DNA from: Pontibacter sp. Tf4
GTDB taxonomy: Bacteria; Bacteroidota; Bacteroidia; Cytophagales; Hymenobacteraceae
NCBI RefSeq assembly: GCF_014212495.1
Contig: NZ_JACKZC010000001.1
Location: 62,001 to 126,000 of the forward strand
Direction of reading: 5' to 3'
Length of the DNA: 64,000 nt
The position numbers and the translations under genes were made by a program. Below are positions 1-64,000 of this stretch, piece by piece. The notes beneath the pieces are model-generated. The model had not been told where the DNA came from, searched no databases, and worked only from the letters and a program-made list of their open reading frames with translations. The first letter of the stretch is position 1. Each line of letters begins with the position of its first letter.

Positions 1-127
1 CAAACATTAGGCACCGACCAACTGTTGCATTACAGAAATCAGTGAACAGTAATCATTTAACAATAAGCAATTAACAATTGCTCCTTTATTCAATCATTCA
101 AAATTCAGTTATTCAAAATTAAACCCC

Positions 128-610
128 ATGGCCGAATCGCTTATCGTTGACCAGAACCTTAGCAAAGAAGAAAAATATAAAAGCCTGTTACCGCAGATCG
201 AAGCCTTAACAACCGGCGAAACCGACCTGATTGCCAACATCTCGAACCTGGTAGCTGCCCTGAAACAGGGGTTTGGTTTTTTCTGGGTTGGCGTTTATTT
301 TAACAAAGAAGGACAACTGGTGCTAGGTCCGTTTCAGGGGCCGATTGCCTGCACTCGCATACCATACCACAAAGGCGTTTGCGGCGCAAGCTATACCCGC
401 CGGGAAACTATAGTTGTTCCTGACGTGGAAGCTTTCCCGGGCCACATTGCCTGCGCCAGCGAATCCAAATCCGAAATTGTAGTGCCGGTTATAAAAGATG
501 GCGATGTAAAACTGGTGCTGGACGTAGACAGCGATAAACTAAACGACTTCGACGAAACAGATCAGAAATACCTGGAGCAGCTGATGAAGCTGGTAGAAAG
601 CTGGTATTAA
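128..610 (+). CDS. msrC: Free methionine-(R)-sulfoxide reductase (GAF-domain fRMsr)
   Basis: A 160-residue single GAF-domain protein. This family reduces free methionine-R-sulfoxide to methionine in the cytoplasm as part of oxidative-damage repair. The GAF core spans about residues 35-158. Three cysteines at 75 (GPIACTR), 85 (KGVCG) and 109 (HIACAS) match in number and spacing the catalytic and resolving cysteines of E. coli YebR/MsrC, and the segments around them (YHKGVCG, SEIVVPV) are typical of the family. Length is normal. The ATG at 128 follows an A/T-rich leader without a clear Shine-Dalgarno, as is usual in Bacteroidota. It stands alone on the plus strand, facing psd across a repeat-rich gap. 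An AACTATAGTT palindrome lies inside the gene near 409, read as Thr-Ile-Val. Identity is firm from family knowledge; activity is inferred. Confidence 0.92.
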   Translation: MAESLIVDQNLSKEEKYKSLLPQIEALTTGETDLIANISNLVAALKQGFGFFWVGVYFNKEGQLVLGPFQGPIACTRIPYHKGVCGASYTRRETIVVPDVEAFPGHIACASESKSEIVVPVIKDGDVKLVLDVDSDKLNDFDETDQKYLEQLMKLVESWY

Positions 611-1024
611 ATATAGATGCTGGATTTTAGACTCAAGACATTAGACTTTATAATTTAAAGCTATAGTTACAAGAGCAAATCTATAGTTTGGGCTCGGTTC
701 GAAAACTCATAGTCCAGATCAACGCTTAAACTATAGTTCTATAGTTTTAAAAACTGGCGCCGGTATCTGACCGGTGACGCACAGTGGGTGCGAGCCTCCA
801 GACTCGCTTGGCTATAGTTGCAATGTACTGCCAAACTATAGTTGAGCCTATAGTTTCATAGCGGAGACGCAAAATCTTGCGTCTCTACATCAAATCCTGA
901 CAATCCTATAATCCTGTAAATCCTGATTCAGACAAATAAAAAGGCCGCTGCAACTATAGTTACAGCGGCCTTTTTGTTTTTATAGTCTAATGTTTAGCGT
1001 CTAATATCTAACGTCTTTAAAACC
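611..1024. repeat. Intergenic repeat region: eight CTATAG motifs and several hairpins
   Basis: This 414-bp gap has no gene. It carries eight CTATAG hexamers (about 661, 680, 731, 740, 812, 835, 848, 953), nearly all as CTATAGTT or AACTATAG. A three-hairpin module lies at about 754-811: CCGGT/ACCGG at 760-774, CGCAC/GTGCG at 778-792, then GAG/CTC. A 9-bp hairpin at 864-885 (GAGACGCAA, loop AATC, TTGCGTCTC) is followed by TACA. At about 890-930 are repeats of the AATCCTG type, related in inverted orientation to the GATTAAGGGGATTT repeats elsewhere in the window. The gap ends with a terminator-like hairpin. Confidence 0.8.
939..975. terminator. Bidirectional terminator hairpin with an AACTATAGTT loop
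   Basis: AAAAAGGCCGCTG pairs with CAGCGGCCTTTTT, giving a GC stem flanked by A and T runs suitable for either strand. It lies between convergent msrC (+) and psd (-). The loop contains the full 10-bp palindrome AACTATAGTT, which is unusual. Confidence 0.85.
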
Positions 1025-1708
1025 TTACCCGAACAAGGTTGGAGCTTCGGTTTTCAGCTGGGCAATTACGGTTTCGCCGCCTTTGGTTTTCTGCCCTAAC
1101 TGTACTTTAATCTCCGTGTCCAGCGGTACAAAAACATCTACACGCGAACCAAATTTAATAAAGCCGAACTCCTCGCCCTGGCTAACTTCATCGCCTTCGT
1201 TTACATACCAGACAATACGACGGGCCATAGCGCCGGCAATCTGACGGAACAACACCTCAGGGCCTGCAGTAGACTCTACTACCACTGTAGTGCGCTCGTT
1301 CTGTGTGCTTGATTTCGGGTGCCAGGCTACAAAATAGTTACCCGGATGATACTTAAAATACTTTACGATGCCTGAAACCGGGTTACGCGTAACGTGCACG
1401 TTTATCGGCGACATAAAAATAGAGATCTGCTTACGCTTGTCCTTAAAGTATTCCGGCTCTTCTACTTCCTCTATTACCACTACTTTCCCATCGGCAGGGG
1501 CTACCAGCAGGTCTTCGTGCAGCAGCAGGTTGCGGTACGGACTCCGGAAAAACTGAAGTATAAGCAGGAACAGCACTGCAGATACACCGGAGAAAATTTT
1601 GTTGAAGGTATTGTTTTCGGAGTTGAAGTGGTAAAGCAACAAGTTGATTGCTACTAACCCTAACAATGTAAAAAACAGAATTTTTCGTCCTTCTTTATGA
1701 ATCTTCAT
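1025..1708 (-). CDS. psd: Phosphatidylserine decarboxylase family protein
   Basis: A 227-residue short-form phosphatidylserine decarboxylase, which makes phosphatidylethanolamine from phosphatidylserine at the inner membrane. Two hydrophobic segments near residues 8-27 and 38-54 form the membrane anchor. The family core follows, with PADGKV (71-76), MSPINVHVTR (99-108) and, near the end, KFGSRVD with the Gly187-Ser188 pair. Self-cleavage at that pair is known to create the pyruvoyl cofactor. The short length and KFGSR motif fit the archaeal-type/Bacteroidota group. The start ATG at 1708 gives a basic N-terminus. Upstream on the same strand are gdh and cdsA. CdsA makes the CDP-diacylglycerol that feeds this pathway, so the grouping is functional even though gdh intervenes. 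Confidence 0.94.
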   Translation of the reverse strand: MKIHKEGRKILFFTLLGLVAINLLLYHFNSENNTFNKIFSGVSAVLFLLILQFFRSPYRNLLLHEDLLVAPADGKVVVIEEVEEPEYFKDKRKQISIFMSPINVHVTRNPVSGIVKYFKYHPGNYFVAWHPKSSTQNERTTVVVESTAGPEVLFRQIAGAMARRIVWYVNEGDEVSQGEEFGFIKFGSRVDVFVPLDTEIKVQLGQKTKGGETVIAQLKTEAPTLFG

Positions 1709-1749
1709 TCTTGTGTTGTGAAATTACTGCAGCTACTTTTATAAGTTAT

Positions 1750-1781
1750 AATAGCCCATCCAGTTTCGTGGATGGGCTATT
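1750..1781 (-). terminator. Terminator of the glutamate dehydrogenase gene
   Basis: A perfect 13-bp stem, AATAGCCCATCCA with TGGATGGGCTATT and a 6-nt loop, lies about 50 bp downstream of the gdh stop on the minus strand. The psd gene begins just beyond it, so psd may depend on readthrough or its own promoter. Confidence 0.75.
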
Positions 1782-1832
1782 ATCTGCATCAAAATTATAT
1801 AAACTTTCGCTTATTTTTATAAAAATCTTTGC

Positions 1833-3107
1833 TTAGAAGCCTCCGCGGTATTTGTACGTCATGGCTACCTTGTCTATAGCCACAATGTAAGCGGCAATAC
1901 GCATTGGTACATTATACTTTTGCGATGTGGCATAAACACGCTCAAACGACTCGTTCATGATACGCTCGGCACGCTCGTTTACGCGGTCCAGTGTCCATTT
2001 AAAGCCCATGCGGTTCTGTACCCACTCAAAGTAAGATACGGTTACACCACCTGAGTTTGCCAGGATATCCGGCACCACCATAATACCTTTTTCGTTGATG
2101 ATGTTGTCGGCTTTGTAAGAAGTTGGTCCGTTGGCACCCTCCACAATCAGGCGGGCCTGTATCTTATCAACGTTCTTGATCGTGATCACATCTTCCACAG
2201 CAGCCGGGATGATCACATCTACTTTAGAAGTAAGCAGTTCATCCGGGTCCATCATTTCAGCACCTTTGTAACCTTCCAGTCGGCCGTTGTGTGCGTTCTT
2301 GTACTCAATGGCATCTTCAATATCAATGCCGTTATCGTTCCAGTAAGCGCCGCTCACGTCGCTCACGCCTAATATCTTCACGCCACGTTCGGCCATCAGT
2401 TTAGCAGCCCATGCACCTACGTTACCAAAGCCTTGTATAGCAGCCGTAGATTTTGAAGGGTCCATGCCCAGTTTATCCATCGCTGCCATCGCCGATACCA
2501 TCACACCACGGCCGGTAGCCTCTACGCGGCCAAGCGAACCGCCCAGTACAAGCGGCTTGCCGGTTACTACAGCGTGTACCGTAGAGCCTTTTGTTTTAGA
2601 GTACTCGTCCATCAGCCAGGCCATTTCGCGCGGACCTGTACCCATGTCCGGAGCCGGAATATCCTGATCCGGGCCAAAAGTATCAGCCAGTGCAGCAGTG
2701 TACGCTCTTGTCAAGCGCTCTATCTCGCCGGCCGACATGGTAAACGGATCGCAGATGATACCGCCTTTTGCACCGCCATAAGGAATATCCACCACCGCGC
2801 ATTTCCAGGTCATCCAGGCAGCAAGGGCCTTTACTTCATCCAGAAATACATCAGGAGCATAACGTATACCGCCTTTCGAAGGGCCCAGTATAGTAGAGTG
2901 TATTACACGGTAACCTTCAAATACGCGAACCTTGCCGTCATCCATCGTTACAGGCACGTTCACGATCACCTGGCGGGTAGGCGATTTTAATACGTTATAT
3001 GTCTCTTCATCCAACCCCAATACTTCAGCAGCAATATTGAAGCGTGACATCATCGATTCGAACGGGTTCTCCCTATCCTTGATCGGTGCTGGCTCTTTGT
3101 ATAACAT
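1833..3107 (-). CDS. Glutamate dehydrogenase (Glu/Leu/Phe/Val dehydrogenase family)
   Basis: A 424-residue amino-acid dehydrogenase interconverting glutamate and 2-oxoglutarate plus ammonia with NAD(P). Substrate-domain motifs are clear: GPSKGGIR (75-82), a lysine in TWKCAVV (Lys102) and the glycine-rich PYGGAKGGI (109-117) with Lys114. The nucleotide-binding half carries the Rossmann motif QGFGNVGAWA. Length and motifs fit the hexameric GDH class of about 420 residues. The ATG at 3107 is the first start and the N-terminus matches the family. It lies between cdsA and psd on the same strand, with a strong terminator behind it. Two further members of the superfamily are in this window, the more divergent enzyme from 27419 and leucine dehydrogenase at 39213. 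Cofactor preference cannot be read with certainty. Confidence 0.93.
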   Translation of the reverse strand: MLYKEPAPIKDRENPFESMMSRFNIAAEVLGLDEETYNVLKSPTRQVIVNVPVTMDDGKVRVFEGYRVIHSTILGPSKGGIRYAPDVFLDEVKALAAWMTWKCAVVDIPYGGAKGGIICDPFTMSAGEIERLTRAYTAALADTFGPDQDIPAPDMGTGPREMAWLMDEYSKTKGSTVHAVVTGKPLVLGGSLGRVEATGRGVMVSAMAAMDKLGMDPSKSTAAIQGFGNVGAWAAKLMAERGVKILGVSDVSGAYWNDNGIDIEDAIEYKNAHNGRLEGYKGAEMMDPDELLTSKVDVIIPAAVEDVITIKNVDKIQARLIVEGANGPTSYKADNIINEKGIMVVPDILANSGGVTVSYFEWVQNRMGFKWTLDRVNERAERIMNESFERVYATSQKYNVPMRIAAYIVAIDKVAMTYKYRGGF

Positions 3108-3203
3108 TATTTTAATCTTTTGATTTGATCAGTTTGATTAAGATTTATGAAGTAAAGGTATATAATTTATGCATACAACCGCCTACTATACAGCAAACAA
3201 AAA

Positions 3204-4031
3204 TCAGAAGATCTGAAGGAAAGCAACTATAAACGGGATGGCTATAATCAGGCTGTCGAAGCGGTCTAAAATGCCACCGTGCCCGGGCAGCAACGTACCC
3301 GAATCCTTAACCCCCAGGCTGCGCTTCAGCAACGATTCTACCAGGTCGCCGAGCACACCGAAGACCGATACGATCACGCCTATTCCCAGCCATTGGTACA
3401 CGGCCAGGTCCTGCAGGTACAGGCTTAAAATAAAAGCTACTATCAAGGTAAGAACAGAGCCGCCTATCCAGCCTTCCCAGGTCTTGCCCGGCGATACGCG
3501 CTCCATCAGTTTATTTTTCCCGAAGTTTTTACCGGCAATGTAAGCGCCCGTATCGGATGACCAGATCAACAGCATCAGGCCAAGTACGGGTTGCCAGGTA
3601 TAGGCCTGGGGCAGGTAGGCAATTTTGTGCAGCAGGCCAAACGGCAATGCTACATACAGTACGCCCAGCAATGTAAAAGCAATATTAGTGAATGGCTGCG
3701 GCTGCTTCCGGTATAGTTCCAGCACAAACGCCAGCCCCAGCAGCGGCATGGTCAGGTAAAGCAGTTCGCCCCCTATCAGGTCTTCTTCTATCAGGAAAAG
3801 GGCAACGTAAAGTACAGCTCCGAGGGTAATGCCTATAAACTTATTGGGTTTTATGCTTTGGGCTCCGGCCAGTTTATAAAACTCGAACAGCCCAAGCAGC
3901 ATCAGCCCCAGAAAAAGCAGAAAATAGGTCCACTCGCTTACAACTATACCGCCCACAAACAAGGCCGCGCCCAACACTCCTACTATTATGCGTTGCCATA
4001 CATTGCTCAGTCCCGAAATTTTCTTACCCAT
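3204..4031 (-). CDS. cdsA: Phosphatidate cytidylyltransferase (CDP-diacylglycerol synthase)
   Basis: A 275-residue polytopic membrane enzyme making CDP-diacylglycerol from phosphatidate and CTP, the branch point of phospholipid synthesis. About seven or eight hydrophobic segments are visible. The C-terminal half holds SPGKTWEGWIGG (about 181-192) and the family signature around GDLVESLLKRSLGVKDSG followed by PGHGGILDRFDSL, whose acidic residues bind metal and nucleotide. Length is typical. It is the second gene of a minus-strand group behind the CPBP protease gene; psd lies two genes further on. The start ATG at 4031 gives MGKKISG, a basic cytoplasmic tail before the first membrane segment. 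Confidence 0.94.
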   Translation of the reverse strand: MGKKISGLSNVWQRIIVGVLGAALFVGGIVVSEWTYFLLFLGLMLLGLFEFYKLAGAQSIKPNKFIGITLGAVLYVALFLIEEDLIGGELLYLTMPLLGLAFVLELYRKQPQPFTNIAFTLLGVLYVALPFGLLHKIAYLPQAYTWQPVLGLMLLIWSSDTGAYIAGKNFGKNKLMERVSPGKTWEGWIGGSVLTLIVAFILSLYLQDLAVYQWLGIGVIVSVFGVLGDLVESLLKRSLGVKDSGTLLPGHGGILDRFDSLIIAIPFIVAFLQIF

Positions 4032-4089
4032 GTAGTAGAGGATGCTATTAGAGCACTAAAGGTATAAAATTATCTATATTTTAAGATAC

Positions 4090-5052
4090 CTATAGTTCAG
4101 ATTCTGCTGCTGGTTCCGGAAGCGCATCGTTGCGTCGCGGTACTTCCTTAAACTCAGTATAAAGGTAATAAAGCACGGCAGCGCTCAGCAGGAACGAGAT
4201 CAGTACGCTCCACCAGTTCATCGGCTCCGTCGATTCCACGTCAAAATCTACCGCACCGGTTTGCTGCAGGTACAGCAGCAGCACCGTGAAACCATTGTTG
4301 AAAAAGTGTGCAACTATAGGCACCGAAATCCGCCCCGACCAGAAATACAGGTAGCCAAACAAAGCACCTAAAATAGCGCGCGGCACAAACCCGAAAAACT
4401 GTACGTGAATGGCAGCAAACACCAGCCCGGCAATCCAGATGGCCACATGCGGGTTGCCTGTCCAGCGGTGCAACTGTTTCTGCAACACACCCCGGAACAC
4501 AATTTCTTCGCCAATGGCCGGTATCACGGCAATAACCAGCAGGCCTACCAGCAGTTTCGGCACATCATCAAAATTGGCGATCAGTTTGGTCAGTTCGGCC
4601 AGCTCATCTTCCTTGGCACGCGCCCACTGCTCAAACTCGTTCATAAAGTCCGGGAAGTTTAGCGTAGCGTTCCAGTTAATGACAACCGAGTTGGCCGGCA
4701 TAATAATGATCATCAGAATACCCGACAACAAAACCAGCAGCGGCGTTACAGGCATTTTCCAGTTCAGGTATGGATCGATCTTATACCGTAAAACCCGCAG
4801 CATGATAAGCGGACCAACTATAAAAGACATAAACTGCACCACGCCCTGCAGTAGCAGCATAATGTTGCGCCCGCTGGGGTGCGAGGCCGGGTCAAGTGCT
4901 ATATCAGGCATCTCGACAAAGCCAATATTGAAGACAGTGGTAGCCAGTACGGCAAATATAAAACTGCCCACAAAATAGCCGCCTATCATAAATGCCAGCA
5001 ACAGCAGGATCACATAAACCGGATGTGTCTCTTTAGAGATGAAACCTTTCAT
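4090..5052 (-). CDS. CPBP-family intramembrane metalloprotease
   Basis: A membrane protein of the CAAX-protease/bacteriocin-processing (CPBP, Abi) family, with about eight hydrophobic segments. The catalytic motifs are present: EEIVFR (the EExxxR motif, glutamates near residues 182-183), a second histidine region AAIHVQFFGF, and HFFNN near the fourth motif. Substrates are not predictable. The reading frame stays open upstream to 5157, but that part overlaps divergent dusB and is not membrane-like, so I start at the ATG at 5052 (MKGFISKETH, 320 residues). The last codons are CTA TAG, so the stop codon comes from a CTATAG motif. The gene lies 58 bp ahead of cdsA on the same strand. Confidence 0.88.
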   Translation of the reverse strand: MKGFISKETHPVYVILLLLAFMIGGYFVGSFIFAVLATTVFNIGFVEMPDIALDPASHPSGRNIMLLLQGVVQFMSFIVGPLIMLRVLRYKIDPYLNWKMPVTPLLVLLSGILMIIIMPANSVVINWNATLNFPDFMNEFEQWARAKEDELAELTKLIANFDDVPKLLVGLLVIAVIPAIGEEIVFRGVLQKQLHRWTGNPHVAIWIAGLVFAAIHVQFFGFVPRAILGALFGYLYFWSGRISVPIVAHFFNNGFTVLLLYLQQTGAVDFDVESTEPMNWWSVLISFLLSAAVLYYLYTEFKEVPRRNDALPEPAAESEL

Positions 5053-5105
5053 ACAGGAGTTTAGGTTAAATTGGTGTAAATTTACGCGAATAATTAAATT
5101 TTGCT

Positions 5106-6101
5106 TTGGTAAAGATAGCGAACATAGAACTGGGCGAGTTCCCGCTGCTGCTGGCACCTATGGAAGACGTGAGCGATCCGCCGTTCCGGAAAGTGTGCAA
5201 AGCCAACGGGGCCGACCTGATGTACACTGAATTTATTTCCTCTGAAGGTTTGATACGCGACGCAGCCAAAAGTGTGCAAAAACTGGACATTTTTGACTAC
5301 GAGCGCCCCATTGGAATCCAGATCTTCGGCTCCGATATTGAGTCGATGCGCGAGGCGGCTATAGTCTCTTCACAAGCCGGCCCTGACCTGATAGATATTA
5401 ACTATGGTTGCCCTGTAAAGAACGTGGCCTGCAAAGGTGCGGGTGCTGCCCTGCTGCGCGATGTGCCCAAAATGGTGAAGATGACCGAGGAGATTGTGAA
5501 AGCAACCAACCTTCCGGTTACTGTTAAAACCCGCCTTGGCTGGGACGAAAACACCAAGTACATAGTTGAGACCGCCGAAAGATTACAGGATATTGGCATA
5601 AAAGCCCTGAGCATACATGGCCGCACACGCGTGCAGATGTACAAAGGCGAAGCCGACTGGAGCCTGATTGCCGAAGTAAAGAACAACCCGCGCATGCACA
5701 TCCCGATCTTCGGAAACGGCGATATCGATTCTCCCCAGAAAGCGCTGGAATACCGCAACCGTTATGGCGTAGATGGTATCATGATTGGCCGCGCCAGCAT
5801 TGGCTACCCGTGGATCTTTAATGAGATAAAGCATTACATGGCCACCGGCGAAATGTTAGCAGGCCCGACCCTGGAGGAACGTGTGGAAGTTTGTCGCCAG
5901 CACTTTACGCACTCCCTGGAGTGGAAAGGCGATAAACTGGGCATTTTTGAGATGCGCCGCCACTATACCAATTACTTCCGTGGTCTGCCGCACTTCAAAC
6001 CGCTCCGCATGAAGCTGGTACAGTCCGAAGATATTCAGGAGATTTATGATACGCTTGACGAGATTGCTGCCACGATGAGCTATGCGGAGTTAGAAAGCTG
6101 A
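5106..6101 (+). CDS. dusB: tRNA-dihydrouridine synthase
   Basis: A 331-residue flavoenzyme that reduces uridine to dihydrouridine in tRNA D-loops. The TIM-barrel FMN domain fills the first 240 residues: APMEDVSDPPFR (17-28), the catalytic loop GCPVKNVACKGAG (101-113) with Cys109 as proton donor, and phosphate-binding GNGDI and GIMIGRASIG. A C-terminal helical domain with tRNA-contacting residues (RRHYTNYFRGL) follows. The start is a TTG at 5106, the only in-frame start that keeps the MVKIANIELG N-terminus. The gene is transcribed divergently from the CPBP protease, with only 53 bp between starts. It is followed at once by a strong hairpin terminator, so it is monocistronic. Confidence 0.94.
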   Translation: MVKIANIELGEFPLLLAPMEDVSDPPFRKVCKANGADLMYTEFISSEGLIRDAAKSVQKLDIFDYERPIGIQIFGSDIESMREAAIVSSQAGPDLIDINYGCPVKNVACKGAGAALLRDVPKMVKMTEEIVKATNLPVTVKTRLGWDENTKYIVETAERLQDIGIKALSIHGRTRVQMYKGEADWSLIAEVKNNPRMHIPIFGNGDIDSPQKALEYRNRYGVDGIMIGRASIGYPWIFNEIKHYMATGEMLAGPTLEERVEVCRQHFTHSLEWKGDKLGIFEMRRHYTNYFRGLPHFKPLRMKLVQSEDIQEIYDTLDEIAATMSYAELES

Positions 6102-6148
6102 TTCAGTTAGAAAGTTAGAAAAGTATAAGTTAGAAAGTTATACGATAG

Positions 6149-6179
6149 GCGCCTGTTGCTTTTTGCGGCAGGCGCTTTT
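6149..6179 (+). terminator. Terminator of dusB
   Basis: GCGCCTG pairs with CAGGCGC around an inner TTGC/GCGG stem and is followed by TTTTGTTTTT. It lies 48 bp after the dusB stop. Confidence 0.88.
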
Positions 6180-6184
6180 GTTTT

Positions 6185-6545
6185 TGGACCAGTGATTAAG
6201 GGGATTTTTCTGATTATCAGGATTCCTGTCTGAACTGCGGATTAATGGAGATTTAATGGATTTTGGGATTCGTTATAGTTTGATCTATAGTTCTATAGTT
6301 GCTGCAGCTACATATATTCGCTGGCGCGGGTTTTCAACCCGTGTCTGATTGTAGGGTTGAGTTTGCAACTCAACTGGCCCGAAAGGGACAGGCTTCAGCG
6401 CTGGCTATAGTTCTATAGTTGCCTTTTTAACCCACCCCTACCCCTCCCGAGAGGGGAATTTCAGCCCCTGCTATAGTTTGAGCTACAGTTCTATAGTTGC
6501 TGCTGGTCATCCCCCTACCCCCTTCAAAGGGGGCAATTCTGCTAA
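6185..6545. repeat. Composite intergenic repeat array, copy A
   Basis: The modules, in order, are as follows. First is a GATTAAGGGGATTT-type repeat (about 6188-6270). Next comes a cluster of CTATAGTT motifs around TTGCTGCAGC. A three-hairpin module follows (6321-6405) with CGGGTT/AACCCG, GTTGAGTT/AACTCAAC and CCC-GAAA-GGG. After another CTATAGTT pair comes a C-rich hairpin (about 6430-6460, CCCACCCCTACCCCTCC opening into GAGGGGAATT). The array ends with more CTATAGTT and a second C-rich hairpin around CCCCCTTCAAAGGGGG (about 6507-6532). The same order recurs at 42245-42610. No coding potential was seen. Confidence 0.82.
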
Positions 6546-6561
6546 AATCATAAAAAATAAC

Positions 6562-6683
6562 GCCCTCGCTCGCCTCTGGCGAGTGTGAGCTATTTGGTGG
6601 CGTCTCGCCACCTGCGCCTTAGGCGCAGCTTTAAGCGGCCTGAGTCCGCAGGTAACGCACGCTCGCCAGAGGCCGGCGAGGGC
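6562..6683. other. Cloverleaf-like structured element, 122 bp
   Basis: An outer stem pairs 6562-6587 with 6658-6683: GCCCTCGC with GCGAGGGC, CCTCTGGCGAG with CTCGCCAGAGG, then TGTG with CACG, broken by a small internal loop. Inside are three hairpins: GGTGGCG/CGCCACC at 6596-6612, TGCGCC/GGCGCA at 6613-6627, and GCGG/CCGC at 6635-6649. It is much richer in G+C than its flanks, has no T-tract and no coding potential. It is flanked by partial copies of the C-rich hairpin repeat (CTTCAAAGGGGG left, CTTTGAAGGGGG right). Function unknown. Confidence 0.75.
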
Positions 6684-6819
6684 AAAATAATAGAATGAGA
6701 CAGCCTTGCCTTTGAAGGGGGAAAATTCTGCTGTTGCTATAGTTTACCTCTACTTCTTTAATTCATACTTCCTAAACTCTTACTTCCAAACTTTTTAACT
6801 TTCTAACTATAAATTCCTC

Positions 6820-6827
6820 TACTTTTG
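6820..6827 (+). promoter_or_regulatory. Probable -7 box (TAnnTTTG) of the EamA transporter gene
   Basis: TACTTTTG matches the Bacteroidota -7 consensus TAnnTTTG and lies 31 bp before the TTG start at 6859. The stretch 6684-6819 holds a partial C-rich repeat, one CTATAGTT near 6739 and runs of AACTTTCTAACT-like sequence. I see no clear -33 TTTG at standard spacing. Confidence 0.5.
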
Positions 6828-6858
6828 CGCACTTCTAAATCTTAACTTTCTAACTCGC

Positions 6859-7758
6859 TTGTCTACTATTACTCAACATCAAAAAACCGGAATGCCGGCG
6901 CTTGCCTGGTTCCTGGTCGTTATACTGGCGCTTATCTGGGGCACCTCCTTTATCCTGATCAAAAAGGGACTGGTGGTGTATTCGTCGGATGAGCTGGGGG
7001 CCTGGCGCATAACAATTGCCTTTCTTACCCTGCTGCCATGGGCAATCAAACATATCCGGCAGGCAAAGCCGCGCCACTGGAAGTTTTTACTGGGCAGCGG
7101 CCTGCTGGGCAACCTGATTCCGGCTTTTCTGTTTGCCTATGCCGAAACCCGTCTTGCCAGCGGGCTGGCTGGTGTGCTTAATTCGCTGACAGCTCTTTTC
7201 ACGCTGCTGGTGGGTGCCGTCTTTTTTCACCAGGCCATTACCTGGATGCGGATGCTGGGTATCCTGATCGGTATTGCGGGCACAGCGGTGCTTATCTTTT
7301 CGGGTGGCGAGAATACCAACTTCGACAATACTATGTATGGGCTGTACATTGTAGTGGCTACCATCTGCTACGGCGGCAGCGTAAACATCATCAAGTATAA
7401 ACTGCAGGGTTTGCAGCCGTTTGTCATGTCGAGCCTGGCGCTGCTGACAGTGGGGCCGATGGCATTTGTTTACCTGCTCACCACCGATGCTTTTAACAAA
7501 TTGCAGCATACACCGGGCGCCGGCGAAGCGCTGCTCTACATTGGCATCCTTGCCGTATTCAGCACAGCTGTCGGGTTGGTGCTATTCAATAAGCTTATTC
7601 ATATCTCTACGCCGCTGTTTGCCAGTTCATCCACGTACCTGATACCTATAGTTGCGCTGATGTGGGGCGTGCTGGACGGCGAAACCATTCACCTGTGGCA
7701 TTATGTAGGCATGGTCATTATCCTGGTTGGGGTATTTATCGTGAACCGCGCCAGGTAG
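6859..7758 (+). CDS. EamA/DMT-family transporter
   Basis: A 299-residue inner-membrane protein of the drug/metabolite transporter superfamily with two EamA repeats of five membrane segments each (about residues 15-145 and 160-297). The first repeat begins ALIWGTSFILIKKGL and the second contains SVNIIKYKL. Members export metabolites, often amino acids or their analogues; the substrate cannot be told. The TTG start at 6859 follows a TAnnTTTG box; an ATG at 6892 would remove 11 non-membrane residues and is the alternative. The gene is alone on the plus strand and converges on the first giant T9SS gene, with a shared hairpin terminator. A CTATAGTT inside the gene near 7648 encodes part of Pro-Ile-Val-Ala. 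Confidence 0.9.
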   Translation: MSTITQHQKTGMPALAWFLVVILALIWGTSFILIKKGLVVYSSDELGAWRITIAFLTLLPWAIKHIRQAKPRHWKFLLGSGLLGNLIPAFLFAYAETRLASGLAGVLNSLTALFTLLVGAVFFHQAITWMRMLGILIGIAGTAVLIFSGGENTNFDNTMYGLYIVVATICYGGSVNIIKYKLQGLQPFVMSSLALLTVGPMAFVYLLTTDAFNKLQHTPGAGEALLYIGILAVFSTAVGLVLFNKLIHISTPLFASSSTYLIPIVALMWGVLDGETIHLWHYVGMVIILVGVFIVNRAR

Positions 7759-7780
7759 CGGCATAAACTATAGTTATAAG

Positions 7781-7808
7781 AAAGGCTCCCGCAGAACAGG
7801 AGCCTTTT
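7781..7808. terminator. Bidirectional terminator between the EamA gene and the 1813-residue T9SS gene
   Basis: AAAGGCTCC pairs with GGAGCCTTT (9-bp stem) with T-rich sequence on both strands, between converging genes. An AACTATAGTT palindrome abuts it on the left (about 7767-7776). Confidence 0.87.
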
Positions 7809-7831
7809 CTTTTGCAGAAACTATCAGGGTT

Positions 7832-10800
7832 TTATTCTTTGATGAGCTTCAGCGTTTGTTTGTGGTTGCCCAGCGTTACGGTGAGCAGGTACAGGCCGCG
7901 CGGCAGGTTCTGGTTTAGCACCAGCTGCAGCACCGATGCTCCCTGGGCTACCTCCTGCTCCTGTTGCAGCACTGCTTTGCCTGCAGCTGTGTATAAAGCT
8001 ATAGTTGCTTTGCCGCTCTGCTCGGCCTTCACCCCGATCTGCACATCTTTTACAAACGGGTTAGGGTAAGCCATAAACGTGGTAGCGGTTACCTGCCCGA
8101 AATCGATGGCGCGGGGAGCGTATAGTTTTGATGTTCCGTCGTGGTCTGTTTGTTTGATGCGGTAGTGCAGCACGCCAAGTTTGCCATTGCGGTTATCGGT
8201 AAAACTATAGTTCTGGACTATGGCCGAAGTGCCTGTTTTGCTTTCTACAAAGCCAAGTTTCTGGTACGTTTTGCCATCTGCAGACACCTGCACCTCAAAG
8301 CCGGCATTGTTTTTCTCAGAGGCTGTTTTCCATTCCAGTACGGCATTCAGCCCATCCTTCCAGACTCTGAAATAAACCAGTTCCACAGGCAGCGGTATCA
8401 GGCGGCTACCCAAGGTAAAGCGGGCCAGCTTTTGCGCTCCGTTCAGGGTCACTATCTTTCCGGTTACATCCGGTTCGTTAGTAGTGGTCTCCAGTTTCCA
8501 GTTATCGGTGGTGTTGCTCAGGTTGGACGAAGAATAAATGGCCAGGTCGGTTTCTGTTAAGCCATTCAGTTCGTGGCTGTAGTATTGGAGGCTAACTGTC
8601 GCGTTCAGGTTCTGGTTTTCGCCCTGGGGCTCTACTTTATAGTTGCGCAGAATGCTGGTGCCGGATGTGCCCACGGTTGTGCCGGTTACGCGTGTTACTT
8701 TTGTTAAACCGGGTGCGCCGGCCGTAGGCGTAATACTGATGCCCAGCCCGTTAAAGGTCTCTGTGGTGTTTGCGGTAAGAGTACGTTCCGTTTCGATGGT
8801 GCCTTTTAAATAGCCCTGTGTATTGCCTGTTTCGGAGAGGGAACCGGTCGCGCCGTGCAAAATCACTTTATTGGCCGCTCCTGTCAGCAACTCCCCGGCG
8901 GTAAGGGTCAGCGCTTTCTCTACCTCTATAGTTCCGGCCAGGGTTTTAATGCCGGCAGCTGTAACGCTCAGGTTCTTATAGTTCAGGGCAGGTACCGTCT
9001 GGGTTGCGCCATCAAAAATGATCGTATTTTCTGCAGTCGTAAGGTCTGCGGTGGCAGCGCCGGCTAAAGTAAAGGCGCCATTCACAGCACTTATACCCGC
9101 AAAAGCTTTGGTACCGGAACCACTCAGGGTAAGGTTGTTATAGTTGAGCGGCAGCACCTGCTGGTTACCGGCTTTGGTATAGTTGATGGTTGTAGCATTG
9201 GTACGTGCGTCTACCGGCATCGTCCCTGTTCTGGTAAAGGCCTCTGCTATCCGGGTCTCGCCAGTGGCAAAGGTTTTAGCGCCTGTGCTGCTCAGCGTGA
9301 GGTTGTTATAGTTAAGTGCTGCCACCAGCTGCGCTCCGGCCCCGTTGTATTCTATCGTTAAGGGTGTAACTACTGTGGCTTCAGTTCCTTTTACCAGGTT
9401 GCCGGCAACGCGGGCTGTGCCTGCCTCAAATGTTGCTGTTCCTATATTTTGCAGGTGCAGATTCCCATATTGTATGCTTTTCACAAGCTGGTTGCTGCCT
9501 TCGTACACCGCAAAGCTGGCAGGGGCCAAACTATAGTTATCAAAGGTCGGCAATGTACTTGTACCAGCTACGCGCATGGTAGCAGCATCAGCAATTGTCA
9601 GTACCGATGTGCCGGTGGCTTTCTCGGTGAGGGTGCGGTTGGCAGCATTCAGGGTTCCGGTCAGTACATCTATGGTTTGCAACCCCGAAATATCTGCTGA
9701 GAGTGTAACTGCTGTAGCCGGCGCTGCTTTGGTAATACGCAGCTGGTTCATCAGCAAAGTGGATGAAGATGTTACCGTAGCCGCCACTGTGCCCGTAAAG
9801 GTTACCTGGTTTGCCGGTGCACTGAAATTGTTCCCGTTATTGGTCAGGTTACCGTACAAAATCAGATCTTTGGAAGCGCTCAGTCCGCTGCCTGTTGCTA
9901 TGGTCAGGTTATTGATGCTGGTGCCGCCTATACCCGAGCCGTTCAGGTTAGCGGCCGTATTGGTGAACAACAGGTTTGTATTCGGAGCGTTGATAATGCC
10001 GTCGGTTGTCAGGTTTCTGTCTAAGGTAAGTGTTGCGGCTGCATCGTTCAGGGTGGTATTGCCGGCAATGTACATCTGGTTGGCTACGCGGGCATCTGCC
10101 AGTAACGCTCTCGTGCCCGCACCTTGCAGCGTAAGGTTGCCATACGTTACACCGGCTATGCCAGCACTACCGCCTTCGTAAATGGTGTTGCTGTTCAGCG
10201 CCAGTGTATTTGTGCCAAAGCCAGCCGGAAAAACCGCTGTTCCATTTATCTGCAAAGTTGCATTATCGGCCAGCGACAATTGTCCGCCGGCACCGTTGCG
10301 GTTCATGGTATGGCCGTTCAGCACAAGTGTTCCGGCATCTATAGTCAGGTTACCGGTTAACGTAGAACTGCCGGTTGTTGTCAGGGTGTTGGCGGTAGTC
10401 TTTTGCAGGTTATTAAAGCTGGTAGCAGCAACCAGCTGCGCCGAACTGCCTGAAAAAACAACGGTGCTGCTGCCCGGCACAAACGACGTTGTACCTGCCG
10501 TAAGCCAGTTCCCTTTCAAGTCTATAGTTGAGGCATTGCCCTGCAGCGAGCCCGCCAGTATACTTACATGACCAGCTACCTGCAACAGAGGCACCTGCAG
10601 ATTTAAACCACCTGTGTTGGCTATAGTCAGGTTGCCGCTTATGCCTGGCGCTGTTGTGGCCGTATAGTTGGCGGTACCGGCTGTTTTGTTTATAGTTAAG
10701 TGATGATAGGGAACTGCTCCCATTTCCTGCGTGCCTGATCCGTTATAAGTTACTGTGGATGTGCCTGCTGTAAAAGAACCTGCTTCGTAAGTGTAGTTTC

Positions 10801-13273
10801 CACCAATGTTCAGGTTGCCGGATGCCAGGGAGATACTTCCGGTGCCGCGTTGCTCTATGTTACCGGTAACTATAGTTGTACCAGCTCCACTGCCAAACGA
10901 CAGGCTGTTTCCGGTGCTGCCATCATTCAAAATCAGGTTGCCGCCTATAGTTACTTGCTGGGCTCCTGCATTCAGTTGATGTTGCACACCTGCTCCTGAG
11001 CCAGTGGCTACCAGGTTATAGTTTGTGCGCAGCGAGCCCGAAGCTATAGTTAGCTGCATCTGGTTCGCGCCGAAAAACTTAATATCCCTAACCCATTCTG
11101 CTGCACTTATAGTTGGTTGTGTTTGCGGCACCAACCCACCCAGTTCAACAAAATCAGAGCTGATCGGGCCTGTAATCCCACGGGTAGGGGCGCCATCGGT
11201 CCATACCTCCCAGTTCGCTCCATCTGACCATGCTATAGTGTTTGCGCCTCCATCCCATTTGTAAGTGCTCGGGTTATCGGTCAGGGTCCAGAAACCATTT
11301 ATAGTGGCAAGGTTGTTCCGGCGCACCCAGTTTTGTGTCGCATCGTAAGCATGCCTGCTGGCATTAGACCAGGTTCCTGCCCCGGTTGGCGAATAGTATA
11401 GTTTCAGGCCATCTTCTTCACACCCGTTCAGCTCCGCATCTTTATACTGCAACTGCAGGCTGGCACTACTAAAGCTTCCGGATGGCATCTGTATTTCATA
11501 AAGCCTGTTGATCGATTTTCCGTTAACGAAACCTGTTGGCTGAAACCCCGCCGCTCCGGTCCGCATGGTTACCTCATTTATACCAGATGCTCCGGCAAAG
11601 GATAGTGTGGCAAGAGGCCCGTTAAAAGCATAACTGGTGCCGGAGGCAAAGGTGTGTAGCCGGGTTAAGGTCCCAACCACCCATCCGTTTCCTGTTCGGT
11701 TACCGAGTAGCGTTACCTTGTTTGCTCCGGTGTGTAAATCGCCGTTTGTCAGGCTTAAATTGGTGGTTGTAACATTGCTGTTAAGGGCAACATAGTTGAT
11801 GGCAGCAGTCTTGTTTATAGTTAAGCCGCTGAAAGTGGTTTCGCCGGTTATAGTGGTATTGACAGCACCATTAAACGCAACCGTGCTTGAGCCCGGCACG
11901 AAAGCACCGTTGTTAACCCAGTTGCCTGCTACCGTGTGGGTAAGCGACGTTCCGCCATTAAAAGTGGATCCGGCCCCGATTGTTACATGCCCACCTATAG
12001 TTAAGGCATTGCTGGCGGTGTAGGTAGTATTGGCTGTGCTTGTCAGGTTGCCCGCAATGGTCATGGCTTCGGCAGGCATTGTTTTGGCAACGGGGCTGCT
12101 ACCTGTCGTACTAAAAGTTAAATGCCCGTAGGTGTTGTGCTGAACTGTCTGGGCGCCTCCATAATACTCTACGGTGCTGGCCGGGCTAAACGTGCGGGAT
12201 GTAAAGTTTACCGGTGTGTTCGCAGGCCCACCTATTTTAAGGGTGGCTCCAGCTGCAACGGTAAGGCTTCCGCCCGTTGCCTGCCGCACCAGTTGGTGAG
12301 CTCCCAAATCAAGGGTAGCACTGTTTACATTTACCTGTGTATCTGTCGCTCCCGACGAAACAGTGGTAGGCCCGATAAGCCGCTTTACACCAGAACCACT
12401 TATCACGAGTTTTTGATATACTATCTGATCATATATATTCTGATCTATAGTTCCGGCATAGTCTATCGTACTGGTATGTTCTATGGTCGTTCCATTGTAA
12501 GCTATAGTTGGCTTTATAGAATAGTTGTCGAGATAATTCTGAGCTTTTACAAGAATAGTGGCTCCATTCATCAACTGAAAAGCTACTGCGGATTTGTTGC
12601 CCCAGCTGATCTTGTAATTTCCTGGATCTATGACAGCTCCCGGATGCACAATCAGGTTACCATAGTTGTAATCAGTCAGATCAATTGTAACATTGTTTTC
12701 TAAAGTAAGCCTGCCCTTTACATGAAGCTCTAAAAATTGCGTTTCTTTTGAACCGGAGATCTTTTGGTTTGTACCATTAAATTCTACATAATGTATATTT
12801 ATCCAATTCTTATTCTGAGCTACAGGTTTTTCAATATAAGTCCCATTATTAACCCAATCTCCTTTAATAAAAACTGGAGTTCTTAGGTTCTCTAAAGTAC
12901 CATTTGGCAAAATGTTCAGCGTTGTTTCAATGTGCAACCCATTTAAATTTTCGACTCTAAGGTTAGCAGGTTGCTCTCCACCCCCTATTGTTAATGAAAA
13001 ACATTCTGCTCTCTTGTTTTGCCCCTGATTAGTCTGGATAGATTCGGGTTGTTTCTGCCCCCCTGCACCATTAATAATAACATGCGTGTTAGCATCTGGC
13101 ACTGCTGCTGGGCTCCAGTTACCTGGTTCCTCCCACTTAGAGTTTATTTTTCCTGTCCAGGTTGCGGTATTGGTTTGGGCAATGGCAGTGGTGCATAAAA
13201 GAATACAAAAGGCTGCTGACAGCAACCACCCGAAAACAAGAGACCATTTAGATAAGAGTATACTTCTATCCAT
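7832..13273 (-). CDS. Giant T9SS-secreted repeat protein (1813 residues)
   Basis: A very large secreted or surface-anchored protein. A signal peptide occupies residues 1-33 (hydrophobic, ending TAIAQ). A WxG...W...NW domain follows (WTGKINSKWEEPGNWSP) and recurs in mid-protein (WDGGANTIAWSDGANWE). Most of the rest is beta-rich repeats of about 50-80 residues with the recurring core YNNLTLSxxGxKTF and Asn/Gly/Thr-rich strands (GNLTI, GAATLxI), suggesting a parallel beta-helix or adhesin stalk. A conserved segment near 1640-1730 (TASEKNNAGFEVQVS) precedes the T9SS sorting domain (YPNPF start, GxYLLTV, LKLIKE end). It is read from the minus strand. About sixteen CTATAG motifs lie inside, more than in its larger paralog. 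Function is inferred as an adhesin or matrix protein; no enzymatic motif was seen. Confidence 0.85.
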   Translation of the reverse strand: MDRSILLSKWSLVFGWLLSAAFCILLCTTAIAQTNTATWTGKINSKWEEPGNWSPAAVPDANTHVIINGAGGQKQPESIQTNQGQNKRAECFSLTIGGGEQPANLRVENLNGLHIETTLNILPNGTLENLRTPVFIKGDWVNNGTYIEKPVAQNKNWINIHYVEFNGTNQKISGSKETQFLELHVKGRLTLENNVTIDLTDYNYGNLIVHPGAVIDPGNYKISWGNKSAVAFQLMNGATILVKAQNYLDNYSIKPTIAYNGTTIEHTSTIDYAGTIDQNIYDQIVYQKLVISGSGVKRLIGPTTVSSGATDTQVNVNSATLDLGAHQLVRQATGGSLTVAAGATLKIGGPANTPVNFTSRTFSPASTVEYYGGAQTVQHNTYGHLTFSTTGSSPVAKTMPAEAMTIAGNLTSTANTTYTASNALTIGGHVTIGAGSTFNGGTSLTHTVAGNWVNNGAFVPGSSTVAFNGAVNTTITGETTFSGLTINKTAAINYVALNSNVTTTNLSLTNGDLHTGANKVTLLGNRTGNGWVVGTLTRLHTFASGTSYAFNGPLATLSFAGASGINEVTMRTGAAGFQPTGFVNGKSINRLYEIQMPSGSFSSASLQLQYKDAELNGCEEDGLKLYYSPTGAGTWSNASRHAYDATQNWVRRNNLATINGFWTLTDNPSTYKWDGGANTIAWSDGANWEVWTDGAPTRGITGPISSDFVELGGLVPQTQPTISAAEWVRDIKFFGANQMQLTIASGSLRTNYNLVATGSGAGVQHQLNAGAQQVTIGGNLILNDGSTGNSLSFGSGAGTTIVTGNIEQRGTGSISLASGNLNIGGNYTYEAGSFTAGTSTVTYNGSGTQEMGAVPYHHLTINKTAGTANYTATTAPGISGNLTIANTGGLNLQVPLLQVAGHVSILAGSLQGNASTIDLKGNWLTAGTTSFVPGSSTVVFSGSSAQLVAATSFNNLQKTTANTLTTTGSSTLTGNLTIDAGTLVLNGHTMNRNGAGGQLSLADNATLQINGTAVFPAGFGTNTLALNSNTIYEGGSAGIAGVTYGNLTLQGAGTRALLADARVANQMYIAGNTTLNDAAATLTLDRNLTTDGIINAPNTNLLFTNTAANLNGSGIGGTSINNLTIATGSGLSASKDLILYGNLTNNGNNFSAPANQVTFTGTVAATVTSSSTLLMNQLRITKAAPATAVTLSADISGLQTIDVLTGTLNAANRTLTEKATGTSVLTIADAATMRVAGTSTLPTFDNYSLAPASFAVYEGSNQLVKSIQYGNLHLQNIGTATFEAGTARVAGNLVKGTEATVVTPLTIEYNGAGAQLVAALNYNNLTLSSTGAKTFATGETRIAEAFTRTGTMPVDARTNATTINYTKAGNQQVLPLNYNNLTLSGSGTKAFAGISAVNGAFTLAGAATADLTTAENTIIFDGATQTVPALNYKNLSVTAAGIKTLAGTIEVEKALTLTAGELLTGAANKVILHGATGSLSETGNTQGYLKGTIETERTLTANTTETFNGLGISITPTAGAPGLTKVTRVTGTTVGTSGTSILRNYKVEPQGENQNLNATVSLQYYSHELNGLTETDLAIYSSSNLSNTTDNWKLETTTNEPDVTGKIVTLNGAQKLARFTLGSRLIPLPVELVYFRVWKDGLNAVLEWKTASEKNNAGFEVQVSADGKTYQKLGFVESKTGTSAIVQNYSFTDNRNGKLGVLHYRIKQTDHDGTSKLYAPRAIDFGQVTATTFMAYPNPFVKDVQIGVKAEQSGKATIALYTAAGKAVLQQEQEVAQGASVLQLVLNQNLPRGLYLLTVTLGNHKQTLKLIKE

Positions 13274-13716
13274 CTGTAACTGAAATTAAAGTAAGAGTAC
13301 CCGCCTCAGCTTTTGCCTATCGCGGTAGTTAGATTTTAATCACATCAGATTGAATTAATTCGTCTAAGCGAAGTAGTTCAATAGCGTAATTCTGTTTGTC
13401 AGATTTGGAAGCGAATATTCTATTCAGAAATTGAATTAAATCACAGGGCATTTGTACTTATGTCTTCTGTAAAGAAACCATCTTGTACCGTACTATAAAT
13501 ATATAGTAATTTACGAATACACAAAAGAATTTGTTAGGATTTTTTGTACAAATAATTTAACAGGCTTATTCACATATTCTTTCCCATGATCGAAATATAC
13601 CAGAGGCTATTTAAGAAGAGTTTATAACATAACAGACCGGTAACTATAGGCTTTATAAAACAGAAAGGCCCCCGCGTTGGCGGAGGCCTTTTCCTTGTAG
13701 TTTCAGGTATTTGCGT
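13274..13716. other. Intergenic region between the two giant T9SS genes
   Basis: A 443-bp A/T-rich gap between two minus-strand genes. The part near 13274-13640 should hold the promoter of the downstream 1813-residue gene, but I could not pick a confident TAnnTTTG box on the minus strand. One TAACTATAGG lies near 13641. The hairpin terminator of the 2590-residue gene is at 13664-13691. No repeat module or small gene was found. Confidence 0.6.
13664..13691 (-). terminator. Terminator of the 2590-residue T9SS gene
   Basis: AAAGGCC with GGCCTTT and an inner CCGC/GCGG pairing, with one bulged base on each side. It lies about 25 bp after the stop of the gene read from the minus strand. Confidence 0.82.
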
Positions 13717-16700
13717 TTATTCTTTCATCAGTTTAAGGGTCTGCACCTGCTGATTCAGTTCTATAACCAGCATATACAGCCCCGGCGCGTAAGTTCCTGA
13801 GCCCAGGTTAAGAGTATGGTCATCTTTACCAGCTTCAACCTGCAGCACTTCTTCCTTCAGTAACTGCCCGGAGACAGTGTATAGTTTAACATGCGCCTTG
13901 CCTGCCGTTGGAGTCTCAATAATGACACGCAGGTTATCGGTAAACGGATTCGGGTATACTATAGCCGGTGCAATTTTAGTTACAGTGCCATAGTCAATTA
14001 CCTTAGGTCCGTATAGTTTAAAAGTACCGTCAAAATCGATCTGTTTGAGGCGGTAATATTGCACTCCATTTTTACCGTGGCGGCTGTCTGTAAAGCTATA
14101 CTCCTGTTTAATAGCCGAAGTACCTACTCTGCTTTCTACAAAGCCTATTTTCTGGAATGTAAGGCCATCGGTAGAAACCTGCACCTCAAAGCCACTGTTG
14201 TTTCTCTCCGAAGCCGTTGCCCACTTCAGCACAGCATTGGTTCCCTGCTTAACCGCAGTAAAGCTCAGCAACTCTACAGGAAGTGGCGTTACATTGCTGC
14301 CTAAAGTCATTCTGGTCAGGCTGTTTATACCTGTGGAAGTCAATGAATTCGTGTAGGTATCAGGAGCAGCTCCCGAGTGTTTCACCCACTGATCTTGCGC
14401 CCCATTTACCCCTTGAACCAAATTATGTAAACGAAGCTCAGCTTCTTCGGCTTGCAAGCCATTCAGTTCGCTATCGAAGTATTTGAAAACGACTGTTGCA
14501 TTCAGGTTTGTGCTGTTTACCTGCTGTGTACTTGTCTGAGAGTAGGTGCTGTTACCTGCAGTTGTGGAGCCTGTAAAGGTAAAGTTTCGGTTTATGCTTT
14601 GATTACCTGTACCACCTGTTATTGCTGCTCCAGCACCTGTGTGCCGTTCCACTGTAATCTCACCTGGCGCTACAGCCGCAGTAATTTCCAAGCCCATGCC
14701 GCCAAATGTTTCGGTGGCAGTGGTCAGCGTGCGGGTTGTTTTAACCTTACCAGAAACAGAATTGCCTTCGCTTTCTATGATCCGGGCAGTCGGGGCTAAT
14801 GTAAATACTTTCCCTGTTGTAGTGATGTTACCTTTCTCAAGCTTCAGTTCCGCGGCTATGTCAGTATCATCAAGCAACGTTTTAACTCCACCTCCTGATA
14901 CCAGCAACTTACTGTATGCAATCCGGCCCGGTATATTCTGTGCGCCCGTACCGTTGAAGTCAACAGTAGCTGTGTTTGTGGTCATGTCAACAGATGCATT
15001 ATTTACTGTAAGAGCATTGGCAACTCCAGTTATGCCGGAGAAGGTTTTTATACCACCGGTACTTAGTGCCAGGTCATAGTAAGCTGTTGGTAAAACATTC
15101 TGATTACCTGTCCCATTATAGTCTACCTTAACTCCTGTGTCATCCGCATCAACAATAACAGTTTCTGCTTTGGTAAGAGCTCCGGCTATACTTAAGGTTC
15201 TATTACCTACTGCTTCAAGCTTTGCACTAAACGTTTTTGTTCCTGCATTGCTTAACACCAGGTTTTTATAGGCAAGCGGTGCTACTGTCTGATCGCCTGC
15301 ACCATTGAATTCTACTGTTTCAGGAGCTACTACTACCTGAGTAGATTCGCCTTTAACAGTTAAGCTTCCTGCTATTTTTGCAATGCTAGCACCTTCTGAG
15401 TTGTTCTCAAAAGTAGCTGTGCCAGTATTCATCAGGGCAAGATTACCATACTGCACACTCTTTACCTGCTGGTTTGCTCCGTAATATTCTACTGTACTGG
15501 CTGGAGCTAGACTAAATACATCAGCAGCAGGTAATGTACTGTTGCCTCCTACTTTTATAGTTGCCCCTGATAGCACAGCAACTGTTGTATTTACTGGAGT
15601 AATGGTAGTAACACCATCTATTGTTTCTGCTAAATCAGGATGTGCTGCTACTTCGTTTGTCTCAAAATCTAATATCCCCGATTCAACTGATACGTTAAGA
15701 AGTTTATCTATATTAGCCTTCAGTGCAACCTTTAGTGTCTGGTCGGCTTTAGATACTCTTATATTCGACAAGCTAAGCGGCACCTTTGGAGTTGCAGCCA
15801 TTCCAGTAGGCGCTGAAATGTCTGATGGACCAGCACCTACAAAACATATTGTTGCGCTACTTGCATTAAAGGAGCTTCCATTATGTGTCAGGTTACTGTA
15901 CAGGTTTACATTGTTATTAACGGTAAGCTTTGAATTTGATGTCGTTACAATGTTACCTAAGCTAGTAATGCCTGTACCATTTATATTAGCGTTTTCATCA
16001 GTAAAAGTAAAAGTTGCCCTTCCTGCGGCCAAAGTTCCATTATTTACCAGATTACCACCTATGTAATAGTTGATTTTCAGCGAATCTCCATTTACTGGAT
16101 TATAAACGAGGTTTGAACCACCCTTAAAGGTAACTCCTGCACCAATTGTTAAATTACCGGTAATGTTCCAGGCACCACCTAATAGTGGCATCAAGGTTTT
16201 ATGTAGTGCCTCTCCTTTTACACCAAAAGCACTTGTGTTCGCTATAGTTAAGTTATTTAGAGTGGTCGGCACCGCTCCCAATAAGGCAACTGGCTCTGTT
16301 CCACCTATTCTCAAAGTGCCTGAGCTTTGGAATGCATCACCGCTAGTACCGAACTTCAAAGGATAATATGGCTTTGTAGGTAACAAATCAACTATTCCCT
16401 GATTTATAGGGCTAAAATCAATCAGGCCGGAGCTTGTGATCGTCCCTTCATTTGATATACCTGTGTATATGGTATGTGTATAACTTCCTCCATGAAACTT
16501 AGCTCCAGAAGTTACAGTTAGCACTCCTCCGACTGTCCAGTTAACGCTTGTGGTTACACCACCCGTATTGCTGATTACTACGTTTCCGAACAATGGTGCG
16601 GCAGTAGAGTTTAATACGGGAGAAACAGTGCCAGCGAATATTACAGTCGGAGGTCCGGCTGCCCCAGGTATAATTGGTGCTAACAACTGAATTGTTTGTG

Positions 16701-19700
16701 GTCCAGTCCCAGCAAAAATTGCTTGACCGCTCGCCTTTAAAATTCCGGTATTTATAAAATCCCCAACTACTTGTACTAATCCTTTAGCAGCATCTAAAGC
16801 ACCCTTAATATCTACTTTACCAGCAATTACCATCACCGGATTAAGTGTTGGGTTTGCAGTACCTTCTAAAGTTTCTAACTTGTATTTCGCTCCGTCCTGA
16901 ACAATCAGGTTATAAAAATTCAATTGATTTGTAGGTGCTGAATTAGTGCCCGCTGTACCTTTCAGGACCTTTTCGGTGCCATCAGAAGAAGCCAAGATAA
17001 GTGTACTTGCACCTCCTTGCTGGGTTGTTCCGTAGTTGATGAAGTTATCGCTAATTGTTAAGGTCTTTCCGTTTGCATTAAATATGGCTGAACTGTTAAT
17101 TATAAGTTCTCCGGTTGCACCAGTTGTTCCTTCTAACTTCTTAGCAAAACCATTGCTGCCGCCGTTAGAAAAAACTAATTTACCATAGTTCAGCGCCCTA
17201 ACATTTTGCTCAACAGTAGAGCCTGAATAAAGCACTGTACTACTACGATCTATTGTACTAGTGGTAAAGTTGGCAGGGAAGTTATCAGCGCCCTTCAGAT
17301 CCAGACTAGCTCCTGCTGCAATAGTTAAGACACCACCAACGGTACTTCTGTTCATGGTAAAAGATTCCAGGTTTAGGATCCCCCGCTCCAAAGTCACATT
17401 ACCATTCACAGCGAGATTACCTGCTACTGAAGCACCGGTTGCTGAAGTATTCTTAAAGACAAGATTGTTGAATGAAGATGCTGTTATAGTTTGAACTACC
17501 GTACCTTCAAATATAACAGTGCCTGTGCCAGGCACAAAGCTACCAATAGTTCTATACCAGTTGCCTTTTAAATTAATATTAGAATTTGTGGCGTTAAGCA
17601 ATCCAGTAGTATTTGTTCCAGAATTCCCGATTACCACATTCCCGTTAATCGTTACAGTACCAGGCGCGTCTAAAGCTGCTTGTAATACTAACGTACCATT
17701 GAATACATTTAAATTACCAGCTATAGTTCTGCTGCCTGTAGTACTGTATTGTGCTGCACCACTGGCTTTCTCTATTGTAAGATTGTAATAGGGCACATTT
17801 GCAACGGTTTGCGCTGCGCCGCCATTATAAATTACAGTACCCATAGCAGTAGTAAACTTACCTGTTCCCAGTGCAGCCTTATTATAGTCTCCACCCACGT
17901 ACAGGTTACCACTGCCAATGTATATGTTCGCCTTATCCTGGTTTATCGAGCCCTTAGCCACAATATTACCTGCTGATTTTTTCAGGTGCACTACCTGATT
18001 ATCACTCTCCAGAATTAAGCTACCATTTATAGTCAGGTCTCGGTTTGCTGTTCTGATTTCATGCTTGGCTGTACCTGCTCCAATAGCTGCTAAGTTACCT
18101 CTTACAAGTAAGCTATAGGCTGGAACAGCAGTTGCAGTTGAATCTATAGATAGCGTCATGCCTGCATTAGGTTTGAACTGCAGACCTTTCACTTTCGCTT
18201 CTGACCGGATAACGGGCTGACGGTTATTAACTGGCGCAACAGAGCCTAATTCAACTATATCAGATGTTCCAGGAGCAGGTTTACTAACAATTAAATCACC
18301 CTTTGCATCATATGCTGACCAGTTAGCCGGAACTTCCCATGCATCACTCACACTACCATTCCATACATACAAGTTAGATTGGTCTGTTAAGGTCCAGAAG
18401 CGGTTCAGGTCAGTAATATTTTTTCTCGCTACTCTATTCTCATCAATATTCCAGTCGTGCTTTAGGCCAGAATCCCAACTCGTAGAACTATTCTCTGAAG
18501 TAGAATTTGCTAGCTTCAGGCCTTCTTCGTCCTCGCGCTCTGTGTTACCATTAAGTTCTGACTCTTCGTACTGTATCTGGAAAATAGCCTTCTTATAAGC
18601 ACCATTTTCCACTTTAACTTTATACAGTCTATTTATTGGCACCCCGCTGGTTACTCCCTGCACAATCTGTGGTACTGAAGTAACCGAGATGCTTGTTATT
18701 TTGCTAGTAATGTTTGATGTTTGAGCATCAATATTCGGGAAGATTATTTTAACAAGCGGGCCATTAAAGCTATAGCCATCCGTTGCAGTAACCGTTATTC
18801 TTTCATCAGCCCGGTTATCTACGATTTCCTGCTGCTGAAATCCCTCAGTCAGTTCCCGTGTTATCGTTCCAATTACCCAGCCGTTACCTATCCGGTCTTG
18901 TAGCACTTTAACTTTGATGGCTGAAGCGCCAAACGGATCCACACCTGATTTTATAGTCGATATAGAGCCTTTAGTTAAGTTGAGCGTGTTAGTCGTTATA
19001 TTAACTTCTGTAGTAACTACACTGGCAACCGTTTTGTCTAAAGTAAGGGTAGCAACAACTATAGCTGCAGCCGTAGTCGGGCCAGAGATTTTTGCATCAG
19101 AAGTTCCAGCAAATATGAGACTGCTGTTTGCGCCTGAATATATTCCGTTGTGTACCCAATCTCCATAAAGCGTATGTATATAGCTTCCTGCAGTAAGAGA
19201 TACTCCACTATCTATAGTTAGTGTACCGAGTGTGGCAATATTTCCGGCCGCTGTTTTCGTCGCTGACACACCAGCTTTCGACAATTCTAAATGATAGTAA
19301 GTAAAGTTATTTACAGTTTGTCCGTCTCCGTTATAAACTACTGTGTTTGGAGCTGTTGCAATAAAATTTCCGGTGAGTCCGGTAAATGCGCCTTTCACAC
19401 TCATCTTAGAGGCTGGCGCCATAGTAAGTGTAGTTCCGTCTGTTATAGTTACATTATTCAATTTATGAATACCACCAAAGGTTGAGTTTCCATTAAAAGT
19501 GACGGTTCCTGCAGTAGCCTCCAGGTTATTACCACTCAGGTTAGACCTGATAAAAAGATTTGTGCCTGTTTCAACGACCGCGTTTGTAGTAGCACGGGCG
19601 ATGTTTAAATTAAAGAACTGCGTGACCCCGGCACCAGCATGAGAAATTGCATACTTAACTGATGGGTTTAAAGTGCCCATCGTCACTGTACCGGCTGTGG

Positions 19701-21489
19701 CAACAAATGATCCCCCGGAACTGGTGGTAAAATTGCCGTTAACCAGAAATGATGCAACCGTACTTGTGTAACCAGCAATTGTAAGGTTATTCAGCGTAAT
19801 TCCGGAACCGCTTATAGTTGCTGGGGTTGTGTTTGTGCCCCCAGCCATTAACAATCCGTTAGTTGCTTGTGTTAGTGTACCTGCGCCTGTGGTAACCAGA
19901 TTACCATTTATAGTTAAGTTTTGTCCGGTAGGTATTGTTATTGTGGTCCCTAAACCTGCAACCTGCAGGTTGTTGAATTCATTTTTGAGTGTTGTACTTA
20001 GCGCAACAGTTGATGTTCTTTCTATTTTTTTGCCGGTACCAGTTAATATGACTGTACTCGTATTTCCTGTAAAATCTGCATCATTAATCCAGTTCCCACC
20101 TATTGTATGCGTAAAGCTGCCACCTCTAAAAGATGCTGTTCCACTCAGGTGCACATCTCCGGCAATATTTATGTTGCTTAAAGCAGTGAAAGAAGCAGAT
20201 CCTGCTCCTTTTAAATTACCTGCTATTACCAGCGTAGTACCTGTAGATGGTACAGGCATTGTCTTTACACCGGTACCTATTAAATGTAAGTTACCGTAAC
20301 CTTTGGCTACCTCGGCCACGTTCTGTGCACCACCATAGTATTCTACTGTGCTTAAAGGCCCTAAGTCTACTGTTTGATAATTTGAAGGAAAGTTTGAAGC
20401 GCTCAACATGAGCTTTGCTAAGTTGGCGACGTTCATTGTTCCACCTAAGGCCGTTCTGTTTAAGGTAAAGGTTTTAATATCCAATGTAGCAGCATCCACA
20501 AATAAGTTCGACATCACGTACGAGTCTGCTAACAAGGTCTTTGTGCCAGTACCGCTAATCCTGAGCACGCCATAGCTATATTGCGCTCCTGAAAGTATAT
20601 CCTGATCTATAGTTCCGGAATAGTTTATTACACCAAGTGCGCTTAACACAGTAGGAAACATATCGACTGTCGCAGTATGATTAGTGTAATTCCCCCTAAA
20701 TGTAGCTGCTTTTACTAATAGAGTACCTCCCTCTGCTACCGTGAATACCGGAGTTAGTCTGCTATCAGCACTTGTTGTAATTCTAACCTGATTCGATTGT
20801 GGGTCAAGAATACCAGATGTACTTATTGTTAACTCTGGTCGGTTGGTAGTAACAATTTGATTGGGATTATTTGTTTTATAAGCATTTACCTGAATGATAT
20901 TCAGGGTTTTTGATAGTGTGATGGCATTAGAAATTGTCAGGCTACCAAAACCACCTCCATTAGGGGCAATGTCTATTATTTTATCTTTACCTAAGAACTC
21001 TGATTCAGGCCAGATCTTGCTTCCGCTTCCTCTACCATTATTTTCTGAGTAGGCACTTTCTCTATATAAGCCCCCAACTGCAACAGTAAAACTTCCATGA
21101 TAGTAGCCTGTAGCTCCCTGGTTCCAAAGAACACCATTAGCACCAATTCTTACATCCCCCGTTATTGTCATAGACCTTGGTGCCATCTTAAACTCAGCAT
21201 CAAAGCTTTCACCTATTGTTAAGGAATTAATAGTATAATCATTCCAATCGTTTATAATCGGATACCTGTTGGCATTTATAAACCTGTCACCTATAACCAC
21301 ATCATCAGCAGGTCCTGGTATACCCATAGGAGCCCAATTACTCCCTGTATTCCAGTCGGTACTTGTGGCGCCTGTCCATGATTTTTTTTCTGCAAAGCTG
21401 TTAAAAGCTACAAACAGAAGTACAACGCATACAGCAGCCGAAAAACGCTTAGCTGACAGCAAGCTGTTAATGAATGTAAAGGTTCTCAT
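13717..21489 (-). CDS. Giant T9SS-secreted repeat protein (2590 residues), paralog of the neighbour
   Basis: The larger of two tandem paralogs. A signal peptide spans about residues 1-33 (ending NSFA). The first WxG...W...NW domain (WTGATSTDWNTGSNWAP) starts near 39 and a second (WNGSVSDAWEVPANWSA) lies near the middle. Between and after are many beta-strand repeats (YNLTI, YKNLVLSNAGTKTF, VDFNGTGAQN). The final 230 residues are closest to the neighbour: PLPVELLSFTAVKQG, TASERNNSGFEVQVS, YSFTDSRHGKNGVQYYRLKQ, then a T9SS sorting domain from YPNPF to LKLMKE. It is probably exported across the outer membrane and attached or released. It holds only about seven CTATAG motifs. Surface adhesion is an inference from architecture. 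Confidence 0.85.
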   Translation of the reverse strand: MRTFTFINSLLSAKRFSAAVCVVLLFVAFNSFAEKKSWTGATSTDWNTGSNWAPMGIPGPADDVVIGDRFINANRYPIINDWNDYTINSLTIGESFDAEFKMAPRSMTITGDVRIGANGVLWNQGATGYYHGSFTVAVGGLYRESAYSENNGRGSGSKIWPESEFLGKDKIIDIAPNGGGFGSLTISNAITLSKTLNIIQVNAYKTNNPNQIVTTNRPELTISTSGILDPQSNQVRITTSADSRLTPVFTVAEGGTLLVKAATFRGNYTNHTATVDMFPTVLSALGVINYSGTIDQDILSGAQYSYGVLRISGTGTKTLLADSYVMSNLFVDAATLDIKTFTLNRTALGGTMNVANLAKLMLSASNFPSNYQTVDLGPLSTVEYYGGAQNVAEVAKGYGNLHLIGTGVKTMPVPSTGTTLVIAGNLKGAGSASFTALSNINIAGDVHLSGTASFRGGSFTHTIGGNWINDADFTGNTSTVILTGTGKKIERTSTVALSTTLKNEFNNLQVAGLGTTITIPTGQNLTINGNLVTTGAGTLTQATNGLLMAGGTNTTPATISGSGITLNNLTIAGYTSTVASFLVNGNFTTSSGGSFVATAGTVTMGTLNPSVKYAISHAGAGVTQFFNLNIARATTNAVVETGTNLFIRSNLSGNNLEATAGTVTFNGNSTFGGIHKLNNVTITDGTTLTMAPASKMSVKGAFTGLTGNFIATAPNTVVYNGDGQTVNNFTYYHLELSKAGVSATKTAAGNIATLGTLTIDSGVSLTAGSYIHTLYGDWVHNGIYSGANSSLIFAGTSDAKISGPTTAAAIVVATLTLDKTVASVVTTEVNITTNTLNLTKGSISTIKSGVDPFGASAIKVKVLQDRIGNGWVIGTITRELTEGFQQQEIVDNRADERITVTATDGYSFNGPLVKIIFPNIDAQTSNITSKITSISVTSVPQIVQGVTSGVPINRLYKVKVENGAYKKAIFQIQYEESELNGNTEREDEEGLKLANSTSENSSTSWDSGLKHDWNIDENRVARKNITDLNRFWTLTDQSNLYVWNGSVSDAWEVPANWSAYDAKGDLIVSKPAPGTSDIVELGSVAPVNNRQPVIRSEAKVKGLQFKPNAGMTLSIDSTATAVPAYSLLVRGNLAAIGAGTAKHEIRTANRDLTINGSLILESDNQVVHLKKSAGNIVAKGSINQDKANIYIGSGNLYVGGDYNKAALGTGKFTTAMGTVIYNGGAAQTVANVPYYNLTIEKASGAAQYSTTGSRTIAGNLNVFNGTLVLQAALDAPGTVTINGNVVIGNSGTNTTGLLNATNSNINLKGNWYRTIGSFVPGTGTVIFEGTVVQTITASSFNNLVFKNTSATGASVAGNLAVNGNVTLERGILNLESFTMNRSTVGGVLTIAAGASLDLKGADNFPANFTTSTIDRSSTVLYSGSTVEQNVRALNYGKLVFSNGGSNGFAKKLEGTTGATGELIINSSAIFNANGKTLTISDNFINYGTTQQGGASTLILASSDGTEKVLKGTAGTNSAPTNQLNFYNLIVQDGAKYKLETLEGTANPTLNPVMVIAGKVDIKGALDAAKGLVQVVGDFINTGILKASGQAIFAGTGPQTIQLLAPIIPGAAGPPTVIFAGTVSPVLNSTAAPLFGNVVISNTGGVTTSVNWTVGGVLTVTSGAKFHGGSYTHTIYTGISNEGTITSSGLIDFSPINQGIVDLLPTKPYYPLKFGTSGDAFQSSGTLRIGGTEPVALLGAVPTTLNNLTIANTSAFGVKGEALHKTLMPLLGGAWNITGNLTIGAGVTFKGGSNLVYNPVNGDSLKINYYIGGNLVNNGTLAAGRATFTFTDENANINGTGITSLGNIVTTSNSKLTVNNNVNLYSNLTHNGSSFNASSATICFVGAGPSDISAPTGMAATPKVPLSLSNIRVSKADQTLKVALKANIDKLLNVSVESGILDFETNEVAAHPDLAETIDGVTTITPVNTTVAVLSGATIKVGGNSTLPAADVFSLAPASTVEYYGANQQVKSVQYGNLALMNTGTATFENNSEGASIAKIAGSLTVKGESTQVVVAPETVEFNGAGDQTVAPLAYKNLVLSNAGTKTFSAKLEAVGNRTLSIAGALTKAETVIVDADDTGVKVDYNGTGNQNVLPTAYYDLALSTGGIKTFSGITGVANALTVNNASVDMTTNTATVDFNGTGAQNIPGRIAYSKLLVSGGGVKTLLDDTDIAAELKLEKGNITTTGKVFTLAPTARIIESEGNSVSGKVKTTRTLTTATETFGGMGLEITAAVAPGEITVERHTGAGAAITGGTGNQSINRNFTFTGSTTAGNSTYSQTSTQQVNSTNLNATVVFKYFDSELNGLQAEEAELRLHNLVQGVNGAQDQWVKHSGAAPDTYTNSLTSTGINSLTRMTLGSNVTPLPVELLSFTAVKQGTNAVLKWATASERNNSGFEVQVSTDGLTFQKIGFVESRVGTSAIKQEYSFTDSRHGKNGVQYYRLKQIDFDGTFKLYGPKVIDYGTVTKIAPAIVYPNPFTDNLRVIIETPTAGKAHVKLYTVSGQLLKEEVLQVEAGKDDHTLNLGSGTYAPGLYMLVIELNQQVQTLKLMKE

Positions 21490-22088
21490 AGGGTGAAATA
21501 AAGTATACTAATATGTATGGTGTTTTATGTAATGGTAACCGCTCATAAACTTTTAGAGCGTATGAGGCCAGGCTTTGGCGTGAATGTTAGGAGCGGAATA
21601 GAATTTTTCATAGTTTTCACTTCCAAAAGCCTGTAATTTTTCCTGTTTTGCATACTTAGCTGTTCATATCAAAACAGGCCATATTTCAACATAACGAGCA
21701 TTTTTTCAAGTATTAAATATACTATAACAACACCCATCGTCTTATATTTATAGAAGTTATAGAAGGATTAACACTTAAACAATAGTCCACGCAGTGAGCA
21801 TTATTCGATCTCAACTATATACAATACCCACCCTGCCGTATATCAAACAGGAACACACACGCATGGTAAAGTGCAACAAAAAACTTTATTAAATACCGAA
21901 ACAATTAGCTTAAAGATACCGTATAAGCGAATCAGAATATTAGCAATATAATATATTGAACTTTTCTTAGCTATTTTTAAAAATAGCACAACAGCAGGCA
22001 AATCTTTTACTCAAAAACTTATAGATAATAAATCTGACCTGTTGGCGGGATTTAGCTCAGCTTTGGCACTTGATTTATAGAATCTTAC
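21490..22088. other. A/T-rich intergenic region upstream of the giant T9SS gene
   Basis: A 599-bp gap with strong A/T richness, especially 21640-22080. It must contain the promoter of the 2590-residue gene and the 3' end signal of the GNAT-like gene, both on the minus strand. I see no C-rich repeat module, no CTATAG motif and no convincing terminator hairpin, so this gap differs from most others in the window. Confidence 0.55.
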
Positions 22089-23024
22089 TTACTTTACAGG
22101 TAGGCTATAAAAATCGTGGGTGAGGGCGCGGGCACCGTAGCTTTCTTTATACTGCACAAGGCTCTGATTTAAGAATTGGCCCTGTTGCTCCGTAGAAACC
22201 CCAAAACTAAAGTATAGTTTATGAGTAAATACGGCTGAGATCAGATGGTCTGTAAGCAAACCCAGCGCGCCAATACTTTGTCCCTCAGGAGTAGCAGCTA
22301 TATACTGGCAGTGCGCCACAGTAGCTGTTTCGTAGATCAGGATGCCGGCCAGCATGTTGCCTTCTTTTTCAGCAGTATATAGTTTGATGTTACCGGAGAA
22401 GCGGGAAGCAAGCAGTTGCATTTCTGCAGCGGTGTGCGCTGGCGTGGTGCTATACTTTTCGGCAAGAACCTGACGAACTATAGTTTGGAAAGCTTTGTAG
22501 TTATGGCTCTGACCGAGTGTTATTCCCTGTTGCCTGGCTTGCTTTAACCTTCGTTTGCGAAGTGTATTGTATGGCAACCGATTCTGCAGTGAAATGACAG
22601 TGTTCAGGTCGCGGCGGTAGAAGACGGCTTTATTCCTGAAAAGGGCATATAAGTCTTCGTCGGCGGGTTGCTGGTGGTAAATGTGCGGAATGGCTTTATA
22701 GTTTATCGTCTCAAAACCAAGCTCCTTGTAATACTGCATCATCGCATCAAACACGTCCAGCATCAGCTGTGCTTTCATAGTTGCTCCGCTAACTATACCG
22801 CCGTAGCTCAACCCGCCATGCGACTGCACCTCCAGGCCCACCACATTGGCCGGCAGCAGCGCTACCAGTTTCCCATTTTTATAAAACAGTAACGAGTGGT
22901 CTTCAAACCTTTCAGCATGATACTCCATGTAGTCGCGGTACAGCAGAAAGGTGCCGTTTTTGGAAGTGCTTACAAAAGCATCCCAGGCATCTTTATAATT
23001 CGCGCTATACTTTACAACTTCCAA
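22089..23024 (-). CDS. GNAT-fold acyl/peptidyl-transferase-like protein (FemAB-related)
   Basis: A 311-residue protein whose layout resembles FemAB-like GNAT proteins of Bacteroidota: an N-terminal acyltransferase-like half (about 1-145, with LLFYKNGKLVALLPANV and GGLSYGGIV) and a second half (about 150-300) with LRKRRLKQARQQGITLG followed by an acetyl-CoA-type core (LAGILIYETATVAHCQYIAATPEGQSIGALGLL). The family moves amino-acyl or acyl groups onto cell-wall or polysaccharide precursors, or acts on unknown amines. The substrate here is unknown. The gene is alone on the minus strand, preceded by a short GATTAAGGGG-type repeat. A CTATAGTT half-site lies inside near 22480. Confidence 0.72.
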   Translation of the reverse strand: MEVVKYSANYKDAWDAFVSTSKNGTFLLYRDYMEYHAERFEDHSLLFYKNGKLVALLPANVVGLEVQSHGGLSYGGIVSGATMKAQLMLDVFDAMMQYYKELGFETINYKAIPHIYHQQPADEDLYALFRNKAVFYRRDLNTVISLQNRLPYNTLRKRRLKQARQQGITLGQSHNYKAFQTIVRQVLAEKYSTTPAHTAAEMQLLASRFSGNIKLYTAEKEGNMLAGILIYETATVAHCQYIAATPEGQSIGALGLLTDHLISAVFTHKLYFSFGVSTEQQGQFLNQSLVQYKESYGARALTHDFYSLPVK

Positions 23025-23029
23025 CAGAC

Positions 23030-23104
23030 CGATGATTAAGGGGATTTTACTGATTTATTATGATTTCTGACTGAACTGCATGTTAATGGGGATAATGGAA
23101 TTAA
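23030..23104. repeat. GATTAAGGGGATTT-type intergenic repeat
   Basis: This segment reads GATGATTAAGGGGATTTTAC and continues with CTGACTGAACTGCATGTTAA. It is clearly related to 6188-6270 and in part to 42246-42293. Here it stands without the hairpin modules or CTATAG motifs that follow it in the composite arrays, so it appears to be an independent unit. Confidence 0.7.
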
Positions 23105-23154
23105 TATAAGCATCCACCCCCTGCATAACAACACAACAATCAACAATTTGACAC

Positions 23155-24336
23155 TCAACGATTCAGCACGATCCGGAACGTGGTTCCCTTGCCTACCTCC
23201 GATGACCGGACATAAAGCCTGCCCTGGTGATAATTGTCAATAATGCGCTTGGCCAGCGCGAGTCCTAAGCCCCAGCCACGTTTTTTGGTAGTATAGCCCG
23301 GCAGAAACACAGAATCCATTTTACTTTTCGGGATGCCCTTGCCTGTATCGGTTATATCGATGGCAATGTTGCTTTTGCCCAGCAAAAGGAGTTGCAGCGT
23401 TATACTTCCACGACCTTCCATCGCATCCACCGCATTCTTGCAAATGTTCTCTATCACCCAGTCGAAAAGCGGTACGTTTACCTTAGCCGTTATTTCCGGC
23501 GAAAAAGTTGTAACCACCTGCATGTCTACCTTGCTCGAAATGCGGTTCTGCAGATAGTTGATGGCATTCTGGGTAACCTGCAGGATGTTCTCGTCACGGA
23601 GCAGTGGCACAGATCCGATGTTGGAGAAACGCTCCGTAATTACTTCCAGCCTGCGGATATCTTTCCAGAGCTCGGCAACTATAGGTTCGTTCTCAAATTT
23701 GGGGCTGGCCTTCATGTACTCGTACCACGCCATCAGCGACGACAACGGCGTGCCCAGCTGGTGTGCGGTTTCTTTGGCCAAGCCAACCCAAACCCTGTTC
23801 TGCTCTGCCTTACGCGAGTAGCTGAATGCAAAATAAGCCATCAGGGCAAAGCAGGCAATTACCATCAGCTGCACATACGGGTAGTAACGCAACTGCGAGA
23901 GCAGGTCCGAATCCTTGTAGAAAACATAATTCACCGATCCTTCTGCCCAGGGCACAACTATAGGTTCGTGCTGCGCCTTCATTTTCTCTATCTGGCGCTG
24001 CAACAGTTCATTCACTTTCTCGGGGTCGTCTGCAATATGCTGCGGAATGTCGATGTTTTTAGAGTCGAGGATGTTCTCATTTTCGTCGGTCAGGATAACG
24101 GGCACTGTAGTGTTAGCCGATAGTATCTCCTCCTCGATGAACACAATGTTGTCGTCGGATGGCGCACTGATCATGTAGCGAAGGCCCTTGGCATAAAGCT
24201 GCACCAGTTCCTGCTCCCGCTCCGACAACTTACTGACCAGAATATTGGTATAGGTTATAGTTGCAGCCCCGATAATGAGCGCGATAATAACAACTATAAA
24301 CTTGATCCGGTTTTTCTGAGAATAGATGGGAATCAT
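23155..24336 (-). CDS. Membrane sensor histidine kinase
   Basis: A 393-residue two-component sensor kinase. Membrane segments at about 12-32 and 153-172 enclose an extracytoplasmic sensor region of about 120 residues. The H-box is KETAHQLGTPLSSL with phospho-accepting His192, a variant with Gln-Leu-Gly-Thr after the His, common in Bacteroidota kinases. The N-box is ENICKNAVDAM, the G1 box DTGKGIPKSK, and the G2 region WGLGLALAKRI, so the ATPase domain is complete. No HAMP domain is evident and no response regulator is adjacent, so the kinase is an orphan here. It is divergent from hemA, with 114 bp between starts. The signal is unknown. Confidence 0.9.
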   Translation of the reverse strand: MIPIYSQKNRIKFIVVIIALIIGAATITYTNILVSKLSEREQELVQLYAKGLRYMISAPSDDNIVFIEEEILSANTTVPVILTDENENILDSKNIDIPQHIADDPEKVNELLQRQIEKMKAQHEPIVVPWAEGSVNYVFYKDSDLLSQLRYYPYVQLMVIACFALMAYFAFSYSRKAEQNRVWVGLAKETAHQLGTPLSSLMAWYEYMKASPKFENEPIVAELWKDIRRLEVITERFSNIGSVPLLRDENILQVTQNAINYLQNRISSKVDMQVVTTFSPEITAKVNVPLFDWVIENICKNAVDAMEGRGSITLQLLLLGKSNIAIDITDTGKGIPKSKMDSVFLPGYTTKKRGWGLGLALAKRIIDNYHQGRLYVRSSEVGKGTTFRIVLNR

Positions 24337-24418
24337 GCAGGCAACACGAAAATTATCTGAATTTAGTATAAATTGAATAATAAGGGCAAGTAAGTTTTAT
24401 TTTTGTTAAATCAAACCG

Positions 24419-24426
24419 TAAATTTG
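24419..24426 (+). promoter_or_regulatory. Probable -7 box (TAnnTTTG) of hemA
   Basis: TAAATTTG matches the Bacteroidota -7 consensus and lies 24 bp before the ATG at 24451. A start site just after it would exclude the upstream in-frame TTG at 24403, which settles the hemA start. Confidence 0.55.
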
Positions 24427-24450
24427 CGTTTTAGTATTTCTAAAGCCATT

Positions 24451-25725
24451 ATGCTACAGAATTTTAAAGCAATCAGCCTATCCTATAAGAAAGCACCGCT
24501 GGATATCAGGGAACTGATTGCCTTAGATGAGACCTCCTGCAGGCAATTCCTCCAGACGCTTAAGGATTTTATCCAGGCGACTGATATTCTGGTCCTTTCT
24601 ACCTGCAACCGAACCGAAGTTTATTATAACGCCGATACCGACTATAGCCGCGAAATTGTAAAATTGCTCGGCATTACAAAAGGCATCGACAACATATCGC
24701 AGTACTTCGATTACTTTACCATCCTGAACGAGCATAACGATGCCGTGCAACACCTCTTTGATGTGTCGATGGGACTGGAGTCGCAGGTGGTGGGCGATAT
24801 GCAGATCTCGAACCAGGCAAAACAGGCGTACCAGTGGAGTGCCGATAACGACACCGCCGGCCCGTTCCTGCATCGCCTGATGCACACGATCTTCTTCACC
24901 AACAAGCGCGTGGTACAGGAAACCGCTTTCCGCGATGGAGCTGCCTCTACCTCGTATGCTGCCGTGGAACTGATCGAAGAGCTGACTGCTGATATTGCTG
25001 ATCCGAAGATTTTAGTGGTTGGTTTAGGTGAAATTGGTGCCGATGTGTGCCGCAACCTGAAAGACAGCAGCTTTACCGACGTTAAAATTACCAACCGCAC
25101 CCTTACCAAGGCACAACACCTGGCCGAAGAGTGCAACATGCAGGTACTTCCGTTCGAGGAGATCGTGCAGGGCCTGAAGGAAGCTGATGTGATCATCTCG
25201 TCGGTTGCCCGTGAGACACCGTTCTTCACAAAGGAAATGATCCAGCGCCTCAATATCCTGTCATTCAAGTTCTTTATCGACTTATCGGTGCCGCGCAGCG
25301 TGGAGCCTGAGGTTGAAACGATACCGGGCGTGCTGCTCTATAACATTGATACTATTCAGAACAAAGCTTCTGAGGCACTACAGCAGCGCATCAATTCTAT
25401 TCCGAAGGTAAAAGCGATCATCGCTGAGTCTATCGAGCAGTTCAACGACTGGTCGAAGGAGATGGTGGTGTCGCCAACTATAAACAAGCTGAAGAACGCG
25501 CTTGAAACTATCCGCCAGGAAGAGATTGCGCGCTACATGAAAAAGCTTGGCCCGGAAGAAGCAAAACACATAGACAATATTACCAAGTCTATGATGCAGA
25601 AGATCATAAAACTGCCGGTGCTGCAGTTAAAAGCAGCCTGCAAGCGTGGCGAAGCCGAGACCCTGATCGATGTACTGAACGATCTGTTCAACCTCGAAAA
25701 TCAATCTGAAGAGATTCAACTATAA
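24451..25725 (+). CDS. hemA: Glutamyl-tRNA reductase
   Basis: The first committed enzyme of tetrapyrrole synthesis by the C5 route: it reduces glutamyl-tRNA(Glu) to glutamate-1-semialdehyde with NADPH. From the ATG at 24451 it is 424 residues. The catalytic cysteine is Cys52 in LSTCNRTEVYY, at nearly the same place as in E. coli. The NADPH-binding domain contains VVGLGEIGADVCRNL, and the C-terminal dimerisation helix is present. An in-frame TTG at 24403 would add 16 residues but lies upstream of the likely -7 box, so it is rejected. The gene ends in CAA CTA TAA, followed by another CTATAG. No other heme gene is adjacent. A strong shared terminator separates it from the arsR-like gene. Confidence 0.95.
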   Translation: MLQNFKAISLSYKKAPLDIRELIALDETSCRQFLQTLKDFIQATDILVLSTCNRTEVYYNADTDYSREIVKLLGITKGIDNISQYFDYFTILNEHNDAVQHLFDVSMGLESQVVGDMQISNQAKQAYQWSADNDTAGPFLHRLMHTIFFTNKRVVQETAFRDGAASTSYAAVELIEELTADIADPKILVVGLGEIGADVCRNLKDSSFTDVKITNRTLTKAQHLAEECNMQVLPFEEIVQGLKEADVIISSVARETPFFTKEMIQRLNILSFKFFIDLSVPRSVEPEVETIPGVLLYNIDTIQNKASEALQQRINSIPKVKAIIAESIEQFNDWSKEMVVSPTINKLKNALETIRQEEIARYMKKLGPEEAKHIDNITKSMMQKIIKLPVLQLKAACKRGEAETLIDVLNDLFNLENQSEEIQL

Positions 25726-25767
25726 GACTATAGAAATAAGTAAATAGCTATTTTTTTTTAGTGAATG

Positions 25768-25827
25768 AAAAGGCCAAAGGCCCCCGATAATGTGCATAAG
25801 AGCAGCGTCGGAGGCCTTTGGCCTTTT
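25768..25827. terminator. Bidirectional terminator between hemA and the ArsR-like gene
   Basis: AAAAGGCCAAAGGCC pairs with GGCCTTTGGCCTTTT through a 20-bp arm with one break and a loop of about 20 nt. It sits between converging genes. Confidence 0.88.
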
Positions 25828-25862
25828 AAATAACAGACTGACGTAAGTTAAGTGTAGAGGTA

Positions 25863-26171
25863 TTAGATATCAATACAGCACTCTTCCAGGCAATCTATCA
25901 CATCAATTAGTTTCGGGATTGAAAGCGAGTAGTAGATCTTTGTGCCTACCTTAAACGAAGAGAGGACGCCTTTATCTTTTAGCGTGATCAGGTGCTGACT
26001 GGCAATGGCCTGTGGCAGATTCAGATACTTATATATCTCAGTTACAGTCATTTTCTCCTCCTTGCCCAGCAGGTCAACTATAGCCAGCCTTTTTGGGTGA
26101 GCCAATACTTTGAGCATGGCAGCCGCCTTATCTATCTTCTTTGATTCGATGCGAGATAACAAACTTTTCAT
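25863..26171 (-). CDS. ArsR-family winged-helix transcriptional regulator
   Basis: A 102-residue ArsR/SmtB-type repressor. The winged helix spans about residues 18-92: LKVLAHPKRLAIVDLL (helix 1-2), MTVTEIYKYL and QAIASQHLITLKDKGVL (recognition helix), then the wing SSFKVGTKIYYSL. Cysteines occur only at the tail (CLEECCIDI), not in the classical ELCVCDL metal site, so metal sensing is not supported by the usual motif, although the tail cysteines could bind metal or sense thiol state. It stands alone, converging with hemA and divergent from anmK. Its target is not apparent from position. Confidence 0.88.
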   Translation of the reverse strand: MKSLLSRIESKKIDKAAAMLKVLAHPKRLAIVDLLGKEEKMTVTEIYKYLNLPQAIASQHLITLKDKGVLSSFKVGTKIYYSLSIPKLIDVIDCLEECCIDI

Positions 26172-26290
26172 AATTAATAATTATACCTAACAGTTTCTAC
26201 ATTATTTTCCTATCCTATTCATAATAAGATATATACGAGGCTTACGTTATTTGGCTGAAGTGTTTGCCAGCATTTTTTTAACTTCGCCAC

Positions 26291-27358
26291 ATGGATACTT
26301 ATCACGTGATCGGCTTGATGTCCGGCACATCACTCGATGGCCTTGACATTGCATATTGTAGGCTTACGTATAAAAACGAAAATTGGATATATAATATACT
26401 TAATGCTGAAACGTTACCTTACAGCCCCTATTGGATTGACTCTCTCCGGGGTGCCGAAACATCGGATGCACTTACCTTAATTGCACTTGACCATGCTTTT
26501 GGCAGATACATGGGCGAGCAGGTGCAGCAGTTCGTGAAAAAACACAACCTTAAACCAGACTTTGTGGCCTCGCACGGTCACACCATTTTTCACCAGCCCG
26601 GCAAACACATTTCGCTGCAGATAGGCAACGGCGCTTACCTGGCCGCCCACGCCCAGTTGCCCGTCGTCTGTGATTTCCGGACCCTGGATATAGCCTTAGG
26701 CGGACAAGGTGCGCCTTTGGTGCCCATCGGCGACGAACTGCTTTTCTCGGAACATGATTATTGCCTGAACTTAGGCGGCATTGCCAACATATCCTTTAAC
26801 CACCACGGCCAGCGCATTGCTTATGATATAGCTGCGTGCAACATGCTGCTGAACACACTGGCCAGCCAGGCCGGCTATAGTTATGACAAAGATGGCGACA
26901 TGGCCCGAAGCGGCAAGCTGGACGCACACCTGCTGGAACAGCTCAATGCCCCGTCTTATTTTTCGGAGCCTTATCCGAAGTCGCTGGGCAAGGAATGGGT
27001 ACTGGAGCACAGCCTGCAAACTATAGCCAACAGCCCGGCAACTATAGCTGATAAACTGCACACCACCTGCCACCACATTGCGCAGCAAATTGCCAATGCC
27101 CTGCAACCTGCCAACTATAAACAACGCGTGCTGGCCACCGGTGGCGGCGCTTTTAACCTGTACCTAATGGAATTGCTGCAGCACTATGCCGGCACCAACT
27201 ATAGCATAGAAGTACCTGCCCCCGGGATCGTGTCGTTTAAGGAAGCGCTGGTGTTTGCCTTTTTAGGCGTGCTGCGCTGGCGTAACCAGACAAACAGCCT
27301 GCAGTCTGTAACCGGGGCCAGCCGCGATAGTGTGGGCGGCGCCATTTATTGGGGCTAA
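26291..27358 (+). CDS. anmK: Anhydro-N-acetylmuramic acid kinase
   Basis: A 355-residue cytoplasmic kinase that opens and phosphorylates 1,6-anhydro-MurNAc to MurNAc-6-phosphate in peptidoglycan recycling. The N-terminal ATP-binding motif GLMSGTSLDGLD (8-19) is diagnostic. FVASHGHTIFHQP, ALGGQGAPLVPIGD and NLGGIANISF follow, and the C-terminal ATGGGAFN motif is intact. Length is typical. The ATG at 26291 follows a short A/T-rich leader. The gene contains several motif instances (CTATAGTT near 26877; AACTATAG near 27021, 27042 and 27199). It is followed by a promoter-like box and the amino-acid dehydrogenase gene. Confidence 0.95.
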   Translation: MDTYHVIGLMSGTSLDGLDIAYCRLTYKNENWIYNILNAETLPYSPYWIDSLRGAETSDALTLIALDHAFGRYMGEQVQQFVKKHNLKPDFVASHGHTIFHQPGKHISLQIGNGAYLAAHAQLPVVCDFRTLDIALGGQGAPLVPIGDELLFSEHDYCLNLGGIANISFNHHGQRIAYDIAACNMLLNTLASQAGYSYDKDGDMARSGKLDAHLLEQLNAPSYFSEPYPKSLGKEWVLEHSLQTIANSPATIADKLHTTCHHIAQQIANALQPANYKQRVLATGGGAFNLYLMELLQHYAGTNYSIEVPAPGIVSFKEALVFAFLGVLRWRNQTNSLQSVTGASRDSVGGAIYWG

Positions 27359-27382
27359 CCTGCGTGCTCTATAGTTATTTTG

Positions 27383-27390
27383 TACCTTTG
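27383..27390 (+). promoter_or_regulatory. Probable -7 box (TAnnTTTG) for the amino-acid dehydrogenase and MscS genes
   Basis: TACCTTTG lies 28 bp upstream of the ATG at 27419 and just after a CTATAGTT at about 27370. It argues that translation starts at 27419 and not at the in-frame TTG at 27380, which would lie upstream of the transcript start. Confidence 0.5.
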
Positions 27391-27418
27391 CCCCACAACC
27401 CGAAATACCAGAATAAAC

Positions 27419-28645
27419 ATGAAAGATTTACTCGCAAAATTCGAGAATAAAAGACCTGAAATAGTATTTGAGTGGAAAGATGCTGAAACTGAAGCCGAAG
27501 GCTGGGTAGTGATCAACTCGCTGCGTGGCGGCGCTGCTGGCGGTGGTACCCGCATGCGCAAAGGCCTGGACAAACGCGAAGTAGAATCGCTGGCGAAGAC
27601 CATGGAAGTGAAGTTTACGGTATCCGGCCCGGCTATTGGCGGCGCTAAATCCGGCATCAACTTCGACCCTGCCGACCCGCGCAAGCAAGGCGTTCTGGAG
27701 CGTTGGTACAAGGCCGTTTTCCCGCTGCTGAAAAACTACTACGGCACCGGTGGCGACCTGAATGTGGACGAGATACACGAAGTAATTCCGATAACTGAAA
27801 GCTACGGCTTGCTGCACCCGCAGGAAGGCGTGGTAAACGGGCACTTCCATGCCACCGCATCGCAGCGCGACAAACGAATTGCCCAGCTGCGCGAAGGCGT
27901 TGTAAAAGTGATTGAAGACGATAGCTATTCACCATCCACAGCACGCAAGTACACCGTAGCCGACATGATAACCGGTTATGGCGTAGCCGAAGCCGTGCGC
28001 CATTATTACAACATCTGGGGCGGCGACCTGAAAGGCAAGCGCGCTATTATACAGGGTTGGGGCAATGTAGGCGCTGCAGCCGCTTATTACCTGGCATCTG
28101 AAGGCGTAAAAATTGTCGGCATCATCGACCGCGTGGGTGGCCTTATCAACACCGATGGCTATAGTTTTGAGGAGATAAAAGAACTGTTCCTGAACCGCAA
28201 AGGCAACACCCTGCACGCTGATAACCTGCTCTCGTTTGAAGAAGTGAATAACCAGATCTGGTCTGTGAACACCGATATCTTTATTCCGGCAGCGGCATCG
28301 CGCCTGGTTACCCGGGAGCAGTTAGAGCGCATGATCGGCAGCGGCTTGCAGGTGATCTCGTGTGGCGCCAATGTACCGTTCCAGGACCCGGAGATCTTTT
28401 TTGGCCCGACCGGCGAATTTGCCGACCAGAACATTGCTGTTATCCCCGACTTTATAGCCAACTGCGGCATGGCCCGCGTGTTTGCCTATTTAATGGAGAG
28501 CGAAGTAGAAATTACCGACAAAGCTATCTTCTCCGACATCTCTCAAACTATAGCCAATGCGCTGCAGAAGTCGCATGCTAAAAATTCGGGCAAAACAGAG
28601 ATCGCAAAAACTTCTTTTGAAATTGCTTTAAGCCAGCTGTTATAA
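27419..28645 (+). CDS. Divergent Glu/Leu/Phe/Val dehydrogenase family protein
   Basis: A 408-residue member of the amino-acid dehydrogenase superfamily. Substrate-domain features are SLRGGAAGGGTRMRKG (34-49), a lysine in TMEVKFTVSG (Lys65) and GPAIGGAKSGI (70-80, Lys77). In the second position the usual GGAKGG is GGAKSG. The NAD-binding motif is QGWGNVGAAAA. The sequence differs clearly from the two other family members in this window, so its substrate is not certain. ATG 27419 is chosen over a TTG at 27380. It ends 2 bp before mscS, implying co-transcription. AACTATAG near 28549 encodes Thr-Ile-Ala. Confidence 0.88.
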   Translation: MKDLLAKFENKRPEIVFEWKDAETEAEGWVVINSLRGGAAGGGTRMRKGLDKREVESLAKTMEVKFTVSGPAIGGAKSGINFDPADPRKQGVLERWYKAVFPLLKNYYGTGGDLNVDEIHEVIPITESYGLLHPQEGVVNGHFHATASQRDKRIAQLREGVVKVIEDDSYSPSTARKYTVADMITGYGVAEAVRHYYNIWGGDLKGKRAIIQGWGNVGAAAAYYLASEGVKIVGIIDRVGGLINTDGYSFEEIKELFLNRKGNTLHADNLLSFEEVNNQIWSVNTDIFIPAAASRLVTREQLERMIGSGLQVISCGANVPFQDPEIFFGPTGEFADQNIAVIPDFIANCGMARVFAYLMESEVEITDKAIFSDISQTIANALQKSHAKNSGKTEIAKTSFEIALSQLL

Positions 28646-28647
28646 GT

Positions 28648-29817
28648 ATGGATTACACGCACTGGAGAGAAATACTGAACTATAGTTTCCTGGGTAATAC
28701 TGTTTCGAATTACCTGTGGTTTGCGGGCATTCTGCTGTTTGGGTTTATCTTTAAAACGCTGCTATCCAAGCTGCTGTCCGGTATTTTGTACAGACTGGTA
28801 AAGCGTTTCTCGCACGAAGATAACCTGCCTGCCTTCCGGCGCCTGCTCATTCAGCCGCTGGAGGTGCTGCTGTTTCTGGTGTTCCTGTATTTCGCTTTCC
28901 AGGCGCTTAACTACCCGCTCGACCCAACTGAGATACGGAAAGGCGACCATATCATCAAAACGTTCATGTTCCGCACCTACCAGGTGTTTGTGATCGTGGC
29001 GCTGGCATGGGTGGTTCTGCGCTTTGTCGATTTTATCGGCCTCATTTTCCAGCACCGCTCCTCGCTCACAGCCTCCAAGCTCGACGACCAGCTGGTGCCG
29101 TTCTTCCGCGATTTTGCCAAGGTAATGGTGGTGATCTTTGCCTTTCTGGTAATGCTGGGCACAGTGTTTGGCGTAAACGTGGCAGGCCTTGTAGCTGGTT
29201 TGGGGGTAGGCGGTCTGGCCATTGCCTTTGCCGCAAAAGAGAGCTTAGAGAACCTGCTGGCATCGTTCACCATTTTCCTGGATCACCCGTTTGTGGTCGG
29301 CGACCTGGTGGAAGTTGGCGGCATAACCGGAACTATAGAAAAGATCGGTTTCCGGAGCACGCGTATCCGCACCCTCGAGAAGTCGTTTGTAACGGTGCCC
29401 AACAAAAGCATGATCGATAAGCCACTTAACAACCTGACGCTGCGCACTTTCCGGCGGGTGCAGTTTGATATACCGCTTACGTTTGATACCACTGCTGCCC
29501 AGATCAGAGCCATAAGCACCGAACTGCAACAGTACATCAACAACCACCCGCAGGCCAACCAGGATGCCATTGTGCGTTTCCAGACCATAGGACCGGCTTC
29601 TAAAAATATCATGGTGCTGTACTTTGTGGAATCGATGGACTGGACGGAGTATGTGAACATAAAAGAAGAGATGATCTATAAAGTAACAGAGCTGGTGGAG
29701 AAGCATGGCGCGCAGTATGCGCCTACGCAATCGGTGTTTATGCAGGCAAGCGGGCAACCATTGCCGGACACTTCCAGGCCAGCTGCAGAAACTAACAAGA
29801 CATCAGACTTTGAGTAA
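28648..29817 (+). CDS. MscS-type mechanosensitive ion channel
   Basis: A 389-residue inner-membrane channel that opens under membrane tension to release solutes in osmotic downshock. About four membrane segments lie before residue 200 (near 22-40, 70-90, 108-130, 155-175). The pore helix is the Gly/Ala-rich GLVAGLGVGGLAIAFAAKESLENLL, as in MscS TM3. The beta domain follows (DLVEVGGITGTIEKIGFRSTRIRT, VPNKSMIDKPLNN), then a C-terminal mixed domain. The last about 20 residues are polar and low in complexity. Its start is 2 bp after the dehydrogenase stop. A hairpin terminator follows. Confidence 0.93.
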   Translation: MDYTHWREILNYSFLGNTVSNYLWFAGILLFGFIFKTLLSKLLSGILYRLVKRFSHEDNLPAFRRLLIQPLEVLLFLVFLYFAFQALNYPLDPTEIRKGDHIIKTFMFRTYQVFVIVALAWVVLRFVDFIGLIFQHRSSLTASKLDDQLVPFFRDFAKVMVVIFAFLVMLGTVFGVNVAGLVAGLGVGGLAIAFAAKESLENLLASFTIFLDHPFVVGDLVEVGGITGTIEKIGFRSTRIRTLEKSFVTVPNKSMIDKPLNNLTLRTFRRVQFDIPLTFDTTAAQIRAISTELQQYINNHPQANQDAIVRFQTIGPASKNIMVLYFVESMDWTEYVNIKEEMIYKVTELVEKHGAQYAPTQSVFMQASGQPLPDTSRPAAETNKTSDFE

Positions 29818-29825
29818 CTACAAAT

Positions 29826-29854
29826 AAAAAAGCCGGAGAAGCTCCGGCTTTTTT
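29826..29854 (+). terminator. Terminator of the MscS gene
   Basis: AGCCGGAG pairs with CTCCGGCT with a 3-nt loop, extended by an A run before and a run of T after. It lies 9 bp after the MscS stop. Confidence 0.9.
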
Positions 29855-30231
29855 TTCACCCTTATATCTTATTTTGTCTGTGTTACGTCAGACGTTATAG
29901 TTTCCCGGGTTCAGTTGAACCTATACAGGAAGCTATATCTAAATAAAACCTTATCCCTACAAACTACAACCAATCATAAATTGTAGTTTTGATTTGATTA
30001 ACGCACCTACAAGGCTATAGTTACAATTTATTTATAATTTTTTCGTTATACCCACCATTTCAGCAGGTAAACATGCCTTATTTTAATGCTAACAAATAAT
30101 AGGATTTATACAATATAGAACCATACATTTTAAACTATACTATAGTTGTTTGTAAGTGCTTGTTGCTTAGCAATTTAAGAACGCCCTGTGTTAAGGCAAC
30201 TATAGGTATCAGATGAGAGGTGAGTTGATGG
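29855..30231. other. A/T-rich intergenic region with scattered CTATAG motifs
   Basis: A 377-bp gap between converging genes. It contains three CTATAG motifs (about 30015, 30139 and 30201) and A/T-rich sequence between. No hairpin module, promoter or small gene could be supported. A direct terminator for the AsmA-like gene was not recognised. Confidence 0.55.
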
Positions 30232-32748
30232 TCAGTTAAAATCGAAGTATTCGCCTTCTTCCAGCTCCACGGTCTTTTCCTTCTTCACGGGCTTTTTACC
30301 TTTCAGTAGCTGTTTTAGCTCCTGCCCTTCCTGTTTCAGGTCGTCTTTTATTTTCGCGCGCACGCGGTCATCGTCGTAGGCCAGCTTAAAGTTGTTTTCT
30401 TTTCCTTTCAGTGTCAGGAAGAGCATGCTGCTGCCGGCATCCGTATCTTCGGCCACCACACCAAACACAGCATCTTTATCCGGTCGGCGCTTCTGGAACA
30501 ACGGCATCTTTATTTTATAGTCCATGTCCTGGTCAAAGGTGTGCATCCCCGAAATAGAGACCGAAGGCAGTGGCGACAGGTTGGTGCGGATATCCATTTC
30601 CGGGATATAGATGGTGCGGTCCTGGATGTAGAAATTGTTGCGCAGCTCCGAGAACTTCATGTTGGCCAGCTCCGAGCGCTTTACAAAGCCCGACAGCTTT
30701 TGCATTGGCGTAAAGTTGATGAGCTGCCCGTTGCGTATAACCGCCTCTATTTCGGCCTGTAGCAGATTGGTTTTCGGGCTGAGCTGGCTATCCAGGTACA
30801 CATCCGAAATGATATTGGCGGTCAGGCTTCCGCGCAGGTGGCGGTCAACTATAAAATCCTGGTTAAAGTTCTCGAACACATAAAACAGGCTGTCTACGCT
30901 CATGTTGTTGAGCCTGGTAGCTGTACTTACCTTAATGTGGTTTCGCTGGCGGGCGTCCATGCTGCCGCGCACGGCAAAGTTGCCGCCAATAGCGTTAAAC
31001 GAGATGTTTGGCGTGGTAATAACCTGGTTCCGAAGCGTTACCTCCCCTTTTATGTTCTCGCCTTTAAACCTCCGGAACTTCAGTTTATTAACCGATGCCC
31101 CCAGATTAAAAGCTATGTTTGGCGAAACCTCCAGCCTGTAACCCGATTCGCTTTTACGGGCGCTGGCCGGCGTGTTCAGGTCTTCGCGCAGCAGCTGGTC
31201 AAAGTTCAGGTAATTACTGCTGAAATCGGCATCTACCATCAGGCGTTGCTTGTCCAGCAGCAGCCAGGCCATTACGTTGTTAAACATACCGTTCAGCACA
31301 AAATCCGATTCGCCCAGCTTGCCCCTGAAATCCGACACGGCCACATCGTTGCGCTTAAACATAAAGTTGCCGTACATGCCTTTTACCGGCAGCGGCAGGT
31401 CGCGCAGATTCAGGCTTACATTGTGCAGCGTTATGTCTCCGGAGGTATTTACCGTCTGGTTACCGGGCCTTGCCTTAAACTCGTTAAAATTACCAGAGAA
31501 AGCGATCTTTACATCGGCCAGGCCACTTCCGGATGGCACCTGCTCCAGTTGCAGCAGCCCCAGCACATACGCCACATCCACCATACCGCGCGCATCAAAA
31601 GCTATAGTCGGGTTCTTAAAGTTTTTGTAAGACAGGTTGCCTGTAAATATCCTGTTGTTAAGCGAGCCTTTCAGGTTTCTGAGCACCAACTCTGATGTGG
31701 TGGCATTCTGTTTTGCGCCGTTGGTAAAGCTGCCTTCAAAGCTTAGTTTCTCCAGTCGCTGCTTTACATCGGGGTGGTAAAAGGCAGCATTGCGGCAGCC
31801 AAAGTTAAACGTGATCTCCGGGTTATGCTTCGCCGAGACCTTGCCTTTTACGGCTCCACTGAAGTACACATCGCCATCGGAACGATACTGGTTAAACTCT
31901 TTGGTAATGTGCTGCGGCAACAACGACAGCATAGACTGGATGCTCGTATTCTTGCCTTTCAGGGTCAGGTTCAGGTCTGTGGTAGTGGCAAAGTTTATAG
32001 TTCCGGCCACTTCGTAGGCAGCATTCTCTACATTTACCACACTTGGTTCCAGGTTTATGGTTTTGCCAATGCCGTCAATGGCCAGGGCCGTGTTCAGCTT
32101 TATTTGCTTGCCTTTAAAATACTCGCCACTGTTCAGCTTTATGGTGTTTATAGTTGCATCGCCGCTGGCTTCTATTCCGATCGTTTCCGGATCTATCGTT
32201 AAAGCTGCCTGTAGTTGGTGGGCATCTACTTCGTACGCCTGGTTCAGCTTCAGGTCTGTGTAATGGATGGCTACGCGTTTAAGGTCGATGTGCTCGAGGT
32301 TAAAGGCAAATTCGCCGTCTTCTGTAGCTGTCGTATCCGTTTTGATGATCTCGTAATTCACGCTGCCATCCTTTAGTACTTTAACATAAATCGCCCCGTC
32401 TTCCAGGTACAGCTCGTTCACGTTGTACTTGCCGCGCAGTACATCCCAGATGCTGAAGGTGAAGTATAGTTTGCTCAGCTTAGCCAAAGATGCTTCGCTC
32501 TCCGGCACGGCCTCCACAACATTTACTTTATCCAGCGACACGGCCACCTGCGGAAATTTATCGAACAGCGAAAGCGAGATAGTGCCTACTTCCACCTTCG
32601 TTTTGATGTGCTTGTTGGCTTCCGTTACAAAAAGTGCGATGATCTTGTCCTGATAAGTGTATACCAGCGCAAAGGCGATCGTAACTATAGCCACAACTAT
32701 AGCTATCGCATAAAATAGCACTTTTTTAACAAGACCAGTTTGCTTCAA
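30232..32748 (-). CDS. AsmA-like protein
   Basis: An 838-residue protein of the AsmA/TamB-like bridge family, anchored by one N-terminal membrane segment (about 8-30) with a long periplasmic beta-rich body. The AsmA N-terminal domain is recognisable (LFDKFPQVAVSLDKVNV, SIWDVLRGKYNVNELYLEDGAIYV). A C-terminal AsmA-type region precedes a Lys/Glu-rich tail (KQLLKGKKPVKKEKTVELEE). Such proteins are thought to help phospholipids or outer-membrane components cross the periplasm. The ATG at 32748 gives a basic N-tail (MKQTGLVKK). Two AACTATAG copies lie within the 5' end (about 32680-32700), encoding part of the membrane helix. The gene is monocistronic. Confidence 0.86.
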   Translation of the reverse strand: MKQTGLVKKVLFYAIAIVVAIVTIAFALVYTYQDKIIALFVTEANKHIKTKVEVGTISLSLFDKFPQVAVSLDKVNVVEAVPESEASLAKLSKLYFTFSIWDVLRGKYNVNELYLEDGAIYVKVLKDGSVNYEIIKTDTTATEDGEFAFNLEHIDLKRVAIHYTDLKLNQAYEVDAHQLQAALTIDPETIGIEASGDATINTIKLNSGEYFKGKQIKLNTALAIDGIGKTINLEPSVVNVENAAYEVAGTINFATTTDLNLTLKGKNTSIQSMLSLLPQHITKEFNQYRSDGDVYFSGAVKGKVSAKHNPEITFNFGCRNAAFYHPDVKQRLEKLSFEGSFTNGAKQNATTSELVLRNLKGSLNNRIFTGNLSYKNFKNPTIAFDARGMVDVAYVLGLLQLEQVPSGSGLADVKIAFSGNFNEFKARPGNQTVNTSGDITLHNVSLNLRDLPLPVKGMYGNFMFKRNDVAVSDFRGKLGESDFVLNGMFNNVMAWLLLDKQRLMVDADFSSNYLNFDQLLREDLNTPASARKSESGYRLEVSPNIAFNLGASVNKLKFRRFKGENIKGEVTLRNQVITTPNISFNAIGGNFAVRGSMDARQRNHIKVSTATRLNNMSVDSLFYVFENFNQDFIVDRHLRGSLTANIISDVYLDSQLSPKTNLLQAEIEAVIRNGQLINFTPMQKLSGFVKRSELANMKFSELRNNFYIQDRTIYIPEMDIRTNLSPLPSVSISGMHTFDQDMDYKIKMPLFQKRRPDKDAVFGVVAEDTDAGSSMLFLTLKGKENNFKLAYDDDRVRAKIKDDLKQEGQELKQLLKGKKPVKKEKTVELEEGEYFDFN

Positions 32749-32861
32749 GAGAATTATCAGATTTTAAGCATCTTACAAAAGATAAAGGTACAGCAGTTAA
32801 TACAGGCGAACAACAGGTGCAGCAGCTCCGAAAAAAAATTTAACAAATTTTTTTGAAATGT

Positions 32862-32892
32862 TTTGCAGTTACAAAAAATCGCCCCATATTTG
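32862..32892 (+). promoter_or_regulatory. Promoter of tRNA-Val (TTTG, 19-bp spacer, CATATTTG)
   Basis: TTTG at 32862-32865, a 19-bp spacer and CATATTTG at 32885-32892 fit the Bacteroidota major sigma consensus TTTG-N19-TAnnTTTG with one mismatch. The box lies about 41 bp before the mature tRNA 5' end. Confidence 0.55.
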
Positions 32893-32933
32893 CATCATCA
32901 AACGGGGACAACAGGTCAACGAAACAATAAAAC

Positions 32934-33008
32934 GGGGTGTTAGCTCAGCTGGTTCAGAGCACCTGCCTTACAAGCAGGGGGTCACTGGTTCGAATCCAGT
33001 ACGCCCCA
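32934..33008 (+). tRNA. tRNA-Val, anticodon TAC
   Basis: A complete cloverleaf of 75 nt. The acceptor GGGGTGT pairs with ACGCCCC (one G-T pair). The D-arm is AGCTCAGCTGGTTCAGAGC. The anticodon stem CCTGC/GCAGG encloses loop CTTACAA with anticodon TAC, which reads GUA and other valine codons. The T-arm ACTGG TTCGAAT CCAGT is canonical. The discriminator is A; CCA is not fully encoded (ACA follows). A hairpin terminator begins 2 nt later, so the tRNA is transcribed alone. Confidence 0.97.
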
Positions 33009-33009
33009 C

Positions 33010-33040
33010 AAAGGACAACTTAAAAAGTTGTCCTTTTTTT
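33010..33040 (+). terminator. Terminator of tRNA-Val
   Basis: AAAGGACAACTT pairs with AAGTTGTCCTTT (12-bp perfect stem, 3-nt loop) and runs into seven T residues. Confidence 0.92.
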
Positions 33041-33953
33041 ATGTCCATACTTTTCTGATCTGCACTTCAGTCTTCCTGCCAATCTATAGTTTAACGCCTC
33101 ACCACAAGCTATAGTATAATTCCCTGATTTCCATTTGCTTGAGTTTGTATTTTTAGTGTATTTAAGGTTTCTATGGCTATAGTTATGTAGTTGCCAAACA
33201 CACCCCTACCCCTCTCAAGGGGGGAATTTCTGGCTTAGTTATAGTTGGAGTAGCTATAGTTTCATAGTTGCCGGTTTCAAACCACCCCTACCCCTCCTTA
33301 TCCAAGGAGGGGAACACTGCTACTACTATAGTTTGACTTATAAATTTATAGTTACAGACCACGAACAGGACAGGTTTACCTGTCCCTACAGAATTGCAAC
33401 CACGAGAAAAACAGATCTGCCTTAACTAAGAAATAATACATCAACTATAGCTAAAGCAGTTGCTATCGAACTGATCTCAGTCTTTGGGTTGAGCGCCTTT
33501 GACTTGTTGCGGTGCCGTCAGGCAATCCGACGCAGGAGGATAGCAAGAAGGCAGCAGCGCGATGCCCGAAGACGGGGCCTCCCGGCCCGGGAGGGAGCCA
33601 AACAAACTATAGAACTGTAGGTAATTAGAGCTCCCAGGATTGGTAGAAACTATAGAACAATGGCTTGGTTCCAGTGGTAGGCAAAGTCAACTATAGGACT
33701 ATAGCCAACTATAGTCTGCGATAGATTTCTCACTTTGTTCGAAATGACAATAGGTACTATCAAACACATAAGCTCTCTCGACTTCGCTCGGGATGACAAT
33801 ATTCGCTTAGTATGACAGTAGAATAACTATAGGTTGAGATATACCCTTCACAGCAAAGCCGACTCTTTTTCGACTCTTATCTCAAGAATGCTCAGAATGA
33901 TAACAGTGAACTTTAGCTTTTAACCAATTCTTTGCCAAAAATGGAAAAAGAAA
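33041..33953. repeat. Long intergenic repeat region, twelve CTATAG motifs
   Basis: A gene-free stretch of about 900 bp. CTATAG occurs about twelve times (33084, 33109, 33179, 33255, 33326, 33455, 33607, 33649, 33691, 33699, 33708, 33825). C-rich hairpin repeats lie near 33200-33230 and 33281-33312 (CCCCTCC ... GGAGGGG). A hairpin GGACAGGT/ACCTGTCC followed by CTACA is at 33368-33390. A G+C-rich structured segment spans about 33490-33599. Two related units, GTTCGAAATGACAATA and GCTCGGGATGACAATA, are at about 33739-33754 and 33786-33801. No coding sequence or promoter was supported. Confidence 0.75.
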
Positions 33954-34547
33954 CTATATTTTGGAGAGCAAAAGCTTATGAAGTTGCAGGACTTGCGGTA
34001 TCAGGAGCTGCTGGTCGTCATTGTAAATGATGTGCTGGGCACGGGCTATTTTCTCCTCTTCCTCCAACTGTTTAGCAATAATGGCTTCCACATCGTGGCG
34101 GGTGCGGTGCGGGTCGCGTTGCAGGGTGCGTTTTATGCGTATGTCCAGCGGGGCAGCTACTACTATAATTTCATCCAGCTGTTCCCACGATCCGGATTCA
34201 AACAACAGAGCTGCTTCTTTTAAAACATAAGGTGCCTGCTGGTTAGCTTCTACCCATTTTGTGAAGTCGTTGCCTACGTGCGGGTGCACCAGGCTGTTGA
34301 GCAGTTCCAGTTTCTGAGGATCATGAAAGGCAACGCTGGCCAGGTAAATGCGGTTAAGTTCGCCAGCTTCGGTATAAGCTTCTGGTCCGAAAGCCTCGGT
34401 CAGTTCCTGTTTCAGCGCTTTGTCGTGGTGCATTACCCACTTGGCACGGGTGTCGGCATCATATACAGGCACGCCCAGCAGCGCAAACAGCCGGCAAACT
34501 ATAGATTTGCCCGCTCCTATGCCTCCGGTTATGCCTATTTTCAGCAT
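33954..34547 (-). CDS. coaE: Dephospho-CoA kinase
   Basis: A 197-residue P-loop kinase for the last step of coenzyme A synthesis, phosphorylating dephospho-CoA. The Walker A loop is GGIGAGKS (8-15). The family motif VYDADTRAKWVMH follows, then a lid region with RTLQRDPHRTRHDVEAII. Length is normal. It is the last gene of a minus-strand run in the order nusB, ytxH-like, isocitrate dehydrogenase, DUF1573, yajC, ybbR-like, coaE. The ybbR-like stop and the coaE ATG are separated by one base, so they are probably translationally coupled. Past its stop is the long repeat-rich gap. Confidence 0.95.
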   Translation of the reverse strand: MLKIGITGGIGAGKSIVCRLFALLGVPVYDADTRAKWVMHHDKALKQELTEAFGPEAYTEAGELNRIYLASVAFHDPQKLELLNSLVHPHVGNDFTKWVEANQQAPYVLKEAALLFESGSWEQLDEIIVVAAPLDIRIKRTLQRDPHRTRHDVEAIIAKQLEEEEKIARAQHIIYNDDQQLLIPQVLQLHKLLLSKI

Positions 34548-34548
34548 G

Positions 34549-35529
34549 TTAGTCCTGTACTGGGATTACTTTTACGCGCTGTGGCTGCAGCGTTATTTTG
34601 CGCACACCTACTGGTTTCTGCACCAGCTCTGTGGCAATAGTAGAGTCCTGAGGGTTATAGTTGGCGAAATTTATGACAGCTTTAAACAGCTCGCGGTTCA
34701 ACAGGGCCACTGAATCGTCGAACAGCTGGTAGCGCACCACCACTGGTTGTGGCTGTATACTATAGGTTTTCCCCTTCGGAACGTTCACAAGCTCGGGCAC
34801 CAGTTGGCGCTCCTCGCTTACCAGGGCCTTTACGGTTATAGTTGCCGTTGTTTCTTCTAAACTTGCAGCCACCAACTCAGGCGAGGCATGTGTGATAGGC
34901 ACCTCTAATTTAGCCGATGCGGTTAAACCTACATTTGGCAGGCGCACCGGGTATGGGCTCGGGAAACTACGGATAATAGAAGATGGCCCGACAAAGGTAA
35001 CAGAATCCGGCTCGAACTTGATTGGCCCTACCACTTCGTAGTTTTCTGCGGCAACTGCCTGTTTTGGGTCGTGCTGCAGGGCAAGGGTACGGCTTATCTT
35101 CCTGTCGAAATTGAAATGAAGGGTATCGGTTACCACAAAGTTGAGCTGCAGGCCATCCATGGCATTTACCAGAGCAGGGCGCAGCGCCGATCCTAAAAGA
35201 TAGTTGTTACGCGGAAGGTTGCGGATATGGATCTCGGCAGGCTGCACTTCCAGCCGGAGGGCTTTGCGTAGCAGTTTCCAGCCTTTGGCCGTTACGTTTA
35301 CCAGTACTTCTTCGGGCAGTGGCTTCAGGGGCACCAGTTGCTGCTGGTTGTAGATAAACTTTACGGGATACGTTGTCTGGGTAGAATAACTCTTATTGAG
35401 GGCGTTGAGCAGCCAGAACGTAGAAGCAGCCACAAAACAAAGCAGCACTACTCGCCAGTACTGCTTTGTTTGCGGCCTGAATGGTTTCGTAAACCATACA
35501 ACTATATTTTTGACTCCTTCAAACGGCAA
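34549..35529 (-). CDS. YbbR-domain membrane-anchored protein
   Basis: A 326-residue protein with a single membrane segment at about 25-44 preceded by a basic cytoplasmic tail, then extracytoplasmic beta-rich YbbR-like repeats (LVNVTAKGWKLLR; FEPDSVTFVGPSSIIRSF; LPNVGL). YbbR domains occur in CdaR, the regulator of the CdaA diadenylate cyclase in Firmicutes, but no cdaA is seen here, and in Bacteroidota the protein is usually found between yajC and coaE, exactly as here. Function is not established for this lineage. It begins 6 bp after the yajC stop and ends one base before coaE. Confidence 0.82.
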   Translation of the reverse strand: MPFEGVKNIVVWFTKPFRPQTKQYWRVVLLCFVAASTFWLLNALNKSYSTQTTYPVKFIYNQQQLVPLKPLPEEVLVNVTAKGWKLLRKALRLEVQPAEIHIRNLPRNNYLLGSALRPALVNAMDGLQLNFVVTDTLHFNFDRKISRTLALQHDPKQAVAAENYEVVGPIKFEPDSVTFVGPSSIIRSFPSPYPVRLPNVGLTASAKLEVPITHASPELVAASLEETTATITVKALVSEERQLVPELVNVPKGKTYSIQPQPVVVRYQLFDDSVALLNRELFKAVINFANYNPQDSTIATELVQKPVGVRKITLQPQRVKVIPVQD

Positions 35530-35535
35530 TGGCTC

Positions 35536-35853
35536 TTAGCTGTTTGGTTGCTGATTTACCCTTGCCGTTGCTTCCATCGAAACAGCCGATTTGTCGAAGG
35601 TCAGGCGTACACCTTTGTCTACTTCAACAGTAATGGTATCATCATCCAGGGCTACAAGCTTACCATGAAGTCCGCCTATAGTTACAATGTTCATTCCTTT
35701 GGTAAGCTCATCACGAAACTTTTTCTGGTCCTTCGCCTTTTTCTGCTGCGGACGGATCATGAAGAAATAAAATACAAGGATGATGGCGCCGAACATCAGC
35801 AACTGAGGCAGTACGCCTCCGTCTGCTCCGGCCTGTAAGAGTATGGTTTGCAT
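35536..35853 (-). CDS. yajC: YajC, accessory subunit of the Sec translocon
   Basis: A 105-residue inner-membrane protein, part of the SecDF-YajC complex that assists protein export. One membrane segment (about 14-34, ending YFFMIRPQQKK) carries the family signature RPQQKK just after the membrane. The short cytoplasmic domain (GMNIVTIGGLHGKLVALDDDTITVEV) is typical. It is co-directional and close to the ybbR-like gene downstream and the DUF1573 gene upstream. A CTATAGTT lies within the gene near 35678. Confidence 0.95.
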   Translation of the reverse strand: MQTILLQAGADGGVLPQLLMFGAIILVFYFFMIRPQQKKAKDQKKFRDELTKGMNIVTIGGLHGKLVALDDDTITVEVDKGVRLTFDKSAVSMEATARVNQQPNS

Positions 35854-35874
35854 TAGTGTATTATAAATGTAGAA

Positions 35875-36426
35875 TTAGTTTCTTTTTACCGGACCATCAG
35901 CGCCGGCTGTAGGTATGTTGCTGGCCTCTACTGTACCTTTCAGCGATACCTGTGTAATGTTAGGCTCGGTGTTGGCACGGATAGTTACCATTGGTGCCTG
36001 CTGGCCGTATTTGCCTGTGCTGTTAAACTGCACTTTTATTTCGCCGGTCTCGCCTGGTGCAACTGGTGTTCTGGTCCACTCCGGTACAGTACAGCCACAA
36101 GATGCCGAAGCGTTCTCGATGATAAGCGGCTCTTTGCCTGAGTTAGTGAACGTAAAGGTATGGTTCACTACTTCGCCCTGCTTCACAGTTCCGAAATCGT
36201 AAACAGTCTCTTTAAAGCTCATTACCGGTGCATTCGGGTTAGCAGCTGGTGCAGCCGTCTGCTCTGTAGTAGCCACATTCGGGTTGTCTACAGTTGTTTC
36301 CGCAGTTGGCATTGTTGCCGTTGCATCTGTTTCCGCAACCGATGCATCAGTCGTGTTTTCCTGGTTGCAGCTGGTAGCCATCAGGGCTACAGCCATTGCA
36401 AAAGTGAATATCAGGTTCTTTTTCAT
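35875..36426 (-). CDS. DUF1573 lipoprotein
   Basis: A 183-residue exported lipoprotein. The signal peptide ends in a lipobox MATSC with the lipidated Cys20. A Thr/Ala/Pro-rich linker (about 22-65) leads to an Ig-like DUF1573 domain (about 70-172): YDFGTVKQGEVVNHTFTFTN, then SASCGCTVP with the CGC pair, and GEIKVQFNSTGKYG. The domain is common in Bacteroidota and is related to ASH/PapD-like folds, but its role is unknown. It lies between the isocitrate dehydrogenase gene (26 bp) and yajC (21 bp), conserved company for this gene in the phylum as I recall it. Confidence 0.88.
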   Translation of the reverse strand: MKKNLIFTFAMAVALMATSCNQENTTDASVAETDATATMPTAETTVDNPNVATTEQTAAPAANPNAPVMSFKETVYDFGTVKQGEVVNHTFTFTNSGKEPLIIENASASCGCTVPEWTRTPVAPGETGEIKVQFNSTGKYGQQAPMVTIRANTEPNITQVSLKGTVEASNIPTAGADGPVKRN

Positions 36427-36452
36427 ACTTATAATAACGTCTGATGTTAGTA

Positions 36453-37451
36453 TTATAGTTTAGCTATGATGTTCTGAGCAAACTCCATCGTACTGGCTTT
36501 TCCGCCAAGGTCGCCGGTGCATTCTTCTTTGTTGGCCAGCGTTGCATCCAGCGCCGCCTCAATGCGGTAAGCCTGGTCTTTCAGGTCAATGTGGTGCAGC
36601 ATCATAATAGCCGAACGTAACAGTGCTGTCGGGTTGGCAATGCCTTTGCCGGCAATATCCGGAGCTGATCCGTGCACAGCCTCAAAAATAGCCATGTCAT
36701 CGCCAATGTTGGCACCGGCCACCACACCAAGGCCACCTACTAAGCCGGCACAAAGGTCAGACAATATATCGCCAAACAGGTTGGTTGTTACAATAACGTC
36801 AAATTGCTCCGGTTTTACAACCAGCTGCATGCACATGTTGTCAATGATCTTGTCATCAGCCTGAATATGCGGGTACTCTTTTGCAATTGCATTGAACTCG
36901 CCCAGGAACATAGCGCCTGCGCTTTTCAGGATGTTAGCCTTGTGTACTGCTGTTACTTTTTTGCAGCCGTGCTTATCGGCATAGGCAAACGCAGCCCTAA
37001 TAATTTTCTGGCAACCTACACGCGTAAGGCGGGCAACCGAGTCAGAGATCTGCAGGCGCTCGTCAAACATCTCCAGGCCAGAGTACAGGCCTTCGGTGTT
37101 CTCGCGGAAAAGTACCGAGTTTACGTTCTCGAATTTGGTTACAAGGCCTTTGGTTGTTTTGGCAGGGCGCACGTTGGAGTACAGGTCGAATTTCTGACGC
37201 AGCTGTACGTTTACGCTTTTAAACCCTTTGCCCACCGGCGTCGTGATCGGGCCTTTCAGGGCCACTTTGTTTTTCTCTAAAGAAGCGATCAGTGTAGCCG
37301 GTATCAGCTCCCCGATGGCATCAAATGTGGTCTGCCCCGCATTTTCTTCTTCCCAGGTTACGGGAACTTGTGCAGCACTAAAAACAGCTTTTACTGCTTC
37401 TGTAATCTCAGGGCCTATTCCGTCACCCGGAATCAGTGTGATCTGTCTCAT
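36453..37451 (-). CDS. NAD-dependent isocitrate dehydrogenase (isocitrate/isopropylmalate dehydrogenase family)
   Basis: A 332-residue beta-decarboxylating dehydrogenase. N-terminal [11 protein letters not shown] (6-16) and C-terminal [19 protein letters not shown] are family hallmarks. The substrate loop [18 protein letters not shown] (about 79-96) has the Ser-x-Asn-x-x-Leu-Arg pattern of isocitrate dehydrogenases instead of the leucine-type loop of LeuB, and the metal aspartates lie in [13 protein letters not shown]. The reaction is isocitrate to 2-oxoglutarate with NAD, resembling mitochondrial IDH3. No leu genes are nearby, which supports the TCA-cycle role. It starts one base after the ytxH-like stop (TAG, then C, then ATG). 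Confidence 0.88.
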
Positions 37452-37452
37452 G

Positions 37453-37758
37453 CTATAGTTCTTTCCTGCTGTTGATCTCGTTAATAAGTAAGTCTACGTC
37501 GCCCAACAGTTTTTCTGCCTTGTCTTTTGCATCCTGTATCACGCGTTGTCCTTCGGTTCTGGCGCTGGTTGGTACGCTTTCGCCTTTGGCCACTAACTGC
37601 TCCAGCAGGTCAGACAGTGTATCGCGGTACTTCTCTAAGCGGTAGCTAAGCCAGCTACGTGTTTCCTGGCCCTTTTCAGGGGCGAACAGTATACCTGCGG
37701 CAGCTCCTACTGCGGCACCTGATACAAAAGCCAGAGCGGCGGTTGTTTTCTTACCCAT
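37453..37758 (-). CDS. YtxH-domain small membrane protein
   Basis: A 101-residue protein with a Gly/Ala-rich hydrophobic segment (about 6-26, FVSGAAVGAAAGILFAP) ending APEKGQETR, the YtxH-family signature, followed by an amphipathic helical tail (about 40-98). Family members are general-stress or envelope proteins of unknown function. Its last codons are GAA CTA TAG, so its stop codon is made by an AACTATAG motif. The ATG of the isocitrate dehydrogenase gene follows after one base, implying coupling. Confidence 0.8.
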   Translation of the reverse strand: MGKKTTAALAFVSGAAVGAAAGILFAPEKGQETRSWLSYRLEKYRDTLSDLLEQLVAKGESVPTSARTEGQRVIQDAKDKAEKLLGDVDLLINEINSRKEL

Positions 37759-37843
37759 AGTTGTATATGCTAATATATCGGATCTTAATTATTCAAATTT
37801 TCCTTACGGTAATTCCGGCAATGTGGTAAACCGGCGGTGCAGC

Positions 37844-39025
37844 TTATTTGTTATCAATAAGTCCGCGGCCCGATTTACGTATCTCGCCTTTGTTTACGAG
37901 CTCCTGTGCCAGCTTGTCCAGCACACCGTTCACAAACTGCTTGCTTTTAGGGGTGCTGTATATCTTGGATATCTCGATGTACTCGTTGATGGTAACTTTT
38001 ACAGGTATGCTGCGGAAGATGTGCATCTCGCAAAGTGCCATCTTAAGTATGATCTTGTCCAGCAGGGCCACACGCTCCACGTCCCAGTTCTGTACGCTTT
38101 CCGCGATCATGGCTTCGTATTTTTCGTCTTCCTGCAGGGTTTGCTCGTAAAGTTCTTCAAAGAACGCCTTGTCATCTTCCCAGTTCGGCGACAGGTCCAG
38201 CAGCGCGATATCTTCGGTGTTGCCTTCTGCTTCTTCCCCGAACATTTTCAGGGTTTTGTTTACCAGGCTCTTTACAATGGCTTTGTTTTCGGCCCAGTTA
38301 AGGTCCTGCTCTTCAAACAAAGATTGTAAAGTTTTTTCTTTAAAGATAATGTTTTTATAAATATGTTTCACCAGCTCAAAGTCGTCTGTAAGCGACGGAG
38401 ACGGGTTTTGCAGGTATGCCAGAAACGCTTCGTCCTGCTTCAGCACGTTGCGGTATACCTGGGTAATTTCACTTACATCGGAACCCCAGCTTATGTTGCG
38501 ACGGATGATGTGCTGCTGGTAAGATTTGTTGTTTAGAATGCGCTGCACCAGCTGGTTGCGCAGGAATTGTTTTACATCGGGGCCTTTGGCTTCGGTAAAG
38601 CGTTTGCTACGCTTTTCTTCCTCTTCCTTTACCAGGTCCGTAAGTACTTGCAGCAGCTGCAGGTTAGCCAGGTAGTGGTCGTAAATGAGCTCTACAGCCG
38701 TAAGCATCTGGTTGTGGTAAAAGCGCAGATCTTTACGGGTCTGGTTCTGGTAGCTAACTATAGCTCTGTTCACCGCATCTACTATCACTTTTTCTGCATC
38801 TTCTGCATCGAACTGGTGCTTCTCGTACCACTCTTTAAACAGTAGCTGCGCGATCTGCTTTTGCCCTTCAAGCAGTTTTCTGTCCTGCACTTCCATGGTG
38901 TTCAGGTCCGGTGCAAAATCTTCTCCGATCTGGTCAAGCGCCAGCAGATAGTCAGAACCTTCAGCCTGCATGTATGCATAGATCGCCTGCATGGCTTTAA
39001 TTCGTAGTGTTCTGCGGTTAAGCAT
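37844..39025 (-). CDS. nusB: Transcription antitermination factor NusB (long Bacteroidota form)
   Basis: A 393-residue protein, far longer than the about 140-residue E. coli NusB. The N-terminus (NRRTLRIKAMQAIYAYMQ) and the C-terminal part (about 255-375, with DWEVERVALLD-like NWDVERVALLDKIILKMAL and KVTINEYIEISKIYSTPKSKQFVNG) match NusB. The intervening helical region is typical of Bacteroidota NusB proteins. NusB joins NusE/S10 on boxA RNA to prevent premature termination, mainly in rRNA operons. It is first in the minus-strand run through coaE, 85 bp before the ytxH-like gene. Confidence 0.9.
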   Translation of the reverse strand: MLNRRTLRIKAMQAIYAYMQAEGSDYLLALDQIGEDFAPDLNTMEVQDRKLLEGQKQIAQLLFKEWYEKHQFDAEDAEKVIVDAVNRAIVSYQNQTRKDLRFYHNQMLTAVELIYDHYLANLQLLQVLTDLVKEEEEKRSKRFTEAKGPDVKQFLRNQLVQRILNNKSYQQHIIRRNISWGSDVSEITQVYRNVLKQDEAFLAYLQNPSPSLTDDFELVKHIYKNIIFKEKTLQSLFEEQDLNWAENKAIVKSLVNKTLKMFGEEAEGNTEDIALLDLSPNWEDDKAFFEELYEQTLQEDEKYEAMIAESVQNWDVERVALLDKIILKMALCEMHIFRSIPVKVTINEYIEISKIYSTPKSKQFVNGVLDKLAQELVNKGEIRKSGRGLIDNK

Positions 39026-39147
39026 AATTTTTTATAAAGAACGTGTTGTTTGTGTAAAATTAAAATGGCGCCGGGCGCCGGCTATACCATACGCAGACTG
39101 CAAGACAATCAGCCTATAGCACAAATAAATTGGGATACGTAATTAAA

Positions 39148-39180
39148 GTAAAAGTGCCACAGGTACTGCAGCACTTTTAC
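39148..39180 (-). terminator. Terminator of leucine dehydrogenase
   Basis: GTAAAAGTGC pairs with GCACTTTTAC around a 13-nt loop, 33 bp beyond the leucine dehydrogenase stop on the minus strand. Confidence 0.75.
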
Positions 39181-39212
39181 GTTTATGGTTTCTCAAACAG
39201 ATCAGGTCCGGA

Positions 39213-40313
39213 TTAGTATCTTGACTTGATCTTGCTGATGCTGTTGATACGCTTCTCAGCCATTTTCATAGCTGCCAGCTGGTTGTGTATACCTTCTTTC
39301 TCAGCCAGGTCAAAGATATCCAGGGTGTAGCCATAGATACGCTCTGTCTGGGCGTAAGCGCTCTCACGGTTGTAACCGATCAGCTCAGAGTATACGTTGA
39401 TCAGACCACCCGCATTGATCAGGAAGTCTGGTGCATAAATAATGCCTTTCTCCACAAGGGCCGGGCCGTGCACTTCTTCTTCGCGCAGCTGGTTGTTAGC
39501 CGAACCAGCAATGATCTGGCACTTCAGGCGGCTCAGGGTGTTATCGTTGATAGTAGCACCCAGCGCGCATGGTGAGTAAATATCTACATCCAGGTCATAG
39601 ATCTCGTCCATGCCTACTACTTTTGCGCCGTATTTGTTAGAGATCTCACGCAGACGGTCTTCGTAGATGTCGGTGATGAAGATCTGGGCATTTTCTTTGG
39701 CAAGCAGTTCTACCAGGTAACCACCTACGTGGCCAACACCCTGTACAGAGATCTTTTTACCTTCCAGTGAATCTGAACCATAGGCTTTTTTAGCAGCCGC
39801 TTTCATACCCATGTAAGTACCGTAAGCAGTTACCGGCGAAGGGTCGCCGCTACCGCCCATAGACTCTGGCAAACCAGCTACGTGATCTGTTTCCATCTTG
39901 ATGTACTCCATATCTTTTGTAGTGGTTCCTACGTCTTCGGCTGTAATGTAAGCACCGTTCAGGTTCTTCACGAAACGGCCGTAACGACGCATTAACGCTT
40001 CAGACTTATCTTTTTTGGCATCGCCAATGATAACCGCTTTACCACCGCCCAGGTTAAGACCAGAGATAGCAGCTTTGTAAGTCATACCTCTTGACAGGCG
40101 CAGTACATCGTTCAGTGCTTCCGCATCCGATGCGTACGTCCACATACGGGTACCACCCAGGGCCGGGCCTAATACTGTATTATGAATACCGATAATAGCC
40201 TTCAGGCCAGTATCGTGGTCATGGCAGAAAACAACTTTCTCGTGGTTGTATTCTGAAATCTGACCGAAGATAGAGTTCTCTTTCTTCAGTTCTACTTCTT
40301 TAATTTCGACCAT
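39213..40313 (-). CDS. Leucine dehydrogenase
   Basis: A 366-residue NAD-dependent amino-acid dehydrogenase converting branched-chain amino acids to their keto acids. Motifs are the leucine/phenylalanine-dehydrogenase types: LGGTRMW (52-58), Lys80 in GMTYKAAISG and the glycine-rich LNLGGGKAVI (87-96, Lys92), where the GDH version reads GGAKGG. The NAD-binding motif is QGVGHVGG. Branched-chain keto acids are primers for the iso-fatty acids typical of these bacteria, so the enzyme may feed membrane lipid synthesis (inference). It is monocistronic with its own terminator. It is transcribed divergently from an ABC exporter gene, 149 bp between starts. Confidence 0.93.
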   Translation of the reverse strand: MVEIKEVELKKENSIFGQISEYNHEKVVFCHDHDTGLKAIIGIHNTVLGPALGGTRMWTYASDAEALNDVLRLSRGMTYKAAISGLNLGGGKAVIIGDAKKDKSEALMRRYGRFVKNLNGAYITAEDVGTTTKDMEYIKMETDHVAGLPESMGGSGDPSPVTAYGTYMGMKAAAKKAYGSDSLEGKKISVQGVGHVGGYLVELLAKENAQIFITDIYEDRLREISNKYGAKVVGMDEIYDLDVDIYSPCALGATINDNTLSRLKCQIIAGSANNQLREEEVHGPALVEKGIIYAPDFLINAGGLINVYSELIGYNRESAYAQTERIYGYTLDIFDLAEKEGIHNQLAAMKMAEKRINSISKIKSRY

Positions 40314-40462
40314 TTATGAAATTGGTTTAGTGTTATTCTATCTTTGTGCCGAAGAGTACAGTGCCTATGCCCTTTTGCGCTGCAAAATTAATTCTTTTTT
40401 TGATTAATTCAATTTGTACTTTGCTTCTTATCGTAAAAGCTCAAAGGCTTTAATAACTAACT

Positions 40463-42247
40463 GTGAAATCGTTACGCTACTTAAATAAATACCTGCTTAA
40501 ATATAAATTCCGCCTCTTCTGGGGGCTGGTATTCATTATTATCTCCAACTTCTTCCAGATTTTGCCGGCCCAGGTGGTACGCTATGCCTTTAACCTGATA
40601 AAGGAAGGCATTAACCTGCACAACCTGTACGAGGGCATGGACCAGCAAAGCCTGGTTTATGACATTTTCGCGAAAAGTATTCTGGTATATGGCGTGGTGA
40701 TACTGGTGATGGCCTTGCTGCGGGGCGTATTTCTGTTTTTTATGCGGCAAACCATTATTGTGATGAGCCGCCTGATAGAGAACGACCTGAAGAACGAGAT
40801 CTACGAACACTACCAGAGCCTGCCGCTAAGCTTTTACCGCAAAAACAACACCGGCGACCTGATGTCGCGCATCTCGGAGGATGTGAGCCGCGTGCGCATG
40901 TACCTGGGGCCTGCCATTATGTATGGCCTTAACCTGGTGGTGCTGTTTGTGATGGTGATCCCGTACATGCTGTCGGTAAACGTGAAACTGACGATGTATA
41001 CGCTGATACCACTGCCTATCCTGGCCATCAGTATTTACTATGTGAACAACATTATCGAGCGCAAATCGGATGAGATACAGCGCAGCCTTTCGGGCATTAC
41101 TACTTTTGTGCAGGAAGCATTTTCGGGCATCCGGGTACTGAAATCGTTTGTACGCGAAGACGACTCGCATCATAACTTTACCAAGGCAAGTGATACCTAC
41201 AAAGAAAAATCGCTGGACCTGAACTTTGTAAACTCGCTCTTCTTCCCACTTATCCTTTTTCTGGTTGGCCTGAGCACCATCATCACCATTTACATTGGCG
41301 GCCAGGAGGTTATAAACGGTAGCATCACCACCGGTAACATTGCCGAATTCATCATTTACGTGAACATGCTTACCTGGCCTGTAACCTCTCTGGGCTGGAC
41401 GGCCAGCCTGGTGCAGCGTGCAGCGGCATCACAGGCGCGCATCAACGAGTTTCTGCATACCAAAAACGACATTGTTTCCCGTGAAAACATCAGCAAGGAA
41501 ATTACCGGCGATATCCGCTTTGAGAACGTAGATTTTATTTACCCCGATACCAATATCCATGCACTGAAAGGTGTGTCGTTTGACATAAAACACGGCGAAA
41601 CACTGGCGGTTATCGGCAATACCGGCTCCGGCAAAAGCACAATCGCTACACTGCTTCCGCGCATGTATGATGTAAGCCGTGGCCGTATCCTGATTGATGG
41701 CGTGGACGTGCGCGACTATAACATCGAGAGCCTGCGCAGCCAGATAGGTTATGTGCCACAGGATGTGTTTTTGTTCTCAGACAGCATCCGAAACAACATC
41801 GGGTTTGGTTTGCCAACTATAACCGAGGAGCAGATGGTGCAGGCGGCCAAAGATGCTGATGTGTATGAGAACATTATGCGTTTCCCGGAGAAGTTTGAGA
41901 CCAAGTTAGGAGAACGCGGCATTACCTTATCGGGTGGGCAGAAGCAGCGTGTTTCTATAGCCCGGGCACTGGTGCGTGAGCCAAGCATCCTTATTCTGGA
42001 CGATTCGCTGTCGGCAGTAGATACCAAGACCGAAAATGCTATCCTGAACAGCCTGCGACGCATTATGCAGAACCGTACGTCCATTATCATTTCGCACAGG
42101 GTATCGTCGGTGAAGCTGGCGGACAGAATTCTGGTTCTGGATGATGGCGAGATCATTCAGCACGGCACCCACGAAGAACTGATCCGGGAGAAAGGCCTGT
42201 ACAAAGAGCTTTACGAACGCCAGCTGCAGACGGAAGAACTGGAGTAG
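40463..42247 (+). CDS. ABC exporter half-transporter (ABCB/MsbA type)
   Basis: A 594-residue fused exporter subunit: six membrane segments in about 15-315, then an ATPase domain. Walker A is GNTGSGKS (near 385), the signature is LSGGQKQ (near 489), Walker B is ILILDDSLSAVD (near 510) and the switch histidine is in ISHR. The catalytic Glu after Walker B is Asp here (LILDDS instead of LILDEA), a variant seen in some half-transporters and compatible with heterodimer function. The start is GTG at 40463. Substrate is unknown (lipids, drugs or peptides). It is not operonic with the second exporter at 45706. Confidence 0.9.
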   Translation: MKSLRYLNKYLLKYKFRLFWGLVFIIISNFFQILPAQVVRYAFNLIKEGINLHNLYEGMDQQSLVYDIFAKSILVYGVVILVMALLRGVFLFFMRQTIIVMSRLIENDLKNEIYEHYQSLPLSFYRKNNTGDLMSRISEDVSRVRMYLGPAIMYGLNLVVLFVMVIPYMLSVNVKLTMYTLIPLPILAISIYYVNNIIERKSDEIQRSLSGITTFVQEAFSGIRVLKSFVREDDSHHNFTKASDTYKEKSLDLNFVNSLFFPLILFLVGLSTIITIYIGGQEVINGSITTGNIAEFIIYVNMLTWPVTSLGWTASLVQRAAASQARINEFLHTKNDIVSRENISKEITGDIRFENVDFIYPDTNIHALKGVSFDIKHGETLAVIGNTGSGKSTIATLLPRMYDVSRGRILIDGVDVRDYNIESLRSQIGYVPQDVFLFSDSIRNNIGFGLPTITEEQMVQAAKDADVYENIMRFPEKFETKLGERGITLSGGQKQRVSIARALVREPSILILDDSLSAVDTKTENAILNSLRRIMQNRTSIIISHRVSSVKLADRILVLDDGEIIQHGTHEELIREKGLYKELYERQLQTEELE

Positions 42248-42610
42248 TCTGAACCGGGATTAATGGAGATTTGACTGATTTTCAGGATTATCATTTTGCT
42301 ATAGCCTGGGCTATAGTTCTATAGTTGCTGCAGCATTACACTTCTCCCGCTGGCGCGAGAGTCCTCGCTCGTGCCTAATTATGGTGTTGAGTTTGCAACT
42401 CAACTGGCCTGAAAGGACAGGTTTAGTGATGAAGTTGGCTATAGTTTTATAGTTAGGAAACCCACCCCTGCCCCTCCCGAGAGGGGAATTTGGCTATGTT
42501 ATAGTTTCGGCTATGGTTCTATAGTTGCCGTTGAACATCCCTCTACACGCTTCAAAGAAGGACTTTCTGCCTTTGCTATAGTTTGATCTATAGTTCTTTT
42601 TGCTGTTCCG
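42245..42610. repeat. Composite intergenic repeat array, copy B
   Basis: The same module order as 6185-6545. First is a GATTAATGGAGATTT repeat, then CTATAG clusters around TTGCTGCAGC. The three-hairpin module (42350-42440) has GCGAG/CTCGC, GTTGAGTT/AACTCAAC and CCT-GAA-AGG. A C-rich hairpin (about 42470-42490) opens into GAGGGGAATT. A second one lies around 42540-42565, decayed (GCTTCAAAGAAGG). Eight CTATAG motifs lie here and just beyond. It starts inside the last codons of the ABC gene. The remainder to 42810 is A/T-rich leader of the next gene, with nothing else recognised. Confidence 0.8.
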
Positions 42611-42810
42611 GGCATCCTTATCTAAAACTATAGTTACTGGGGACTTCTCAGCGAGCGCTGAATTAACCCTGAACACTGCAAAATCTTACTTTTTACCTGT
42701 CTGTTTTGCCGGATATAACTATGCCATTATTGGGTTGTCGGAATTTTTTAGAGCAGATTCTGTTATAGTTACGTATAGCATAATCACATTCACCACTAAA
42801 CTTACTATAT

Positions 42811-43233
42811 ATGGCTATTGACTTACAGCAGATCGGCAAGAGATTCAGGTTTTACACGCACCTGAACGAGTTGGAAATGAACGACCTGAAAGCGATGACA
42901 GGCAGCACAGAAGAAACGCTGAACAACATCCTGAATGGCTGCAATATTTTGTTGGATGAGTTGGTCGCTATTGTTAAACACTTCCCTGACCTGAACCCGC
43001 AGTGGCTGATCTATGGCGAGGGCAGCATGTTTAAACCCAAAGACCATAACGGCGACTGCCAGGATACTCCAAAAAACTGCCTGAAGAAAGAAAAGGCCGC
43101 TTACCTGCAGCAGATGAAGAATATGCTGCTGGAACTGGATGCCGCTGAAGTAGCAAAAGGCCACCATGCCGATGTTGATGCCCTGATGGCCAAACTGAAC
43201 GAGCTTAAAACCAAAGCCTCTGAAGCTGAATAA
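42811..43233 (+). CDS. Small helix-turn-helix (XRE-like) protein with coiled-coil tail
   Basis: A 140-residue cytoplasmic protein. Residues 1-70 resemble a short XRE-type helix-turn-helix as found in Bacteroidota regulators: IGKRFRFYTHLNELEMNDLKA, then GSTEETLNNILNGCNIL and the typical closing LNPQWLIYGEGSMF. A polar linker with three cysteines (CQDTPKNC region) leads to a charged helix (about 92-138) likely to form a coiled coil. DNA binding is inferred. It stands between a repeat array and a convergent lipoprotein gene, with no phage genes around, so a prophage repressor role is not supported. Confidence 0.68.
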   Translation: MAIDLQQIGKRFRFYTHLNELEMNDLKAMTGSTEETLNNILNGCNILLDELVAIVKHFPDLNPQWLIYGEGSMFKPKDHNGDCQDTPKNCLKKEKAAYLQQMKNMLLELDAAEVAKGHHADVDALMAKLNELKTKASEAE

Positions 43234-43303
43234 TTTACTCCTTCTTGCCTTAGCCCTGTTGCTTACTGCTGATACCGTTCCAGGGAAGCGGAACGGCAAA
43301 TAG

Positions 43304-44503
43304 CTATTTTATCAGCTCTGCCTGGCAAACGCACCGGAAGCCCACTTTATCGGATGGGGTGGTGTATAGTTGCCTGTCGGTTATTTTGGAGTTGCTGAGT
43401 TCGTCTTTCCAGCTGCCGCCTTTGGCTATGCCTTTCTCGGCCACCATTTCGGCTACGTTGCCCTGCACGTGGTAGGCGCCATAATCATTTGGCCAGCCAC
43501 CATACACATAAGCTGGCGTCCGGAACTGCAAAAAGTATGGGAGTGGCCGTTTTACATTTATGAACAGGTCATGGACTTCAGTTTCTTTTAAATCCTGTTT
43601 AATTTGTGCTACAGGTTTTGGCTCTACTATCTTTTTAGCTATAAAAGCTGCTGCCTTAGGATTTACTTTGTACTTTACTGCACCCGTAGCTGTACTCCAG
43701 GGAAATTTATCCTTATCCACTCCGGCAGAAGCTATTATCTCCCACTCCTGCTCTGTGGGCAGCCTATAGGTTACTTTTACTTTTTGCTCCCTTTTGGGAA
43801 ATGAGTTTATAAATTCTGTCACCACTTTAGAGCGCCACTGGCAATAAGCCACGGCTTGCTCGTAACTCACGCCGACTATAGGGTAATACAAATACTCCGG
43901 GTGCCGGAAGTAAATAGAATCTACAGGCATTTGTTCCGACATCTCACGAAGAATTGTATCTCCTCCAATCACACTATAGTTGCGCCCCGCGCCACCACGT
44001 CTTCCATAACCTAACTCTTCGTATCGGTGATAGTCGCGTTCATTTAGCTTTATAACGGTAGAATCTGGCAACATGCTTTGGTAAAAGGCAGCTGAAGAAT
44101 CCCGCTTTATGTAGTGCAGAAATTCCTGCCAATGAATATTGGCTACTTCCGTTTCATCAAAGTATAGCTGAAGTGGGGTTATAAATATACCACCGGGCGT
44201 GTATTTAACTGAAATGTCATCCGGGTTATTATCAACTATAACCTTGTTCATTGTTGCCGACTGCGCTTTACGTTCCGCCTCTTTTTCTTCTTTAGTCAGA
44301 TTAAGCGTATCTACCCATTTTACACTTCCCCATTTAATCAGCTTACTTTCCTGAAAGCCTTTAGAATTATAGTAGACAGGCCAATCGTTGTATAAGCCGG
44401 TCTTGGTACTGGATGCTCCAATAAAAGCTGAATTAGGCGTTCTGTAGCTACACGCCGAAAGCAGGCAAACCAGAATCAGCAGAAGAAAACTATAGTTGCG
44501 CAT
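43304..44503 (-). CDS. FGE/SUMF1-fold lipoprotein (GldJ/GldK-like)
   Basis: A 399-residue exported lipoprotein with lipobox LLSAC (Cys18). The body is a formylglycine-generating-enzyme (SUMF1) fold: ETEVANIHWQEFLHY, PIVGVSYEQAVAYCQWRSKVV, YRLPTEQEWEIIASAG, GNVAEMVAEKGIAKGGSW and the closing GFRCVCQ. Catalytic cysteines of true FGE are not evident, so a structural role like the gliding/T9SS lipoproteins GldJ and GldK is more likely. It lacks nearby gld partners and is shorter than GldJ, so it may be a paralog with another task. The second to fifth codons (CGC AAC TAT AGT) lie in a CTATAGTT motif. It begins 3 bp after the TetR gene stop, so it is in its operon. Confidence 0.8.
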   Translation of the reverse strand: MRNYSFLLLILVCLLSACSYRTPNSAFIGASSTKTGLYNDWPVYYNSKGFQESKLIKWGSVKWVDTLNLTKEEKEAERKAQSATMNKVIVDNNPDDISVKYTPGGIFITPLQLYFDETEVANIHWQEFLHYIKRDSSAAFYQSMLPDSTVIKLNERDYHRYEELGYGRRGGAGRNYSVIGGDTILREMSEQMPVDSIYFRHPEYLYYPIVGVSYEQAVAYCQWRSKVVTEFINSFPKREQKVKVTYRLPTEQEWEIIASAGVDKDKFPWSTATGAVKYKVNPKAAAFIAKKIVEPKPVAQIKQDLKETEVHDLFINVKRPLPYFLQFRTPAYVYGGWPNDYGAYHVQGNVAEMVAEKGIAKGGSWKDELSNSKITDRQLYTTPSDKVGFRCVCQAELIK

Positions 44504-44506
44504 AGG

Positions 44507-45124
44507 CTATAGTTGTTTTTGGGCAGAGATTCCGTTTAGGATTAGCGAAATGGTAAATAACACATCCTGCTCTATTTTGGCGAAGTTTATAGTTGGTAGT
44601 TGCTGGTAAAAGGCGCGCTCAAATTCATCGAACTGGATCAGGTCTTTCACTACCATCATAGAGTAGCCTACACGCTCGGCTTCGCAGGGAATAAACACGC
44701 CTTTCTCAATGCCTTCTTTTATAACAGCAGCATAGTAGTTGGTTTCCTTGGCCCGTGATTCGGCGAAAAGCTTCTGGAACAGACTGCGCGTTTCGATGAG
44801 TACTTTTATGGAAATGGTGTGCTGTGTTACGATCTCCTGGTAATAGCGCAACGACGACCGGATGTATAACAGAAGCTGTTTATGCGGGTCCGGCTCCTGC
44901 TCGGCAATTTTCTTTATCCGGTACAAACTATCTTTCCACTCCTGCGAGAAAGCCTCTATAAACAGTACTTCCTTGCTTTTGTAGTAGTAGTACAGGGTAG
45001 GTTTTTTCAGACCGATAGCATGGGCAATGTCATCGAGGGTGGCTTTGCTGTAGCCAAGTCTGCCGAACACGGATTTGGCCGCCTCCAGGATCAGCTCTTT
45101 TTTTACGTCTGCTTTTTTGCCCAA
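44507..45124 (-). CDS. TetR/AcrR-family transcriptional regulator
   Basis: A 205-residue regulator. The N-terminal DNA-binding domain (about 5-55) has ILEAAKSVFGRLGYSKATLDDIAHAIGLKKPTLYYYYKSKE in several pieces typical of TetR. The C-terminal ligand domain is all helical. The gene ends in CAA CTA TAG, so the stop comes from a CTATAG motif. The FGE-fold lipoprotein gene starts 3 bp later. Upstream on the same strand, 63 bp away, lie the GyrI-like gene and an ABC exporter, the likely regulatory targets (inference). CTATAG occurs twice in the 63-bp gap. Confidence 0.9.
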   Translation of the reverse strand: MGKKADVKKELILEAAKSVFGRLGYSKATLDDIAHAIGLKKPTLYYYYKSKEVLFIEAFSQEWKDSLYRIKKIAEQEPDPHKQLLLYIRSSLRYYQEIVTQHTISIKVLIETRSLFQKLFAESRAKETNYYAAVIKEGIEKGVFIPCEAERVGYSMMVVKDLIQFDEFERAFYQQLPTINFAKIEQDVLFTISLILNGISAQKQL

Positions 45125-45187
45125 AGTGTAGCGGCTATAGTTTAGTTAGCCCTACCAAATATACCCGATTATTCTATAGTTGCAAGG

Positions 45188-45709
45188 TTATTCTTTCAGC
45201 GGCACTTCCAGTACTGCTTTGCGGTCCGCCGGAAACCACTCCACGTAAAATTCTTCCAGTTTCAGCTTGTTCTCCTCGGCGTACGCAAACAGATTAGTGT
45301 ATAGTTTACCCGGCGCGATCATGTAATGGGCATTAATCTCGGAGTGCACTACCTGGCGGCCGCCCGGCACACGCAACAGTTCATAGCCCTCGGGCAGGCT
45401 TATAGTTGAGTCCTGGATAACCACGCCTATAAAAGCTCTGATGGTATCGGTTTTACTTTCGGGGTTGCTGTAGTACACATTGCCTAGCACGCCCTGGAGT
45501 TTATTTTCGGCCAGCAGCTTAGCGGCCTTCTGGAAAGCGTTTCCGAAAGCTTCGTCCTTCACGGTGCCCTTAAAGGGTTGTCCGGCCAGCAGCAGCGGCT
45601 CCGATGTAGCTACCAGCACTTTTGGCTCGCTGAACCCGCCAACGTAGGCATAGATGCCCACCATAATGGCCATGATAACCCCTATCGCTATTAAAAATTT
45701 CCTGCTCAT
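45188..45709 (-). CDS. Membrane-anchored GyrI-like effector-binding-domain protein
   Basis: A 173-residue protein with a single N-terminal membrane segment (about 4-22) and an extracytoplasmic domain of about 145 residues. The domain (LQGVLGNVYYSNP, FIGVVIQDSTISLPEGYELLRVPGGRQV, LEEFYVEWFPADRK) resembles the GyrI/BmrR effector-binding fold that binds small hydrophobic molecules. The ATG at 45709 overlaps the ABC exporter stop by four bases, so the two are translationally coupled. An exporter and a small-molecule-binding partner suggest substrate capture or sensing, but this is inferred from position. Confidence 0.7.
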   Translation of the reverse strand: MSRKFLIAIGVIMAIMVGIYAYVGGFSEPKVLVATSEPLLLAGQPFKGTVKDEAFGNAFQKAAKLLAENKLQGVLGNVYYSNPESKTDTIRAFIGVVIQDSTISLPEGYELLRVPGGRQVVHSEINAHYMIAPGKLYTNLFAYAEENKLKLEEFYVEWFPADRKAVLEVPLKE

Positions 45710-47475
45710 ATATTGATCATATTCTTGTACTGCATCTGGTATAGTTGGGCGTAATAACCGTTGTGGCGCAGCAGTTCTTCGTGGTTACCCACTTCTTTTA
45801 TCTCGCCTCTATCCAAAACTATAATCTTGTCTGCTTTCTGTATGGTACTCAGGCGGTGTGCAATAACTATAGAAGTACGGCCGTGCATCAGCTGGTCAAT
45901 GGCATACTGTATCAGCTCTTCGGTTTCGGAGTCTACGCTGGAGGTGGCCTCGTCTAAAATAATGATCTCAGGATTATACACCATCGCCCGCACAAATGAG
46001 ATAAGCTGGCGCTGCCCTACTGATAAGGTGGCACCGCGCTCCATTACCTGGTAGTGCAGCCCGCCCGGTAGGCGCTCTATAAACTTGCGGGCACCCACCA
46101 GGTCGGCGGCGCGCCACATCTGCTCTTCGGTAATGGCTTTGTTGCCCAGGCTAATGTTGTCGGCTATAGTTCCGGAGAACAGGAACACATCCTGCAGCAC
46201 CACGCCAATGTGGTGGCGCAGCACGCTCAGGTCGTATTCTTTTATGTCGTGCCCGTCAACTATAATATGGCCTTTGTTTATCTCGTAAAAACGGTTTAGC
46301 AGGTTAATGATGGATGTTTTACCAGCCCCGGTGGCACCTACAAAAGCAACCGTTTCGCCGGCTTTTACATTAAAGGATATATCGCGCAGCACCCATTCTT
46401 CGTCGTTGTAAGCAAACCACACGTTCTCGAACTGCACATTGCCTTTTATCTTCTCCGGTGTGTAGGTACCGTTGTCGGCAATCATTTCTTTGCTGTCCAG
46501 CAGCTTCATTAAACGCTCGGTGCTAACCACGCCTAACTGCAGGGTGTTAAAGCGGTCAGCGATCATGCGTATCGGGCGAAAGAACATCTGGATGTACAGG
46601 ATAAAGGCCATCAATGTACCCAGCGATGTTTCGTTATCTATCACGCCGTGCGCGCCATACCACACCAGCAAACCAAGGCCAGCCGCACCAATTATTTCGG
46701 CTACCGGAAAGTAAATGCTATAGTACAGCACCGACTTCACATTGGCCCGGGTATGCTCCTTGTTGATCTCCCGGAACTTCTCCATTTCGCGCTTCTCGTT
46801 GTTAAAGATCTGCACGATGCTCATGCCGGTGATATGCTCCTGCACAAATGAGTTGAGGCGCGCCACAGCCGTACGCACTTCCTGGAAGGTTTCTTTTATC
46901 TTCTCTTTAAAAATGTAGGTACTGATGAGCATGATCGGGAAAGTAGACAAGCTGACCAGTGCCAGCTCCCAATCGATGTAGAACATGAAACCCAGGATAA
47001 ATACCAGCTGCAGGATATCGCCGATCATAGCCGCCAGGCCTTCGCTGAACACATCCGACAGCGTTTCCACGTCCGACACGTTTCTGGTTACCAACGTACC
47101 GATCGGGGTGCGATCGAAGAATTTCAGCCTTAAATCCAGGATGTGGCGGTATAGTTTTACCCGGATGTCGCGGACCACGTGCTGCCCCAGCCAGCCGGCA
47201 AAGTACGTGTGCAAATACTGAACGATGGCATGTACCACCAGCAGCACGGCCAGTATCACGAACATTTTGTTCAGGCCCTGCCAGTCGTTCTGCAGGATCT
47301 CGTTATCTACGGTATATTGTATCAGGAAGGGGCGCACAGCAGCCAGAATAGCCGAGGCAAAGGTCAGGAATACGATAAAGTAGAAAATGCGCACATAGGG
47401 CTTCACAAACTCAAAGAGCCGCTTCAGCACATCTGCATCGAATACCCTGCCTGTATTTTTAGGTTTGTCTTCCAA
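45706..47475 (-). CDS. ABC exporter half-transporter (ABCB type)
   Basis: A 589-residue exporter subunit with six membrane segments in about 27-315 and a complete ATPase domain: Walker A GATGAGKTS (near 380), signature LSVGQRQ, Walker B IIILDEATSSVD with the catalytic Glu, and IAHR switch. The signature has Val in place of the usual second Gly (LSVGQ), a variant seen in some members. Family members export lipids, drugs or peptides. It overlaps the GyrI-like gene by 4 bp, so the two form an operon, with the TetR and FGE-fold lipoprotein genes following. Confidence 0.92.
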   Translation of the reverse strand: MEDKPKNTGRVFDADVLKRLFEFVKPYVRIFYFIVFLTFASAILAAVRPFLIQYTVDNEILQNDWQGLNKMFVILAVLLVVHAIVQYLHTYFAGWLGQHVVRDIRVKLYRHILDLRLKFFDRTPIGTLVTRNVSDVETLSDVFSEGLAAMIGDILQLVFILGFMFYIDWELALVSLSTFPIMLISTYIFKEKIKETFQEVRTAVARLNSFVQEHITGMSIVQIFNNEKREMEKFREINKEHTRANVKSVLYYSIYFPVAEIIGAAGLGLLVWYGAHGVIDNETSLGTLMAFILYIQMFFRPIRMIADRFNTLQLGVVSTERLMKLLDSKEMIADNGTYTPEKIKGNVQFENVWFAYNDEEWVLRDISFNVKAGETVAFVGATGAGKTSIINLLNRFYEINKGHIIVDGHDIKEYDLSVLRHHIGVVLQDVFLFSGTIADNISLGNKAITEEQMWRAADLVGARKFIERLPGGLHYQVMERGATLSVGQRQLISFVRAMVYNPEIIILDEATSSVDSETEELIQYAIDQLMHGRTSIVIAHRLSTIQKADKIIVLDRGEIKEVGNHEELLRHNGYYAQLYQMQYKNMINI

Positions 47476-47598
47476 AATCTGCGTTCTGTTTTAAATATAA
47501 ACGAAGCTCCCGCCCTGCGCGTGCAGGCATTTATACTTAACCAGTCGCAAAGGTAAGTGTTTTTAACAGACTACAGCAGCAGTTAGCGCAGCGGAACG

Positions 47599-49656
47599 CT
47601 ATTGTTTTACAACCTTTACGTGCTGCACCCCGCCGGCGGTTATCAACCGGATAAAGTATATACCGGGCAGCAGGCCTGCGGTGTTTACCTCCTGCACAAA
47701 AAGCTGGCCTTTGTTGCCATTGCCCTGCTGCAGCATACCGGCCGGTTGCCCCTTTAGTGTGAGGAGTTCCAGGCTATAGTTTCCGGCAGCAGGCAAGGCA
47801 AACTCCAAGGTGGTAGTGGCTCCCAGGGGGTTCGGGTAGGCCAGCAGCTTAGCTTCTTCCTCTACATACCCACCCGGCAGAAGCGGGTCGCAGGCGCCCA
47901 GGTAGCACCCGTGGTCTAAATGCTCCTGCACTTTACTTTTTGGTACACAAATCGTTTGCCCTTTATGGCAGATAAGTACTTTCTCATTGTTATCGCCGCA
48001 GCTGGCATCGGTCACTTTCAGGTAGATTTGCTGCACAGCCAGGCCGCCGTTGTGGTGCCATTTGTCTTCTGCCATCAGCTTTATGGTGTATTCGCCGGCA
48101 TCGGCTATAGTTGGCGTCCCGGAGAGCACGGCAGTACCATCTCCCCTATCCATCAGGCGCAGCCAGGCAGGTAACTGGTCCGCCAGAATCGCTAACCTGT
48201 CGCCGTATGGCAGGTCGTTGTCCTGCACAGTTACCTCGTAGCTATAGTTGTAGCCAGCGGCCAGCGGGTATTCTGTCGGGGCTGAAGTGAATGTTGGCGG
48301 CGAGTTTACTACTATGTTAAAACTATGGCTTACTTCATTGTGCTGGTCGTCGCGGGCTTTTACAGTGATCTTGTTAACACCCCAGTTTCTGGTTTCGGGT
48401 TGCCAGTTTACCTGTAGCTGTACCGGGTTGGCGGCTATAGTTGGCAAAGTGGCTACACCGGCTGGCAGGCCTGTTATTTCGGTAAAATTTAATTTAGTAG
48501 TGGCACCTGGGGCCGATGCCTGTAGTTTAAAATCCATCGTTTGCCCGGGCACTACAAAACTATAGCTGCCGGCCACAGGCGTAGGTGGTACATCAAACGT
48601 GGGTTTATAGCTTACCTGTATGGTTACCGAAGTGGTGGTTTGTACGCCTTTTACATCCTGGGCTATAAAGTTGATGACGTGGGCTCCTACATTGGCTGAG
48701 GTGGGCATCCAGGAAAAAGAGCTTTGCACCGGGTTACCGTTTACGGGCAAAGCCGGCGATAGCGCAGCATCTGCGGGCAGGCCGGTAGCCTGAAGCATGA
48801 TTACATCTCCGGCATCCGAGTCCTGTGCCTTCACCGTGAACTTTACCTCCTGCCCGGGCGCTACCTGGTAAACGGCCTGGTGTGCAGGCGTTATACTATA
48901 GTCAAAAACGGGCGGGGTTGATTGTTCGGTAATAAGGATCACGAAATCGGTGGTAACGCTGGCGCCGCGGCTGTCGGTAACGGTAATGGCGGCATTGTAT
49001 AGTTCGCCTGCTGCCTTGCCTGCCGTACTGAATGTTATTACACCTGTAGTTGCATTTACAGTTAAACCACTGGGGTTAACGCCGCCGCCCATTTCTTCTT
49101 TTGTTGCAAGCCGGTAGGTAAGCGCATCGCCGTCTGGGTCGGTGGCCGGCACCTGAAAAGCTGCATTTGCATTGCCGTAAGGCAGGTTAACTATAGCTGG
49201 CAGCGTGGCTACCGGGGCGCTGTTGCTGTTACCCACGGTAACTATAGTTTGCAGATTCCAGCTGCCTTCGGGGTTATTTTTGAGTTCGCTTACGCGGCAG
49301 CAACCAGTAAAAGAGGCTTTGTAGTTGCCCGCCGAAGGGTAGGTTTTGGTAATGATGGCCTCGCCGTACATCCAGTCGTCCACTTTGTTTACGGCCGTAA
49401 CTTTTAACGGAATAGAAGCCGCCGTGCCATCTCCAAAGTTAAAATCGCCGGGGTTTACCGTTTGCCCCACCTCCGCATAAAAAGCCGTATAGCGCCACGA
49501 CTGGCTTACTTTAAACTCTACGGTGTTGCCACTCACCCAGCGCCAGCTCACGTTGCCATACCTGAAATGCGACGCCTGCGCTATTGTTGCCACCAGCAGC
49601 AAAACTATAGTTACGGAGAACATTTTTGTAACGCGATGGCAGCCAACCAGGCGCAT
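47599..49656 (-). CDS. T9SS-secreted protein with cadherin/Ig-like repeats
   Basis: A secreted protein of 685 residues from the ATG at 49656. I choose this over 49713 because it gives a standard signal peptide (basic MRLVGCHRVTK, hydrophobic FSVTIVLLLVATIA, cleavage near QA/SHF); 49623 is also possible but lacks basic residues. SHFRYGNVSWRW opens a domain common in this lineage. Four or so Ig/cadherin-like repeats follow (DPDGDALTYRL, DSRGASVTTDFVILI, ARDDQHNEVSHSFNI, DNDLPYGDRLAIL). A short Cys/His-rich piece (ICHKGQTICVPKSKVQEH) precedes the T9SS sorting domain (YPNPLG to HVKVVKQ). It contains many CTATAG motifs. Cell-surface adhesion or polymer binding is an inference. Confidence 0.85.
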   Translation of the reverse strand: MRLVGCHRVTKMFSVTIVLLLVATIAQASHFRYGNVSWRWVSGNTVEFKVSQSWRYTAFYAEVGQTVNPGDFNFGDGTAASIPLKVTAVNKVDDWMYGEAIITKTYPSAGNYKASFTGCCRVSELKNNPEGSWNLQTIVTVGNSNSAPVATLPAIVNLPYGNANAAFQVPATDPDGDALTYRLATKEEMGGGVNPSGLTVNATTGVITFSTAGKAAGELYNAAITVTDSRGASVTTDFVILITEQSTPPVFDYSITPAHQAVYQVAPGQEVKFTVKAQDSDAGDVIMLQATGLPADAALSPALPVNGNPVQSSFSWMPTSANVGAHVINFIAQDVKGVQTTTSVTIQVSYKPTFDVPPTPVAGSYSFVVPGQTMDFKLQASAPGATTKLNFTEITGLPAGVATLPTIAANPVQLQVNWQPETRNWGVNKITVKARDDQHNEVSHSFNIVVNSPPTFTSAPTEYPLAAGYNYSYEVTVQDNDLPYGDRLAILADQLPAWLRLMDRGDGTAVLSGTPTIADAGEYTIKLMAEDKWHHNGGLAVQQIYLKVTDASCGDNNEKVLICHKGQTICVPKSKVQEHLDHGCYLGACDPLLPGGYVEEEAKLLAYPNPLGATTTLEFALPAAGNYSLELLTLKGQPAGMLQQGNGNKGQLFVQEVNTAGLLPGIYFIRLITAGGVQHVKVVKQ

Positions 49657-49915
49657 CAGCGACTTTAAAACTCGGATGGCAGTTTCAGGGTGTAAAGGTG
49701 CCTGCATAGGCATTAGGGTTATAGGTCTGTTATGGCAATGGATTTAGAACTTTCTCCTGTTGCAACTATAGTTTGAAAACCGGGGAAACAACAGGCTTTT
49801 GCGAGGCGGCTAAAAGTAAACTATATTATACTTTGTCTATGCTTCAACGCGATTACCACACACAGGTTTCACTAAAAATTTAACTTTACCTATATTTAAT
49901 GATCAACTACAAAAC

Positions 49916-49949
49916 AAAAGAGCCGCAACTATACAGCTGCGGCTCTTTT
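49916..49949 (-). terminator. Terminator of the Cys/Met PLP-enzyme gene
   Basis: AAAAGAGCCGCA pairs perfectly with TGCGGCTCTTTT (12 bp) around a 10-nt loop holding ACTATACAGC. It is 200 bp past the stop on the minus strand; the inverted repeat pair lies between. Confidence 0.82.
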
Positions 49950-49975
49950 ACTTGTAATTAAACTTTTCTTATTTT

Positions 49976-50127
49976 ACCCACCCCTAACCCCTCCAAGGAG
50001 GGGAATTTCTTCTAGCCTATAGTTCACTTCCTATCTCTATAGTTACAGTTAAAAATTAACTATAAAGCTATTGTTTATGAAAAGTCAACTACGGCAATTC
50101 CCCTCCTCGGAGGGGTTAGGGGTGGGT
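49976..50127. repeat. Inverted pair of C-rich repeats (REPIN-like doublet)
   Basis: ACCCACCCCTAACCCCTCC opens a 32-base unit at 49976-50007, and the same unit in reverse lies at 50096-50127 with 31 of 32 bases equal. Each arm also folds on itself (CCCCTCC with GGAGGGG). The 88-bp spacer has CTATAGTTCAC and CTATAGTTACAG motifs. The doublet can form one large or two small hairpins, as paired REP elements do. Confidence 0.82.
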
Positions 50128-50150
50128 TCACTTTAGCTGACAATCAATCT

Positions 50151-51458
50151 TTAAGCATAATTTTTTACGCTTACCTGCACTTTTTCAAGCGCCTGCTCTA
50201 TGTCATTAATGATATCTTCGGGGTGCTCCACACCAACCGAAATACGTACCATGCCTTCACCTATGCCCATCACAGCGCGGTCGGCCGCAGAAATATCAGA
50301 GTGGGTCATGGAGGCCGGGTGTTCTGCCAATGATTCTGTTCCGCCTAAGCTTACGGCCAGTTTTATCAGGCGCAGGCTGTTCAGGAACTTAAAGGCTTCT
50401 TTTTCGCCCCCTTTTATGTCAAACGAGATCATCGACCCTGCCGACAAGCACTGCTTTTCATAAATAGCCTGCTGCTGCGTATTGTTTTGCAGATCGCCTA
50501 AGTAGTAAATCCGGTCTATTTTCGGGTGGTTCTTCAGGTATTCGGCTACGGTTTCGGCACCACGTGCCATGGCTTCCATGCGAATTTTCAGGGTTTCCAA
50601 GCTTCGCATCAGCATCCAGCCGGTCCACGGGCTCGCCATCGAACCCATAAACGTACGCATGGCTTTTACCTGTTTCATAATGGCTGCCGAGCCTAAGCAC
50701 GCACCAGCAATAAGGTCGGAGTGGCCGCCAATGTATTTGGTTGCAGAATAAACCAGCAGGTCAGCGCCGTGCTTTAGCGGGTGCGAGAACAGCGGCCCCA
50801 GGAAGGTGTTATCAACGGCAACTATAACTTTTTTATCGTCGGTAGAGTGTTTTTTAGCAAGTGCGGCACAGGCTTCGATGTCTACCAGGTGGTTGGTTGG
50901 GTTGGCTGGTGTTTCGATATAGATCATCGCCAGCTTACCGGCTACGCCCGATTGCTCCAATAATTCTGCTACCTCGTCGGCTTCCATGTTGGCCCGGAAA
51001 CCGATGCTCTGGATACCGAACTTAGGCAGGATGTTTTTGATATAGTAATCAGAACCACCGTAGATGGGCTCGCTGTGCAAAATTACGTCGCCGGGCTTTA
51101 GCAGAGCCAGCAGCATGGTGCTGATGGCAGCCATACCGCTTGCAAATACGGCCGCATCTTCGGCACCATCCCAGAAGCGTAAGCGGTTTTCCAGTATCTC
51201 CAGGTCGGGGTTGTTCAGGCGACTATAGATCAGGCCCATTTGCTCTTCGGCACCTTTGTCGCGCAGGCCGTAAGCCAGCTCAAAAAATGCCTTGCCTTCT
51301 TCGGCGTTCTTAAAAACGAAGGTTGATGTCTGGTAAATAGGGGCTTTTACGGCCATTTCCGACCATTCGGGGTTGTAACCGTAACTCATCATTAAGCTTT
51401 CCGGCCGCAGGTGCTTGCCGTTTAAATGCGGTCCGCGCTGGTCCTCTTCAAGTTGCAT
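50151..51458 (-). CDS. Cys/Met-metabolism PLP-dependent enzyme (cystathionine synthase/lyase or methionine gamma-lyase)
   Basis: A 435-residue fold-type-I PLP enzyme of the trans-sulfuration family. The Schiff-base lysine is Lys241 in SATKYIGGHSD. PLP-phosphate and ring contacts are visible as YSRLNNPDLEILENRL, SGMAAISTMLLALL and DNTFLGPLFSHPLKHGAD. A C-terminal SLGGTESLAEHPASMTH-type segment is typical. The family covers cystathionine gamma-synthase, beta/gamma-lyases and methionine gamma-lyase; sequence alone does not settle which. It is longer than average at the N-terminus (about 40 extra residues). It follows truA by 4 bp on the same strand, with a CTATAG in between. Confidence 0.87.
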   Translation of the reverse strand: MQLEEDQRGPHLNGKHLRPESLMMSYGYNPEWSEMAVKAPIYQTSTFVFKNAEEGKAFFELAYGLRDKGAEEQMGLIYSRLNNPDLEILENRLRFWDGAEDAAVFASGMAAISTMLLALLKPGDVILHSEPIYGGSDYYIKNILPKFGIQSIGFRANMEADEVAELLEQSGVAGKLAMIYIETPANPTNHLVDIEACAALAKKHSTDDKKVIVAVDNTFLGPLFSHPLKHGADLLVYSATKYIGGHSDLIAGACLGSAAIMKQVKAMRTFMGSMASPWTGWMLMRSLETLKIRMEAMARGAETVAEYLKNHPKIDRIYYLGDLQNNTQQQAIYEKQCLSAGSMISFDIKGGEKEAFKFLNSLRLIKLAVSLGGTESLAEHPASMTHSDISAADRAVMGIGEGMVRISVGVEHPEDIINDIEQALEKVQVSVKNYA

Positions 51459-51462
51459 AGAT

Positions 51463-52227
51463 CTATAGTTTATTTTGGGTGAAATTCTGAAATAAGTGCT
51501 CCGGGTACTCTACTCTGGCTAAATACAAACCTTCGGATGGCGCTGCGCCGCTGGCCTGGCTCCTGTCCTGGCTGGCGATCATCTGCTCGAATTGTGCTAT
51601 AGTTAGCTTTCCACGACCAACATCTACCAGCGCGCCAACTATAAGCCGCACCATACCGCGCAAGAAACGGTTCGCTCTGATGGTAAAGGTCAGCTCATCG
51701 CCTTGCTGTTGCCAGTGGGCTTCATACATGTTGCAGCGGTAATGTTTGGTATCGCCTTTTACTTTACTAAAGGTGGTAAAATCTTCGTACTTCAGCAATA
51801 TATTGGCTGCTTCATTCATTTTGGCTACATCCAGGGCACGGCTGTGGTACCAGGCATAGTAGCGCTTAAACGGGTTTTTGCGGAGCGTAATATGGTAATG
51901 GTAGGTGCGGGCAAAAGCGTCATAGCGGGCATGCGCTTCGTCGGGCATCAGGTATAGGTTGTAGGCGGAGATATCGTTGGGTAAGATGCGGTTGAGGCGG
52001 TACACGACCTGTTGCGGATCCAGTTGCTGGCTGCAATCGAAGTGCACGAACTGCTGGCTGGCGTGTACGCCAGTATCGGTGCGGCCGCTGCCGGTAGTAA
52101 CTATAGTTTCGCGCAGAATTTTACTCAGGCTGTCATCCAGCACTTCCTGCACCGAAAGGGCGTTGGGTTGTACCTGCCATCCATGGAAACGTGTGCCGTC
52201 ATAGGCGATCTCTAAAAAATACCGCAT
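51463..52227 (-). CDS. truA: tRNA pseudouridine synthase A
   Basis: A 254-residue enzyme that makes pseudouridine at positions 38-40 of the tRNA anticodon arm. The catalytic motif GRTDTGVHA has Asp51. RYFLEIAYDGTRFHGWQ at the N-terminus and the C-terminal ANRFLRGMVRLIVGALVDVG are typical of TruA. Length is slightly short but normal for the phylum. It is the first gene of a pair with the PLP enzyme. Two CTATAGTT motifs are inside (about 51598 and 52100), and one lies in the gap to the next gene. Confidence 0.96.
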   Translation of the reverse strand: MRYFLEIAYDGTRFHGWQVQPNALSVQEVLDDSLSKILRETIVTTGSGRTDTGVHASQQFVHFDCSQQLDPQQVVYRLNRILPNDISAYNLYLMPDEAHARYDAFARTYHYHITLRKNPFKRYYAWYHSRALDVAKMNEAANILLKYEDFTTFSKVKGDTKHYRCNMYEAHWQQQGDELTFTIRANRFLRGMVRLIVGALVDVGRGKLTIAQFEQMIASQDRSQASGAAPSEGLYLARVEYPEHLFQNFTQNKL

Positions 52228-52280
52228 GCAACAAAGTTATCATTTCCATTTAATGCGGCACCAAACTATAGCCCATAAAA

Positions 52281-52311
52281 AAGCCCGGCTACACAAAGCA
52301 TAGCCGGGCTT
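52281..52311 (-). terminator. Terminator of the small basic secreted protein gene
   Basis: AAGCCCGGCTA pairs with TAGCCGGGCTT (11 bp) and is followed on the minus strand by six T residues. It lies 41 bp after the stop. Confidence 0.88.
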
Positions 52312-52351
52312 CGGGACACTATTAGGTATTCTCTATGATTGGAAAAGTAAA

Positions 52352-52774
52352 TTAGTTACCGGTTCTGCGCAGAATCACATCACGGATAGTTCTTGGGTTG
52401 CGCTCCTGCTCTTCGCGTCTGCGTTCTTCTACACGGCGCTGCTCCTCAGTACGGCGTCTTTCCTCCACACGGCGTTGCTCTGTAGTTTTCTCCCAAGGGT
52501 AATCTCTGCGGTCACCAATTCTTCTGTCACGGTCGCGGTCTCTTCTGCGGTCCTCATCGCGTTCCCAGCGGTCATCGTCGTCGCGGTCGTGCTTTTTATA
52601 TTTTTTGTTATGCTTGGCATATGCTTTCTCGCGCTTCCACTCGGCGTGGGCACGGTGCTTTTCGTTCACAAATTCGGGGCGTTTGCTTCTTGCATTGCTG
52701 TTGCCCTGCGCCATGGCTTGCTGCCCAACTATCGTCAGCACGGCTACCATTATCAGTGTCAATACCTTTTTCAT
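52352..52774 (-). CDS. Small secreted protein of extreme charge (Arg/Asp/Glu-rich)
   Basis: A 140-residue exported protein: signal peptide residues 1-23 (ending AMAQ), then a highly charged body with almost no hydrophobic core. Residues about 60-130 are Arg/Asp/Glu repeats such as RRVEERRRTEEQRRVEERRR, likely a long helix or a disordered chain. I do not recognise a family. Related short, charged, exported proteins are common near Bacteroidota envelope genes, but no function is known to me. It has its own terminator and stands between truA and the Wzi-like gene, both on the same strand. Confidence 0.72.
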   Translation of the reverse strand: MKKVLTLIMVAVLTIVGQQAMAQGNSNARSKRPEFVNEKHRAHAEWKREKAYAKHNKKYKKHDRDDDDRWERDEDRRRDRDRDRRIGDRRDYPWEKTTEQRRVEERRRTEEQRRVEERRREEQERNPRTIRDVILRRTGN

Positions 52775-52871
52775 AAGCTTCAGTTAATATCTTGTTTTGC
52801 TATATACAAAGGCAGTGCCAAAAGCGAATTTACCGTTATAAATATTTTCTTACGGGCAGGTGCCAGCAAAC

Positions 52872-52905
52872 AGAAAGCCTGTTCTTTCAGCAGAACAGGC
52901 TTTCT
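52872..52905 (-). terminator. Terminator of the Wzi-like gene
   Basis: AGAAAGCCTGTTCT pairs perfectly with AGAACAGGCTTTCT (14 bp, 6-nt loop), 47 bp after the Wzi-like stop on the minus strand. Confidence 0.85.
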
Positions 52906-52951
52906 AAATATTGGTAAGAGACTTAGAATTATAGCCCCGGGGAATGATGAT

Positions 52952-54616
52952 TTACAGGAACGATACAGAAAAAGCAGCATGAACATTGGTTGCATTCACT
53001 TCATCATCTGCTATCGTGTTGTATTGCCACTTGTAGTTAAAGGAGCGCACCAAACCAAGATTTGCGGAATAAATGAGCCGTTTCTTCATCCAGCTTTTAT
53101 TCAAGCTGAAAGATAGATCAACCCAATGCCTTTCATAATTCTGCTGACTTGCAAAGGCATCGTAATAGAAGTCGTTGTTATGCACAGTTCTCTCTATTAC
53201 TCCGCCAAACCTGTTCTCTCCCTTTATCCAGTTCAGCCCAATAGTCTGGCTACTGCCGCCGGGGCCAATGCCGGCACCCAACATTTGCCCTTTGTGCGTG
53301 TACCCGTGCATTACCTGATAATGTGTATACCAGCCTTCCAATGCTCTTACACTTTGCGTAGGTGGGCTTGGCAAATGGGTAATTTCCCCAAACAACTCTA
53401 CCTCCCTCCCTGTAGCCGTTGGAAATAGTTTCTTTATTCCAATTAAATAAGCTCTTGCGTGCTCTGGCTCCAGTATAAAATCTCTTATGTTCTGGGCATG
53501 GTCGTTTCTGCCATACTCAAAATAGAATTCGGCTCTGCTTTCTGGTAAAACCATCCGTGCAAAGAGGCTGATAAGCTGATCCCGGCCAAATTCATCTTCT
53601 TTTTTTGCGTTACTTTTAAACAGCGCCGAGACAATCGGCAGATAGCCGTTCAGGTCGGAAGTAACATTATGGCTGTATTGGTAAAAAACTCTGCTCACAC
53701 CCAGGTGTAACCCCGGTGTCCATTTCGGGTTCCAGGTAACCACCATGCCATTTAAGTATCTGTCGCCATCAGGCTTAGGAGTGTACAACTTTTGTCCCTG
53801 ATAAGTGCGGGCGGTATCAGGCGGTAAAATATCAGAGCCTTTTAAAAAGCCGCCTACCACCTGCCATTCAAACGAACCTATCTTTGTTTTTACCGGAGCC
53901 GTTGTATTAAAAGTAAAATGTGCGAAACCTGCTGCGGTATTGCTCATTACCAAAGAGTTTCTGACGCCAGGGCCCCACCACAAATTTTCTGTAGATACCC
54001 CTAAGGATAGTTTCTTATAGTTAAACCGCACGCTGGACTGCCCTGGCAAAAGCTTGCTGTAAGTACCCTCTGCAAACCTTTCGGGTGCATCTATACGGTT
54101 TAATACTTTATAGTAACTCTTCCAGATGTTGTCATCCAGAGAGGTAGGGAAGGTAATGAAAGCGCTGTTTTGTGCAAATACGAGTTCTGGCTGAAGCTGA
54201 ATGCTCAGTGGCCCAACTTTGGTATATAGCCCGGCAGACAACAGATTTTGGTAACCTCTCGCAGGTATCATGGCCCCATCATTCCAGCCGAACGGATGAT
54301 GAGAGTTGTACTGTTGTTTTAATGTCAGCGGAAGCAACGATATAGCAACCCTGCTCTTTGTATACAGTACCTTCTGGTTTACGCTTAGGCCGGAACTATC
54401 TGCGGTTAATGCAAGAGAATCCGACACCGGAGCACCTGTGGAATATAAAGGTCTTATCAAAAAAGAGATATTCTCATTTAACTCTCCCCTTAACTGATGT
54501 AGCCTTGCACTTTCTTCTAAGAGAGGAGTACCAACAGGTAGCGTTTGAGCGTAAGAGGCTGTGCTAACGATAAAAAATAAAGAGCTTAAAAACGCCCGGG
54601 CAGTAGAACTGATCAT
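52952..54616 (-). CDS. Capsule assembly Wzi-family outer-membrane protein
   Basis: A 554-residue outer-membrane beta-barrel. The signal peptide is residues 1-24 (ending SYAQ). The body has alternating hydrophobic strands with aromatic ends typical of barrels (SLGVSTENLWWGPGVRNSL; GLHLGVSRVFYQYSH; FYFEYGRNDHAQNI) and the Wzi-type signature around ENLWWGPGVRNSL. Wzi in E. coli is a lectin that anchors capsular polysaccharide to the cell surface. Here no capsule cluster is adjacent, so the role is inferred from family only. A 19-bp perfect hairpin stands directly upstream of the start, and a GGAG sits between it and the ATG. Confidence 0.85.
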   Translation of the reverse strand: MISSTARAFLSSLFFIVSTASYAQTLPVGTPLLEESARLHQLRGELNENISFLIRPLYSTGAPVSDSLALTADSSGLSVNQKVLYTKSRVAISLLPLTLKQQYNSHHPFGWNDGAMIPARGYQNLLSAGLYTKVGPLSIQLQPELVFAQNSAFITFPTSLDDNIWKSYYKVLNRIDAPERFAEGTYSKLLPGQSSVRFNYKKLSLGVSTENLWWGPGVRNSLVMSNTAAGFAHFTFNTTAPVKTKIGSFEWQVVGGFLKGSDILPPDTARTYQGQKLYTPKPDGDRYLNGMVVTWNPKWTPGLHLGVSRVFYQYSHNVTSDLNGYLPIVSALFKSNAKKEDEFGRDQLISLFARMVLPESRAEFYFEYGRNDHAQNIRDFILEPEHARAYLIGIKKLFPTATGREVELFGEITHLPSPPTQSVRALEGWYTHYQVMHGYTHKGQMLGAGIGPGGSSQTIGLNWIKGENRFGGVIERTVHNNDFYYDAFASQQNYERHWVDLSFSLNKSWMKKRLIYSANLGLVRSFNYKWQYNTIADDEVNATNVHAAFSVSFL

Positions 54617-54630
54617 AAAAAATATACTCC

Positions 54631-54684
54631 ATAGCAGACTGGTTTAAAAAGGTTATTTCGACTCATTTTAAACCAGTCTGCTAT
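54631..54684 (-). promoter_or_regulatory. Perfect 19-bp hairpin directly upstream of the Wzi-like gene
   Basis: ATAGCAGACTGGTTTAAAA (54631-54649) is perfectly complementary to 54666-54684, with a 16-nt spacer. It ends 14 bp before the ATG, with GGAG next to it. It could be a 5'-leader hairpin, or the terminator of the thiolase gene 180 bp upstream. The rest of the gap up to 54867 is A/T-rich and shows nothing else. Confidence 0.65.
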
Positions 54685-54867
54685 TTACACAACGATTTTA
54701 AAGCTCAACAAACCGCCTGGTTACTTACACATTAAACATCTTCTTAGCTGCTCTTACACTTTATGGCAATAAGTATAAAACCTGCTATACAATAGCGTAC
54801 TCAGCTATATAAAGCGGTTTATGCTTTTAATAACCTAAGCCTTGCTGCATTAAACTTACTTTTATGG

Positions 54868-56067
54868 CTACACTTTCTCGTAAATAATGGCTGCGCCCTG
54901 TCCTACGCCCACACACATGGTTGCCAGGCCGTAACGCACGTTGTCGCGGCGCTTCATTTCGTGCAGTAGGGTAGCCGAGATGCGCGTGCCGCTTGCCCCC
55001 AGCGGGTGACCAATGGCAATAGAACCACCGTTCACGTTCACGATAGCCGGGTCGATGCCCAGTTGCTGCACACATGGCAGGGCCTGTGCGGCAAAGGCTT
55101 CGTTAATTTCGGCCAGACCAATATCGTTTATAGTTAAGCCGGCTCTTTTCAGGGCTTTCAGGGTGGCAGGCACCGGGCCCATGCCCATGTGCGCCGGATC
55201 TACCCCAGCTATTCCTACACTTACCACACGCGCCATCGGCATTAAATTCAGGCGTTTCACGGTCTCTTCGCTCACTATAAGCGAGGCGGCTGCACCATCG
55301 TTTATGCCCGACGAGTTACCGGCTGTTACGCTTCCCCCTTTTTTGAAAGCTGGAGCCAGCTGTCCTAACTTTTCTATAGTTGATAAGCGCGGGTGCTCGT
55401 CGGTGTCGAAAATGATCGGGTCGGCTTTGCGCTGCGGCACAGGCACGGGGATGATCTCATCGCTGAACCTGCCGGCTTCGTGGGCGGCTTTATATTTTAG
55501 CTGCGAACTATGGGCAAACTCATCCTGCGCTTCACGTGAAACACCTTCGCGCTCGGCCACATTTTCGGCGGTCTCGCCCATGGCAAACGGGTGGTGCAGT
55601 TTAGATAAGGTTGGGTTGGTGAAGCGCCAGCCTATAGTTGTATCGTAAATTTCAGGAGTGCGCGACCATGCTGTTTCGGCTTTTGCCATCACAAACGGGG
55701 CTCGCGTCATGCTTTCTACGCCACCAGCCAGGTACACTTCGCCATCACCACTTTTTATAGCGCGGCTGGCATCTATAATACTCTGTAACCCGGAAGCACA
55801 CAGGCGGTTAACGGTTACGCCACCAATCTCTAAAGGCAAACCGGCCAGCAGCAGGGCCATGCGGGCTACGTTACGGTTGTCTTCACCAGCTTGGTTGGCA
55901 GCACCCATCACCACGTCTTCAATCAGCTCGGGGGCTACCTGCGGGTTGCGGGCCATCAGTTCTTTTAAGATGAACGCGGCCAGGTCGTCGGGGCGCACGG
56001 TGCTCAGGCTGCCGCCAAACTTGCCAACCGGTGTTCTGACTATATCTACAATGTAAGCAGTATTCAT
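54868..56067 (-). CDS. Acyl-CoA thiolase, resembling 3-oxoadipyl-CoA thiolase (PaaJ/PcaF)
   Basis: A 399-residue degradative thiolase splitting 3-oxoacyl-CoA with CoA. The active cysteine is Cys90 in NRLCASGLQ. The other catalytic residues are in NGGSIAIGHPLGASG and MCVGVGQG. Compared from memory with E. coli PaaJ, it shares DTTIGWRF, ANQAGEDNRNVARMA, TAGNSSGINDGAA and MGMGPVPATLKALKRAG, more than FadA would, so 3-oxoadipyl-CoA (phenylacetate or beta-ketoadipate route) is the best guess. No other paa or pca genes are in the window, so general beta-oxidation remains possible. It is divergent from the DUF4293 gene with 62 bp between starts. Confidence 0.87.
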   Translation of the reverse strand: MNTAYIVDIVRTPVGKFGGSLSTVRPDDLAAFILKELMARNPQVAPELIEDVVMGAANQAGEDNRNVARMALLLAGLPLEIGGVTVNRLCASGLQSIIDASRAIKSGDGEVYLAGGVESMTRAPFVMAKAETAWSRTPEIYDTTIGWRFTNPTLSKLHHPFAMGETAENVAEREGVSREAQDEFAHSSQLKYKAAHEAGRFSDEIIPVPVPQRKADPIIFDTDEHPRLSTIEKLGQLAPAFKKGGSVTAGNSSGINDGAAASLIVSEETVKRLNLMPMARVVSVGIAGVDPAHMGMGPVPATLKALKRAGLTINDIGLAEINEAFAAQALPCVQQLGIDPAIVNVNGGSIAIGHPLGASGTRISATLLHEMKRRDNVRYGLATMCVGVGQGAAIIYEKV

Positions 56068-56091
56068 ATTTTAGTTTTACAGGTCTTTGTC

Positions 56092-56099
56092 TAATTTTG
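56092..56099 (+). promoter_or_regulatory. Probable -7 box (TAnnTTTG) of the DUF4293 gene
   Basis: TAATTTTG fits the TAnnTTTG consensus 30 bp upstream of the ATG at 56130. No well-spaced -33 TTTG is evident. Confidence 0.45.
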
Positions 56100-56129
56100 C
56101 ATCTCTTTGCAAGTTAAATTAACCAACAC

Positions 56130-56618
56130 ATGATACAAAGAATTCAAACCGTATTTCTGTTTCTGCTGGTAATCGCTGTTATCTCGATGCTGTTTTTACC
56201 GCTGTGGTCTAAAACCGATGCCGCTACCGGCGAAACCGTTATACTGACTGCCTGGAACCTGAAAACAGAGGTGGCAAATGCCGATGCAACAGCTGCTGCA
56301 GCCTCAAAGAGCACGATCGCGATCGGGTTGCTGGCCATTGCTGCGGCTATAGTTGCGCTGGTAGAGATCTTCCAGTTCCGCAACCGCCTTACCCAGATAA
56401 AAATGGGCCTGCTGAATACCCTGCTGCTGGCTGCGCTGTTTGGTACGTCGTTTTACTTTGCGGCTTACGTTGGCGGCGAAATGGTAGGCGGCACCGACAA
56501 TGGCTCTTACGAAGCCGGTTTCTATATGCCGATGCTGGCCCTGCTGCTCAACTCCCTGGCAAACCGCTTCATCAAACGCGACGAAGACCTGGTAAGATCA
56601 GTTGACAGACTGCGTTAA
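56130..56618 (+). CDS. DUF4293 membrane protein
   Basis: A 162-residue protein with four hydrophobic segments (about 8-27, 53-76, 88-108, 124-143). The opening MIQRIQTVFLFLLV and the C-terminal LLLNSLANRFIKRDEDLVRS are diagnostic of DUF4293, a Bacteroidota-restricted family to my knowledge. Function is unknown. It lies alone, divergent from the thiolase gene, with a hairpin terminator behind. CTATAGTT near 56346 encodes part of Ala-Ile-Val. Confidence 0.9.
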   Translation: MIQRIQTVFLFLLVIAVISMLFLPLWSKTDAATGETVILTAWNLKTEVANADATAAAASKSTIAIGLLAIAAAIVALVEIFQFRNRLTQIKMGLLNTLLLAALFGTSFYFAAYVGGEMVGGTDNGSYEAGFYMPMLALLLNSLANRFIKRDEDLVRSVDRLR

Positions 56619-56680
56619 GTTAGAAAGTTAGAAAGTTTGGAAGTTAGAAAGTTAACTCTGAACTATAAACTATAGTTATA

Positions 56681-56713
56681 AGGCCGCTTCCGGGTAATGG
56701 GAGCGGCTTTTTG
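56681..56713 (+). terminator. Terminator of the DUF4293 gene
   Basis: GCCGCT pairs with AGCGGC, extended by CC/GG after one bulge, and runs into TTTTTG. It begins 10 bp after an AACTATAGTT palindrome. Confidence 0.82.
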
Positions 56714-56878
56714 TTTTAGTATGAGACAATGTATTTTAAACCTACCCCTCCGAGGAGGGGAATTCTGGTTTATTATTTTTATCCAAACCCTTTGCTGGCG
56801 CGGATCTGTGATCCGTGACTTACCTATAAAGTTGGATCTGTGATCTGACTGGGCCGGAGGCCCAACTATAGCAAAATG

Positions 56879-56913
56879 AAAAAGCCGCTATCCGTTTCCG
56901 GAAGCGGCTTTTT
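56879..56913. terminator. Second terminator hairpin, serving the minus-strand DUF4476 gene or both
   Basis: AAAAAGCCGCT pairs with AGCGGCTTTTT, with an inner TCCG/CGGA pairing. It is symmetric, so it can act on either strand, 120 bp beyond the DUF4476 stop. Confidence 0.78.
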
Positions 56914-57035
56914 ACTACACAAACTGTTTAACTACTTTAACTTTAACACAAAATCTTATAGTTCTATAGTTGGCAGGACACTGTGAGGTCTGTGGCAACT
57001 TTCTAACTTATCCTTTTCTAACTTTCTAACTATAG

Positions 57036-57773
57036 TTACCGTCTCCGGCTGGTGTATTCTTCCAGCTCGCGCACGCTGCTATCGAATTTGAAGACGTCGT
57101 ACACGTAGTAGAAACGCTCTTGGTCGCAGACGTAATCGTAAGCGAATTTGGCAAACTCTACGCGGGTGCTTTCATAGTCGAATTGCTGCAGGATGTATTT
57201 CAGGTCTTCGGCCAGGATGCTGCTGTTGCGCAGGGCTTCGCGGGCTATCGTTAATTTGGTGCTCTCGAAGCTGCGGCTCTTCATGGCATCAGCTAAGCGG
57301 TCCACATCCTGGCGGCTCAGCAGGTAATCACAGCGGTCATCGCTCCGGTCGTAACGGTCATCGTAGCGCGGCGGAGCTGGCCGGTAAGGCTCTGCCGGTG
57401 GGTACGGTACACGTGGCACTACAACCGGCGGCGGTGGCAGCAACGGCACTTCACTCAGCAGCCTCAGTTTTACCTTGCCTTTTCGTTCCACTACATCCAC
57501 AGCATAATTGCTCTCGTAGCCATCGCGCACATACACTTTGGTGCCCAACTGATAATCGCGGTAGCGGTCGCGCACTTTTACTTCCACATAGTGCTTGCCG
57601 GGGCGCAGGTGATCGATGCGCACAACGTTTGATGCCTTGTGGTTTACCAGTTTACCGTTCAGTTTCAGGTAAAAAGGCTCGCCGGCAGGTGCCCGGAAAG
57701 TAAGTACAGAAGCTTGTACCAGTACCGGCATCGCCAGCAGCACAAGCAGGAGCGGAAGTAGAAGCTTTCTCAT
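57036..57773 (-). CDS. DUF4476 secreted protein
   Basis: A 245-residue exported protein. The signal peptide is about residues 1-21. An N-terminal Ig/PEGA-like portion (about 22-105, FYLKLNGKLVNHKASNVVRI, GKHYVEVKVRDRYRDY) precedes a Pro-rich linker (about 112-140) and a C-terminal DUF4476 domain (about 148-243). That domain has the family's regular helical pattern (RQDVDRLADAMKSRSFESTK, ILQQFDYESTRVEFAKFAY). Function is unknown. It is alone on the minus strand; the stop is TAA right before CTATAGTT. Confidence 0.82.
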   Translation of the reverse strand: MRKLLLPLLLVLLAMPVLVQASVLTFRAPAGEPFYLKLNGKLVNHKASNVVRIDHLRPGKHYVEVKVRDRYRDYQLGTKVYVRDGYESNYAVDVVERKGKVKLRLLSEVPLLPPPPVVVPRVPYPPAEPYRPAPPRYDDRYDRSDDRCDYLLSRQDVDRLADAMKSRSFESTKLTIAREALRNSSILAEDLKYILQQFDYESTRVEFAKFAYDYVCDQERFYYVYDVFKFDSSVRELEEYTSRRR

Positions 57774-57921
57774 GGTAGTATAGTTTAAACGCTATACTTT
57801 ACCATAACCAATTACTGTGCCAGATATATAGGTTTTTACTGTTAAAGTTTAAGGCTATAGTTACTGTAACCTTTTAAATTGTTTATTTACAGAGCTATGG
57901 CTTTTGCTATGAGCAACAAAA

Positions 57922-57948
57922 AAGCCGCAGGCAAAACACCTGCGGCTT
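57922..57948 (-). terminator. Terminator of the first barrel gene
   Basis: AAGCCGCAGG pairs with CCTGCGGCTT (10 bp, 7-nt loop), 31 bp past the stop of the gene at 57979. The T-tract is on the minus strand. Confidence 0.87.
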
Positions 57949-57978
57949 AATAAATTAACTGTAAGCTAGGCGCTGTTG

Positions 57979-58644
57979 TTATAAATTATAGTTTACTCCA
58001 ATACCTATTGACTTAGCTATACTTGCGTAGTAACTATTGTGACCTATGTTTTTATAGTACAGGTTAACTTTACCAAAGCCATCTAAACGGTTGCTAATTT
58101 TATAGTTTAACTGCAACCCGGCTGTAACTATACCATAAACGCCTGAGTCTTTGTCGTCATAAGTAACTTTCTTTTCGCCTTCGAACTCTTCTGATTGCTG
58201 ATGCCAGACAGACCCAAATATGGGTACAAGGGAGGCAGTGGCTGATATTCGCAATCTTTGATTCTGGTGCGAACTGAATGGGGTAAATAATACTGTTAAG
58301 GGGACGGATAAAGCCTGTATTTCTCCTTTGCGATAATGATTAATAATCGTATCGTTTTGCCCATAGTAAATCCCGGAAAGTTCATCTACCCGCTTTCTAC
58401 CATAAGTTAAACCTACCTGAAGGTTAAGGCTCTTCGCTAATTTGTAACCTGCATTTAAATGTAAAACTGGTGTTACACCACCTCCAACTCTTTTAGAAGG
58501 ATTCCACATTGTATAAGATATACTACTAAGCTCAACTCCCACATAAAATCGCTTTAAGGGAGCTATAGTTGTATCCACCTGCACTTGCGCTACCACTGCT
58601 AAAGTTGAAAGTGTGAGTATGAAGGTTAAGAAAAGTGTTTTCAT
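57979..58644 (-). CDS. Small outer-membrane beta-barrel protein, copy 1
   Basis: A 221-residue exported protein with a signal peptide of 20 residues (MKTLFLTFIL..., cleavage after VVAQ) and about eight amphipathic beta-strands (KRFYVGVELSSISYTMW; NLQVGLTYGRKRV; GIVTAGLQLNYKIS) ending in Leu after VNYN. The pattern fits porin-like or OmpA-like eight-stranded barrels; no ligand domain was seen. It is the last of three tandem paralogs on the minus strand. Its 5' end is nearly the same in DNA as that of copy 3. Confidence 0.75.
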   Translation of the reverse strand: MKTLFLTFILTLSTLAVVAQVQVDTTIAPLKRFYVGVELSSISYTMWNPSKRVGGGVTPVLHLNAGYKLAKSLNLQVGLTYGRKRVDELSGIYYGQNDTIINHYRKGEIQALSVPLTVLFTPFSSHQNQRLRISATASLVPIFGSVWHQQSEEFEGEKKVTYDDKDSGVYGIVTAGLQLNYKISNRLDGFGKVNLYYKNIGHNSYYASIAKSIGIGVNYNL

Positions 58645-58666
58645 AAATGGTAGGTTGTTGAGTTTC

Positions 58667-59350
58667 TTACTTCTCTCGCTTCAGATTGAAGTTATAGTTA
58701 AAGCCTAAGGCTAAGGAGCCTGGATAAGGATATTCATCTCGTGGGCGAAGCCCTCTGTTAAAGTTACGGCTGATGACATAGTAATTGAAGTAAGTATCAA
58801 AGCGCTTACTTACAGGATACTTTAGTCCAAGGCCACCTGTTAAGTATGTGTTTATACCTGATGTTTTCTCCCTATAAGTTATAGTTTTCACTCCATCCCG
58901 TGTTTCTGATTTCTCGGCTAAGGTGGTGCTATACATAGGTGTCAGCATGGCTGTACCGTAAAATTGTAACTTCTTGAAAGGGTAAAACAAAACAAGATCT
59001 GCTGTAATGGGTACACCTACGCCTTTTGTTTTAGATATGTCACTATAGTAAATCAATTTATCAGCTGACTCTACGTAAACAGAGCCGAAATCTCTGCTGT
59101 CAGTGCCATACCATACTCCAGCCTGAATTCTAATTCGTTTAGTTATATTATAACCAAAATAGATAGAAGTATAAGGTTGGATGTTTCCGCCTTTAGATTC
59201 ATTTTTATATTCCAAATCATAGCCTATTGCAAGGCCATTGATGCCTATGTAGAAGGGTTTATAGTTTTGCACTGCAATATCAGGATTAACCTGAGCAACG
59301 GCGACTAATGTGGAGAGTGAAAGCAGAAGAGACAGGAACAGTGTTTTCAT
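58667..59350 (-). CDS. Small outer-membrane beta-barrel protein, copy 2
   Basis: A 227-residue exported protein with a similar signal peptide (MKTLFLSLLLSLSTLVAVAQ) and barrel-like strand pattern (KPFYIGINGLAIGYDLEY; RIQAGVWYGTDSRDF; YLTGGLGLKYPVSKRF; LGFNYNFNLKREK). It is closer in design to copy 1 than to copy 3 (both have the pattern of an 'IxxYxxK' segment and an internal Tyr-rich strand). It begins 22 bp upstream of copy 1, so they probably share a transcript. Confidence 0.75.
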   Translation of the reverse strand: MKTLFLSLLLSLSTLVAVAQVNPDIAVQNYKPFYIGINGLAIGYDLEYKNESKGGNIQPYTSIYFGYNITKRIRIQAGVWYGTDSRDFGSVYVESADKLIYYSDISKTKGVGVPITADLVLFYPFKKLQFYGTAMLTPMYSTTLAEKSETRDGVKTITYREKTSGINTYLTGGLGLKYPVSKRFDTYFNYYVISRNFNRGLRPRDEYPYPGSLALGFNYNFNLKREK

Positions 59351-59382
59351 AAAGGGTTTAGGTTGTTGAAAGTATGAGAAAT

Positions 59383-59410
59383 AAGCCGCAGGAGTAGCTC
59401 CTGCGGCTTA
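59383..59410 (-). terminator. Terminator of the third barrel gene
   Basis: AAGCCGCAGGAG pairs perfectly with CTCCTGCGGCTT (12 bp) around a 3-nt loop, 26 bp past the stop of the gene at 59436. It stands between copies 3 and 2, which therefore may not form one operon. Confidence 0.87.
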
Positions 59411-59435
59411 TAATCTAAGCTATCAACTATAGCAG

Positions 59436-60011
59436 TTATCTCCGTGGCATCCCAAATCTATACTTAATACCCAAAGTACCATTTGCCACATTAGTAAAGC
59501 CCCCTTGCCTGTTAGGTTTCAGGTAGTATATCCCCCTAAAGTCAGCAGAAAAGGCTAATGGAATTTTACCCAAACCGATCTCAGTGCCTATTACAAACCC
59601 TGCTCCCACTTGCGTTGTTGGTTTTGGTTCTTCTCCATAGAAACTTCCCCAACCTTCTTTAGTAATATGCAGCAGCCCGGCTCCACCTCCATAGTATAAA
59701 AGAAAGTGATTGGAGTTTAATAACTTGCTATGTCTTTCATACATTAGGGCTAATTGATAAGCATTGTTATTGAAAATGACCTTCGATACACTTGCCTCCA
59801 AAGCACTCTGCTTACCAATAAAGTATTTAGCGTTAACTCCCATATCAAAATCCCCTGCAAAATTCAGGAGCCTGACACCTATAGCCAGTTTATATGGTGG
59901 TGCAGTGGCGTACTCTATTTGTCTTTGAACTTCAGTTGAGTCTACCCTCTCCTGCGCTACCGCTGCTAAAGTTGAAAGTGTGAGTATGAAGGATAAGGAA
60001 AGTGTTTTCAT
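59436..60011 (-). CDS. Small outer-membrane beta-barrel protein, copy 3
   Basis: A 191-residue exported protein with the third version of the signal peptide (MKTLSLSFILTLSTLAAVAQ). Barrel-like strands are YKLAIGVRLLNFAGDFDMG, SHFLLYYGGGAGLLHI-like HFLLYYGGGAGLLHIT, QVGAGFVIGTEIGLG and TLGIKYRFGMPRR, the last being a typical C-terminal strand. It is less like the other two in the body, but the 5' end is nearly identical to copy 1 in DNA. A hairpin terminator separates it from copy 2. Confidence 0.73.
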   Translation of the reverse strand: MKTLSLSFILTLSTLAAVAQERVDSTEVQRQIEYATAPPYKLAIGVRLLNFAGDFDMGVNAKYFIGKQSALEASVSKVIFNNNAYQLALMYERHSKLLNSNHFLLYYGGGAGLLHITKEGWGSFYGEEPKPTTQVGAGFVIGTEIGLGKIPLAFSADFRGIYYLKPNRQGGFTNVANGTLGIKYRFGMPRR

Positions 60012-60263
60012 AAAAGGTAGGTTAGATTGGTAAGCATGCCTAAACCTAAGTAATTAAATCCAACTGAAAAAGGTAATCGGACTACGCTTTGTAACATCGC
60101 TTTCTGAAACCCAAAATCTGCATAAAAGCTTCTAAAAGGCAATTAAGCCAAATTTCTGGCAAAAAAACACCCCTTTTGATGACCGTTTGTAACATCAGGC
60201 CAACAAAAAAGCCGCAGTTTTTTTTACTGCGGCTTTCTCTGTAGCTATAGTTGCGGCTATCCC
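60012..60263. other. Short intergenic region before the barrel genes, with purM terminator
   Basis: A 252-bp gap with the promoter area of copy 3 and the purM terminator hairpin. A CTATAGTT is near 60245. Nothing else was found. Confidence 0.6.
60208..60236 (-). terminator. Terminator of purM
   Basis: AAAGCCGCAGT pairs with ACTGCGGCTTT (11 bp, 7-T loop), 28 bp past the purM stop. Confidence 0.87.
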
Positions 60264-61433
60264 TTAGCCTTCGTAGTAAAACTTGCCGTGGGCGCTTTTT
60301 ATAGTTAGCTCGTTGCTGTTGCTGGCTTCTACGCGGCCAATGATCTGGGCATCTACGTTAAAAGATCTCGAGATCGCGATCAGTTCCTGTGCGTATTGCT
60401 CCGGCAGGTAAATCTCCAGGCGGTGGCCCATGTTAAACACCTTGTACATCTCTTTCCAGTCGGTGTGGCTTTGCTCCTGTATAATGCGGAACAGCGGAGG
60501 CGTGGCGAACAGGTTGTCTTTTATGATGTGTACCTTGTCGGTGAAGTGCAGCACTTTGGTCTGGGCGCCACCACTGCAATGCACCATGCCGTGTATGTGT
60601 TGGCGATGCTCCTGCAGTATTGTTTTAACTATAGGCGCATACGTGCGCGTTGGCGAGAGCACCAGTTTGCCCATTTCCAAACCGGTTTCAGGCTCCACGT
60701 CGGTTAGCTTATAGTTGCCCGAGTAAACCAGGTCGGCTGGTAGTTCAGGGTCGTAGCTTTCAGGGTACGATGCCGCAATGTAGTTATGGAACACATCGTG
60801 ACGGGCCGAGGTAAGGCCGTTGCTGCCCATACCGCCGTTGTACTCGCTCTCGTAAGTAGCCTGCCCAAATGAGGCAAAACCTACAATTACATCGCCGGGC
60901 TGTATGGTGTGGTTGCTGATCACTTCGTCGCGGCGCATGCGGGCCGTTACGGTGCTATCTACAATTATAGTACGAACCAAGTCGCCCACATCGGCTGTTT
61001 CGCCGCCGGTGCTGTAAATACCCACACCGTTATCGCGCAGCAGTTGCAGTATTTCTTCGGTACCGTTTATAATGGCGGCAATTACCTCGCCGGTCACCAG
61101 GTGCTTGTTACGGCCAATCGTAGACGAAAGCAGGATATTATCAGTAGCACCTACACACAGCAGGTCGTCGGTATTCATTACTACGGCATCCTGGGCAATG
61201 CCTTTCCAAACGCTCAGGTCACCGGTCTCTTTCCAGTACAGGTAAGCCAGCGATGATTTGGTACCGGCCCCATCGGCGTGCATGATGTTGCAGTAGTCCG
61301 GGTCGCCGGTCAGTATATCCGGGATGATCTTGCAGAAGGCTTTTGGGAAAATACCTTTGTCGATGTTTTTGATGGCGTTGTGCACATCTTCTTTGGAAGC
61401 CGACACGCCACGGCGCAAATATCTGTTTTCCAT
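60264..61433 (-). CDS. purM: Phosphoribosylformylglycinamidine cyclo-ligase (AIR synthase)
   Basis: The fifth step of purine synthesis, closing the imidazole ring to make AIR with ATP. From the ATG at 61433 the protein has 389 residues, starting MENRYLRRGVSASKEDVH. The ATP-binding fold features are HADGAGTKSSLAYLY, NTDDLLCVGATDNIL, YSTGGETADVGDLVR and GFASFGQATYESEYNGGMGSNG. It resembles the longer Bacteroidota-type AIR synthase. The frame is open upstream to 61496, but that part has no family similarity and overlaps the promoter box, so it is rejected. No other pur gene is adjacent. Confidence 0.93.
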   Translation of the reverse strand: MENRYLRRGVSASKEDVHNAIKNIDKGIFPKAFCKIIPDILTGDPDYCNIMHADGAGTKSSLAYLYWKETGDLSVWKGIAQDAVVMNTDDLLCVGATDNILLSSTIGRNKHLVTGEVIAAIINGTEEILQLLRDNGVGIYSTGGETADVGDLVRTIIVDSTVTARMRRDEVISNHTIQPGDVIVGFASFGQATYESEYNGGMGSNGLTSARHDVFHNYIAASYPESYDPELPADLVYSGNYKLTDVEPETGLEMGKLVLSPTRTYAPIVKTILQEHRQHIHGMVHCSGGAQTKVLHFTDKVHIIKDNLFATPPLFRIIQEQSHTDWKEMYKVFNMGHRLEIYLPEQYAQELIAISRSFNVDAQIIGRVEASNSNELTIKSAHGKFYYEG

Positions 61434-62437
61434 AGTTCGGGATGATTTGCCTACAAATTTAACAAAGCAGCCGGGATAAGCGCTGTAAAGGGGCAAAATA
61501 GTTTAGGTTGAATTATGAATTATGAATGGTTTGGTTTGGCTGGATCTTTAAATAGGGTCCCTACCCCAGAGGTTTACAGGATTGGGGATACCTCACCCCA
61601 GCCCCTTCCTTTTATCGAGGGCCCCTACCCCCAGAACAGGAGAGGGAGTTAGTGCTATTGCTGTAGTTTGAGCTATAGTTTAGAGGTTTCCAGTTAACCT
61701 ACCCCTACCCCTCCCAAGAGGAGAATTTCTGCTACTTCTATAGTTGGCAGCTATAGTTTCATAGTTAGCGTTGGTCATCCCCCTACCCCCTTCAAAGGGG
61801 GACTTTTCTGCTACTGCTATAATTTTATAGTTACGTTTGTCCAACCATCCTGCCCCTCTGAGCTGCGCTCGCTACCTTCGAAATTGCTTGTCGGTAGTTT
61901 ATGGAGGTAATTTTTACTGCTACTCCTTCTATAGTTATTTCGGCTATGCCTGAGGCGAGAGTCGATAGGGACGAGCATAACTCAGTAGTCTGAATCAAAC
62001 AAAAACCAGTTTGTAACCTGATCTAAGATCTTCCACCACTTAATTCTTCATGGAATAATAATATTATTTAACCCGCTGATACTATGTAGTTACCTTGCCT
62101 TTATTACCATTTACTAATATTATATGAGGAATATAACTATGGTTATTTCTTTTTGCATCCATAGGCGTACTATTAATGCTAAGGTTCCCTATTCGAATCA
62201 AAAATAAAGTTTCTAAAATTCAGATTCTGTCATCCAGTTGCAGGCGCTTTAAAGAACTGCCAATCACATTATCTCTATTTTCTACAGATAGCTTTTAAGT
62301 GCTTCTTTTACATTCTGAAGCATCTTACACCGGAAAACTCTCCCTCGACTGCTTCATGTGCTTAATCTAAATCCTCTGCTATTGGCCAATAACCTCTATT
62401 ATGCTATGACACATTTATAACTTAAATCATTAACACT
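61434..62437. repeat. Long intergenic repeat region upstream of the haloperoxidase pseudogene
   Basis: About 1 kb without a gene. The purM -7 box is at 61454. From about 61600 to 61940 there are C-rich hairpin repeats (about 61617-61650, 61700-61725, 61780-61808), with CTATAG at about 61674, 61739, 61751 and 61930. A C-rich unit (about 61848-61910) has an inserted stretch with CGCTCGCTACC and GGTAG. From about 62000 to 62437 it is A/T-rich, with no module; this should hold the promoter of the next gene, which I could not pick. Confidence 0.72.
61454..61461 (-). promoter_or_regulatory. Probable -7 box (TAnnTTTG) of purM
   Basis: On the minus strand TAAATTTG lies 20 bp before the ATG at 61433. 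It supports the 61433 start over the longer reading frame. Confidence 0.55.
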
Positions 62438-63823
62438 ATGAAAACTGTATTCAAACTTATGGGAGGACTAATAATCCTTGTGTCTCTGGGGTCCTGTGAG
62501 AAGGATGAAATAGAATCTCTGGATCCTGCTGCTGCAGGTTCTGCCACTATCAAAGGTGTAGATAATTTTAATAACGGCATGATCAATTCGTATAGCAGCG
62601 AAGTGGTACTGCAGTGGAATGAATTGTTAAGCCGGTCTATTGACAACCGTATGCCACAGCCGGCAGAAGTAAAGATCTATGCTATGGTTACCCTGGCCAT
62701 ACACGATGCCCTGAACAATGTTGTTCCGAAATATAAGACCTACGCCTTAAGCAATTTAGATGTAGATGTCAGCGGAATTACTAAAAAGAACATACATGCC
62801 GTTGCCGACGCTGCGGTTTCACAGGCCGCCCGTGATATGATCGTAAGCCTCTTTCCGCAAGCTACTTCAGCTGCCGATGCGCTATTAGATACAATTCTTT
62901 CGGGCACTGAGGACGAAGCCATGGAAGCCAGGGGCGCTGACATTGGAAGCAGAGCCGCTGCTGCCGTGCTGGCTAAAAGGGCTGCCGACTTCCCTATAAC
63001 ATTTGCATCATCTACCTTGGGTACAGCGCCAGGTGAATATAAAGCTAATTACGAGCCGTGGGTTTCAAGATTTCCAATGTTACAGAATCCGGTATTTGCT
63101 CCCAACCTGGGTAGCCTGACTCCGTTTGGCATCGAATCCGGTGATCAGTTTAGAAACGAAGCACCATATCCCCTGAATTCAGCGGAATACATTGCGGACT
63201 ATAATGAAGTAAAAGCCCTTGGCTGCACAGATTGCCCCTTAAGAACAGCAGAACAAACCCAGATTGGAGCCTTTTGGGTAGAAAACACATCCAGTTCTAT
63301 GAACAGGCTGGCCAGAGCGCTGATTGTTCAACGAAAGCTGGATGGCTGAGAAGCTGCCCGGCTCATAGCGCTCATCGAAATGTCGCAAATGGATGCTTAC
63401 ATCGCTTCATTTGATGGTAAGTATTATTTCAATTTATGGAGACCGATTACAGCCATCAGGGAAGGAGACCAGGATGGGGTAGACGCTACAATAGGAGATG
63501 TTACATGGACATCTGTTTTTGACACACCGCCTACACCAGAATTTCCTTCTACCCATGCCTACAACGGTGCCGCCGCTGCAGCAATCTTTAAATCTTTTTT
63601 TCATTCAGATCAGGTAAAACTCGACCTGGTAAGCCCATACTATGCAGCCGGCGTAGAACGCCACTTTAGCAGCTTCTCCCAAATTGCCTATGAAAACGCT
63701 GTGTCCAGGATCTATATAGGATACCATTTCAGGTACGCGGTTGAAGTAGGTTTAAGACAGGGGACAGAACTTGGCTATTATGTGTACGAGAATAACCTGA
63801 GAGAACTTAAAAAGGTGCTATAG
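62438..63823 (+). pseudogene. Vanadium-dependent haloperoxidase/PAP2-family lipoprotein with in-frame TGA
   Basis: A gene of 462 codons interrupted at codon 304 (63347-63349) by TGA; the frame before and after is the same. The 5' part has a lipoprotein signal with SLGSC (Cys20), then LSRSIDNRMPQPAEVKIYAM and ALIVQRKLDG. After the stop it continues EAARLIALIEMSQMDAYIA. The vanadate-binding motifs of the family all lie after the stop: RPITAIR (Arg335), PSTHA (codons 370-374) and SRIYIGYHF (Ser423 to His430). In relatives the broken position is commonly Trp (GWEAAR), so TGG to TGA fits. Without readthrough a 303-residue fragment lacking the active site is made. The stop codon at the end is CTA TAG. 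It could be a recent pseudogene, a sequencing error or a readthrough gene. Confidence 0.82.
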
Positions 63824-64000
63824 TTTTCGTGCTTTTAAAAGCTGTTTTACTTGTGGCAGGACAGTGATTCCGGGGAACAGTTCCTGTTCTATAGTTGCCT
63901 TGGTCCAACCACCCCTGCCCCTCAGAGCTACGCTCGCTACCTTCGAAATCGCTTCTCGGTAGTCCAAGGAGGGGAACTCTGATACTGCTATAGTTGAAGC
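63824..64000. repeat. Partial intergenic repeat array at window end
   Basis: CTATAGTT lies at about 63889 and 63989, flanking a C-rich hairpin unit (about 63908-63976) with an inserted stretch like that at 61848-61910. The array continues past the window. Confidence 0.7.

Follow-up and report, generated by a model that had tools for sequence, protein, structure and literature searches.

The TnpAREP genes of Bacteroidetes subclass 2.6 are flanked, according to the part of Quentin et al. 2018 (PMC6006769) covered here, by atypical structures that lack GT[AG]G and have copies elsewhere in the genome, and the listing of this subclass as '2.6 (5)' in Table 1 of that paper corresponds to group 5 of Bertels. 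The part of PMC8266576 consulted describes TnpAREP as binding single-stranded REP hairpins and cleaving at CT, with GTAG contributing to the choice of the cleavage site to an extent that varies from group to group. The way in which RAYTs (REP-associated tyrosine transposases, or TnpAREP) spread REPINs is unproven, and subclass 2.6 of the Bacteroidota is little described in the literature covered. The window, i.e. the whole 64,000-nucleotide stretch of Pontibacter sp. Tf4 DNA that was analysed, contains a 122-bp element that belongs to a dispersed and structured repeat family. The family consists of inverted doublets with unlike ends, and its units also bracket a RAYT gene. The window copy is very probably a REPIN-like (BIME-like) non-autonomous repeat in which REP-type units of two kinds, A and inverted B, are arranged around a central hairpin, with a RAYT as the presumed agent of mobilisation. 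Most likely, it represents a passive repeat that is spread by the RAYT whose gene is bracketed by the same ends. A preliminary description of the locus had considered a REP-like unit or a non-autonomous mobile element, and this reading is supported by the copies, the inverted doublets and the unit-flanked RAYT gene.

The positions of the element, its parts and the adjoining features are compiled in Table 1. The minimum-energy fold contains an outer stem of 25 bp that is interrupted by a single 1x1 internal loop (6562-6570 and 6572-6587 paired with 6675-6683 and 6658-6673), and the inverted arms 6562-6592 and 6653-6683 show a complementarity of 84%. The z-score of the 122-bp element was -9.24 for the RNA fold, which was equalled by none of 200 dinucleotide shuffles, and -7.87 (plus strand) and -6.49 (minus strand) for the DNA folds, again with none of 200 shuffles each. 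The structure and the coordinates initially reported were thus confirmed. Both arms of the window copy deviate from the majority sequence. Two of the three inner hairpins that had been proposed, GGTGGCG/CGCCACC and TGCGCC/GGCGCA, are part of the fold, but the third one, GCGG/CCGC (hairpin B), is outcompeted by a CCTG/CAGG pairing in the plus-strand minima. The GCGG/CCGC hairpin is present in the plus-strand DNA centroid and in the minus-strand minimum, and among 51 aligned copies conservation is seen in its four outer pairs; the whole helix is paired in only 81% of the cells because one inner pair is mismatched in 47 of the 51 copies. In agreement with the initial view of the element as non-coding and devoid of a T-tract, no open frame of at least 80 amino acids overlaps positions 6562-6683 and no T-tract follows the element.

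Table 1. The 122-bp element, its structural parts and its surroundings in the window
Feature	Position	Strand	Evidence or remark
Whole 122-bp element, from A unit to B unit	6562-6683	+	Aligned as L059:663-784 in alignment A2
A unit: outer end, hairpin 1, CTAT-bearing linker, hairpin A	6562-6612	+	R1 69.0 bits; R1 training member
Inverted B unit	6634-6683	-	R1 52.5 bits; R1 training member
Hairpin 1 (A unit), CTCGCC-TCT-GGCGAG, rarer apex type	6569-6583	+	
Hairpin A, GGTGGCG-TCT-CGCCACC	6596-6612	+	Fold and copy alignment
Central hairpin, TGCGCC-TTA-GGCGCA	6613-6627	+	Fold; compensatory changes across copies
Hairpin B, GCGGAC-TCA-GGCCGC on the minus strand	6635-6649	-	Minus-strand fold and copy alignment
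Left host palindrome CCCCCTTCAAAGGGGG	6518-6533	.	
Left host arm CAATTCTGCTAAAATCATAAAAAATAAC	6534-6561	+	By eye like the element-adjoining arm of L288; X inverted repeat missing
Right host arm X' (AGAATGAGACAGCCTTGC), inverted repeat of second dispersed element	6692-6709	-	
Right partial palindrome CCTTTGAAGGGGG	6709-6721	.	
Dus gene (dusB)	5106-6101		PF01207
EamA gene	6859-7758		PF00892

Each arm of the element corresponds to the outer part of a two-hairpin unit of about 49 nt, which reads GCCCTCGCTCGCGTCCCGCGAGTGTGAGYTAYn(n) followed by a second hairpin that is either of kind A (GTGGCGTCCCGCCAC) or of kind B (GCGGMCTCTGGCCGC). These units are often paired in inverted orientation and face inward. 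Among 92 distinct inverted pairs of less than 200 bp, which were collected from the own genome, G030, G065 and the named loci, 85 combine an A with a B unit, one is A/A, none is B/B and six have one unclassed end; pairs wider than 200 bp, for instance L044, L155, L157 (B/B) and the RAYT cassettes, stand outside this count. A further 84 distinct units are unpaired by the 200-bp rule (61 B, 17 A and six unclassed) and include the RAYT flanks and wider pairs. The lengths of the pairs fall mostly into two classes of about 120-126 bp, with a compact central hairpin as in the window copy, and of about 141-166 bp, with an A+T-rich middle in those that were read, often containing CTATAGTT. The foot of the unit is located 6 nt from hairpin 1 and reads GTAG in 11 of 56 units, GTAA in 19, ATAG in 16 and differently in the other 10. 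Since the canonical GT[AG]G foot next to the hairpin is not conserved, the family was not filed as canonical REP. Facing B units were also seen about 400 bp apart at G000:C1:525048-525452 (L165) as well as in G030 (L162) and Pontibacter populi (L192), the latter two being apparently one site with both units kept.

Further copies were detected by the dozen in the own genome and, in addition, in related genomes. Searching the own genome (G000; 4.45 Mb in 23 contigs) at the DNA level yielded 58 matching pieces. The covariance model R1, which was built from 56 own units with a 57th, unclassed unit (L051:392) being omitted from the unit alignment A1, detected at least 62 matches in this genome at E<=0.01, training units included and with 150 of 977 first-look candidates scored. 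These copies occupy unrelated places on both strands. In G030, which was outside the training set, R1 yielded 80 matches. With the own genome included in each count, R1 matches were obtained in 33 of the 50 genus genomes at E<=1e-4 and in 28 of 59 genomes of a wider set, representing three of 22 genera, at E<=0.01. An exact-pattern scan of the named genomes resulted in 76 stretches that belong to Pontibacter species and to two Rufibacter species.

The own genome encodes four Y1_Tnp genes above the Pfam cut-off and a fifth relative with 34% identity. The RAYT gene at C1:438867-439394, which is present in one full copy, is bracketed by B units located 7 bp after the stop codon and 37 bp before the start. 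A RAYT of at least 68% identity is encoded in eight of the 50 genus genomes, and R1 units are present on both sides of the gene in all eight, with second hairpins that are B or B-like by eye and with an extra inverted A unit next to them in L077. Within 1.5 kb, five of these eight loci share neighbour genes and three do not; accordingly, the gene at the shared position seems to be fixed and inherited vertically. The own RAYT protein scored 104.7 bits with the NCBIfam model REP_Tyr_transpos NF047646 (cut-off 80) and 22.7 bits with the IS200 model (cut-off 55), and three clade members, the Pontibacter lucknowensis homologue in L183 and the three other own Y1_Tnp proteins likewise passed the RAYT model and failed the IS200 model. 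The protein comprises 176 amino acids with intact NHLH (NHLHLI) and YIHQNP motifs and an SSA tail. Variants of these motifs are YIHLNP in L071 and YIHMNP in L076 and L077, and L074 failed the motif scan in one frame. The W motif reads FWN in the own RAYT and FWQ in L076, L077 and the three other own RAYTs tested. A sequence search of the PDB with the own RAYT gave no match at E<=0.01.

Among 22 more distant RAYT loci of the genus, ten have an R1 match at E<=1, mostly weak, and seven have matches on both sides. In the eight of these loci that were read out, the unit resembles GTCCTCGCTCGTG...CTAT with a single hairpin, for example GGGGCCTCTGGCCCC, behind it, and hairpin 1 is missing. No R1 match was found at the three other own RAYTs (L021-L023). 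Other inverted flanking sequences were noticed at L021 and L023, with local scores of 39 and 28 that have no chance control, and none was clear at L022 (15).

The number of unit copies in genomes with a close RAYT gene (median 29, n=8) exceeds that in genomes without it (median 3, n=42) in a one-sided Mann-Whitney test that ignores phylogeny (p=0.0011). A strict linkage of copy number to the RAYT gene was nevertheless not found, and the family persists in genomes lacking a close RAYT gene. Many unit matches occur without a RAYT of at least 68% identity in G065 (56), G063 (43), G062 (38) and G005 (31), and G005 as well as G015 (10), G028 (11), G011 (5) and G071 (5) contain unit matches despite having no match to the own RAYT at E<=1e-10. 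Such copy-rich genomes may reflect a recent loss of the gene, the activity of another RAYT or draft assemblies that are broken at the gene.

The orthologous dusB-EamA gap, the comparison of which had been put forward as a check, lacks the 122-bp element in 29 of 29 relatives examined out of 49 with a match, an EamA hit being within reach in each of the 29. Nothing indicates a function of the window copy, which is extragenic, for dusB or the EamA gene. Elsewhere in the window, two very long open frames were observed on the minus strand (7832-13273, 1813 aa, and 13717-21489, 2590 aa) that are alike in their repetitive sequence and C-terminal ends. A base-exact orthologous empty site of a 122-bp copy was not found when two G030 sites were compared with G066 and one own site with five genomes (G030, G066, G060, G065 and G032), the gaps of which are mosaics of repeats. 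For an own 158-bp copy (L032, the same locus as L009), an all-against-all comparison of the loci revealed an unoccupied look-alike in Pontibacter burrus (L218) with no visible target duplication; the flanks of L218 look like a dispersed repeat, so that its orthology with L032 is unsure. In G060, the two genes that neighbour the RAYT cassette are present without it. The left flank of G060 can be aligned as far as GTTGCCT, 4 nt inside the unit, where the alignment breaks off, and the right border is not base-exact, with homology resuming after 18 bp at 65 bp past the outer end of the second unit. In G065 and G066 a larger stretch is missing at this site.

The palindromes that had been described on both sides of the window copy are present, the right one in partial form. 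The accompanying suggestion that the element was inserted into one copy of the CTTCAAAGGGGG repeat agrees with the window copy, which is nested in a host repeat that has GCAGGGYCGTTTCATTCT as inverted arms (termed X) and that itself lies inside this palindrome and beside CCCCTTNAAGGGG-type palindromes, the left X arm being missing, but it does not hold for the family. Left and right flanks are complementary above the 95% level of shuffles in three of four own short copies, three of 13 G030 short copies, two of 15 own long copies and one of eight G030 long copies, in a test that omits L028 (one end lost), L044, L051, L151, L155, L157 and the fragmentary L144. Since most long elements and G030 short copies are devoid of a flanking inverted repeat, nesting characterizes some short copies and not the family, and a general rule of insertion into palindrome tips was rejected on these counts. 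In the window (6518-6721) and in L277, L280, L284-L292, L295 and L296, inverted arms AGCAGGGYCGTTTCATTCT mark a second dispersed element. This element is often located within CCCCTTNAAGGGG-type palindromes, and its interchangeable cargo is the 122-bp element, a module of the GCTGGCGCGGATCTGCGATCCGTGAC or TTTGTCATCCTGTAAGGATC type, or a 10-nt loop. In G030, remnants of the 122-bp element that have collapsed to single hairpins lie beside X arms (L281 and L283), and a high-copy repeat of about 300-400 bp, which dominates the DNA search of relatives, adjoins both elements at L247:1024-1408 and 18816-19245.

The surroundings of the nested copies bear on an alternative in which the 122-bp element is a passenger and a larger palindromic composite of about 190-200 bp, ending in X and its inverted copy, is moved by another transposase with the RAYT units hitch-hiking. 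In favour of this model, X arms surround or border the 122-bp element in L288, L289, L026 and G030 copies and enclose other cargoes elsewhere or, in L277, a mere 10-nt loop; the short G030 copies have some tens of nucleotides of flanking repeat in common; and the own copy on C18, when compared with G060, contains about 200 bp extra and not 122, i.e. the element and host arms inside the palindrome CCCCTCYTGGGAGGGG. The latter two observations imply that the moving unit may at times exceed 122 bp. This model is, however, unlikely. The X pattern with up to two mismatches has six matches in the own genome (reversed control 2) against at least 62 unit matches. Moreover, in 20 of the 23 long pairs tested the complementarity of the flanks does not exceed the 95% level of shuffles, and single units and the RAYT flanks carry the units as well. 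In other genomes, the X pattern has 26 matches in G030 (reversed control 1), 11 in G065 (3) and 4 in G066 (1).

The preliminary description presented the element as a cloverleaf with a 25-bp base stem, and the pairing in alignment A2 was used to compare this fold with the local hairpins. A2 comprises 51 elements of 118-126 bp from the own genome, G030, the named loci and one G065 locus, with both ends classed as A or B. The five local hairpins are paired in 93.1% of the cells; with kinship ignored, ten of their pairs changed on both sides compared with 4.5 in shuffles, and 32 cells did so compared with 8.1, numbers that none of 500 shuffles reached in either case. The central hairpin provides examples of such compensation, reading TGTGCC/GGCACA or TGTACC/GGTACA among the copies and TGCGCC/GGCGCA in the window. 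In the single-unit alignment, 54 cells changed on both sides compared with 20.6 in shuffles (0/500, kinship ignored), and the number of pairs changed on both sides was not above that of shuffles (4 versus 3.6; 291/500).

For the long stem, a cruciform or long-hairpin site that is conserved for its 25 bp, for example as a target of a nucleoid protein or gyrase or as a recombination site, would be in line with 94.8% paired cells and with 12 cells changed on both sides compared with 5.0 in shuffles (0/500, kinship ignored). This explanation is highly improbable, as the pairs of the long stem that changed on both sides are within the range of shuffles (4 versus 3.1; 166/500) and as the apex of hairpin 1 behaves differently. 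In nine copies, one or both arms show a clean flip of the closing pair (G-C to C-G); seven of these copies changed one arm only and thereby kept the local closing pair and broke the long stem at this position; in the other two, including the window copy, both arms are flipped. Three of the 51 copies, with a broken closing pair in one arm, were kept apart from these nine. Because related copies can exceed a shuffle control without any structure, the apex comparison weighs more than the counts, and it suggests that the 25-bp stem is a consequence of two inverted units, with the units being what is maintained. Accordingly, the stem of the cloverleaf is real and probably not the conserved feature: the covariation favours short local hairpins, and the cloverleaf as the conserved fold is disfavoured.

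A structured RNA without coding function, which the preliminary description had also considered, or an RNA-level regulator such as an attenuator or mRNA stabiliser in the dusB-EamA gap could draw on the very strong fold, on the covariation and on the fact that REPs can secondarily stabilise or terminate mRNA. This alternative nevertheless has next to no probability given that no Rfam family matches the element at the gathering threshold (the only match in the window being a tRNA at 32934-33008), that the copies lie at unrelated places on both strands, that the gap is devoid of the element in the 29 relatives examined, that dusB has its own terminator-like hairpin and that a T-tract is missing. 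A role as terminator was likewise rejected owing to the missing T-tract and the location of the terminator-like site of dusB elsewhere (6147-6177).

The preferred reading, a REPIN-like repeat spread by a RAYT, can be outlined as a sequence of steps modelled on TnpAREP. The local hairpins of a unit would fold when the DNA is single-stranded, and the cognate RAYT, a single-tyrosine HUH nuclease, would bind them and might then nick and rejoin the DNA at the unit ends. By this means the element would be copied or moved to new, mainly intergenic sites. The window copy sits within the loop of a different palindromic repeat in the dusB-EamA gap. For the RAYT clade of Pontibacter and relatives, a tentative and somewhat doubtful scenario is that a composite recognition unit arose by addition of a second hairpin inside the outer end and that the ends of the elements subsequently diverged into A and B, an almost obligatory combination comparable to the left and right ends of an IS, with mobilisation by a domesticated single gene that has B/B borders. 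The family offers a sequence-defined substrate in many copies beside a candidate enzyme. The units of the distant relatives and the A and B ends each differ by one hairpin, so that oligonucleotide cleavage could reveal the recognised hairpin and the need for unlike ends, and the copy-rich genomes without a close RAYT gene allow tests of persistence without the gene.

A comparison with described systems places the family next to several of them. IS200/IS605 elements and MITEs have the Y1 transposase superfamily and subterminal hairpins in common with the Pontibacter system; unlike IS200/IS605, the own RAYT is below the IS200 cut-off and is encoded by one full gene copy with neighbours common to five of eight genomes. 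In the BIMEs of E. coli, unlike REP types alternate, and the A/B asymmetry alone may therefore not be new. The REPINs and BIMEs of Pseudomonas and E. coli, as far as they are treated in the parts of PMC3116915 and PMC8266576 covered, are likewise short palindromic inverted doublets with many copies and a unit-flanked RAYT, whereas the Pontibacter unit is without a strict GTAG foot, comprises about 49 nt with two hairpins and has ends that are nearly always unlike. The double-foot REPs are explained in the covered part of PMC6006769 by the central deletion of an inverted pair, and collapsed single hairpins such as GCCCTCGCTTGTGTCCCGCGAGCGAGGGC in L283 look like the product of such a deletion, but the single hairpins of Pontibacter look like derived remnants and not like the main form. 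The closest known systems are provisionally the TnpAREP (TnpAY1) REPtrons of subclass 2.6 with their 'atypical' REPs, as presented in the same part of PMC6006769. Both belong to the Bacteroidota; the RAYTs of the subclass, with about 179 amino acids, NH[LIV]H, YIH[QN]NP and an SS tail, agree with the own protein of 176 amino acids; and in both cases the gene is flanked by units with copies elsewhere in the genome and no GT[AG]G consensus. In contrast, the structures of the subclass are called weaker in the covered text, and the Pontibacter units are strong with two hairpins each. The W motif is WQ in the subclass and WN in the own RAYT, which makes the membership, assigned by the RAYT model, motifs and flanks, a provisional one. 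Neither the two-hairpin A/B unit nor REPINs of Pontibacter were found in the literature searched, which comprised few subscription journals and excluded the motif table of PMC6006769. With respect to the covered parts of these papers, the kind of element is thus already known from the flanking structures of subclass 2.6, and the two-hairpin A/B unit with its unlike ends is apparently new.
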